Source of the DNA: Limisphaerales bacterium
Lineage (GTDB): Bacteria > Verrucomicrobiota > Verrucomicrobiia > Limisphaerales > UBA11358
Length of the DNA: 33,410 nt
NCBI GenBank assembly: GCA_003151855.1
Contig: PLYV01000094.1
Span: forward strand, 1-33,410
Reading direction: 5' to 3'
Part shown: positions 1 through 33,410 of the stretch, in pieces
Layout: every line of letters starts with the position of its first letter
Position numbering within the stretch: the stretch's first letter is position 1
Notes under the pieces: generated by a model
Told to the model about the DNA's origin: nothing
The model's database searches: none
The model's input: only the letters and a program-made list of their open reading frames with translations
Translations under genes and position numbers: made by a program

Positions 1-182
1 AGCACCGCGCGCCAGGTGAGCTGCTTCATCGAGTCGCCGCGCCCGCGATAGACTTGCTCGAACCATTGCCGCTCGATCTCCTCCGGCGTGCCGGTGAAGC
101 CGGCGAGCGGCAGCTCGTATTCGGCGTCCGACTTGTGGGCGTTGGGAATTTTCTCCGGATTCACGCGCGGCAAGATGGGCAA
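1..182 (-). CDS. Probable OPT-family transporter, N-terminal part only
   Basis: The minus strand from about 182 down to the window edge is open and encodes roughly 60 residues, rich in Pro/Glu at first and then ending with MKQLTWRAVL. That ending resembles the start of the first membrane segment in OPT-family oligopeptide/metal-chelate transporters, where a stretch like LTxRAVxxG follows a hydrophilic N-terminus. The frame has a TAA stop at 207-209 and no ATG before the one inside MKQLTW, so the start is probably TTG (182 or 173) or GTG (164). The internal ATG would remove a well-formed hydrophilic stretch. The gene is cut off by the window edge, so no transmembrane segment is fully visible and the family call rests on a short similarity that I judged by eye. 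Confidence 0.5.
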   Translation of the reverse strand, partial: MPILPRVNPEKIPNAHKSDAEYELPLAGFTGTPEEIERQWFEQVYRGRGDSMKQLTWRAV

Positions 183-230
183 ACCGGCGCGCGGGCGCGA
201 GCCTTTTTATCCTGATTCCACAACGGGGAT

Positions 231-376
231 GGCCACAAAAAAGCACAAAAGGCACAAAATAAAAGGCCGGAAATCAGGCTTGGTTATCAATAATCACTTC
301 GCCTGCCGGAGGGAAAACTCGCGTGGTGAATCGCAGTCACAAACAATGGTTCTGCGCTTTTTGCGCCTTTTTGCGG
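231..376. repeat. Imperfect inverted repeat with 9-base periodicity
   Basis: The left arm (about 231-264) is a run of 9-base units of the type GGCACAAAA. The right arm (about 350-376) holds the reverse complement of the same kind of unit, TTTTGCGCC. Between the arms lies about 85 bases without a credible gene. The element fills most of the gap between the transporter fragment and the 148-aa gene. It could be a small non-autonomous mobile element or a decayed one; no target duplication is visible. Confidence 0.5.
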
Positions 377-398
377 CAAATGAACGCGGTGTTTAGGT

Positions 399-845
399 TT
401 ATTTCAGGAAGAACCGGGTGTCCCAGGTGATGAGCAGCGGACTGGAGCGGATGGCTTCGGCCAGCTCCACGAACGGCACCTGCGCGTCCAGCCAGCGCGG
501 ATTTTTGGTGATGCCGTCCATCGAGTTCTGTGTGTGGTTGCAGATGAGGTAATGGCCGCTGCCCAGGACCATGAACGACTCGATGCGTGTGCCGGTGGCG
601 TGCCGGGAAAATTCAAAATCGCCCTCGCCAAATTTTTCGTCGTGCAGCTCGGTGCGCAGCGGGCCGAGGTCGGCGACAAAATTCTGGAGAAACTCGTCGT
701 TGCGCGGTCCGGTGTAGAGCAGCACGCGCGCCTTGTTTTCCGCGAGCGAGATCACGGCCCATTCGTCGAACACGGTGCCGCCGTAGCGGGTGTTCATCTG
801 CAACGCGCAGTTCTTGATTTTGGCGGCGAGGTCGTCGAGCGTCAT
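399..845 (-). CDS. Conserved hypothetical protein, 148 aa
   Basis: I do not recognise the family with certainty. The start MTLDDLAAKIKN at 845 lies 32 bases after the methyltransferase stop on the same strand, so the two are probably cotranscribed. The protein has no signal peptide or membrane segment. It alternates short hydrophobic strands (around WAVISL, ARVLLYTG, FMVLGSGHYLICN) with an N-terminal and a C-terminal helix. This layout would suit a small cytoplasmic alpha/beta fold, loosely like roadblock/LC7 proteins, but no diagnostic motif confirms that. The same frame stays open upstream to 1751, but that part is antisense-type noise lying over the methyltransferase in another frame. Confidence 0.7.
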   Translation of the reverse strand: MTLDDLAAKIKNCALQMNTRYGGTVFDEWAVISLAENKARVLLYTGPRNDEFLQNFVADLGPLRTELHDEKFGEGDFEFSRHATGTRIESFMVLGSGHYLICNHTQNSMDGITKNPRWLDAQVPFVELAEAIRSSPLLITWDTRFFLK

Positions 846-877
846 GGCGTTGAGCAGAGCAAATCCCGGGCCGCCGC

Positions 878-1849
878 TCAAGGCAATTTGCGCGGCGACT
901 TTTTTACGGCCGTGATGGTCAGGGTCGCCCCCCGGTTCAAAAACGCCAGCAGCAGCGTGGCCGGCAGGCTGATCGCGCCCAGCACGGGCACCAGCAGCGC
1001 GGTGGCGACGATGGAACCGAGCGGCCGCTTGCCGCCCACGACCTTGGCGCTTTGGCTGCGCAGCCAGTTGTAAAGCAGGTTCGGCCGCACGCCGAGCCAA
1101 TTCAACAGCGATTGCACAAAGCTGAAATTGTCGTATTCCGGCGCTAGGAAACTGACCCACGTCGGCGACAACCCGGCTTCGCCCAAAATCCGCGACAGCG
1201 AGGCGCTGGTGTGGTGCGACAGATGACGCGGGCAGTCCAGGTGAAACCAGCCGGCTTTCGCCAGCCGCGCCTCCGGGCTGCCAAAATTGGGCACGGCAAC
1301 CAGAAACATGCCACCGGGCCGCAAGATTCGGGACACTTCCGCCAGCGTCGGGCGCGGGTCGGAAACGTGTTCGAGGACGTGCCACATCACCACGACATCG
1401 AAGCTGTTGTCCGGGAAATTCAATTCCTGCAACAAGCCCACGCGCACCGGCAGTTTCAGGACTTCGCGCGCGAACCGGCACGCGCCGTCGGAAAATTCCG
1501 TGCCGGTCACGTCGCAGCCGTTCCGCTGGAACGCGCGCAGCAGCAGGCCGCGCCCGCAGCCGATGTCCAGCACCTTCGCGTTTTTCCGCTGCAACCGGCG
1601 CAGCACCTGCCCCGAACGCCAGGCGTAAAGTTTTTCCTGCAACCATTCCATCACCGCCGGAAAACGCCGCCCCTGCTTGTCGCCGTAGTAGCCAGCCGGA
1701 TAATATTTCCCGATGTCCGCCGGCACCGGCGTCGTGACCACCTGCGCGCAACGGCGGCAGCGCGCGACCGAAAATTGTTCGCCGCTGATGTAATCAAACG
1801 CGGGAAACAAAACTTCGCACTCGGCGACAGGATGCAGGCATGGCGGCAT
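878..1849 (-). CDS. Class I SAM-dependent methyltransferase with C-terminal membrane hairpin
   Basis: The protein (323 aa from ATG 1849) shows the Rossmann methyltransferase signature. Motif I VLDIGCGRG lies near residues 93-101, an acidic residue follows at the end of strand 2 (TGTEFSDG), then FDVVVMWHVLEHV and the post-motif LRPGGMFLVAVPN. Cysteine pairs at about residues 4/11 and 31/34 (CRRC) suggest a small zinc-binding knuckle before the catalytic domain, as in many methyltransferases of cell-envelope or glycan gene sets. The C-terminus is strongly hydrophobic (SIVATALLVPVLGAISLPA region), so it may sit on the membrane. The frame is open further upstream to 2365, but that overlaps the divergent CruF-like gene, so the ATG before the cysteine motif was chosen. 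The substrate is unknown. Confidence 0.88.
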   Translation of the reverse strand: MPPCLHPVAECEVLFPAFDYISGEQFSVARCRRCAQVVTTPVPADIGKYYPAGYYGDKQGRRFPAVMEWLQEKLYAWRSGQVLRRLQRKNAKVLDIGCGRGLLLRAFQRNGCDVTGTEFSDGACRFAREVLKLPVRVGLLQELNFPDNSFDVVVMWHVLEHVSDPRPTLAEVSRILRPGGMFLVAVPNFGSPEARLAKAGWFHLDCPRHLSHHTSASLSRILGEAGLSPTWVSFLAPEYDNFSFVQSLLNWLGVRPNLLYNWLRSQSAKVVGGKRPLGSIVATALLVPVLGAISLPATLLLAFLNRGATLTITAVKKSPRKLP

Positions 1850-1943
1850 CCGCCAAAGTAGGCGGCAAACCGCCACCGAAACAATAAAATTTTGGCTGCG
1901 CTGGCCGGAAAAATTCTTATCATGCGGCGACAACTTTAACACC

Positions 1944-2756
1944 ATGGCGCTCCCCGACGGCTTTTCCAAATCCGCTTCGACCGCAACCAAGCCCGCGTGG
2001 CCGGTGCATCTGCTGCTGGCACTCACGCTCGTGGCGGCGACAGCCAGCCTGTTCGTGCCCGCGCGTTCGAGCCAGCCGGCGGACGCCTTCCTGCTGGTGC
2101 TCGCGGTGGCCGCCTCCGTGGCGATCCTCGCGCGGACGCTGCCGCTGCAAAGTGTTTTGTTCGCCACCTTCATCACCGCGCTCATCGGCGGCGCGGCGCA
2201 CGGCTTGAGCGCCCGCACCGGCCTGCCGTTCGGCCCGCTTTCATTTGGCGAACAAAGCGGACCGCAACTCTTCAACACCGTGCCGTGGACGGTGCCGCTC
2301 ATCTGGGTCGTGGCAATTTTCAATTCGCGCGGCGTCGTGCGGCTGCTGCTGCGCCCGTGGCGCAAAATGAAAAATTACGGCTTCCTGCTCATGCTGCTGA
2401 CGATGGTGCTGGCGCTGGCTTTCGACTTCGCGCTGGAGGCGTTCGCGCGGGTGAAACATCTCTGGCTGTGGCACCCGACCAAGATTTCGGTGACATGGTT
2501 CGGCGCGTCGCCGTTGACTTTCTTTGGCTGGGCCTTCGTGAGTGGCATCATCCTCGCCGTCGTCCTGCCGTATCTCATCCGCAAGCAGCCGGGCAATCCC
2601 AGCGCGCCGGATTTCGCGCCGCTGATTTTGTGGCTCGGTGCCATCGCGCTGTTCGGCGTCAATGCCGCGCTGGCGCAGGCGTGGCCGGCGGTGGCGGTGG
2701 ATGGAATTCTTGCCGTCGTGGTCGCGGTGCTCTGCTGGCGCGGCGCGAAGTGGTGA
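1944..2756 (+). CDS. CruF-like carotenoid biosynthesis membrane protein
   Basis: A 270-aa polytopic membrane protein with about seven hydrophobic segments. The block PFGPLSFGEQSGPQLFN followed by VPWTVPLIWVV, then DFALEAFA and WLWHP, is the pattern of the CruF/DUF422 family. CruF proteins hydrate the 1',2' double bond of acyclic carotenoid ends; other members have no proven activity. It is transcribed divergently from the methyltransferase with 94 bases between the starts. No other carotenoid gene is in the window, so the pathway link is inferred from family only. The stop lies at the edge of an AT-rich heptamer repeat that also forms the end of the converging CNNM gene. Confidence 0.75.
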   Translation: MALPDGFSKSASTATKPAWPVHLLLALTLVAATASLFVPARSSQPADAFLLVLAVAASVAILARTLPLQSVLFATFITALIGGAAHGLSARTGLPFGPLSFGEQSGPQLFNTVPWTVPLIWVVAIFNSRGVVRLLLRPWRKMKNYGFLLMLLTMVLALAFDFALEAFARVKHLWLWHPTKISVTWFGASPLTFFGWAFVSGIILAVVLPYLIRKQPGNPSAPDFAPLILWLGAIALFGVNAALAQAWPAVAVDGILAVVVAVLCWRGAKW

Positions 2757-2759
2757 GGC

Positions 2760-2794
2760 CAATTTCAAATTTCAAATTTCAAATTTGAAATTCT
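2760..2794. repeat. Heptamer repeat AAATTTC, about five units
   Basis: Five consecutive 7-base units (CAATTTC, AAATTTC, AAATTTC, AAATTTG, AAATTCT) sit between two converging genes. The repeat encodes the last residues and lies against the stop codon of the minus-strand CNNM gene, giving the tail ISNLKFEI. The same kind of unit recurs inside the luxE-like gene at 9510-9543. Confidence 0.85.
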
Positions 2795-4087
2795 TCGGGT
2801 CACCTTCAATTTGCTGACGCGCGGCCCGTCCATATCCTCCACGCGCAATTCAAAATCGCCGATCGTGACCAGATCGCCCGGACGCGGAAAGCCGCCGAGT
2901 TTTTCCGTGACCCAGCCGCTCGTGGTCGTCGTGCTTTCATCGTGCGGCACGGTGCCGATGATTTTTTCCAGCTCGTGCAACGCTAGTGTGCCGGCGGCTT
3001 CCCAGACATTTTCGCCGAGGCGCACCAGCTCGGATTTCTCCGTGTCGAACTCGTCCTGGATCTGCCCGACGAGCGCCTCCAAGGTGTTTTCCAAAGTCAC
3101 GATGCCGACCGTGCCGCCAAATTCATCCACCACGACGGCGAAATGCGATTTGCGGTCGAGGAACCGCCGCAGCAGCTTGTCGAGCGCCGCTGTTTCGGGA
3201 ATGTAGAATAATTTCCGCGCCAGCGGCAGCAGTTCCGCCGCCGTCTTGGCCCGCTCGCGCAAGGCATATAAATCCTTGATGTGAACCACGCCAAGCGTCT
3301 GGTCGAGGTTGCCGCTTTCGCAGATGGGAAAACGCGAGTAGCGCGTCTTTTCCGCCAACGCCACGCACTCGGCCAGCGTCGCCGTCGTGTCGAACGCCGT
3401 GATTTCATTGCGCGGACTCATCACCTCGCGCGCCGTGCGATGCCGCAGATCCAGTGCGTTCAAAATCAGGTCGCGCCGTTCCGCCGAGCCTTGCGCGGCG
3501 CCCAGCACCACGCGCAATTCCTCCTCCGAATGCCGGTCGTGCAGTTCGCCGCCAGCAAAACCAAGCCAGCGCAAAACGATTTGCGACGAGCGGTGCAGCA
3601 CCCAGATGAATGGATAAGAGATGCGATAAAACCAGTTCAGCGGCGACGCCACCCACAGCGAGGTTTGCAGCGTGCGGCGGATGGCGATGGCTTTCGGCAC
3701 CAGCTCGCCCGCGATGATGAGCAGGTAGCAGTTCACGAAAAAGCCGACGACGATGGCGATGGTGCTTTGCGTGTGTTCGCTCGTGATTTTCAGCAGCGGA
3801 AAAAACGGTTCCAGCAGCGCGCGGAAAACCGGTTCCACCAAAACACCCAGCGCCATGCTGGCGAGCGTGATGCCGAACTGCGTCGCGCCGATGTAGGAAT
3901 CAATGTGCGCGACGATGTGCCGCGCGGTGCGGGCGCGGCGGTTGCCCTTCGCCGCCAGCGGCGCGAGCTGCGTGTCGCGGATGCGGACGAACGCCAGCTC
4001 CGCCGCCACGAAAAAGGCATTGCACAACACCAGCAGCGCCACGGCCAGCAGCTTCAGGGCGTCGTCTATGACATCGTTCCAGTTCAT
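2765..4087 (-). CDS. CNNM/CorC-type membrane protein (DUF21, CBS pair, CorC_HlyC domain)
   Basis: A 440-aa protein with the full architecture of the so-called hemolysin/CorC family. The DUF21/CNNM transmembrane domain fills residues 1 to about 190 and starts with the typical AELAFVRIR stretch after the first helix. A CBS pair follows from about 210 to 330 (MSPRNEITAFD, SRFPICESG, FAVVVDEFGGTVGIVTLE), and then the C-terminal transporter-associated domain, about 345-430 (LGGFPRPGDLV). Characterised relatives are linked to magnesium or cobalt export and to envelope homeostasis. It is the last of three consecutive family members on this strand. The final eight or so residues come from a heptamer repeat, so the natural C-terminus has been replaced or extended. 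Confidence 0.92.
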   Translation of the reverse strand: MNWNDVIDDALKLLAVALLVLCNAFFVAAELAFVRIRDTQLAPLAAKGNRRARTARHIVAHIDSYIGATQFGITLASMALGVLVEPVFRALLEPFFPLLKITSEHTQSTIAIVVGFFVNCYLLIIAGELVPKAIAIRRTLQTSLWVASPLNWFYRISYPFIWVLHRSSQIVLRWLGFAGGELHDRHSEEELRVVLGAAQGSAERRDLILNALDLRHRTAREVMSPRNEITAFDTTATLAECVALAEKTRYSRFPICESGNLDQTLGVVHIKDLYALRERAKTAAELLPLARKLFYIPETAALDKLLRRFLDRKSHFAVVVDEFGGTVGIVTLENTLEALVGQIQDEFDTEKSELVRLGENVWEAAGTLALHELEKIIGTVPHDESTTTTSGWVTEKLGGFPRPGDLVTIGDFELRVEDMDGPRVSKLKVTRRISNLKFEI

Positions 4088-4094
4088 GGGTTAA

Positions 4095-4228
4095 GGACGA
4101 ATGACGAAACCCTAATGCCTAAAGAATGACGAAGCCCGAACAGCCAACACAGGCCGTGCGTCAGGGCGAATTTGTCATTTGTGATTGGAGCTTCTTTCGT
4201 CATTCGGATTTTGGAATTCGTCATTTCA
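4095..4228. repeat. Inverted heptamer-repeat element between CNNM genes
   Basis: A perfect 12-base inverted repeat (CGAATGACGAAA at 4098-4109, its complement at 4195-4206) is embedded in longer arms with 7-base periodicity (GACGAAT GACGAAA; TTCGTCA recurring 21 bases apart). The right end reaches the stop codon of the upstream CNNM gene at 4226-4228. It fills the whole gap between two CNNM genes. It could fold in the operon transcript and change expression of the downstream gene, but nothing here proves that. Confidence 0.7.
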
Positions 4229-5215
4229 GAGTTTCACCTCGCCGAACATCAGTTTCAAAATGTCCTCCAGCGCCACCACGCCGGCCTCGCCGCCGTCGCG
4301 CGCGAGCACGATCGCGAGCCGCTGGCCCGCGCGCTGCATCCGGCGTAGCGCGACTTCCAGCCGCGTGCTGTCGTCGAGAAACAGAGCCGGCGACATGAAT
4401 TCACCGGCAAATTTTTCCGCCGGCAGGTTTTCCAGAAACAGCAGCGCGCCCACGTCCAGCATCCCGGCGACGCGGCGTTTGCCGTCGCGCTTTTCAAAGA
4501 CCGGCAGGCGCGTCAGGTTATTTTCCTGCGCGATTTTCACCGCGTCGCGCAACGGCGAATTGACCTCCACAAAAAAAGTTTTCGCCAGCGGAATCGTGAT
4601 CTGCGCGACGGTGAAATGCTGCAAGTCCAAAACGCGGTTGACCATCGCGTGTTCCTCGCTCGTCAGCGCCTGCGCGGCCTCGGCCATCACCGCGCGCATC
4701 TCCTCGCGGTTGCCGAACAGCCGGCCGGTGAAGACGCGCGACCCGCGCCGGCGCAGGAAAAATTGCGAAACGCTCTCGACCAGAAACACCAGCGGCGCGA
4801 GCGCGAGATGCACGAAGCGGAAAACCTTCGCCGACGACAAACACAGCCGGTTGGGATACGCGCGGAACAACATCTTCGGCAGCAAATCAAAAAACGCGTA
4901 GAACAAAAACACCACGACCGTGAACAGTGCGATGATGAGCGCGGTGTGGCCGGCGAACCATTCGTGCAGCTTCGCGATGCCCCAGCCGAGGATGAGGAAA
5001 TTCACCAGCGTGTTGCCGAGCAGGATCGTCCACAGGAACTTCTCCGGCTGCTCCAGAAAGCTATGCAGAATCTGCGCCTCGACCGCCCCCGAACGCGCCA
5101 ACCGCCGCACGCGCAGGCGGTTCAGCGCGAACACGCCCGCCTCCATGCCCGACAGCAGAAATGACAGCATCAGGCACAGCGCCAGTCCGAAAAAATTGGC
5201 GAGATAGGTGGTCAT
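4226..5215 (-). CDS. CNNM/CBS-domain membrane protein, shorter form
   Basis: A 329-aa member of the same family as its two neighbours. The DUF21 domain occupies residues 1 to about 180 with several membrane segments (FFGLALCLMLSFLLSGMEAG, then NTLVNFLILGWGIA, then LFTVVVFLFYAFFDLLPK). A CBS pair follows (ITIPLAKTFFVEV, LTRLPVFEKRDGK, LAIVLARDGGEAGVVALEDILK). It ends right after the second CBS domain, so the CorC_HlyC domain found in both neighbours is missing. The ATG overlaps the stop of the upstream gene (ATGA), and GGTGGAG stands at a suitable distance as a ribosome binding site, so translational coupling is likely. The two family members may form a heteromer. Confidence 0.9.
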   Translation of the reverse strand: MTTYLANFFGLALCLMLSFLLSGMEAGVFALNRLRVRRLARSGAVEAQILHSFLEQPEKFLWTILLGNTLVNFLILGWGIAKLHEWFAGHTALIIALFTVVVFLFYAFFDLLPKMLFRAYPNRLCLSSAKVFRFVHLALAPLVFLVESVSQFFLRRRGSRVFTGRLFGNREEMRAVMAEAAQALTSEEHAMVNRVLDLQHFTVAQITIPLAKTFFVEVNSPLRDAVKIAQENNLTRLPVFEKRDGKRRVAGMLDVGALLFLENLPAEKFAGEFMSPALFLDDSTRLEVALRRMQRAGQRLAIVLARDGGEAGVVALEDILKLMFGEVKL

Positions 5216-6432
5216 TTGGTTTGCTCCACCAGCAGTTCGCGCACGCGCCGTTCGTCCGCAACGTGCGCGGTGAATTTCAACCCGGCGAACATCGCCGATT
5301 CGCCCGGCGCCGGCACCACGCCAAGCAGATGTGTCAGCAGGCCGCCCATCGTCTCAACCTCGTTCACGTCGGGCAGCAATGGAAATTCGCGGCGGAAATC
5401 CTCCAGCCGCATCGTGCCGTTCACGCGCCAGCGGCCGGCTGAAATTTTTTCCAGCACGAAACCCTGCGGCGACGACGCCACGCGAATCTTGCCAACGATG
5501 CCACCCAGAATATCCTCCATTGTCACCAAACCGGCGGCGCTGCCGAACTCGTCGAGCACGATGGCCAGCCCGCGCTGCTGCTTTTGCAACGCACGGAAAA
5601 GCTGGAGCAGATTCATCGTCGCCGGCACGAACGACGGAAACTCGATTACCTCCGCCAAGTCCACTTTCGGATCGAGCAGCAAGGCGCGCGTGTTCAGAAT
5701 GCCGACGATGGTATCCGGCGTTTCGTCGTAAATCGGCAGCCGGCGATGCTGATGTTTCCGCGTCATCGCGAGCATTTCCTCCACGGTGGCGTCGTCAGAG
5801 ATCGCGGCCATGCCGGCGCGCGGACGCATCACGTCGCGCGCCGTGCGACGGTCGAGGCTGATGATTTGCAGGATGATTTCGCGCTCCGATTCCTCCAGCG
5901 TGCCCTGCTGCGCGGCGAGTTCGAGCAGCTCCTGATATTCCGCTTCCGTCACGGCGGCGGGCGGCGTGGCAGTGGCGGCGGCCTGCTTGAGGATCGCGGC
6001 ATTCGTCCACTGCGCGGCGCGGTAAAACGGCTTGGTGACGCGACGAAAGAGCAGCAGCGGCCACGCCACGCGCAACGCCCAGCGTTCCGGCTGCCGCACC
6101 GCGAGCGTCTTGGGCAGCACCTCGCCGACGAGCAGCACCACCGCCGCCAGCGCCAGCATCGTCAGGCCAAAACCCCATTGCGCGTTGAACACCATGCGGA
6201 GCGCGGCGGCAAGGATGGCGGCGTTGGCGAACGTGTTTCCCAGCGCCAGCGTGGCCTGCAAATCGTGGGGACGTTCGAGGAGATCGGAAACAATTTTGCC
6301 CGTGCCGGCCTTGTTCTCGGCGAGATGCGCCACCTGCCATTTGCTCAAGGAAAACAGCGCCGTCTCCGCCAGCGCGAAGAAGAAACTCGCGCCCGCGAAC
6401 ACCAGAATCGCTAAAACCATCGCCGTTTCCAT
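5212..6432 (-). CDS. CNNM/CorC-type membrane protein (DUF21, CBS pair, CorC_HlyC domain)
   Basis: From ATG 6432 the protein has 406 aa. A DUF21 domain starts immediately (METAMVLAILVFAGASFFF, then AETALFSLSKW), with GEVLPKTLAVRQP at the domain's end. The CBS pair follows (VMRPRAGMAAISDD, HRRLPIYDETPD, LAIVLDEFGSAAGLVTMEDILGG), and a CorC_HlyC domain lies at the C-terminus (VNEVETMGGLLTHLLG). The open frame reaches a GTG at 6501 that overlaps the acpS stop; that start would add 23 residues before the usual N-terminus, so ATG 6432 was preferred, but the coupled GTG is a real alternative. The stop overlaps the next gene by four bases. Confidence 0.9.
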   Translation of the reverse strand: METAMVLAILVFAGASFFFALAETALFSLSKWQVAHLAENKAGTGKIVSDLLERPHDLQATLALGNTFANAAILAAALRMVFNAQWGFGLTMLALAAVVLLVGEVLPKTLAVRQPERWALRVAWPLLLFRRVTKPFYRAAQWTNAAILKQAAATATPPAAVTEAEYQELLELAAQQGTLEESEREIILQIISLDRRTARDVMRPRAGMAAISDDATVEEMLAMTRKHQHRRLPIYDETPDTIVGILNTRALLLDPKVDLAEVIEFPSFVPATMNLLQLFRALQKQQRGLAIVLDEFGSAAGLVTMEDILGGIVGKIRVASSPQGFVLEKISAGRWRVNGTMRLEDFRREFPLLPDVNEVETMGGLLTHLLGVVPAPGESAMFAGLKFTAHVADERRVRELLVEQTK

Positions 6433-6497
6433 TACACCCAGATTAAGCGCAAACAGGACAATGGAAAAGCCGAATTGCTGGTGGCGCGCGACCGGGA

Positions 6498-6875
6498 TCA
6501 CCCTTCCAAAATCGCCGTGGCCGCCGCGTAGTTTTCCGTGTGCGTGAGGCTGAGGTGCAGTTGCCGCGCGCCGCGCGCCGCAAATAGTTCCGCGCCCTTG
6601 CCGTGCAGCACCACAAACGGCTCGCCCGATTCCTTGCGCCGGATCTCGATGTCCTGCCAGCCGATCTGCGCGCCGATGCCGGTGCCGAACGCCTTGGATA
6701 CCGCCTCCTTGGCCGCGAACCGCACCGCCAGAAACGGCGCGGGATTTTTGTGCGCCAGGCAGTAGGCGATTTCGTCAGGCAGCAACACGCGGTTCACGAA
6801 ACGTTCGCCAAACTTCGCAAATGACGCCGCGATGCGAGCCACTTCGATGAGGTCAATGCCGGTGCCGAGGATCAT
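6498..6875 (-). CDS. acpS: Holo-[acyl-carrier-protein] synthase AcpS
   Basis: 125 aa, the normal length for AcpS. The N-terminus MILGTGIDLIEVARI carries the magnesium-binding Asp8. The block RFAAKEAVSKAFGTGI carries Glu57, the second metal ligand and the family signature. The end LHLSLTHTENYAAATAI is also typical. AcpS moves the 4'-phosphopantetheine arm of CoA onto acyl carrier protein in the cytoplasm. Here it follows queD after 57 bases, which hold a heptamer repeat touching its start codon, and precedes the CNNM genes closely. Its proximity to luxE/luxC-like acyl-processing genes could reflect shared acyl-carrier chemistry, but acpS is often placed in housekeeping operons. Confidence 0.96.
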   Translation of the reverse strand: MILGTGIDLIEVARIAASFAKFGERFVNRVLLPDEIAYCLAHKNPAPFLAVRFAAKEAVSKAFGTGIGAQIGWQDIEIRRKESGEPFVVLHGKGAELFAARGARQLHLSLTHTENYAAATAILEG

Positions 6876-6902
6876 TTGCGATTTACGATTTGCGATTTAC
6901 GA
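6875..6902. repeat. Heptamer tandem repeat TTTGCGA/TTTACGA, four units
   Basis: Two perfect copies of the 14-base unit TTTGCGATTTACGA, itself two related heptamers, lie in the queD-acpS spacer. The run touches the first base of the acpS start codon, so it occupies the place where a ribosome binding site would be. Confidence 0.9.
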
Positions 6903-6932
6903 TGGAAGCGCAAGCAAACTCGCCCAGCATCT

Positions 6933-7295
6933 TTATTCCCCGCGATAAACCGCCCGCGCCGTGCAGGTCTCAGCCACGACGATTTCCGTGAGCAACGGCA
7001 ACTTGGGCTTCAACTTTTTCCAAATCCAAATCGCCACCACTTCGCTCGTCGGATTTTCGAGGCCGGGAATTTCGTTGAGATAATAATGATCGAGCTTTTC
7101 CCAAAGCGGCTTGAACGCCGCCGAGATGTCGGCGTAATCCATCAGCCAGCCGAGTTTCGGGTCACACTCGCCCGCCACAACGACCTCGACGCTGAAGCTG
7201 TGGCCGTGCAGCCGGCGGCATTTGTGATTCTTTGGCAGCAGTGGTAGCAGATGCGCCGCCTCGAACTGAAACGTTTTTCTTAATTCCATTTTCAT
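6933..7295 (-). CDS. queD: 6-carboxytetrahydropterin synthase QueD family
   Basis: 120 aa with the full 6-pyruvoyltetrahydropterin synthase-like pattern. FEAAHLLP supplies zinc ligand His15, CRRLHGHSF supplies the catalytic Cys26 and zinc ligands His30 and His32, and NPTSEVVAIWIW and VAETCTARAVY complete the fold. QueD turns dihydroneopterin triphosphate into 6-carboxytetrahydropterin, the first dedicated step to queuosine and other 7-deazaguanines. The ATG overlaps the stop of the luxC-like gene (ATGA). No queC or queE lies in the window. The product could also serve another pterin pathway, though the Cys and spacing match QueD. Confidence 0.92.
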   Translation of the reverse strand: MKMELRKTFQFEAAHLLPLLPKNHKCRRLHGHSFSVEVVVAGECDPKLGWLMDYADISAAFKPLWEKLDHYYLNEIPGLENPTSEVVAIWIWKKLKPKLPLLTEIVVAETCTARAVYRGE

Positions 7296-8716
7296 AATTC
7301 AAAATCTATCCAAGTGATTAAGTCACCGAGCGCCGGACGGCCGTCGTGACGCCAGGTCAGAGGCGGGTTTTGCATCTGGCCGAGCGGACAAATCCGCGTG
7401 ACGCCCCAGCGCGCAAATTGCAGCGCCAGCGCCCTGCTCTTCTCATCCGGCGCAGCGATGCCCACGGTCGAAATTTTTCCAACAATCTCGTCCACGCCGG
7501 GCAATACCGCCGCCACGTCCGGCACCGGCTTGACGTAGATAAACCGGTTCAGCGGCGAGAAGCGGAAACGCACTTCATGCTCAAACACCACCGTCCACGC
7601 GGTTGAATTCCGGCTCGCCCACAGCTTCACGTCGCCGCGATGCGCCGCGAGCGATTCGTAGAGCGAACGCCGCGAGGCGATGGCGGCGGATTCTTCCACG
7701 GAAATTTTCCCGCGCGGTTCGGCAGCCTCGCGCCGCATCAGCTCGGCGGCGAGCAGCGCGGCAAATTTGTCCGATTCCACCGCGCCGCGTTCCTCGACGT
7801 AGATGACGTGCGGCGAGAGGCAGCCGTTTTGATCCCACGCAATCACGTCGTCCGCCGCGCAGGAAACAACCTTGGCAATGTCCTCGTCGCGCAAAACCTC
7901 GCGCGCCACATAGCCAAAGCTGACGCGCTGACCGTAGCCGAGGAAGCGGGTCTTCGCCGGCAGCCGCGAGCGGATCGCCAGCAGCGTCTCGTCGCTGCCG
8001 GTGGCCGTCACGCAATCGGCCCCGGCGAACAGCGCGGTTTCCAAAGCCACGTTGCCGCCGCGCCACTCGGCCAGTTCGAGGCACGCACCAAGCTTGTGGT
8101 CGGCTTCGTAGATCGAATGCGCAAAGAGGCGGGGCAGCAACGCCGCGCCGCTCGCGCACTTCATGAACTGCGCCGAGCGCGTGAGCAGGCCGAGCGTCAG
8201 GCTCATCAGGGCGGGATTCGGCAGATTGCCCGCCGCGATGTGGACGAGCAAATCCGGCCCATGCCAGAAATGAGGCGGTTGGCACTGGGCGCGGGGCGCG
8301 GGGTGGTGAGATTCCGTCACCGCCATGCCATTGTCCAAATCTTGTTCCAGCAACGCCTGAAAATTCTCCGGCGTGAACCGGCGGAAAAACTCGTCGAGAC
8401 CGCGCGCCAAAATTTCCGGCGGAAAACCTGCGGCTGGAGCGCCGGCCTCCGGCACGGCGTGTTTCAACGTGTCGCCCGGGCCGTGCCGGAGGCCGGCGCT
8501 CCGCCCGCTTGCCAGCGCGAGCCGGCGGAATTTATTTTCCGGCCGGAGCCATTCCGACGCAACTTCGCACAGGATGCTCACAAGCTCGTCCGTGGTGCGC
8601 GACACCAGATATTTCTCGCGGTTGCGTTTCAGCGTGTCGCACGCCTCCGTAATCATCGTGGGCGACAACGTCGCTTCCGGCGGCAGGTCGGCGAGGAAAT
8701 AGTTCGGAAGGTTCAT
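7292..8716 (-). CDS. Acyl-CoA reductase, LuxC family
   Basis: 474 aa. The family features are GPDLLVHIAAGNLPNPALMSL (about 153-173), VTATGSDETL, FLGYGQRVSFGYV and DQNGCLSPHVIYVE, with Cys299 as the likely thioester-forming cysteine. LuxC-type enzymes reduce an activated fatty acyl group to the aldehyde with NADPH. The gene starts six bases after the luxE-like stop and overlaps queD by four bases, so it belongs to this operon. Residues of about 70-97 are encoded by a perfect 23-base inverted repeat and its flanks, an in-frame insertion lying between the N-terminal helices and the core. No luciferase (luxAB) gene is present, so the role is not light production; a wax, aldehyde or lipid tailoring role is possible. 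Confidence 0.85.
   Translation of the reverse strand: MNLPNYFLADLPPEATLSPTMITEACDTLKRNREKYLVSRTTDELVSILCEVASEWLRPENKFRRLALASGRSAGLRHGPGDTLKHAVPEAGAPAAGFPPEILARGLDEFFRRFTPENFQALLEQDLDNGMAVTESHHPAPRAQCQPPHFWHGPDLLVHIAAGNLPNPALMSLTLGLLTRSAQFMKCASGAALLPRLFAHSIYEADHKLGACLELAEWRGGNVALETALFAGADCVTATGSDETLLAIRSRLPAKTRFLGYGQRVSFGYVAREVLRDEDIAKVVSCAADDVIAWDQNGCLSPHVIYVEERGAVESDKFAALLAAELMRREAAEPRGKISVEESAAIASRRSLYESLAAHRGDVKLWASRNSTAWTVVFEHEVRFRFSPLNRFIYVKPVPDVAAVLPGVDEIVGKISTVGIAAPDEKSRALALQFARWGVTRICPLGQMQNPPLTWRHDGRPALGDLITWIDFEL
8431..8507. repeat. Palindromic element inserted in frame in the luxC-like gene
   Basis: Two perfect 23-base arms (8436-8458 and 8480-8502) with the core GCCGGCCTCCGGCAC flank a 21-base loop, and the outer bases GCGG/CCGC extend the pairing. 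The element is open through the coding frame and adds about 28 residues rich in Gly, Ala and Pro to the acyl-CoA reductase. Confidence 0.9.
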
Positions 8717-8722
8717 CGGGGT

Positions 8723-9982
8723 TTACGCGTTCATCAAGGAACAGCCGCGTGGTTCGGCGAGTTGCGCGCGACCGATCAGTTCAAAGCCGTCACCCCGGCG
8801 GACGCCCAAATCTTCCGTCTGGATGGCGGCGACGGAAAAGACATTCGCCAGATCGAGAATGCGGATGAGTCCGGTTTCGCCTTCGCCGACTTCGCGACCG
8901 GTTTCCGGTGAAATGATTTGCACGCGCGCCCAGGGTGGAAAATGAAAGTGGCGGGTGACGGGTGACAGGTGACGGACGGGCGTCACGCCACTTGCCACTT
9001 GCCACGCGTCACTCGTCACGCTGTCGTAAGCCTGCGAGCTTAATTCACTCATGCCGTATTCGCAGAGGATGTTTTCACGCGGCACGCCGAGACGTTCGGT
9101 GATGAGCACGTGCAGTTCCGCCTTGGGCAGCGTGCGGGAACGGTTTTTGTAACCGCCGGTTTCCATCACGCGCGAACCGGGCGGAACCTCGACCCGCAGG
9201 TCTCGCTCCACCAAGTAATCCAGCAGGTGCACAAAAGAAAACGCGGTGCCCAAAACAAGTGACGGGTGACGAGTGACGGGTGACGGGTTCAGCGCTGCCA
9301 GCGTCGCCGCGAAATCCAGCGTCCACGAGCCATCGTCTGCCAGCTTGCCGAAAAATTCGTGCCGGCTCGCGCCTTCGCAGGAGCAAAGCTGCTCCGGCGA
9401 CGCAAGCGCGGGGACGCTCGCCCCACCACCGAGCTTTTGCCGCACCACTTCAAACATATGGACAAGCGAGGAGTGCGGCACCTGCTCTGGCGGCGGCGTC
9501 AGGATGGCCAATTTGAAATTTGAAATTCCAGATTTGAAATCCGGCAGGGCGTTCGCGCAAAACTGCGGCCACAGCGACGCCTCATACACCGCCAGCGATT
9601 CGGCGCAGTGGAAATGCCGGCTGGGTTTCTGCTCCGTCGTGCCGCTGGAATGGAAGACGGCGGTGCGTTCGGCTGGCGGAATACTGGTGAGTTCCAGTTC
9701 CTTGAACGCGCCCGTCGGCACGGCGGGGATTTGCGTCCAAACTTTCACCGTCTCCGGCGTGAGGTTGCGCGCCGCGCAGATTTTGCGGTAGGCGGGATTG
9801 TGCTGGAACTGGAGCGCGAACAGTTCCAGCGCCAGCGCGGAAAATTCCAAATCCAAAATGTCGCGCGAAGAACGCAAAGGAGGCGCAGGGACTTTTTCTT
9901 TTCGGTCTTCGCGGTCTTCGCGCGACGCACTCGAAATTAATTCGCGCAGGCGCGCGGCAAAACTGGAAAGTTCTTGGTTCAT
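8723..9982 (-). CDS. LuxE-like acyl-protein synthetase / acyl-activating enzyme
   Basis: 419 aa from ATG 9982. The adenylate-forming signature FHSSGTTEQKPSRH lies at about 110-123, METGGYKNRSR at 273-283, EYGMSELSSQAY at 308-319, and ETGLIRILDLAN with IQTEDLG near the end. LuxE proteins activate a fatty acid with ATP and hand it to the LuxC reductase, and the luxC-like gene follows after six bases. The protein is longer than usual because at least four, probably five, repeat-derived stretches lie in frame: about residues 19-42, 148-158, 186-208, 231-241 and 320-346. All key motifs lie outside them, so the enzyme may still work. The open frame extends upstream to 10201 without any family similarity; MNQELSSFAARLREL is the natural start. 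Confidence 0.85.
   Translation of the reverse strand: MNQELSSFAARLRELISSASREDREDRKEKVPAPPLRSSRDILDLEFSALALELFALQFQHNPAYRKICAARNLTPETVKVWTQIPAVPTGAFKELELTSIPPAERTAVFHSSGTTEQKPSRHFHCAESLAVYEASLWPQFCANALPDFKSGISNFKLAILTPPPEQVPHSSLVHMFEVVRQKLGGGASVPALASPEQLCSCEGASRHEFFGKLADDGSWTLDFAATLAALNPSPVTRHPSLVLGTAFSFVHLLDYLVERDLRVEVPPGSRVMETGGYKNRSRTLPKAELHVLITERLGVPRENILCEYGMSELSSQAYDSVTSDAWQVASGVTPVRHLSPVTRHFHFPPWARVQIISPETGREVGEGETGLIRILDLANVFSVAAIQTEDLGVRRGDGFELIGRAQLAEPRGCSLMNA
8954..9023. repeat. Heptamer repeat inside the luxE-like gene (copy d)
   Basis: Three units GGTGACR are followed, after a short turn, by five units of the complementary type (CACTTGC twice, CACGCGT, CACTCGT, CACGCTG), all in exact 7-base register. 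It encodes roughly residues 320-346 (SVTSDAWQVASGV and SPVTRH) between the EYGMSELSSQAY motif and the C-terminal subdomain. Confidence 0.85.
9259..9286. repeat. Heptamer repeat inside the luxE-like gene (copy c)
   Basis: Four exact 7-base units (GTGACGG, GTGACGA, GTGACGG, GTGACGG) encode the stretch PSPVTRHPS, near residues 231-241. The unit is the same as in the copy at 8954-9023, and the protein repeats SPVTRH at both sites. Confidence 0.88.
9364..9424. repeat. Imperfect palindrome inside the luxE-like gene (copy e)
   Basis: The centre GGAGCAAAGCTGCTCC (9380-9395) is flanked by partly complementary GC-rich arms. It encodes the Gly/Ala/Ser/Cys stretch near residues 186-208, which has no counterpart that I know in LuxE. 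This is the weakest of the five candidate insertions in the gene. Confidence 0.45.
9510..9543. repeat. Heptamer repeat inside the luxE-like gene (copy b)
   Basis: Units AATTTGA, AATTTGA, AATTCCA, GATTTGA in exact 7-base register encode FKSGISNFKLAI. It is the same AATTTGA-type unit that forms the tail ISNLKFEI of the CNNM gene at 2765. Confidence 0.85.
9860..9926. repeat. Palindromic element inside the luxE-like gene (copy a)
   Basis: A perfect 12-base inverted repeat (GTCGCGCGAAGA at 9860-9871 and its complement at 9915-9926) bounds 67 bases. The part next to the right arm holds 9-base units of the type GCGAAGACC. In the protein this gives SREDREDRKEK and a Pro/Arg-rich stretch near residues 19-42. 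Confidence 0.8.
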
Positions 9983-10305
9983 GCGGTGTTTGTTCGGGGC
10001 TGGTTTTCCGCGACAGCCGGCGGGCAGGATACCAGCCGCGCGCGCCACGGCAAGACGGGATTGCGGGCGGTGATTTCCCGTTGAACGGCAGACGGACGAA
10101 CCAGCATCTGTCCCCCGTCCAAGGTTGCCAGAAACGGCCATTGACGCCGGCACTGGGCAACCGTCTAAAGCGGGCAGCCCGCTCGTCCATACGGCCCGCA
10201 CCCGTCTCCGCCCCGCCTCGGTTCTCGTTTCACCCAGCCGAGGCGTCGGTGCCTCAAAACGACTCCCGTTTTGCCTGCCCGCCGTGGCGGCGACCCGCCA
10301 AAGGC

Positions 10306-10389
10306 ACTTTTTTCACCTGCCCGACGCGGCGGTTGCCCCAAACGAGTCTCGTTTTGGGTCGCCGACGGCGGGAGCAGGGCGAAAAAAGT
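10306..10389. repeat. 84-base near-palindromic element
   Basis: The outer ends ACTTTTTTC and GAAAAAAGT pair, GC-rich arms with some mismatches follow, and the centre is the exact palindrome AACGAGTCTCGTT. A second half-copy (CAAAACG...CGTTTTG and a GC-rich arm) lies just upstream at about 10255-10300. It could act as a transcription terminator but looks more like a repetitive element. Confidence 0.65.
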
Positions 10390-10469
10390 CCCGTTACCAC
10401 CTCCAACCCCACCAAGTTGGTCAAAAAGCGACAGTTGCGGCTGGGGCTACCGCTCGACGCGCCAGCATC

Positions 10470-10590
10470 TTGGACTGCGCCGGCAGAGCGAAGCGGCGAC
10501 GGCGCTTTCGGGCGGACAAGGTCGTGAATATTTCAACCCGCAGCGTGCGTGCGAAAGCGGGGTGGCGCTGCGCTTGCCACCGCAGTCCAA
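10470..10590. repeat. 121-base MITE-like element with TTGGACTGCG ends
   Basis: The ends TTGGACTGCG (10470-10479) and CGCAGTCCAA (10581-10590) are exact complements, and the arms stay similar for about 40 bases inward to CTTTCG/CGAAAG. The centre has no gene. The structure is that of a small non-autonomous inverted-repeat element; no transposase is nearby to tell which family mobilises it. Confidence 0.75.
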
Positions 10591-10767
10591 AACCGGTGGC
10601 CGTCCGCAAGAACTTCGCGGTTCCATTTTCCATTCTCCGCAGTTCAAATATCCACTAACTGAAACAAACCATGAAAGCTGACTACATCCAACAAAACGGT
10701 TCTTCGCTGTTTTCGGTGGAACCGGGTGGATTGGGAACTGGCTTTTGCCCGGCTCTGAAGGAGCCAT

Positions 10768-10952
10768 GGAAATTAGCCGGGGGCAAGCTGCCAGCGCCGC
10801 CCCCGGAACGACCACCTCTCGGAGTCCGCCCCGGCGGGGCGGTGGAAGGCTGGGGAACATCCCGTTCCGGCGTCCTTTCAGGACGCTGACGACTCGGAGG
10901 CCGTTACCGGGGGCGGCGACCGCCGGGGCGGTCTTGCCCCCGGCTAATTTCC
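10768..10952. repeat. 185-base MITE-like element with GGAAATTAGCCGGGGGCAAG ends
   Basis: Perfect 20-base terminal inverted repeats (10768-10787 and 10933-10952) enclose a GC-rich centre with CGGCGGGG/CCGGGGCGG-type stretches. It interrupts the frame that starts at 10671. The structure indicates a small mobile or formerly mobile element. Confidence 0.8.
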
Positions 10953-11368
10953 GCAGTCCCGCCGGGAGACCAGTGTTGCATTGGCAGTCTCGATGCAAAA
11001 TACCATAGCAAAATACCATAAATACATTGAAAAAAAAGGGTATTTAGCGTTTTATGTTTACCTGCGTTCAATCCGCCAAAATCATCCTCAATGGGGTATA
11101 AAAAGTCATTTCTGGCAACCGATGGCAACTAAACAGAGTGGACCAAACTTGGGATTGCGGCCTGAAAGCCTACGCGGTAAGGCGACGGCGAATACAACAT
11201 CTGGCGCAGCCTGCGCAAATGTTTTGACTACAAAACCGCCGTCTGCACCGCGTTCGTGGAAACGAGGTCGTCCACCTCATTGAGGACTTTGTCGTGCAAG
11301 GCGGCGTCTCTACCGACTTCGTCAAGTGGCGCGAGGACGACAGATGCTGTATGCCATGAGCACTTGTT

Positions 11369-14300
11369 CTAGTTGAGTAAAATCCGAAAGACCACGGCAA
11401 AATTGTTTGGAAGTTGACTGGATTGAGCGATTACCAAAGCTTGATCTGTCTGTCTCCAGTGGATTTTTTCCTGGCTGCCCAGCAATTGAATATTTTGGAT
11501 GGATGGGTTCAGCCACCCGGCGGATTTGCCGAGCGATTTGATGCTCACGCCGTTTGTTGGCGCGCCAAGCACGATGGCGTAAATCGTCCGGCCGTCTTTG
11601 GATTGCGTGAAGCGCACGTCTTCGGCCGTAAACGGCTGGCCTTTGCCCTCGTTGAATCCTTGTGCGCTCAAAGCCGCGCCTGCCGAGGCCGGCCCTTCGC
11701 CGAACACTTTCCACGGGCGCGTGCCGAAAATACATTCCTTGTTCACGTCCATCCAGTCGGCGATTCCTTCGACGACTTTGAGTTCCTTCTCGTCAATCGT
11801 GCCATCGCCGCGCACCGGAATGTTCAGCAGCAAATTCCCGTTCTTGCTGACTACATTCACGAGCGTCTGGATCACCGTCTTGGCGGACTTGTAGCCGTTG
11901 CGATTGTAAAGGCCGCGGTCGTAGTGCCAGTCACCGAGGCAGGTGTCCGTCTGCCACGGCTGGAGTTGAATCTCGTTGGCCGAACCGCGCTCAATGTCCC
12001 ACACCATGCACTGTTGCTGCTCCGGCGTGAGGATTTTGCCGAACAGCACGCCATCGTCGCCGTGCAACTTCTCGTTCGTGTTGTAAAAGTCTGCGGCAAT
12101 CTTCAAGCCTGCGTCGCTGATGGGCCAAAGCGGCAGCGCAGTGTCGTCGAAATAAATCAGGTCGGGATGATATTTTTTGATAAGGTCGGCGGTGCGATTG
12201 TAGAACTTGTCGCAATAGGCTTGGTCTGGAATGGAAATGCTGTTGCCCCAATTCCATTGGGAATGAATCTTGCCGGGATTCCGGTAATCCTTCGTCGGCG
12301 CATGATTTTGCGCATACAAATCCTGCGGATTGAGGCCGTCCCACCACTTGCCCACACCATCGGCTTTCGTCAGCTTGCCGTCGTAATCCTGCGCCGGCTC
12401 ATACCAACTCCACGCGTGCGCGGCGTGAACGCTAACACCGAACTTTAATCCATTGTCGCGCGCCGCTTTCGCCCAGCCGCCGATTAAATCTTTCTTCGGT
12501 CCGATGGCAACCGAGTTCCACGGTTGATAGGTGGAATCCCACAAATCAAAATTGTCGTGGTGATTGGCGAGCGCGAAGAAGTATTGCGCCCCGGCGCGCT
12601 TGTAGAGTTCCACCAATTTTTCTGGATCCCAATTCTCCGCCTTCCATTCATGAATCACATCCTTGAAACCAAACTCCAGCGGCGAGCCGTAGTGGTTGGT
12701 GTGAAATTGAAACTGCCAGCCACCGGTCTGATACATTCCGCGCGCATACCAGTCGCCGGCTTCCGGCTGGCATTGCGGTCCCCAATGCGCCCAGATGCCA
12801 AACTTGGCGTCGCGGAACCACTCCGGCACTTGGTATTGCTTGAGCGAGTCCCACGTTGGCGCAAATTTGCCGGACACCATCGGCTCGGCCACTTTTGTCG
12901 CGCTGACTTGCAGCAACACGCAGCCATGCGGCGGCAGTTCGGCGGTAAAATTTGTCTGCGCGCTCAACATCTTGTGCGTCCACAAATCGCGGACGTTTGG
13001 CGGAACGATAAAACCATGATCCTGCCATGAAACGTTCGCTGCCAATGGCTTCGCCGTTCGGTTGAAAATGCCGACGGCCAACGCGCCGCTGGCGAGGTGT
13101 CTTGTCCAAATTTCCGGCGAACTGCCGGCCGCAGTCACTCGTCGGGCGGGCTGGCCGAGCGGGTCTTGGTTAATGTCAATCACTTCATCGTTGTTGAGCA
13201 GCGCGAGCGTGGCCGGGTCGAGATCGGTCAGGTTCGCGCCCAGCATCAGCGGCGATGGCGCGAGCGCCCAGAGCGACATGAGCGTGCGTTGTTCGTCATG
13301 CGTGAAACGGGTCTGATGCTCTTTGGAATTCGTCCAGCAGCGGATGCTGAGGTGGCCAAATGGAATCATATCCGCGTCTGGCCAATGTCCTGGCACGCCT
13401 GCGCCCTGCCAGCGCGCGACCAGGTCAAATTGATGATTTAATTTTTTCCACTCGTCCCAAAAATCGCCGGAGATGCGCCAGAGGTTTGCGTTGGTGCGAA
13501 TATGTTCGGCGAAACGAAAATCTGTTTCACCGGGCGAGGTGCTGAAAACAATCTGTCGCCCGCACTTGTCAATCGCCTTACGGATCATCTCAATTTCGCC
13601 TGCGTTGTAGGGCACCGAAAGGTCGTCCACCTTGATGTAGTCCAGCCCCCACGCAGCATAAAGCCGGAACATGGAGTCATACCACGCCTGGCCCGCCTCG
13701 TTGTCGCGCACGCCAAACATGTCCGGACACCAGCCGCAAATGCTTTTCGGGTTCGCGGCATCGGCGGCGGTAAACCCGCTGCCTTCAATCGGCATCTTTG
13801 CCCTGACGGCCTGACGCGGGATGCCGCGCATCATGTGAAAACCGAATTTCAAATTCATTGCGTGAATCTCATCCACGAGCGGCTTAAAGCCTTTGCCGCC
13901 GATGGCCGAGGGAAACCGGTTCGTTGCTGGCAGCATCCGCCCGAATTCGTCAGCAAACAATTTTGCGCCGCTGCGTTCTTTGGTCAGGTTCTTGTCGTCG
14001 TAGGTGGTCACGGAATCATACCAGCGAAAATCAATGACCACATAATTCCAGCCGTGCGCGAGCAGATGCTTCTTTAAGTAGCGGGCATTGGCGAGCGTCT
14101 CCGCCTCGGTCACGCTGTCGCCAAAGGCATCGTAACTGTTCCAGCCCATTGGCGGCGTCATCGCAGTTCGGTTGCCGGTCACGAGTGTGAATTTGGTCTC
14201 TGCCTGGCCGGTGGAATTTTTGGCGAACACGGAGAACGCATATTCACCTGCCGTCTTGAGCGATCCACTGATCAAGCCCGTCTTCGGATCAAGCGTCAGG

Positions 14301-15235
14301 CCCCGGGGCAAATCTTTCGCCGCGTAACGTATTGGTTGTTCGCCGCCAGCGGCAACTGAAAATACCAGTGGCGCGCCCGGCTCAATCTCGCGCCATTGCA
14401 TCGAGTAATTTGCCGCGCCCGAGGCAGCCGAGGTCGCGTTGGTGATGGCGACGACGTTCATGCCATTGGCCTGCCAACGATAAAAGACGGGAACGCCCGT
14501 CGTCACCTCGACAAAACTTTGCGGCGCGGCAGGTGCCGGTTCAGCGGTGTCCACCGGCGGGCCGAGCCGGGCTGCGAATGGGGTGATGCCCAAATCGCTG
14601 ACGACCGCCGTGGTGGTTTTGCCGACATCATGCGACGACGTGGCGATGCCCAGATACATCACGGCGTTGGTGAACGCGCCATCACCTTCCTTTCCACCGT
14701 CGAATTGGTAGATCGGCGTCCAGTTCGTTCCGTTGTCGCTCATGAAATCAGCAAAAACATTGCCATGACGCACGAGGCGCACCCAAGAATTGCTGCCGAA
14801 CGCCGGAATGACCGTGCCGTTGTCGAAGGCGTTGTCGTCGGCCCGCGTCCGGTAAATGGTCTGCGACATGTTGTTGGCATTCACCGGCACCATCACGTGG
14901 CGGCTGCCGGCGGTGAGCGCATCGCGCACCATCAATCCGCTGCGGGCGAATCCGCCGCCGTCGGCGTCTTCCACGGAAAGCACGCGCAGCCGGTAGTCAA
15001 AATCGTTCGTCACCGTCAAATAGTTGAAAACGAAATGATCTGCGCCGTTCCAAATGTCCGCGCCACCGGCGACAATGGTTGCCCGGCTGCCATCACTGGC
15101 GAACGAATGCGGCTGGCCGGTGTTGAAGTCGTGAGTTTGCAGGGTAATGCCATTGAGACGAGATGGCGGGGCGGTTTGGGCGTGCAAGCCAAGTGGCAAC
15201 AATACAGCCAGCAGCGGGGCTAACGTGGATTTCAT
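11369..15235 (-). CDS. Secreted two-enzyme protein: GH27 alpha-galactosidase-like plus GH29 alpha-L-fucosidase-like
   Basis: 1288 aa from ATG 15235 (an ATG at 15244 would add three residues). Residues 1-20 form a signal peptide (MKSTLAPLLAVLLPLGLHAQ). A DUF1349/LamG-like sandwich follows (about 45-215: GGADIWNGADHF ... WVRLVRHG), then a putative Ig domain (about 240-355). GH27 runs from PPMGWNSYDAF (about 360) with YIKVDD holding the probable nucleophile Asp537 and RISGDFWDEW holding the probable acid/base Asp591, and then a C-terminal beta domain. GH29 runs from about 790 (FGIWAHWGPQ, LANHHDNFDLWDS) with LIYFDD, whose first Asp (about 1030) is the probable nucleophile. The protein should act outside the cytoplasm, removing galactosyl and fucosyl groups from one glycan. 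The exact linkages cannot be read from sequence. Confidence 0.88.
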   Translation of the reverse strand: MKSTLAPLLAVLLPLGLHAQTAPPSRLNGITLQTHDFNTGQPHSFASDGSRATIVAGGADIWNGADHFVFNYLTVTNDFDYRLRVLSVEDADGGGFARSGLMVRDALTAGSRHVMVPVNANNMSQTIYRTRADDNAFDNGTVIPAFGSNSWVRLVRHGNVFADFMSDNGTNWTPIYQFDGGKEGDGAFTNAVMYLGIATSSHDVGKTTTAVVSDLGITPFAARLGPPVDTAEPAPAAPQSFVEVTTGVPVFYRWQANGMNVVAITNATSAASGAANYSMQWREIEPGAPLVFSVAAGGEQPIRYAAKDLPRGLTLDPKTGLISGSLKTAGEYAFSVFAKNSTGQAETKFTLVTGNRTAMTPPMGWNSYDAFGDSVTEAETLANARYLKKHLLAHGWNYVVIDFRWYDSVTTYDDKNLTKERSGAKLFADEFGRMLPATNRFPSAIGGKGFKPLVDEIHAMNLKFGFHMMRGIPRQAVRAKMPIEGSGFTAADAANPKSICGWCPDMFGVRDNEAGQAWYDSMFRLYAAWGLDYIKVDDLSVPYNAGEIEMIRKAIDKCGRQIVFSTSPGETDFRFAEHIRTNANLWRISGDFWDEWKKLNHQFDLVARWQGAGVPGHWPDADMIPFGHLSIRCWTNSKEHQTRFTHDEQRTLMSLWALAPSPLMLGANLTDLDPATLALLNNDEVIDINQDPLGQPARRVTAAGSSPEIWTRHLASGALAVGIFNRTAKPLAANVSWQDHGFIVPPNVRDLWTHKMLSAQTNFTAELPPHGCVLLQVSATKVAEPMVSGKFAPTWDSLKQYQVPEWFRDAKFGIWAHWGPQCQPEAGDWYARGMYQTGGWQFQFHTNHYGSPLEFGFKDVIHEWKAENWDPEKLVELYKRAGAQYFFALANHHDNFDLWDSTYQPWNSVAIGPKKDLIGGWAKAARDNGLKFGVSVHAAHAWSWYEPAQDYDGKLTKADGVGKWWDGLNPQDLYAQNHAPTKDYRNPGKIHSQWNWGNSISIPDQAYCDKFYNRTADLIKKYHPDLIYFDDTALPLWPISDAGLKIAADFYNTNEKLHGDDGVLFGKILTPEQQQCMVWDIERGSANEIQLQPWQTDTCLGDWHYDRGLYNRNGYKSAKTVIQTLVNVVSKNGNLLLNIPVRGDGTIDEKELKVVEGIADWMDVNKECIFGTRPWKVFGEGPASAGAALSAQGFNEGKGQPFTAEDVRFTQSKDGRTIYAIVLGAPTNGVSIKSLGKSAGWLNPSIQNIQLLGSQEKIHWRQTDQALVIAQSSQLPNNFAVVFRILLN

Positions 15236-15275
15236 CGGGTGCATAAATTCTAATGAGCGAACGAAGCGCGGCCAG

Positions 15276-15497
15276 TTAAATGTCACCATTCTTCAAATGG
15301 GTTGCCAGTTCGGCACTGGCAAAAAACTTTTCCGATTCGGCGTGAAGAACCAGAAGCTCTTCAACACGGGTGCGCCGGTTTGAATTGCCTGCGCAGGCTT
15401 GATCTAGAAACGCGCCGCGCTTCGCGGGATCAGCCAGTATTACGGCTTCATAAAACAAATCCATCTCCTGCTCGTTCAAATCAGACATTGTTTTCAT
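15276..15497 (-). pseudogene. Detached N-terminal segment of a sigma-linked Ser/Thr kinase
   Basis: A 73-aa frame beginning MKTMSDLNEQEMDLFYEAV. It matches, position by position, the non-catalytic N-terminal segment of the kinase at 32953: LFxAAL..., ...RxxFLxxACAxN, RVxxLL, HAESExxFA. No kinase domain follows; the frame ends with LATHLKNGDI 31 bases before the GH27-GH29 start. It is either the remnant of a kinase gene whose catalytic part was lost when the exoprotein gene moved in, or a free-standing adaptor. GAAAG stands before the start, so it could be translated. Confidence 0.6.
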
Positions 15498-15556
15498 TTC
15501 ACACGCTTTCTTTTGTTTCCGAGTTTTTCAAATGAAATCATCTGGCAAGCCCTTCA

Positions 15557-18500
15557 TTATTTCAAAAATACCCTGTAGAACATGGTGCCATTCGTGGGCA
15601 ACACGACCAGTGGCGAGGCCGCAGCGGACGCACGCGACCACGGGCCGGTCAAGTTCGAGGACTGAAGCAGCGTGCCTTGCGGCCAGGTCAGGTTCAAGTT
15701 CAGCCCCGTTCGCTGGCAGCCCACTTGCACGGAATCGAGCTGGCTGCCGTTGGCGAAGAGCGACTGGATTTGCGCCGACGTCAGCGCGGAGTTGAAAACG
15801 GCCATTTCATCGAGGATGCCGTTGAAGGCGCGGGCGGATGAATTGAAAGCATCCGTGCCGATGGTTCCGGGGCTGCTGAAGGATTGGTTCACGTGCGTGA
15901 AGTTGTTCGTGGCCGTCTGCAGGCCGCCGCTGTTGGCGAGATAAAGGATTGCCCGTGACGGCTCGATTGCGAGCGCAACGAATGACCATTGATTCGCGGG
16001 CGGCGTGAGGCCGGAAGTCCAGTTCCAGGTGTTTTGATCATTGTTCCAAGTGTAGCCCAACATGCCGGCGTTGGAACCGAAGGAGCCACCGTAACCCAGG
16101 CCGGCGACCGTGCCGCCGCTGCGGCAAAAAAGCAGCGCGGAATAATCCGCCTGACTGCCGGTCGGATAAATCCACGCGGTGACGGTCACGGTGTTCGTGT
16201 TCAAATTCAGCGCGGGAATGTTAATCCATGAGTTTGCCGTGCCGTTTGCAAATTGCGCCGCTGTGTTCGTCATTTCAAAGCCAATAAAATCAGGCGGACG
16301 CGGTCCGGCAGCACCCAACCCCACCGCGCCGGCATTCGTGCCGTTGCGACTTCCGATGGCATCATATAGTAACGCGCTATTTGTCTCGTTTAACCGCCAC
16401 CAAACATACGGATTCGCAGCGAGCAACGCGGTTTGATACGCCGTGCTTGTCGTGGCATAGGTCGGCTTGGCGCTGGCCTCGGTGGAAGGCGACGTTTCAC
16501 CACCGAACACGGGGTTGATTGCGGTGATGGTGTAGAAATAGGTCTGGCCGTTGACGACGTTCGTGTCGGCAAACGTGTTTGCGACCAGGCCGGACACAAA
16601 CGCGGACTCGCCGCCGCTGGTTGTGCCGCGATAAAGATTGAACGACGTGCTGCCCGCCGCCGCCGTCCATGAAATGTTCACCACGCCGTCGCCCGCAACG
16701 GCGACGAAGCCAGTCGGCGTGCCGCGTGAAACAACAATCTTGTCAAAGTTCGGCGCGAGATTGGTCGGGTTGCTGAACGCAAGCGTGTTTTCGCCCGCGT
16801 TGAGTCGTTGATACGTTGGAACAACGGATGGCGTCGTGTCACCGCCGGTCGCGGGGAAGTTTAGATTGGTGACGGCACCGCCATTCACGCTTAATTGCGC
16901 CGTCCGCGTCGTGGCACCGGCGTAGTAAATGTCCAGTTCGTAAAGCCCGTTCGATGGCGCGGTGACTTTGTTGAACTGGAGCGTGTTCGCCGCGCCATTG
17001 CCGACGCCGGTGACATAGGCGGTCGCCGAAAAGCTGGAAGCGTGCGGAACGAAATAGACATTGCCGGAATAACCATTGTAACCGGATTCCGCTTCGTAAG
17101 TGCGCGGCCGATTCCAGTCAAACGTGCCGGTGATTTTCAGCAGCACCGAGCCGTGCGCGGGAATGTTCGTCGCGGTATAACTGCCAGTAAAATTTCCCAA
17201 GTTCGCATGCGCCCATAAATCGCGCACGCTGGCCGACGAACCGGCGACCAGTCCAAGGTCTGTCCAATTGACCGTCATGTTTGCCGCCGAACTGGAGCGG
17301 TTCAGCAGCAGCACGGCGTATTGGCCGGAAACAAAACTGCCGAGCGGCTTGGCATAAACATTGTTCGCCACCGCTGTGCCGACCGCGCCGAGCGCATCTT
17401 GATCCACGGCGATGGCTTCGGTGTTGGTCATCGTGGCCAGACTCGCGGCGCTCAACGGCGGCGGGTAATTGCCGCCGGTCATGCGCACGTCCGTGCCGAT
17501 CATCAGCGGCGCGCCGAGGATGCACCACATGTTGAAATGGGTGCGGCCTTCGAGATCGCTGATGCCGTTCATGCCGGTGCAAAACATGTCGGGATCGCTC
17601 CAGCGGCCGGGAGCCTGCGCATACCAGTCCGCCTGCGCGACGTCGAATTCGCGAAGGATGTCGCTCCACGCGACTGAGCCGCCGGAATAGTCGAGGCTGA
17701 TGTCCTGGCTGACGCGATACGCGTTGGCGATGCGCGTGCCGAATTTCACGGCGTCGGTCTGCGGGCAGGAAAGGCTGACGACAATGGGGCGGTTCGAGGC
17801 GTTGTTGGCGATGGCATAAGCGGCGGCGTAAAAATCGCCCGGACCGTGGTCGTCAATTTTCACGAAGTCCCAGCCCCACGCGGCGAATTGATTCGCGTCC
17901 TGCTGGTAATACCCAAAACTGCCGATCTGGGAATTGGTGATGGCATATCCGAGCGCGCCGATGTCCGTATAACCGCCCATCAACAGCCCCTTGGAATGGA
18001 CGTAATCCGAAACGTATTTCATGCCGTGCGGCCAGTAGGTGGAACTGGGAATCAAATTACCATTGGCATCGCGGCTGCCGCGTCCGGGCGTGGCAATCCA
18101 GGTGCAATCAATGACGACGTATTTGTAGCCGGCGGCGGCCAGGCCGTTCGTCACCAGCGCGTCGGCGGTGGCGAGGATGAGGCTTTCCGATGGGCCGGGC
18201 TTGCCATTGACCACGAACCAGGAATTCCAGCCCATTGGCGGCACGAGCGCATTGCTGGCGTTGTTGATTTGCGGCATCGGCCACGTTGTCTGCCAGACGG
18301 TTTCGTTCGCCAAATCAGACGGTGCGCCAGTTTGCGGGCCGGATTCGATGAGCACGCTGTTGAACGTGGCGATATTCGTCAGCGCGTTGTTGTGCGCGGG
18401 GACGCACAGCCCGGCGAGCGCGTTGGTGTTAAGGGAAATGGTTTGCGACGAACCGACCGTCGTCCAACTCGTGCCACCGGTGCTGTAACTGGCGGTGACG

Positions 18501-18955
18501 ACGTTATTAGAACGCGAGAGCCGCACCCACACCGGTGCGGTGACACCGGCAGGTCCGGCCAACGACGTAGCCGCGCCGGAGCTTAAGCGGTAACGAAAGG
18601 TGATGCCGTTGCCGGGCGTGATTGAGATGGATGCCTCGGCCGCACCGGCGCTCGCGTCACCACGAATCATAACGCCCGCCTGCGCCCAGGCTTCCAAACC
18701 GGATTCCGCCGTGACCTGCGCCATGATCATGCCATCGCCATTCAAACTGTTCGTGCAGAAATAAAACTGGTCGGCGTTGTTCCAAATGTCCGCCCCACCG
18801 CCCCGCAGTGTCCAAAAGCCATTCGTGTAACTGCCCGAACCCGTGTAGGCAGGCGAGCCGATGTTGGCGTCGCCCCAGCCGGCGGGCAGGGCGGCGCGGG
18901 CCGGACAGCAAAAGAAAACCAGCAGGGCGACAAGAATGGCGGGGAAATATTTCAT
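15557..18955 (-). CDS. Secreted GH27 alpha-galactosidase-like protein with CBM, fn3 and LamG modules
   Basis: 1132 aa. A signal peptide fills residues 1-21. A DUF1349/LamG-like sandwich lies at about 45-205 (RGGGADIWNNADQF). GH27 runs from PPMGWNSW (239) with FVKIDD carrying the probable nucleophile Asp368, RVSQDI with the probable acid/base Asp418, and PGRWSDPDMF; its beta domain ends near 610. A CBM35/CBM6-like module begins at TYEAESGYNGYSGN (about 619-745), followed by a fibronectin type III domain (about 746-830), a LamG/concanavalin-like domain (about 845-1065) and a C-terminal tail (TLLQSSNLTGPW ... FYRVFLK) of a kind common in Verrucomicrobiota exoproteins. The upstream gene's terminator stands before it, so it has its own transcript start. 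Confidence 0.88.
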   Translation of the reverse strand: MKYFPAILVALLVFFCCPARAALPAGWGDANIGSPAYTGSGSYTNGFWTLRGGGADIWNNADQFYFCTNSLNGDGMIMAQVTAESGLEAWAQAGVMIRGDASAGAAEASISITPGNGITFRYRLSSGAATSLAGPAGVTAPVWVRLSRSNNVVTASYSTGGTSWTTVGSSQTISLNTNALAGLCVPAHNNALTNIATFNSVLIESGPQTGAPSDLANETVWQTTWPMPQINNASNALVPPMGWNSWFVVNGKPGPSESLILATADALVTNGLAAAGYKYVVIDCTWIATPGRGSRDANGNLIPSSTYWPHGMKYVSDYVHSKGLLMGGYTDIGALGYAITNSQIGSFGYYQQDANQFAAWGWDFVKIDDHGPGDFYAAAYAIANNASNRPIVVSLSCPQTDAVKFGTRIANAYRVSQDISLDYSGGSVAWSDILREFDVAQADWYAQAPGRWSDPDMFCTGMNGISDLEGRTHFNMWCILGAPLMIGTDVRMTGGNYPPPLSAASLATMTNTEAIAVDQDALGAVGTAVANNVYAKPLGSFVSGQYAVLLLNRSSSAANMTVNWTDLGLVAGSSASVRDLWAHANLGNFTGSYTATNIPAHGSVLLKITGTFDWNRPRTYEAESGYNGYSGNVYFVPHASSFSATAYVTGVGNGAANTLQFNKVTAPSNGLYELDIYYAGATTRTAQLSVNGGAVTNLNFPATGGDTTPSVVPTYQRLNAGENTLAFSNPTNLAPNFDKIVVSRGTPTGFVAVAGDGVVNISWTAAAGSTSFNLYRGTTSGGESAFVSGLVANTFADTNVVNGQTYFYTITAINPVFGGETSPSTEASAKPTYATTSTAYQTALLAANPYVWWRLNETNSALLYDAIGSRNGTNAGAVGLGAAGPRPPDFIGFEMTNTAAQFANGTANSWINIPALNLNTNTVTVTAWIYPTGSQADYSALLFCRSGGTVAGLGYGGSFGSNAGMLGYTWNNDQNTWNWTSGLTPPANQWSFVALAIEPSRAILYLANSGGLQTATNNFTHVNQSFSSPGTIGTDAFNSSARAFNGILDEMAVFNSALTSAQIQSLFANGSQLDSVQVGCQRTGLNLNLTWPQGTLLQSSNLTGPWSRASAAASPLVVLPTNGTMFYRVFLK

Positions 18956-18970
18956 TAGAGAGGCTTTGAT

Positions 18971-19010
18971 AAAAAACGCCGGCCCGCATAAACAACATGC
19001 AGGCCGGCGT
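18971..19010 (-). terminator. Rho-independent terminator of the Ig/Big exoprotein gene
   Basis: On the minus strand ACGCCGGCCTGCAT pairs with ATGCGGGCCGGCGT across a GTTGTTT loop, and six T follow directly. It stands 17 bases after the stop of the gene at 19028-22171. Confidence 0.88.
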
Positions 19011-19027
19011 CTGCTAAAGGGCGTCGG

Positions 19028-22000
19028 TCATTGTTGAATCAGCCGGTAGAACTTGGTGGAGCTGTTCGCGGGCGCGGTGACCTTGAACTGGCCGCTGACG
19101 GCAGATTGCGCATTGGTGACATTCATCCACGCGGCTGGAGCCAGGTTGGTGGTGACTTGAACCTTGTAGCCAAGGCTGTCCACCGGCCAATTCAACATGG
19201 CATTCGCGCCGGAAGAAACAATGTTCAAGTCGGGCGCCGGATTCGCGGTAATGCCAAGGTCGCTTACCGTGGCGGTGGTCGTTGCGCCAGCATTGTGCGA
19301 GCAGATAGCGATGCCGAGATAGACGTTGGTCGGGAAATAATCGCTCGATTCGTTTTTGGCGATATTCACCACGAAATTCCAGTCCGTGCCGTTGGTGCTC
19401 CAGTAGGTATTGAAGGCGTTGTCCACGCGCTGCAATCGGATCCAGTTGTTGGTGCCGAACCCAACCCCGGTATATTGGAATTGCACATTGGTCTCGTTGT
19501 CGATCCCGTTGTTCCGGCGATACAGGACTTCAACAAAGCCATTGCCGCCGTTGTTGCCGTTGGCCACGCAAGGGCCGACGAAGGAAGCTGCGACGTTGTC
19601 GCTGGTCATATTATTCGCGTCGCGAGCCATCAGGTAGACACGCGAAAAGGCGTCGCCCGCAGAGGGAATAGATTGAACGTGCAGGCGGTAATCAAATGCG
19701 CCAGTGAACTGCGTCGGATAATAGAAGAATGCGAAGTTATCCGAGTCTTGCCATACATCCGAGCCGCCGCCGGTGCCGTAGATTATGTCGCCATCATAAG
19801 TCGCCGAAGCGTCCAAGTTTGTGGCGTCACCAAAGGCCATGATCTGCAAGTTGCCCACCGCCGCCGAGCCGAAGGCGTTAGTCACTGCATTGCCGGGGGC
19901 GTCCTTGACGCCGGTGATGGTGACATTGGCATAACCGCTGACTGGCGTGCTCAAGTAGAGCGTGACGGATTTTCCATCCGCGCCGAGCACGACGTTCGTG
20001 ACGGTCGAGCCGGGAACGGTGTAGCGGGCGGTATTCGTGGCCGTGGTCGCATTGAGAAGTTCGTTGAACTGAATCCAAACGGCGTTGCCATCGTAACTGA
20101 TGACGCGGTTGATAAACGGCGCGTTGGTGTCCGCCGAGACGGTGATGACCGAGTTGGAACTCAACACACTGCTGATGTCGTTATAGACGAGCACGGTGTA
20201 AGTGCCGGAATCGGACAAGGTGGCGGAAGCCACGTTGTAGGTCGCATTGGTCGCGCCGGCAATGGTGATGCCGTTGGTGCGCCACTGGTAGTAAACCGGA
20301 ATGCCGTTCGCCGTGACCGTGAGGCCTTGTGACGAACCTTGCAACCATGTGGCACTGGCGACGGGCTGCGCAGTGATGCTGACCGCCTGATGCGGCGTCG
20401 GACCGAAGTCGCTCACGTCGGCCGTGGTGACAGCGCTCGCTCCATGGGCGCAAACGGCGATGCCGAGATAGAGCACGCTGTTCGTGAAGGAATTGTCGCC
20501 AGTCGCCGAGCCATCTTTTTGCGTGTCCAACACCCAGTTGACATTATTGCTGCTGTAATACGTGCGGAAGAGGTTGCCCTGACGTTGCAGGCGCACCCAT
20601 GAATTTGTGCCGTAGCCCGCAGTGGTATAACCGTTGTCCGTAGTTGTTCCGCCGACCGTGTCGCGATAAAGGTGTTGGAACAAGTTGCCGTAATTCCAAA
20701 CCATGCTGATTTCATGCGCGCCGCCGCTGCCGGTGTCGAGATCGTCGCGCGCCATGATGCCGGCGCGAGTGAACGTGCCACCACCGCCATCGGTGAGCGA
20801 CTGGACATTCAGGCAATAGTCAAAGTCATTCGTCGCCATCAGATAGGCATAATCGAAAGTATCCGACGTGCCCCAGATGTCTGAACCACCCGCAACGATA
20901 TTCGCCAGAAAGCCGGTGTAAGTTGCCGAGACCGATTGGAAAGTAGAGAAGTCCGCGAACTGCAAGTTCTGAACAATGTTGGTGGCCTTGCTGTTGTTGA
21001 TGATGGCGTTACCGGCCAAATCTTTTACGTTGTTCACCGTCACGACGAACTGGCCGAAGATGGCAGAATTCAAAGTGAGCGCCACGGTTTTGCCGTCGCC
21101 CGTCAGCAGCGCGCTGGAGACGGTTCCGCCGGTGACAGCGTAGTTGGTCGCGTTGGCAGAACTGGTGGGGTCAAGCAATTCGCTGAACCGAACGCCGACA
21201 CTGAGGCCGTCGTAGCTGTTCACTGCGCCAAGCGTCGGCGGGTTGGTGTCGTTGGAAACCGTCACGACGGTATTGGAACTTATGACGCTGTTGGCATTGT
21301 TATAGACGCGCACCGAATAAGTGCCGGCATCTGAAAACTGCGCGGCGGCGACGCTGTAAGTCGCATTGGTCGCATCGGGAATGTCCACCGTGTTGGTGCG
21401 CCATTGGTAATAAACCGGCGCGCCACTGGCCACCACCGTCAGGCTGTTGGCGGTGTTTTGCCGCCAGACGGCTGAAGTCGGCGGTTGCGTGAGGATGGCG
21501 GCCGCCACATCCGCGTTGGAAACAACCTGAAAACCCGCGATGCCGCCGTTGTTAATAATTCTCCAGGTAATTGTTTGGGACGATCCCGTGAGATTGGTGA
21601 ACACCGCGTAGCTGGCCGATGGGTTTGAGCCGTTGGTGCTCGTGGTCTGGATCAACGAGGCATTGCCGCCGCTAATGGCCGCCGAGCCGAGCGTCTTGAA
21701 GTCATACTGCTTGGATCCCACCGACACCACGCCGGTGCGGTTGGCGGTGTCAGAAGAGAGATAGACGTAGATCGAATAACTATTGTAGGGAATGGCGTTC
21801 AACGTGATGGTCTGCTGGCTGCCGGAGTCCAGATAGCCGTTGAGCAGATGTTTGTTGTAGGTGCCGTCCGTATCAATAGCAGGTGTGGAACCTTGGATCT
21901 TCCAGTTCCCGGTCGTGCTGGGATTGAATCCCAACGTGGTCGTTGCGCCGGTGCTGTCAATCAGATTGGTTTTGGAGGAGGCGGAAGCAAAACCCTGGAG

Positions 22001-22171
22001 ATAGGAATCGTTCCAATAAGGAACCGAAACCACGCCGGCATACTGACTCGCGCCGGAAAAAGTGCCGAAATAATCGTAGTTCCAACTGATGGCGGTTTGC
22101 GCCGAAGCGGATTGCAAAGCCAGCAGGCCAACTGTGGCAGCTGCCGACATCCAGAGTTTTATATGTTTCAT
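19028..22171 (-). CDS. Large secreted modular protein with duplicated Ig/Big/LamG-like modules
   Basis: 1047 aa from ATG 22171 (signal peptide MKHIKLWMSAAATVGLLALQ...). The N-terminal ~180 residues form a domain shared with the PEP-CTERM protein at 23412 (AGVV..P.WNDSY, TYNKHLLNGY, YNSYSIYVYL, SYAVFTNLTGSSQTI). After it, one block is present twice: an Ig-like domain (VYYQWRTN, SDAGTYSVRVYN), a Big/SbsA-like domain (VRFSELLD, VKDLAGNA) and a DUF1349/LamG-like sandwich (GGSDIW ... NSWVRLQRQGN). The end (LNWPVDSLGYKVQVTTNL ... STKFYRLIQQ) is a tail related to that of the GH27 gene downstream. No catalytic residue set is visible. It could bind glycan or serve as a surface scaffold; a hidden enzymatic role cannot be excluded. 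Confidence 0.8.
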   Translation of the reverse strand: MKHIKLWMSAAATVGLLALQSASAQTAISWNYDYFGTFSGASQYAGVVSVPYWNDSYLQGFASASSKTNLIDSTGATTTLGFNPSTTGNWKIQGSTPAIDTDGTYNKHLLNGYLDSGSQQTITLNAIPYNSYSIYVYLSSDTANRTGVVSVGSKQYDFKTLGSAAISGGNASLIQTTSTNGSNPSASYAVFTNLTGSSQTITWRIINNGGIAGFQVVSNADVAAAILTQPPTSAVWRQNTANSLTVVASGAPVYYQWRTNTVDIPDATNATYSVAAAQFSDAGTYSVRVYNNANSVISSNTVVTVSNDTNPPTLGAVNSYDGLSVGVRFSELLDPTSSANATNYAVTGGTVSSALLTGDGKTVALTLNSAIFGQFVVTVNNVKDLAGNAIINNSKATNIVQNLQFADFSTFQSVSATYTGFLANIVAGGSDIWGTSDTFDYAYLMATNDFDYCLNVQSLTDGGGGTFTRAGIMARDDLDTGSGGAHEISMVWNYGNLFQHLYRDTVGGTTTDNGYTTAGYGTNSWVRLQRQGNLFRTYYSSNNVNWVLDTQKDGSATGDNSFTNSVLYLGIAVCAHGASAVTTADVSDFGPTPHQAVSITAQPVASATWLQGSSQGLTVTANGIPVYYQWRTNGITIAGATNATYNVASATLSDSGTYTVLVYNDISSVLSSNSVITVSADTNAPFINRVISYDGNAVWIQFNELLNATTATNTARYTVPGSTVTNVVLGADGKSVTLYLSTPVSGYANVTITGVKDAPGNAVTNAFGSAAVGNLQIMAFGDATNLDASATYDGDIIYGTGGGSDVWQDSDNFAFFYYPTQFTGAFDYRLHVQSIPSAGDAFSRVYLMARDANNMTSDNVAASFVGPCVANGNNGGNGFVEVLYRRNNGIDNETNVQFQYTGVGFGTNNWIRLQRVDNAFNTYWSTNGTDWNFVVNIAKNESSDYFPTNVYLGIAICSHNAGATTTATVSDLGITANPAPDLNIVSSGANAMLNWPVDSLGYKVQVTTNLAPAAWMNVTNAQSAVSGQFKVTAPANSSTKFYRLIQQ

Positions 22172-22178
22172 TGAGGGT

Positions 22179-22222
22179 ATGGTTTGTTGTTTTGGGCTGT
22201 ATGGTTTGTTGTTTTGGGCTGT
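22179..22222. repeat. Perfect 22-base tandem duplication in the leader of the Ig/Big gene
   Basis: Two identical 22-base copies (22179-22200 and 22201-22222), beginning ATGGTTTGTTGT and ending TTGGGCTGT on the plus strand, lie end to end. They sit 8-51 bases before the start codon. On the transcript they form an A/C-rich leader with no Shine-Dalgarno sequence. Confidence 0.95.
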
Positions 22223-22236
22223 AACGTGCGGAAATA

Positions 22237-22965
22237 TCATTTCAAATTTGAATCCGTAAGCGGAGATTCGTCGTAGTTGTAACCAGGCCCACTGCCATTG
22301 GTATATTGATTTAGATTGTTGAACAGGGCGAACTGGGTGTGGCCATCCACAAACAGCAGGTTCATCCCCTTGCCATGCGCGCTATCCATCTGGGGCTGGC
22401 CTGGAACTTTGTCGGTGTTGAAAGTAACGGTGCTGCCGCTGGCCATACATCCTTCAAGGATCTTGTTCACTGGAATTTTCACCTCGGGCACCTTGTGTTT
22501 GGCATTGTAAAACGCATAATAATAGGCGTAGGTGCTGGGAAACGGGATGTCATTGGCAGTGTAGCCGCCGCCACTGCCGGGAAATCTTGTCGCCAAATCA
22601 AAGTTCCACCCCTTCTCATACCGGTCGGCTGGACAGCGAAAAAAAGCGCGGTTGTTGGTGCTGACATAAGTGTTCTGCAGCTTGAGCAGGTCAACCAACG
22701 GCATCCCCCACCACCCCTTGCCTGAATAGGGGAAAACCTCCTGATTGTCCCCGACATACATGGTCATGAGCAAACCGACCTGCTTCAAGTTGGATACGCA
22801 ACTGATCCCTTGGGCTTTTCGTTTGGCTTTGGCCAGCGCTGGCAGCAGCATCGCCGCCAGGATGGCAATGATCGCGATGACCACCAGCAGCTCGATCAGG
22901 GTAAAACCCCTCTTTGAGCCAACTGCTGAACAATTCTTGATTAATATTTTTTCCCTGTAATTCAT
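22237..22965 (-). CDS. Prepilin-type protein with H-X9-DG motif
   Basis: 242 aa. A short basic leader ends at KRG, followed by [28 protein letters not shown], the type IV prepilin/pseudopilin cleavage and methylation signature. A prepilin peptidase would cut before the Phe. The C-terminal part shows [12 protein letters not shown], the H-X9-DG motif typical of the large prepilin-like families of Planctomycetes and Verrucomicrobia. The ATG overlaps the stop of the small gene upstream by four bases (ATGA), so the two are coupled. The last codons (SNLK) and stop lie in a short AT-rich heptamer palindrome. The natural role of this paralogous family is unknown; a pseudopilus or surface role is assumed. 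Confidence 0.9.
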
Positions 22966-23240
22966 AACAACAAATACGCATTCAAAATATCGGTGTCCTG
23001 CGGCCTGGAACTCAAACCCAACAAATCCGCCCTGCCGCCGGTGACCCATAGCCCGGCGATATCCAATTCACAATAGCCGGCAGACTCAACCTCTGTCATT
23101 CCGGCCATTTGTTTATGCGAAAGCACCGGCGAAAACACCACCGGAACCTCCGTTCCGGCGTGCTTGATGATGATGATGTATTTCGATCTGACACGTTTTC
23201 TTGCGGACGTAGTCTTTGTCTTTGGTGGCACCGTGTTCAT
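22962..23240 (-). CDS. Small conserved protein of the SKYIII-HAG type, 92 aa
   Basis: I know no function for this family. The core is [20 protein letters not shown], then AGYCELD, GLWVTGG and [10 protein letters not shown] second, related copy forms the N-terminal half of the protein at 26007, and the shared positions (SKYIII.HAG.EVP.VF, AG.CE.D, WV.GG, QD.DILN) show a real protein under constraint. It has no signal peptide or membrane segment; the N-terminus is basic. The start ATG 23240 was chosen because the similarity begins just after it; the open frame to 23375 crosses the terminator hairpin of the PEP-CTERM gene. Its stop overlaps the prepilin start. Confidence 0.75.
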
Positions 23241-23305
23241 TTTGGAATTGCCCAGTTCCTCACATTGAATTCTATAGATTTCAAAACCGTCCACACATAT
23301 ATGAA

Positions 23306-23337
23306 GCGGGGTGCCAGAACCCAAACCGGCACCCCGC
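23306..23337 (-). terminator. Hairpin after the PEP-CTERM gene, probable terminator
   Basis: A perfect 10-base stem (GCGGGGTGCC with GGCACCCCGC) and a 12-base loop, 74 bases after the stop of the PEP-CTERM gene. There is no T run, so termination would be Rho-assisted or the hairpin may serve RNA stability. Confidence 0.55.
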
Positions 23338-23411
23338 CAACCACTTTGCTGAAGCCACCCATGTAACCGCAGCAAAAACCTGCCGACTTTGAGAAATACC
23401 AGACGAGCGGA

Positions 23412-24176
23412 TCAGCTCTTTTTGAAACGGCGATTCATCAGCAAAACACCAAATCCGCCCATGACCGCCAAGGCCATTGAGCTAGGCTCCGGCACGGCCA
23501 CGATTTGGAAACCGTTGATACCGCCCCAACTGGGATTGTTCTCGAAGATTGTTTGGCTGCTGCCGGTCAGACCGGTGAACACGGCATAATCAGCGGTAGG
23601 ATTTCCGCTCGCGGTATCAGTGGTTTGCAGAAACAAGCCGTTAGCTCCATTTACCGAGGCCGGCCCGACTGTGGAAAAACTATAAGTAGTGGCACCGATG
23701 CCAACCGCGCCCGCGCGCCCAGCCACATCAGCGTTGAAATAGACATAAATGTCGTAGGTGCCGTATGAAATGCCGCTAATGGCAATGCTTTCCGCGCCCT
23801 GCACATTGAAGTAGCCATTGAGCAACTCCCGGTTATAACTGCCGTCCGCATCCTGTCCAGGATGACTCCCCAATACACTGTATGCTGACCAATACGCTGA
23901 ACACGTGTAAGACGCTGTCGTTGTCGCCCCCGAATTATCCATCAGATTCGCCACACTGTTGTTCCAATACGGCGTCCCGTTTTGGTAGTAAGAATCATTC
24001 CAATTTGGCGAAAGCACCACGCCTGCCTGATTGGAGTTCGGTCCGCCCGTTGGATTGACAGTCGAGTTATTGTCAATATTCACGCTGATGACGCTTTGCG
24101 CCTGGGTTGCGGCGGCGGCAACGCCAATAAAGCCTGCAATGGAAAGGGTTTTTGCGAACGAGCTGCTAATTTTCAT
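23412..24176 (-). CDS. PEP-CTERM sorted exoprotein
   Basis: 254 aa. The signal peptide MKISSSFAKTLSIAGFIGVA... is followed by an approximately 200-aa domain also found at the start of the Ig/Big protein (GVVLSPNWNDSYY, SYNRELLNGYF, YGTYDIYVYFNAD, DYAVFTGLTGSSQTI, GFQIV). The C-terminus VPEPSSMALAVMGGFGVLLMNRRFKKS is a complete PEP-CTERM signal: the VPEPS motif, a membrane segment and a basic end. Such proteins are processed by exosortase and are linked to extracellular polysaccharide matrix. No exosortase gene lies in the window. The leader before ATG is A/C-rich without Shine-Dalgarno, and a 52-base box shared with the sigma-factor region lies 94-145 bases upstream. Confidence 0.9.
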   Translation of the reverse strand: MKISSSFAKTLSIAGFIGVAAAATQAQSVISVNIDNNSTVNPTGGPNSNQAGVVLSPNWNDSYYQNGTPYWNNSVANLMDNSGATTTASYTCSAYWSAYSVLGSHPGQDADGSYNRELLNGYFNVQGAESIAISGISYGTYDIYVYFNADVAGRAGAVGIGATTYSFSTVGPASVNGANGLFLQTTDTASGNPTADYAVFTGLTGSSQTIFENNPSWGGINGFQIVAVPEPSSMALAVMGGFGVLLMNRRFKKS

Positions 24177-24547
24177 GATGGTTTTTGTTTTGTTATGGCC
24201 GATACGTTTATTTAGCCCATCCAGACGCAACACGACGCAGTTGGCTGCGCGACGACTAGAGTGGCTTACAATAAGTAGTGGCGACCTTCCGATCCAAAAG
24301 AGGAAAAATATTTTGAAGTTTATTCAACGCGCAGCCAACCCAGAGAAAACCCATGAAAAGCCTCAAAACAAAGTTTTTTTCATTTAGAGGGTGTTGCGAA
24401 AGTTTTTACAACAAACTGCCAATTAGACAGATGAGCCAAATATTGCGCGTGGAGGCATCCTGACACGCCCCCAACCGTGGTGACAGCTTCCGCTGAAGCA
24501 CCGTGCATTGTTGGATTGAACGCGATCAGCAAGAACCTTCCGCCCCG
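24177..24547. other. Intergenic region, 371 bases
   Basis: It holds the leader of the PEP-CTERM gene and the conserved 52-base box at 24270-24321. From about 24322 to 24547 I see no gene, strong hairpin or RNA. Confidence 0.6.
24270..24321 (-). promoter_or_regulatory. Conserved 52-base box, copy A
   Basis: By eye 47 of 52 bases match the copy at 32165-32216, with no gap. On the minus strand the core reads TTTTGGATCGGAAGGTCGCC. The two copies have the same orientation relative to a minus-strand gene start (PEP-CTERM here, the anchored helical-repeat gene there). The box may be a promoter or operator; GGAA and GTC are compatible with an ECF-type promoter but the spacing is not established. Confidence 0.55.
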
Positions 24548-25825
24548 TTAAAGTCCCGTTTTTGGGGAAAGCCAGCGGTTTTTTGTCGCGTCGGAAAAAT
24601 CCGTGTCCTTGAGCCATTGTTTTGCGGCAGCGGGATTCCACGCCAGCCACACGACAAAACATTGTTCGACACGCCGCTCGCGTTCGGTGGCATCGGCCAT
24701 TTTCAGCGCAAGCCGCGCGCCGGCACCGGGATCATATTGACAAACGGCTTCGACGTAATTCCCGATCGCACCTTCGCGCAGCGGGCCGGCGGGGAGTTGT
24801 TCAATCCAGTTTGCCGCAGCTTCAGGCGACACCGGCGCGAAGACATTCAAAATCCGCGCGACGCCGCCAACTTGCAACGGTTCCGGGGCTTTGGCAAGCC
24901 ACGACAACGCCGACTGCGGATTCTGCGTGGCCCAACGTTCGAGCGCCGCCAGGACAGCGCGGTCGCTCAATTCGGGCGGCGCGAGTTTCAGCGCGAATTC
25001 AGCGGCGGCGAGCGGATTCACATCCGCCCACGATTCCGCGATGGTTGCCAGCGCAAGTTCCTTGTCCGCCACCGGCAACGTCTCGGCCCATTTGACGGCG
25101 TTGGACGCGTCCACCGCCGCCCAGTCGCCGGCGACATTGATCATGAGGGCGTTCCGGGTGTCGCTGGGCGGAAGATTTTGAACCAGCGAAGAAATTCCGG
25201 CGGGATCCAAATGCACCCAGATGAAATAAATGTTGTGCCGCGCTCCATCCTTGGGAAATCCTTCCGGCAACTCGTTCACCCATTTGAGCACCGCCTTCAC
25301 GTCCTGCCGGGTCCACTCCTCAACCAGCATTTGCACGGTCTCGGTGCGCGCGCGTCCGGGTTTCATCTTCAGGGCGGCAGCGGCGACGGCGTGAATGTCT
25401 TGCTTGGCATAAAATGGAACCACGCCGCGAAATGATTCCACCTTCATCATGCCTTCGGGCATTTCCGAAATATGCGCGAAGGCTGCCGCCGGGGCCAGCT
25501 CCCCCCAGCGCTTGAGCACCGACTCCGTCAGCACCACCCGCTCGCGCAATTCTTTCAGACGACCCGCCGTCTTGACCGCTGCGGGAATTTCAGACACGGA
25601 CAACGTTTTGCCCAGTTCGTCCAGCGCGGCCAGCCGGCCGTCAATTTTCTTTTCGGCGCAGGCCTTTTCCACTCTGGCCGCGAGGCTCAGGGGCGGACTG
25701 TTGGTGTCCGTCCCGGCGGCGGTCGTCAGAAGCAGGACTGGCAGGAGGGTCAGGCAAATGAAACTGCGAGTCACTCGCGAAAGGCCATGCCTTTTGAATT
25801 GGTTGAATCCATTAATACAATTCAT
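24548..25825 (-). CDS. Exported alpha-helical repeat protein
   Basis: 425 aa from ATG 25825. A hydrophobic segment near residues 20-40 (SFICLTLLPVLLLTTAAG) looks like a signal peptide. The rest is a chain of about eight helical repeats of 30-40 residues with the pattern W...P.AA..W...LP (WAAVDASNAVKWAETLP, WADVNPLAAAEFALKL, WATQNPQSALSWLAKAP, NVFAPVSPEAAANWIEQLP). The same pattern occurs in the proteins at 26007 and 31177. Such solenoids bind other proteins; no enzyme motif is visible. The open frame reaches 26074 but the added part has no similarity to anything and overlaps the next gene. Confidence 0.82.
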   Translation of the reverse strand: MNCINGFNQFKRHGLSRVTRSFICLTLLPVLLLTTAAGTDTNSPPLSLAARVEKACAEKKIDGRLAALDELGKTLSVSEIPAAVKTAGRLKELRERVVLTESVLKRWGELAPAAAFAHISEMPEGMMKVESFRGVVPFYAKQDIHAVAAAALKMKPGRARTETVQMLVEEWTRQDVKAVLKWVNELPEGFPKDGARHNIYFIWVHLDPAGISSLVQNLPPSDTRNALMINVAGDWAAVDASNAVKWAETLPVADKELALATIAESWADVNPLAAAEFALKLAPPELSDRAVLAALERWATQNPQSALSWLAKAPEPLQVGGVARILNVFAPVSPEAAANWIEQLPAGPLREGAIGNYVEAVCQYDPGAGARLALKMADATERERRVEQCFVVWLAWNPAAAKQWLKDTDFSDATKNRWLSPKTGL

Positions 25826-26006
25826 AATTCGGATTGAAGTTTTGGAAGGTCGTAGCTTCCGCAGAGGAATACAACCGCGTTCAAAATTTGCCCCAGCCAA
25901 AAAATTTTGGCGGGGTTGATCTGGCGGCGGGCCTTCCGCGCGGACGGCGGCTTGACGTTCGAGAATTCGGACAAGACAGTTGTTTTCACGGGCGACCTGA
26001 AAATGT

Positions 26007-26495
26007 TTACAACCCGGGTTGGGTTCCCGCTGAAACTGCGCTGCCATTCTTAACTTCCTGAATGGCGCGTTCACGCAAGTCGCCGGCCGGAAAAGATTCC
26101 GCCCAGGCCAGCGCCGTCGCCGCGTCGAGCTGCGCCCATTGATACAGCACGCTAATGGCCGCCGCGTTCGGGAATTGTCCCGGCGACATCTGTTCGGAAA
26201 TCAATCGCACCGCGTCGGCTGGACTAGTCTTCGCCTGATGGGTGTTCAAGATGTCAGCATCCTGTAACCTCACGCTCAAGTCCAATGAAGCCGACTTGCC
26301 GCCAACAACCCATTTCCCATCGGCATCAATTTCACAAAAGCCGGCGGCCTTGACTTTTCTCTTTTCCGCCACGTTTGCGTGCAAAAGATAGGATGCGAAC
26401 ACGATCGGAACTTCCATGCCCGCGTGTTCGATGATGATGTATTTCGATTTCACAATCTTCCTTTTGAGATCATCCGGAGATCGTCGCCATATCAT
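26007..26495 (-). CDS. Chimeric protein: SKYIII-HAG domain joined to a helical-repeat C-terminus
   Basis: 162 aa. Residues 1 to about 88 match the small protein at 22962 (VKSKYIIIEHAGMEVPIVF, AGFCEIDADGKWVVGG, RLQDADILN). From about residue 91 it matches the end of the protein at 31177 (PADAVRLISEQMSPG, YQWAQ, ATALAWAESFPAGDLRERAI, QEVKN). The join falls exactly where the small protein ends in its stand-alone copy. It thus looks like a fusion made by deletion or recombination between a SKYIII gene and the tail of a helical-repeat gene. It may be functional or a remnant that happens to stay open; it precedes the helical-repeat gene at 24548 by 181 bases, which show no gene. Confidence 0.65.
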   Translation of the reverse strand: MIWRRSPDDLKRKIVKSKYIIIEHAGMEVPIVFASYLLHANVAEKRKVKAAGFCEIDADGKWVVGGKSASLDLSVRLQDADILNTHQAKTSPADAVRLISEQMSPGQFPNAAAISVLYQWAQLDAATALAWAESFPAGDLRERAIQEVKNGSAVSAGTQPGL

Positions 26496-26590
26496 TTATA
26501 GGCATCGGGCATTTCAAATTTCATGAGTTTCCATGCCTGATTTTTCCCTCTTCATCTTTGCTTTGAGTCTCAGTTGTGGCGGAGAGGTGC

Positions 26591-26620
26591 GCGCGGCAAC
26601 GGAAGATCCCGTTGCCGCGC
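26591..26620 (-). terminator. Hairpin after the first ricin-domain gene
   Basis: A perfect 12-base stem (GCGCGGCAACGG with CCGTTGCCGCGC) and a 6-base loop, 24 bases after the stop at 26645. No T run follows on the minus strand. The same core GCGGCAACGG recurs in the hairpin at 29832-29866. Confidence 0.6.
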
Positions 26621-26644
26621 TGGGTTTAGTCTGTTGCTCTTAAC

Positions 26645-28546
26645 TCAAGGTGCTTGCAGCGACCACTGTTGGTTGTTCCCACCCGTCCATTGCCAGAGTT
26701 GAACGACCGCGCCGTCAGCCGTCGAGACGCCGTTCACGTCCAGGCACGAGCCGGTCGCACTGTTCGGCGTGATCCGGTAGTATCCACTGTCGGTTCCAGA
26801 GAACGTGAAGGTCTGATTGGCACCGCCATTGTAGTCCCACAACTCCACCTTGCTTCCATTGGCTGTCTGATAGTTGTAGACGTCCAAGGCCTTGCCGCTC
26901 TGCACGCCGATGATTTTATAGTTGCCGCTGCCCAGACCGGTCACGGTCCACTTCTGGTTGGCCCCGCCGCCATAGCTCCACTGGATGATCTGCGTGCCAT
27001 TTGCGGTCCCGTTGTTGTAGGCATCCAGCGCCTTGCCGCTATGGCGGGCAATGAGCTTATAAGTGCCGTTCGCAATGGTTCCGCCGCCACCACCACTGCC
27101 GCAGGTGCCGCCGACGCTGTTGAAGCCAGACCACGAATAGGTCTTCCCGGAAACCGTTATGTTGCCGGATGAACCCAGGCCATAAGCCGAGAGATTGTTC
27201 CCTTGTGTGGCGGTCTGCCCATTGACCTTTTCCAGCGTGCCACTCAGCGTGAAGGTGAGGGTGTTGTAACCACCGTTGCCGTTGATAGTCCCGCCGATCG
27301 TTGGCGCCCCGTTAATACTGACCGTGTCATTGCCTGTGCTCAGCCAGATATTTCCCTGGGGGATATCGCCGGAATCAGTGAAATTGCAGTTGCCATTCCA
27401 GTGTGAAAGATCGACACCCAACGGCGCATTCAGAGTGCCGCTGTTGTTGACGGTCAGCGTGCCGGCGGTGCCGGTAGAGCCGTGGAACGCCATCAGGGCG
27501 GAACCATTGTTGTGGGTGATCGTGCCTGAATTACTGACGTTGCAGGCGTCACCCGCGTTATCCGTTTCCACACCGGCACCCCAGCCGCCACTGCTGCCCG
27601 CAGTGACGTTAATGGTGCCCGTATTGTTGAAGTTAAGGGTGCCGCGAGAATTAGCGGCGTAAATCCCTTTGGCCGTAGTCCCGGAGGCAGAGACATAGCC
27701 GTAATTATTGAGGGTGCAGGCACCGCCGCCGGCGAACAGCATGATGCCGATGCCATACGAGCCGGCACTGGCAGTGGCCGAGCCAGAGTTCTCGCAGTAG
27801 ATCGGCGCCCCTGAAGCGCCGTCAAACGAGTAACAATCCAAGGCCGCAGCGTATTGGGACGCGGAGGCCGAGGCCGTTCCCCGGTTATACAAATTAACCG
27901 GGCCATAATAGTCGGAGCAATTGATGCCTCCGGCATAGTAGTTGGCGGTGGCACTGGCAGTGCAGCCGGAATTATTGTTCACCGTCGCCCCGCCATAGAG
28001 GCTATATTGATAAATACCCGCTGACGCCCCGTCATGGTTCTGCACCTGTCCATCGCATGTGCCGTTGTTGTTGATCGTGAGGTTGAGGCCACCGGAACTC
28101 CCGTAGAACGAACAGGCTAACAAGCCCGCCGCATAACACACGCCGCTGCCCGAAGCAATTCCCTGCTGCGTGCCGCTGAGGTTAATAGTCGCTGAGTTGC
28201 CGCCCCAATATAGCGCGCCAACACTAAAATAGTCGGTGCCCGACATGGCGTTACCGCCAACGTAGGTGTCCCAACCGAATGTTGCGCTCGAGTTCGGCAA
28301 CGAGCCGGACGAGTAGGCGCTCCCCGAACTGGAGAAGGTTCCGTTACCGGTCCACAGGGTGCCGCCGTAGAAATGTCCGGAGCAATTATTCCACGAACCG
28401 GGCGCGTCGGAAAAGCTGGCGTCCGCCCGTTGCAGACCCAGCGAAAGAACCGCCAAGCCGATGAACGCGCCCATGCCGGTTATCCCGCCGTGTGAGCCAA
28501 GCCAGCGTTTCTGGCGGAGGGGTTGGTTTGATTTTGGTGTTTTCAT
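26645..28546 (-). CDS. Secreted repeat-rich (beta-helix-like) protein with C-terminal ricin-type trefoil
   Basis: 633 aa from ATG 28546, with an extended signal region (GITGMGAFIGLAVLSLGLQ). The middle, about residues 80-440, is rich in Gly, Ser, Asn and Ala and repeats a pattern such as LNNYGYVSASGTTAKGIYAAN, LNFNNTGTINVTAG, CNVSNSGTITHNNG, TLTVNNSGTL, typical of parallel beta-helices of surface proteins. A poly-Gly linker leads to a ricin/CBM13 beta-trefoil of about 140 residues with three subrepeats (NGTYKLIARHSG..., SGNYKIIGVQSG..., SGYYRITPNSAT...), each ending in a Q-x-W/F-like strand. No catalytic motif is visible. It probably binds glycans, but could be a lyase with an unusual helix. 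An extension to 28687 would cross the terminator of the next gene. Confidence 0.8.
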   Translation of the reverse strand: MKTPKSNQPLRQKRWLGSHGGITGMGAFIGLAVLSLGLQRADASFSDAPGSWNNCSGHFYGGTLWTGNGTFSSSGSAYSSGSLPNSSATFGWDTYVGGNAMSGTDYFSVGALYWGGNSATINLSGTQQGIASGSGVCYAAGLLACSFYGSSGGLNLTINNNGTCDGQVQNHDGASAGIYQYSLYGGATVNNNSGCTASATANYYAGGINCSDYYGPVNLYNRGTASASASQYAAALDCYSFDGASGAPIYCENSGSATASAGSYGIGIMLFAGGGACTLNNYGYVSASGTTAKGIYAANSRGTLNFNNTGTINVTAGSSGGWGAGVETDNAGDACNVSNSGTITHNNGSALMAFHGSTGTAGTLTVNNSGTLNAPLGVDLSHWNGNCNFTDSGDIPQGNIWLSTGNDTVSINGAPTIGGTINGNGGYNTLTFTLSGTLEKVNGQTATQGNNLSAYGLGSSGNITVSGKTYSWSGFNSVGGTCGSGGGGGTIANGTYKLIARHSGKALDAYNNGTANGTQIIQWSYGGGANQKWTVTGLGSGNYKIIGVQSGKALDVYNYQTANGSKVELWDYNGGANQTFTFSGTDSGYYRITPNSATGSCLDVNGVSTADGAVVQLWQWTGGNNQQWSLQAP

Positions 28547-28593
28547 TTGGTTTTTGCGCTGCTTTCTTTTTTGCTTTTGCGAGCGCTCAGAAG

Positions 28594-28619
28594 CGGGGCA
28601 GACCCGAAGGTCTGCCCCG
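28594..28619 (-). terminator. UUCG-loop terminator after the first GH12-like gene
   Basis: On the minus strand CGGGGCAGACC pairs perfectly with GGTCTGCCCCG across the loop TTCG, a very stable tetraloop. It lies 23 bases after the stop at 28642. No long T run follows. Confidence 0.7.
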
Positions 28620-28641
28620 ATAGTAACACTCGTTTTTAGGT

Positions 28642-29778
28642 TCAAGGCGCTTGGAAGGACCATTGCTGGTTGTTGCCGCCCGTCCATTGCCAGAGTTGAA
28701 CGACCGCACCGTCAGCCGTCGAGTAGCCGTTCACGTCCAGGCACGAGCCGGTCGCGCTGTTCGGCGTGATCCGATAGTTACCGCTGTCGGTTCCAGAGAA
28801 CTTGAAGGTCTGGTTGGAGCCGCCAGAGTAATCCCACAGTTGGACCTTCGTGCCGTTGCCAGTGCCCCAGTTGTTGATGTCAATGGCCTTGCCGCTATGC
28901 ACGCCGATGATCTTGTAATTACCACCTCCGGTGTCGGTCACCGTCCACTTCTGATTGGCCCCGCTAGTGTAGCTCCATTGCTGGATTTGCGTGCCGTTGG
29001 CGGTGCCGTATCCATTGGCATCCATCGCCTTGCCGCTGTGCCGGGCGATGAGTTTGTAGGTGCCGTTGCCTAGGCCCGAGCTGTTCTGACCCCAGTTCGC
29101 CGAGAATGAGTTAACGGTGAACTGCTGCCAGCCGCTGGTGTATGTTACTTCAACGCCAAAGCACAAGTGATGCAGCGTGCTATTGTGCAATAATCCCCTG
29201 TTGGAAGCCCAAATAAAATACGCCATGATATCCTCGGAACCGCTGGACTGCTGGTTGGCAGGGGTGAAGATAAGGACGTTATTGGCACCGTTGTTTGCCT
29301 GTGAAACGGATTTGATAAGTTTGCCGCCAATAGTAACGTTGGCAGATATCTCAGTGCCCCACCCATGGTTTCCTCCATCATCAAACCACCCCTCCTGAAT
29401 CATCAGCTCGTCTTGATTGTTGGCAGTCCATACGTCGTAAAAGAAGCTCCACCAAGGATTATTGGGGGCGCTAAAGTTGAAGCTGGAATTGCAGTAATAG
29501 CTGCTGCTAATAGGAACGTCCACGTCCGATTGCGTGCTGGCGTAATTTTTTGTGCCGCCGCCCGTCCAGCTTCCAGCGCAGGCAAAGTTGCCGGCATTGT
29601 TGGCGTAAAGTTCGGCGTAGGAACTCGATCCCCACTCATCCGCGTAAACCGTCCAGTTGCCGAAGTTAAAGGTGGCCCATTGGCCTGAAGCGGTGTAGTT
29701 CCAAGCATGGGCGCTGGTCACGAAGCCGACGACCAAGGCCGCCAGAACTGACAATTTCATATTTAGTTTCACAAACAT
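28642..29778 (-). CDS. Secreted GH12-like glucanase with ricin-type trefoil
   Basis: 378 aa from ATG 29778; ATG 29760, directly before the signal peptide MKLSVLAALVVGFVTSAHA, is an alternative. The first ~230 residues fit the GH12 jelly roll: an N-terminal strand with ADEWG, SWTGGGTKNYAS (compare W-G-G-x-x-V-K-x-Y), YDVWTANNQDELMIQ with candidate nucleophile Glu124, and LCFGVEVTYTSG with candidate acid/base Glu210. GH12 enzymes cut beta-1,4-glucan backbones, including xyloglucan. From about 236 a ricin/CBM13 trefoil follows with three subrepeats (NGTYKLIARHSGKAMD ...). The motif match is distant, so substrate and even activity are open. Confidence 0.72.
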   Translation of the reverse strand: MFVKLNMKLSVLAALVVGFVTSAHAWNYTASGQWATFNFGNWTVYADEWGSSSYAELYANNAGNFACAGSWTGGGTKNYASTQSDVDVPISSSYYCNSSFNFSAPNNPWWSFFYDVWTANNQDELMIQEGWFDDGGNHGWGTEISANVTIGGKLIKSVSQANNGANNVLIFTPANQQSSGSEDIMAYFIWASNRGLLHNSTLHHLCFGVEVTYTSGWQQFTVNSFSANWGQNSSGLGNGTYKLIARHSGKAMDANGYGTANGTQIQQWSYTSGANQKWTVTDTGGGNYKIIGVHSGKAIDINNWGTGNGTKVQLWDYSGGSNQTFKFSGTDSGNYRITPNSATGSCLDVNGYSTADGAVVQLWQWTGGNNQQWSFQAP

Positions 29779-29831
29779 ATTCTTTTGGGTTTTTTTGTTG
29801 GTTTCAGTTGCATTGAGGGCACTTTTTCAGA

Positions 29832-29866
29832 AAGTGCGGCAACGGAAAAACTCCGCTGCCGCACTT
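29832..29866 (-). terminator. Hairpin after the second GH12-like gene
   Basis: AAGTGCGGCA pairs with TGCCGCACTT, prolonged by ACGG/CCG-type pairs around an A-rich loop. It stands 22 bases after the stop at 29888. It shares GCGGCAACGG with the hairpin at 26591. Confidence 0.65.
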
Positions 29867-29887
29867 ATAGTCAGGGGACAATTTGCA

Positions 29888-31105
29888 TTAGGGTGCCTGA
29901 AACGACCACTGCTGATTGTTGCCGCCCGTCCATTGCCAGAGTTGGACTTTCGCGCCACCCGCCGTGGAGACCCCATCCACGTCCAGGCATGACCCGGTCG
30001 CGCAATTCGGCGTGATCCGGTAGTTACCGCTGTCGGTCGCGGTGAACTTGAATTGCTGACTGGAGCCATTCCAGTAATCCCAGAGCTGCACCTTGGTTCC
30101 ATTTGCAGATGCTAATGCGTTTATATCTACAGATTTTCCGCTCTGCACGCCGATGATCTTAGAATACCCGCTGCCAGTGTCAGTCACAGTCCACTTTTGA
30201 CCGGCACCACCCCAGTAAGTCCATTGCTGAATTTGCGTGCCGTTGCCGGTTCCTTGACTATAGGCATCCATCGCCAGGCCACTATGGCGGGCAATGAGTT
30301 TATAGGTGCCATTGGAGGGACCGCTGCTGCTGCTGCCGGTGCTGGCATCAATCCAGCCGTTGATGTAACACCAGCCATTGCCTTGAACCACCTCGAAGCC
30401 GGCCTCCACAACATCCAGATACATGCCGATGTTGAAACGACCGTCGCCGCTCCGGTTGTTATGCAGCCATTGGTAGAACGTCTTCAAGTCAATGTTCATG
30501 TTGCCACTGGTGGGCAGGCTGTTTACCGGCCAGACCACCGAGCCGTCGGGAACAAACGTATAAACATAGTAACCGGCGGAACTGTTATAGCCTTCCCAGA
30601 TGTCCCAGGACGTATTGTTGGCATACAGGACGTTGTAGCCGGTGCAGTTGCCGATCGGAAAGGAATTGTGTCCGGCCCAAACCATGACTTCCACTTGGGG
30701 CGAGGACTTGGCGTTGTCCCAGCGCAGGAAAGTGTCATAGGCGAAATCCCCCTGCATGCCGGATCCGCCGGAATTATAGGAGAATTGGCAGGGAATGCTG
30801 CCCAGTTGCGATACTTGCGCCGGGAACAGGTTGTCACCGGTCGGACTCCAGCCATAATGCCAGCCGCGACAAATCGCGGGGTAACCATAGAGATTTGCGC
30901 TGCCGAAGTTGAACCCAATGCTCTCCTCGGGATAGCTGCCGGTGCCGAAAGAAGCGCCGATGCTGTTGTTGGGGTCGTTGAAGTTATTATTCCAGGCCCA
31001 GCACGGGCCGTAGGTTTTATAGGCTCCGGCCTGGACCGTGCAGGCAAACCCGGCCAGCAAAAGCATGGTCGCCGCCGGTTTGATGAATTTGTTTCTTATG
31101 CTCAT
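29888..31105 (-). CDS. Secreted GH12-like glucanase with ricin-type trefoil
   Basis: 405 aa with a signal peptide (residues 1-26, AATMLLLAGFACTVQA). The catalytic part shows YDTFLRWDN, QVEVMVWAG with candidate nucleophile Glu139, and MYLDVVEAGFEVVQGNGW with candidate acid/base Glu238; the latter, G-F-E-x-x-x-G, is a classic GH12 signature. The ricin/CBM13 trefoil begins near 265 (NGTYKLIARHSGLAMD). It is a diverged paralogue of the gene downstream: the catalytic parts differ much, the trefoils are nearly the same. Predicted to cut beta-1,4-glucan or xyloglucan outside the cell. Confidence 0.78.
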   Translation of the reverse strand: MSIRNKFIKPAATMLLLAGFACTVQAGAYKTYGPCWAWNNNFNDPNNSIGASFGTGSYPEESIGFNFGSANLYGYPAICRGWHYGWSPTGDNLFPAQVSQLGSIPCQFSYNSGGSGMQGDFAYDTFLRWDNAKSSPQVEVMVWAGHNSFPIGNCTGYNVLYANNTSWDIWEGYNSSAGYYVYTFVPDGSVVWPVNSLPTSGNMNIDLKTFYQWLHNNRSGDGRFNIGMYLDVVEAGFEVVQGNGWCYINGWIDASTGSSSSGPSNGTYKLIARHSGLAMDAYSQGTGNGTQIQQWTYWGGAGQKWTVTDTGSGYSKIIGVQSGKSVDINALASANGTKVQLWDYWNGSSQQFKFTATDSGNYRITPNCATGSCLDVDGVSTAGGAKVQLWQWTGGNNQQWSFQAP

Positions 31106-31176
31106 GTTTTATTTAGTTGGTGTTGTGGTTACTGGGTTTTGAAGGTTCACTTCAAATTGTTTTGGCGTTTGCCGAT

Positions 31177-32007
31177 TCAGTTCGTGGTTAAATTGCCCGC
31201 TGAAGTCGCGCTGACATTCTTTACCTCATTGATGGCGCGGTCACGCAAGTCGCCAGCCGGAAAAGATTCCGCCCAGGCCAGCGCGGCTTTCGCGTCCTGC
31301 TGCGCCCATTGATAGACCACGGTCACGGCCGCCTCGTTCTGGACCGACCCCGGCGACATCTGTTCGGCAACCAGCCGGGCCGCTTCGACCGGATCGGTTT
31401 TCGATTCAGCGAAGGCAATGTGCTGGAGCAAAAGATCCCGTTGCTCGCCATCCGGCTTGGCCAAGGCCCAGGCAGTGGCGGACTTGAGGTCCTGTTCGGC
31501 CCAGATCTGCGCCACCGTGCCCAAAAGATATTGCGCCGCATTGTTGGTGCCTTCGCCCAGGCAATTCTCGGCCAGTTTGACGGCTGCCACCGCGTTGGTT
31601 TGCGCCAGTTGCGGACAGACGATTTCCGCGATGGCGACGCGTTGTGTGCTGTCCGGCGCGTTCTGTAGCCAGGCCAATGCGTCAGATGGATAATTCCTGG
31701 CCCATTCACGGTTCTGATCCAAATCCTGTGAATTAATGGGACTTCCCAAATTGACGGAAGCCAAGTCCGCGCTGGGTTGGCGAATTTCGGGCTTGGGCTG
31801 GGACGCTTCAGCCCCAACCTCGCGCGACGATTCGCTCAACGGCGTTGGCTGAGTGACCATTTCCGCAACAGGAATGGAGTCTGAAGCCGTTTGGCTTGGA
31901 GGAATCGCCATCTGCGGATTGGAGGAATAGTGCCCCAGCAGCCAACCTTCCAAGATTCCCACCAGCAGACATGCTGACAAGGTAAACCATATGCGATTTG
32001 TTCTCAT
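31177..32007 (-). CDS. Membrane-anchored helical-repeat protein
   Basis: 276 aa from ATG 32007. A single membrane segment at about residues 5-24 (IWFTLSACLLVGILEGWLLG) lacks a clear cleavage site, so it probably anchors the protein. A Ser/Pro/Glu-rich linker follows to about 100. The rest holds helical repeats of the W...A.AW...P kind (REWARNYPSDALAWLQNAP, WAEQDLKSATAWALAKP, QWAQQDAKAALAWAESFP). It is related to the proteins at 24548 and 26007. It is divergent from the sigma factor, with a conserved box between them. It could be a partner of the sigma/kinase system, such as a sensor or anti-sigma-like protein, but no known anti-sigma domain is visible. Confidence 0.78.
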   Translation of the reverse strand: MRTNRIWFTLSACLLVGILEGWLLGHYSSNPQMAIPPSQTASDSIPVAEMVTQPTPLSESSREVGAEASQPKPEIRQPSADLASVNLGSPINSQDLDQNREWARNYPSDALAWLQNAPDSTQRVAIAEIVCPQLAQTNAVAAVKLAENCLGEGTNNAAQYLLGTVAQIWAEQDLKSATAWALAKPDGEQRDLLLQHIAFAESKTDPVEAARLVAEQMSPGSVQNEAAVTVVYQWAQQDAKAALAWAESFPAGDLRDRAINEVKNVSATSAGNLTTN

Positions 32008-32164
32008 TGGTGGCGGGGAAGGACGCACGGCAACGGAAAGGCCAATGGCATCTCCTGAAACTGGGAACGTAATCTGTTGGATATCTGCATACAAAATCAA
32101 TCATTTCAGCCCGGAACAATGAACGGTTTTCATTGGGGGTATTAGTGATATTTATTGGGTGTTC

Positions 32165-32216
32165 AATTAGTAGTGGCGACGTTCCGATCCAAAAAAGGAA
32201 AAATATTTTAAGGTTT
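32165..32216 (-). promoter_or_regulatory. Conserved 52-base box, copy B
   Basis: Matches copy A at 24270-24321 in about 47 of 52 bases. It lies 158-209 bases before the anchored helical-repeat gene and, on the other side, 90-141 bases before the sigma factor. The minus-strand core TTTTGGATCGGAACGTCGCC contains GGAAC, the usual -35 core of ECF-type promoters; that reading is inference. Confidence 0.55.
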
Positions 32217-32305
32217 TTTTCACGGGGAAATAATTCCTCCGTTGACTATCTTCGGCTTTCGCTGTTCATTTGTTGGTGACCCAAGAGCCAACTGATTTTT
32301 AAGCC

Positions 32306-32887
32306 ATGTCCAGCAACCCCAGTGACGAAATAACCCGAATCCTTCAGGCGGCGGATCACGGAAATGGCGGCGCTTCAGACGCGCTGCTGCCGCTGGTTTA
32401 TGAGGAACTGCGCCGGCTGGCGGCGGCGCGCATGGCGCAGGAAGCCGCCGGTCAAACCCTGCAGGCCACGGCGCTGGTGCATGAAGCGTGGCTGCGATTG
32501 TTCGAGGGCAAAAATCAAAACTGGCAGAGTCGTGGCCACTTCTTTGGCGCGGCGGCGGAAGCGATGCGGCGAATTCTCATCGAGCGGGCGCGGCGCAAAA
32601 TGCGGCTCAAACATGGCGGCGGCCAGATCGCCATCAACATCGAGGGCATTGACATCGCCGAGACGCAGCCGGACGAGCAGATTCTGCTCATTGATGAAGC
32701 ACTGGAACGCCTCCGCGCCCACGATCCGGAATGGGCCCGCATCGTCACGCTGAAATTTTACGGCGGCCTGACGGACAAGGAAGTCGCCGAGACGCTTCAG
32801 GTCACCGACCGCACCGTGCGCAACAAATGGCGCTTCGCCCGCGCCTGGCTGCTGGAGGACATCCGGGAACAAGCCCGCTCAAAATGA
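32306..32887 (+). CDS. ECF-type RNA polymerase sigma factor (TIGR02999-like)
   Basis: 193 aa. Region 2 covers about residues 10-100 (LLPLVYEELRRLAAARMAQE, TLQATALVHEAWLRLF, WQSRGHFFGAAAEAMRRILIERAR), which is the hallmark of the Sigma70_ECF/TIGR02999 group found in Planctomycetes, Acidobacteria and Verrucomicrobia. Region 4 (about 140-188) has the helix-turn-helix LKFYGGLTDKEVAETLQVTDRTVRNKWRFARAWL, of which the recognition helix is VTDRTVRNKW. The kinase gene follows after 65 bases on the same strand. In this group the sigma factor is generally next to a Ser/Thr kinase and may be controlled by phosphorylation. Confidence 0.94.
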   Translation: MSSNPSDEITRILQAADHGNGGASDALLPLVYEELRRLAAARMAQEAAGQTLQATALVHEAWLRLFEGKNQNWQSRGHFFGAAAEAMRRILIERARRKMRLKHGGGQIAINIEGIDIAETQPDEQILLIDEALERLRAHDPEWARIVTLKFYGGLTDKEVAETLQVTDRTVRNKWRFARAWLLEDIREQARSK

Positions 32888-32952
32888 TGACGCGTGTCAC
32901 ACACGCTTCCGCTTTTCCGCCGCGACGACGCATATATTATTAACCGCAAGCC

Positions 32953-33410
32953 ATGCCTGACTTCACCGACAAGGAAGAATCGCTGTTCACGGCGGCGCTG
33001 GAAATTTTCCAGCCTGACGAGCGCGAGACTTTTTTGAACCGGGCCTGCGCGGACAACCCCGCGTTGCTTGACCGTGTCAAACGCCTGCTCGACGCCGATG
33101 CCCAAAGTGAACACGTTTTCGCCGGGTGCATTGCCAGCACCGGCCACCTGCAAGATAACCAGCCATCTCAACCCGCCCAGCCGGAATCGGATGAGAAACT
33201 TGGTGGGGAACTTTCCGACGAAGAGCGCCGGCACGCGCGCATCGCCCGCTACAAATTGTTGCAACGGCTCGGCGAAGGTGGTTGCGGGGTGGTTTACATG
33301 GCCGAACAGGAAGAACCCGTTCGCCGCCGCGTCGCGGTGAAAGTCATCAAGCTCGGCATGGACACCAAGAATGTCATCGCCCGTTTCGAGGCCGAGCGGC
33401 AGGCGCTGGC
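32953..33410 (+). CDS. Ser/Thr protein kinase, N-terminal part
   Basis: Open from ATG 32953 to the window edge (152 codons). A non-catalytic N-terminal segment (MPDFTDKEESLFTAALEIF ... ETFLNRACADNPALLDRVKRLL) is the sigma-linked kinase type. After an acidic linker the kinase domain begins: YKLLQRLGEGGCGVVYMAEQ holds the glycine-rich loop G-E-G-G-x-G-x-V, and RRVAVKVIKLGMDT holds the ATP-binding Lys. The sequence stops before the catalytic loop. It probably phosphorylates the sigma factor or its partners. The detached segment at 15276 is a relative of its N-terminus. Confidence 0.92.
   Translation, partial: MPDFTDKEESLFTAALEIFQPDERETFLNRACADNPALLDRVKRLLDADAQSEHVFAGCIASTGHLQDNQPSQPAQPESDEKLGGELSDEERRHARIARYKLLQRLGEGGCGVVYMAEQEEPVRRRVAVKVIKLGMDTKNVIARFEAERQAL

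Follow-up and report, generated by a model that had tools for sequence, protein, structure and literature searches.

The exact palindrome found in a LuxC-family gene of a Limisphaerales bacterium belongs to a dispersed repeat family. It is very probably a REPIN/BIME-type non-autonomous mobile element, most likely moved by a RAYT, in which GGAG replaces the tetranucleotide GT[AG]G.

An exact palindrome lies in frame within a LuxC-family gene

In the window, by which we mean the whole 33,410-nt stretch of DNA that was analysed, the palindrome has two exact 23-nt arms (8436–8458 and 8480–8502) around a 21-nt loop (8459–8479). A preliminary description had placed it at 8431–8507 with 23-base arms and a 21-base loop, which is right to within a few bases, and had considered the arms too good to have arisen by chance. 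The arms form the longest exact inverted repeat in the window (spacer up to 100), and the best exact inverted repeat in 60 order-1 Markov resamplings of the window was 15 nt versus the 23 nt observed, bearing out that judgement. Around the exact core, the imperfect outer arms of the inverted repeat (I1) reach 29 nt (8430–8458 and 8480–8508, 93% complementary); other copies end at GGAG/CTCC, and the extension (8430–8508) is host flank. Folded as single-stranded DNA, the palindrome has a z of -9.4, and an Rfam search with it returned no match.

The element sits, as had been proposed, in frame in a luxC-like gene, which is encoded on the minus strand (7292–8716) and matches the LuxC-family acyl-CoA reductases (PF05893, E = 5e-64), with a score far under the curated LuxC equivalog cut-off. 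Upstream of this gene is a LuxE-family gene, and downstream are PTPS, ACPS and CNNM/CBS genes. The insert corresponds to residues 72–94 (23 codons; window 8435–8503). In the AlphaFold model residues 72–97, between helices 62–72 and 100–112, have a pLDDT of <50 while the remainder is fairly confident; the insert is predicted to form a disordered loop between two helices.

LuxC orthologues are mostly empty at the insertion site

Among 30 LuxC orthologues of the window's genus group, counting its own, 28 lack the insert and carry a continuous LALxxGPAETGF, leaving only the window genome (G000) and one other genome, G030, with an insertion. Measured against the empty orthologues the net gain is 21 codons (63 nt), lower than the roughly 28 residues that had been attributed to the element. 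In a second set, which partly overlaps the first, all 71 alignable homologues have a 6–7 residue loop at this site. Conservation of the insert as LuxC protein, which the preliminary description had named as contrary evidence, is thus not what these two sets show.

The G000 and G030 inserts have identical start and end codon positions, the same phase, the same 67-bp length and the same net gain; their arms are nearly identical and their loops differ. In a maximum-likelihood LuxC tree computed with the inserts removed, G000 lies far from G030, the sister sequences from G003, G016 and G031 lack the insert, and two changes are forced (starred branches). Since the tree separates the two in this way, we favour two separate insertions that hit one and the same nucleotide over a single old insertion followed by many precise losses.

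The palindrome belongs to a dispersed repeat family with common ends

An exact 18-nt core of the arm occurs at one further place in the window genome and in 22 of 97 genomes, with up to 42 matches in G030 and 26 in G031; the reversed control of this core gave no match across the same 97 genomes. With a covariance model built from 43 copies, we found approximately 20 distinct places in the window genome (37 matches, both strands, E ≤ 0.01) and matches in 47 of the 97 relatives, which belong to Verrucomicrobia subdivision 3/Limisphaerales. The nearest named LuxC relatives are MAGs of this same group, and the window genome is itself an assembly of 331 contigs that is about 70% complete. Family copies share the exact ends GGAG...CTCC while their flanks are unrelated. 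The unit measures 61–75 bp, mostly 71–72 bp, with 23-nt arms, and the loops are unrelated among copies (mean pairwise identity 0.36). A sister subfamily (GGGAGCGCCGGCATCCTGCCGGC...) is also present in the window genome.

The arms are therefore not unique in the genome, as the recurrence of the 18-nt core and the 20 or so model places demonstrate, and the search of host and related genomes that had been suggested as a check yielded dispersed copies with common ends, supporting a mobile palindrome. The accompanying expectation of many intergenic copies was borne out for the shared ends but not for the location, since most of the sampled copies (33 of 57) are intragenic.

No target-site duplication above expectation was found at the copies, as would be expected for HUH single-strand transposition, unlike a DDE-type MITE. 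Sought as a target motif, the flanks showed only a weak bias, with ATT preceding GGAG and AAT following CTCC. The net insertion length implied by HemB equals the element length and that implied by LuxC is the element length minus 4; the other genes examined give no single value, nor do the 71–72 bp copies, and a fixed net insertion length was rejected.

Each element is composed of two inverted REP-like units

The arm has the layout GGAG-C-[GCCGGCC TCC GGC(A)CGGC], in which the tetranucleotide GGAG, or GGAA in some copies, sits one base ahead of the stem of a small bulged hairpin. In the window the left REP-like unit (GGAGCGCCGGCCTCCGGCACGGC; 8436–8458, plus strand) thus comprises a 5' GGAG, one spacer base and the hairpin, and the right unit (8480–8502, minus strand) is its exact inverted copy, with the minus-strand GGAG at 8502–8499. 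The two units enclose a loop (8459–8479) whose sequence is unrelated from copy to copy, the whole forming a REPIN-like element at 8436–8502. Across the family, two small hairpins, one within each arm (98.3% of cells paired, 29 double changes, covariation score 0.180), accounted for the alignment better than a single long hairpin (95.3%, 25 double changes, 0.121). As the covariation within arms exceeds that between arms, we interpret the unit as two inverted REPs, i.e. a REPIN or BIME.

Several further properties are those of REPINs and BIMEs: the inverted REP pair has a short spacer, every REP forms its own small hairpin (by covariation and fold), copies are many and dispersed within a genome and, in relatives, cognate REPs flank a RAYT gene. 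The 5' tetranucleotide, however, is GGAG instead of GT[AG]G, and the location is not mainly extragenic, with 33 of 57 sampled copies inside genes. We therefore describe the element as REPIN-like, a variant that functions in the manner of a REPIN.

Family copies reside in frame in unrelated protein-coding genes

By a codon-usage test, 33 of the 57 sampled copies (58%) lie in open genes whose coding signal is present on either side of the copy. Random places fell inside genes at 66% (p = 0.20), and an enrichment of copies in genes was rejected, the copies being neither significantly enriched nor significantly depleted there. The hosts of in-frame copies include LigA, RecQ, a TrpE-like protein, HemB, CstA, ValS, RecN, Lnt and MnmE, along with radical-SAM, COX15/CtaA, UvrD-like, HrpB-type helicase and DnaX proteins; those in the window genome include a HemG/HemY-like oxidase, RibD, TilS, GH43, PdxA and DUF2851. 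The best solved homologues of HemB, LigA, MnmE and ValS are without all or most of the inserted segment. Because all three reading phases are in use across the host genes, a selected peptide is disfavoured.

For 14 genes the orthologous sites are empty or differently filled. Same-type copies occupy the same site in other species in RecQ, Lnt, radical-SAM, TrpE, ValS, CstA and UvrD, reflecting either recurrence or inheritance with loop divergence. A second type of in-frame insert, with a peptide like RSSGRESAHSSSAKNQSRLTSAATG (L246, L251, L252, L262), shares sites in HrpB (G022, G001), RecQ (G022) and an acetyltransferase/aminotransferase-like protein (G022), and is apparently another repeat family in the same permissive loops.

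A RAYT family in related genomes is flanked by matching arms

A 258-residue protein of G031 and its relatives in G069, G001, G065, G037, G035, G060 and G094 have matching arms nearby, of the form GGAGCGCCGnnnTCCnnn(n)CGGC, in which nnn is often different but self-complementary. Around the ten closest RAYT loci there are 38 arm matches in 35 kb, while there are none in 64 kb at the next twenty, more distant RAYT loci, none in 96 kb around other Y1_Tnp loci and, for comparison, 5 in 125 kb at the luxC loci. These proteins match the NCBIfam model REP_Tyr_transpos (NF047646; E = 1e-19 to 4e-26), for which the cut-off of 80 is missed by the G031 RAYT (73 bits) and exceeded by the G035 relative (91.5). 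Their match to TnpA_REP in the PDB (4er8) is weak (E = 7e-4), and the HVH and RYIENNP motifs, containing the HUH and the downstream Tyr, are visible in the sequence.

Each of the eight genomes in which a RAYT matches closely (E ≤ 1e-75, a threshold set after the data had been seen) has at least 20 covariance model matches, both strands counted, against a median of 0 elsewhere. This association between RAYT and abundance (Fisher p = 3e-6; Spearman rho = 0.38, p = 1e-4) is uncorrected for phylogeny. A close RAYT was not found in the window genome in its approximately 70% complete assembly (best E = 1.4e-5); G016, which is among its closest LuxC relatives, has a close RAYT that contains an internal stop. 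The RAYT genes of G031 and G069 each harbour an in-frame copy of their own REPIN, at the same site and with differing arms (L128:2164-2234 and L052:1751-1821).

Other Y1_Tnp genes were considered as a source and set aside, as the 30 best PF01797 loci are without matching flanking arms; only the RAYT relatives recovered by protein search showed them. The one clear Y1 gene of the window genome, on contig C169, was likewise rejected, being an IS200-type transposase gene flanked by different palindromes.

Together, we infer that a RAYT is the mover, that the mechanism is single-stranded and that GGAG has a guide role. A RAYT, an HUH/Y1 single-strand transposase present in relatives, would bind the hairpins on single-stranded DNA, take GGAG as its guide, cut out the REP pair and insert it elsewhere with no target duplication. 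One copy would have landed in the loop between two LuxC helices. As neither arm contains a stop codon in any frame and the net gain of 63 nt is a multiple of three, the gene would have stayed open, gaining about 21 disordered residues, and the LuxC protein with the insert presumably still works.

Alternative origins of the element

A short, multi-copy palindrome that has perfect terminal inverted repeats and encodes nothing itself would also fit a conventional MITE, mobilized by a DDE transposase through those repeats. We consider this quite improbable, since target-site duplication is not above expectation, the arms covary more as two small hairpins than as one long hairpin, and matching arms lie beside Y1/RAYT genes. 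Selection for a functional RNA or protein element (an attenuator hairpin, for instance, or a beneficial peptide in LuxC) would fit the perfect arms and the very stable hairpin (z about -9), but is very improbable given that almost all orthologues are without the insert, the loops are unrelated among copies, three reading phases are used across host genes, Rfam gave no match and the segment is modelled as disordered. That the palindrome is an artefact of metagenome assembly is hardly credible: the genome is fragmented, its nearest named relatives are MAGs and repeats can mislead assemblers, but the reading frame is intact, the same structure recurs at the same site in G030 and dozens of in-frame copies are found across other assemblies and genes.

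For LuxC, an alternative history would trace the G000 and G030 inserts to a single ancient insertion, lost by precise excision in the other lineages. Their equal codon position, phase and 67-bp length would follow directly, Pseudomonas REPINs are reported to excise (PMC3116915), and loops diverge quickly, such that unrelated loops are compatible with common descent. Nevertheless, the tree needs two changes and the sisters are empty, the 6–7 residue loop is constant in the 71 alignable homologues, and many precise losses would be needed. The 48% identity between the two loops is also unremarkable, as 16% of loop pairs equal or exceed this value. A single origin is thus unlikely.

Relationship to known palindromic elements

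REPINs and RAYTs are established systems, characterized by tetranucleotides of the form GT[AG]G and by REPs that lie almost exclusively between genes (PMC3116915, PMC3686654, PMC6006769). The elements described here resemble REPINs and BIMEs with RAYT (Bertels and Rainey 2011, PMC3116915; PMC3686654) in being dispersed, RAYT-flanking, inverted REP pairs with a spacer, but differ in having GGAG rather than GT[AG]G and in that 58% of copies are in coding genes. Intragenic REPs of the GTAG and CGTC types have been described, most of them in the verrucomicrobium Opitutus terrae, with DNA ligase among the hosts, and recB REPs occur at about the same site in two Xanthomonas species (PMC3733652). Like those of O. 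terrae, our elements are in-frame REP dimers in verrucomicrobial protein genes that encode 20–30 residues, whereas the tetranucleotide is GGAG here and of the GTAG/GTGG types there; the text of PMC3733652 does not mention GGAG. Beyond that work, we document empty sites, link a RAYT family to the elements and test same-site insertion phylogenetically.

The classic in-frame palindromes are the Rickettsia palindromic elements (RPEs; Ogata et al. 2000, reviewed in PMC10969869), which were reported at approximately 150 bp and whose sequences were found to end in CGTC; for CGTC REPs no dedicated transposase is known (PMC3733652). The present family shares with RPEs the in-frame insertion of palindromic selfish DNA into unrelated protein genes; unlike them, its unit is 61–75 bp, ends in GGAG...CTCC rather than CGTC and goes with RAYTs. 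A subterminal hairpin, a 5' guide tetranucleotide and the absence of target duplication recall IS200/IS605 elements with their HUH Y1 transposases, although the element here is without a transposase. We found no description of a GGAG-type REP or REPIN in the open-access literature, coverage of which was incomplete.

REPs are named for their extragenic position, and the tolerance of bacterial proteins for selfish DNA is an open question. A transposase-linked family that does not avoid genes, placing in-frame peptides in DNA ligase, valyl-tRNA synthetase, HemB, MnmE, TilS and RibD, bears on this question, and the empty sites in many related genomes make the cost, age and recurrence of the inserts directly measurable. 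The same-nucleotide insertions in LuxC provide a concrete test of RAYT target choice. We tentatively raise the possibility that the family represents a GGAG-type RAYT/REPIN lineage of Limisphaerales that has adapted to gene interiors and keeps entering the same few protein linkers, at one and the same nucleotide, in different species. If so, the stop-free arms and adjustable loop would make insertions survivable, repeated entry at one nucleotide would reflect target preference or strong selection, and the family would be a natural and recurring supplier of disordered loops to core enzymes.

Other repeats in the window and its genome

The neighbouring LuxE-family gene (8723–9982, minus strand; PF04443) had been described as holding a different element. 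Short GTGACGG-type arrays are indeed present in its variable linker after GMSELSSQAY, but we found no second palindrome. These heptamer arrays, partly inverted, fall at 8948–9035 and 9259–9290 and occupy two linkers of the LuxE-like protein. Other short repeats (such as ...KLKTQNSKLI and NPQSAI.NPQLI) often make up these linkers in relatives, as though local repeat families had overwritten them, and the first linker, of 12–14 residues, roughly keeps its length. After GMSELSSQAY, the G022 linker carries a REPIN-type peptide and the G030 linker a related palindrome (L107:951-1023), making this a permissive spot that resembles the LuxC site.

The window also has, at 10768–10952, an inverted repeat (GGAAATTAGCC...) whose arms are separated by 145 nt. 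It resembles the palindrome beside the IS200-type transposase gene on contig C169 of the window genome (L010:718-886) and may be a remnant of that element or a non-autonomous relative of it. Contig C183 of the same genome also has, close to a weak Y1_Tnp match, a dense cluster of other palindromes (L011:1161-2637; TTTGGAGTGCG...), likely another REP-type family.

Follow-up and report, generated by a model that had tools for sequence, protein, structure and literature searches.

How does the gene of a working enzyme come to hold repeated and palindromic DNA at five places within one open reading frame, and what becomes of those places in related species? The question is raised by a luxE-like gene in the 33,410-nt stretch of DNA analysed here (the window), which is contig C293 of a draft genome of 3.8 Mb (331 contigs, 69.7% complete). 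The relatives of this contig are Verrucomicrobiota, many of them labelled subdivision 3 or Limisphaerales.

The luxE-like gene encodes an intact LuxE-family protein

The luxE-like gene is read from 9982 to 8723 without a single stop codon or frameshift, and is not the pseudogene that the first-pass annotation had considered as an alternative. Its product matches the Pfam LuxE family (PF04443) at 52.5 bits against a curated cut-off of 24.9, and also finds the LuxE chain of PDB entry 7xc6 in a profile search (E 8e-24). An AlphaFold model of the protein has a mean pLDDT of 83.8, and the structures nearest to the model are adenylating enzymes of the PaaK type. Residues S112-S113-G114-T115, E308-Y309-G310-M311, D391 and C414 are invariant in 36 luxE orthologs, and all of them fall outside the stretches encoded by repeats; the earlier observation that the adenylation motifs are spared is thus borne out, S112–T115 and E308–M311 lying clear of all five sites. 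We take C414 to be the acylated cysteine. Comparison with relative L041 gives an identity of 0.80 overall and 0.62 at third positions, the lower third-position value being that expected of a gene under purifying selection. These comparisons confirm that the gene encodes an intact enzyme of the LuxE family, for which acyl-protein synthetase activity is predicted.

Five repeat stretches are read in frame within luxE

The analysis confirms that five stretches of dispersed-repeat DNA are read in frame within luxE, and that they fall within loops of the predicted structure, clear of the conserved motifs (Table 1). All five places noted at first pass do hold such DNA, and the suggestion that several repeat types are mixed is also correct, since heptanucleotide arrays, a hairpin of ~9-nt repeats and a dispersed palindromic element are all present. 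About 92 residues of the protein are encoded by repeat DNA. In the AlphaFold model all five sites are predicted as coil loops of reduced confidence (residues ~21–40, 150–160, 187–204, 231–240 and 321–340).

Table 1. Coordinates of the luxE-like gene and of the repeat stretches within it.
Feature	Position	Strand	Description
luxE-like gene	8723–9982	minus	LuxE-family acyl-protein synthetase (predicted), 419 aa
Site N	9860–9926	minus	hairpin element, arms of ~9-nt repeats, residues ~19–41
Site A	9510–9540	minus	AATTTGA-type heptanucleotide array, residues ~148–158
Site D, whole	9363–9428	minus	one arm of a dispersed palindromic element plus a nested palindrome
Site D, element arm	9407–9428	minus	GGTGGGGCGAGCGTCCCCGCG, arm of the dispersed palindromic element, read GGASVPA
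Site D, nested palindromic stretch	9368–9406	minus	39 nt, 13 codons, inside the element arm
Site B	9259–9288	minus	GTGACGG-type heptanucleotide array, residues 232–242, no net length change
Site C	8948–9019	minus	inverted heptanucleotide array pair forming a hairpin, residues ~322–345

The sites differ in their content. The hairpin at site N (folding z −4.0) has related copies at nine further places in the genome; L041 carries a similar element in the identical position, L003 and L047 have a different palindrome instead, and L002 has a heptamer array. The site D element begins GGTGGGGCGAGCGTCC, and no terminal GTAG/CGTC tag is seen. Its 14-mer core, allowing at most one mismatch, has 25 matches in G000, the genome of the window (one for the reversed control), 32–87 in five members of the genus (0–3 for the reversed pattern) and 0–15 in the remaining members. 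The palindromic stretch nested at this site is absent from L041, L043 and L049. Alone among the inserts, the site D arm encodes a constant peptide, GGASVPASR, and its third positions agree at 96% between carriers versus 55% in the gene core, the former figure being inflated since carriers were picked by the motif. Site C folds as a hairpin with z −2.5, and the arrays at sites A and B are single and non-palindromic. No Rfam family matches the hairpins of the luxE region (6400–11400).

Orthologs carry different units in the same loops

Alignment with relatives maps the insert sites and finds bare forms at N, A, D and C. Relatives vary in length and content at every site, the bare lengths being 13–17 residues at N, 15 at A, 14 at D and 12 at C, and those in the window 36, 22, 33 and 33, respectively. 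The first-pass annotation had read the stretches as insertions, a reading that relatives with the same residues and no repeats would contradict; at these four sites relatives without the repeats lack the residues, so that it holds there. Site B is different. The window has 23 residues at this loop, as do most array-free orthologs, and the residues themselves differ, which argues that the array has replaced residues without net insertion. The repeats therefore account for the excess length of the protein at four of the five sites, 9259–9288 contributing none, and the earlier estimate of about 95 added residues is too high: the window protein exceeds the shortest close ortholog (353 residues) by 66 and the median (374) by 45.

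A set of 25 close orthologs, chosen by similarity and not for their repeats, contains 27 heptamer arrays in 28.1 kb of luxE, versus four in 105.7 kb of flanking DNA (binomial p 6e-15). Genome samples lead one to expect 1.8 arrays in 28.1 kb, about 15-fold fewer than observed. Nearly all of the 27 are at sites A, B and C, with one at N (that of L002). Some array-free orthologs with loops of equal length may carry eroded old arrays, so that array counts would not equal independent events.

There are several informative features of these arrays. First, the units differ among species within one loop, with at least eight different units at site A among close species. Second, their orientation is specific to the site: it is uniform at site B (8/8), where the arrays are read as polar peptides such as NPQSAIR, TQNSKLK and TRHPSPV, whereas at site A both orientations occur (that of L042 is opposite to that of L003) and 9 of 12 arrays are in the other, more hydrophobic one. 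This site-specific orientation, and thus peptide type, fits a filter imposed by the protein. Third, the inserts have no conserved residue, and the length of the loops is nearly constant. Finally, perfect arrays are present in genes that have diverged considerably. At site B, TCAAAAC arrays are common to L043 and L049, whose third positions are 47% identical; at site C, L042 and L052 (51% identical at third positions) have (AATCCAG)4 and (CATCCAG)4, respectively. Perfect arrays amid saturated third positions point to recent turnover.

Heptanucleotide arrays are dispersed in the genome and in the phylum

Tandem repeats of period 7 form six segments above threshold in the window, and none is found there for any other period from 3 to 12, nor at period 7 in three Markov shuffles, which argues against chance. 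Period 7 also stands out among tandem periods in the ortholog loci. A 914-kb sample from G000 and its relative G188 contains 59 period-7 segments, versus 2–10 for each of the periods 4–6 and 8–12. A simple ORF caller places 41 of these arrays wholly within ORFs, seven at ORF edges and 11 between ORFs. A typical array has ~4 to 4.5 units and is ~30 nt long (median 29 nt, most commonly 25 or 31–32 nt). Ten close pairs of arrays were found in the sample, mostly 24–38 nt apart and mostly inverted; three of the ten fold strongly (z −4.8 to −8.4), and the hairpins are ~67–107 nt in length.

The arrays share a degenerate unit, CRNMAHY or its complement. A unit profile built from the 59 arrays outside luxE carries 5.8 bits, and the luxE arrays score 3.6 on it, versus 0.85 for random heptamers; for the 75 units of an earlier set that overlaps this one, the figure was 5.2 bits versus 3.8–4.0 for letter-shuffled units. 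G000 contains 42 runs of four consecutive consensus units (reversed control, three). Elsewhere in the phylum this four-unit pattern is patchy, with up to 714 matches (control, 0), none in many genomes, and a few genomes in which control matches outnumber those to the pattern. Plasmids of the cyanobacterium Trichormus variabilis have one and zero matches, which is uninformative. The Y1_Tnp transposase, the domain of the tyrosine transposases (RAYTs) that go with GTAG/CGTC REPs, was considered as a driver of the heptamers and rejected: it is found in G000 and most relatives, and is absent from G397, one of the richest genomes with 714 matches.

Arrays are also located at gene ends. An AATTTCA array at 2761–2792 lies at the 3′ end of the ORF at 4087–2765, whose protein terminates ISNLKFEI, and a period-7 array at 6874–6903 is just upstream of an acpS-like gene.

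Arrays occupy fixed loops in addB and occur in further genes

Searching the genome, as the first-pass annotation had proposed, finds related copies dispersed and arrays in other genes as well. In addB of the genus there are 25 arrays in 65 kb (G188 left out), most of them at four fixed loops and with units that differ in most species; at least one addB array is present in 13 of 20 species (G188 counted). At the third of these sites bare loops have 23–26 residues and loops with arrays 31–32, a difference of ~7 residues or three units, and 31 is also the length in some orthologs without an array; at the second site most orthologs have 30–31 residues, with an array or without. Arrays are also present inside AddA, RibD, TrpD, HisC, AroA and a histidine kinase, these genes being named by eye. 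The luxC gene, which adjoins luxE, has two arrays in 27 kb, the background level. luxE is therefore not unique, and sockets for arrays exist in some genes and are absent from others.

One further insert was seen in luxC of the window (7292–8716), where a strong in-frame palindrome (z −7.5) spans 8430–8508. It is absent from 18 of the 19 orthologs compared, and L231 has a similar insert in the identical position.

A conserved leader upstream of luxE and other features of the window

Directly before the luxE start codon is a leader at 9983–10018 (minus strand) of the pattern GGCUGUNGCGGANNACCAGCC-N4-34-ACCGC (with the start codon, GGCUGUNGCGGANNACCAGCC-N-ACCGC-AUG). Of 97 genomes of the order, 57 have the pattern, almost all of them a single time (reversed control, 0). 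Its first stem covaries, with four pairs changed on both sides, a result matched by one of 500 shuffles, and with a covariation score of 0.120 versus 0.037 (0 of 500 shuffles). A GCGG within the leader may pair with the CCGC before the start codon, and that helix is invariant. No Rfam family matches the leader. It is possibly an H-type pseudoknot that would cover the start, and it is a candidate translational regulator. The leader is separate from the repeat finding.

Two other observations concern the right part of the window. Three neighbouring ORFs have similar C-terminal segments (26645–26944, 28642–28941 and 29888–30187; 73–82% DNA identity) that by eye resemble lectin repeats of the QxW type, and a non-coding-looking 61-nt direct repeat is present at 24269–24329 and 32164–32224 (87% identical, 7.9 kb apart).

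Comparison with known repeat systems

In-frame palindromes (the Rickettsia palindromic elements, RPEs, and the REPs of Opitutus) and heptamer repeats (in Nostoc and Xanthomonas) are already known. RPEs are ~150 bp, inserted in frame in ORFs, and each has a conserved peptide (PMC10969869). The likeness to them drawn in the first-pass annotation holds only loosely, as regards in-frame position: in both systems dispersed repeats are read in frame in unrelated metabolic genes and are apparently compatible with the fold (PMC10969869). It does not extend to the ~30-nt heptamer arrays that occupy three of the five sites, to the hairpins, which are likewise shorter than RPEs, to the peptides, which vary with unit and species here, or to the sharing of sockets across species.

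REPs with GTAG or CGTC tags are, in the part of the published account used here, found in frame inside genes of several hosts including Opitutus terrae, also a member of the Verrucomicrobiota; the same part describes double inserts in uvrA, with O. terrae among the hosts of intragenic REPs, and different REPs at about one site in recB of two Xanthomonas (PMC3733652). They thus resemble the luxE elements as small in-frame palindromes in genes of the same phylum. They are palindromes of 20–40 bp with a tetranucleotide tag, whereas sites A, B and C are tandem heptamers, and that part of the account describes no turnover of units at fixed loops over many species (PMC3733652).

The P6b stem of the Nostoc tRNA-Leu intron contains degenerate heptanucleotide repeats, TDNGATT (Class I) and NNTGAGT (Class II) (PMC4476775, PMC3488679), that form the arms of a hairpin and are replaced class by class at one site, as degenerate heptamers are here. 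Comparable pairing of arms is seen in the ten close pairs and at site C, while single arrays lack it. The Nostoc repeats are in a non-coding RNA, a group I intron of cyanobacteria, whereas those described here are in protein genes and intergenic DNA. TDNGATT fits the heptamer profile (4 of 1000 permuted motifs do as well); the Class II unit was rejected as a match, 416 of 1000 permuted motifs doing as well, so that its fit is not significant. The likeness to TDNGATT need not reflect a common origin.

GGGNATC-type heptameric repeats of Xanthomonas and Nostoc prefer four units, and have one G-rich unit that is over-represented in non-coding DNA (PMC4692102); here there are many units, and the sampled arrays are predominantly inside ORFs. 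The TAACTGA heptamers of Beggiatoaceae are also dispersed and in tandem, with one unvarying unit that is found mainly right before start codons (PMC4679880); as a candidate for the same unit TAACTGA was rejected, its profile score being near background. In the open-licence literature searched, no description of heptamer arrays in Verrucomicrobiota was found. As far as that literature goes, two things are new: heptamer arrays that form coding inserts in this phylum, and sockets that stay fixed while their units change.

Origin and turnover of the inserts

We think it fairly probable, on the comparative evidence above, that dispersed repeat elements of this clade occupy permissive loops in a functional enzyme, where they are translated as part of the loop. 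Since seven is prime to three, the three frames of a strand all read an array as the same cyclic heptapeptide, so that only the strand and the net length must suit the host gene; selection of the reading frame was considered as the reason for stop-free reading, and is needless. Permissive "socket" loops of some enzymes would be colonised by clade-specific repeats, with arrays that land in such loops, or are converted into them, surviving if loop length and character stay. Sockets in luxE and addB would hold arrays repeatedly or persistently, and in each species the unit would be replaced, re-homogenised or eroded. Units would thus turn over quickly, filtered by purifying selection on the protein that keeps loop length and character. 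Turnover presumably draws on copies elsewhere in the genome, through insertion or conversion, and on slippage within the array; the arrays would give the enzyme no specific gain. Dispersal of pre-formed units is favoured by the inverted pairs, the common consensus and the recurrence of unit types, and local homogenisation by the one-base difference that all copies at site C share; the two may act together.

Replication slippage by itself, through which any 7-base word in a tolerant loop would expand to about four copies with no dispersed element, is in our judgement unlikely. Seven nucleotides has been proposed as a length favoured by the polymerase (Mrazek et al. 2007, as cited in PMC4679880), and slippage would suit both the L042 and L052 arrays, in which one base has changed in all copies, and the gain of arrays in loops of constant length at site B. 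It is at odds with the strong consensus of the units across genes and genomes, with the frequent inverted array pairs separated by a spacer, a form that slippage does not produce, and with the two of five luxE sites that are palindromic elements and not heptamers.

Still less probable is that the inserts are old, present in the ancestor of the clade and now merely drifting apart. Such a history would agree with socket positions and lengths common to many species, with the eroded-looking forms that are present, and with the identically placed, similar elements at site N of the window and L041, but not with perfect arrays in genes of ~55% third-position identity, with the near-identity of the site D arm at those positions (inflated though it is by the choice of carriers), with opposite orientations at site A, or with three unrelated repeat families at site N. 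We regard it as very unlikely that selection has diversified the loops so as to tune LuxE function, partner binding or mRNA folding: the enrichment of arrays in luxE over the genome sample and the site-wise orientation bias would be expected, but AddB and other unrelated genes behave alike, the insert residues lack conservation, and bare luxE orthologs exist. That luxE is a pseudogene or an artefact of assembly is barely credible, for although the source draft genome is 70% complete and assembly can be confused by repeats, the gene is free of stops and frameshifts, its LuxE motifs are intact, and the sockets are likewise filled in many separately assembled genomes.

Beyond the occupation of permissive loops by dispersed repeats, the heptamer arrays might represent a minimal conversion-driven or mobile class across the Verrucomicrobiota, and perhaps the cyanobacteria, that is independent of frame, keeps lasting loop sockets and is exchanged as cassettes at constant length; we hold this broader reading to be possible though doubtful.

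The loops of LuxE and AddB amount to a natural, many-times-repeated experiment in loop replacement, in which they hold unrelated peptides while the genes stay open and the motifs conserved. This makes testable the spread of short repeats into genes, the preference for a period of seven, and the tolerance of protein loops for foreign sequence. It is also a caution for annotators, as such loops are elements at the level of DNA and not features of the protein. The findings suggest that repeats are swapped in and out at fixed spots of working genes in uncultured bacteria.
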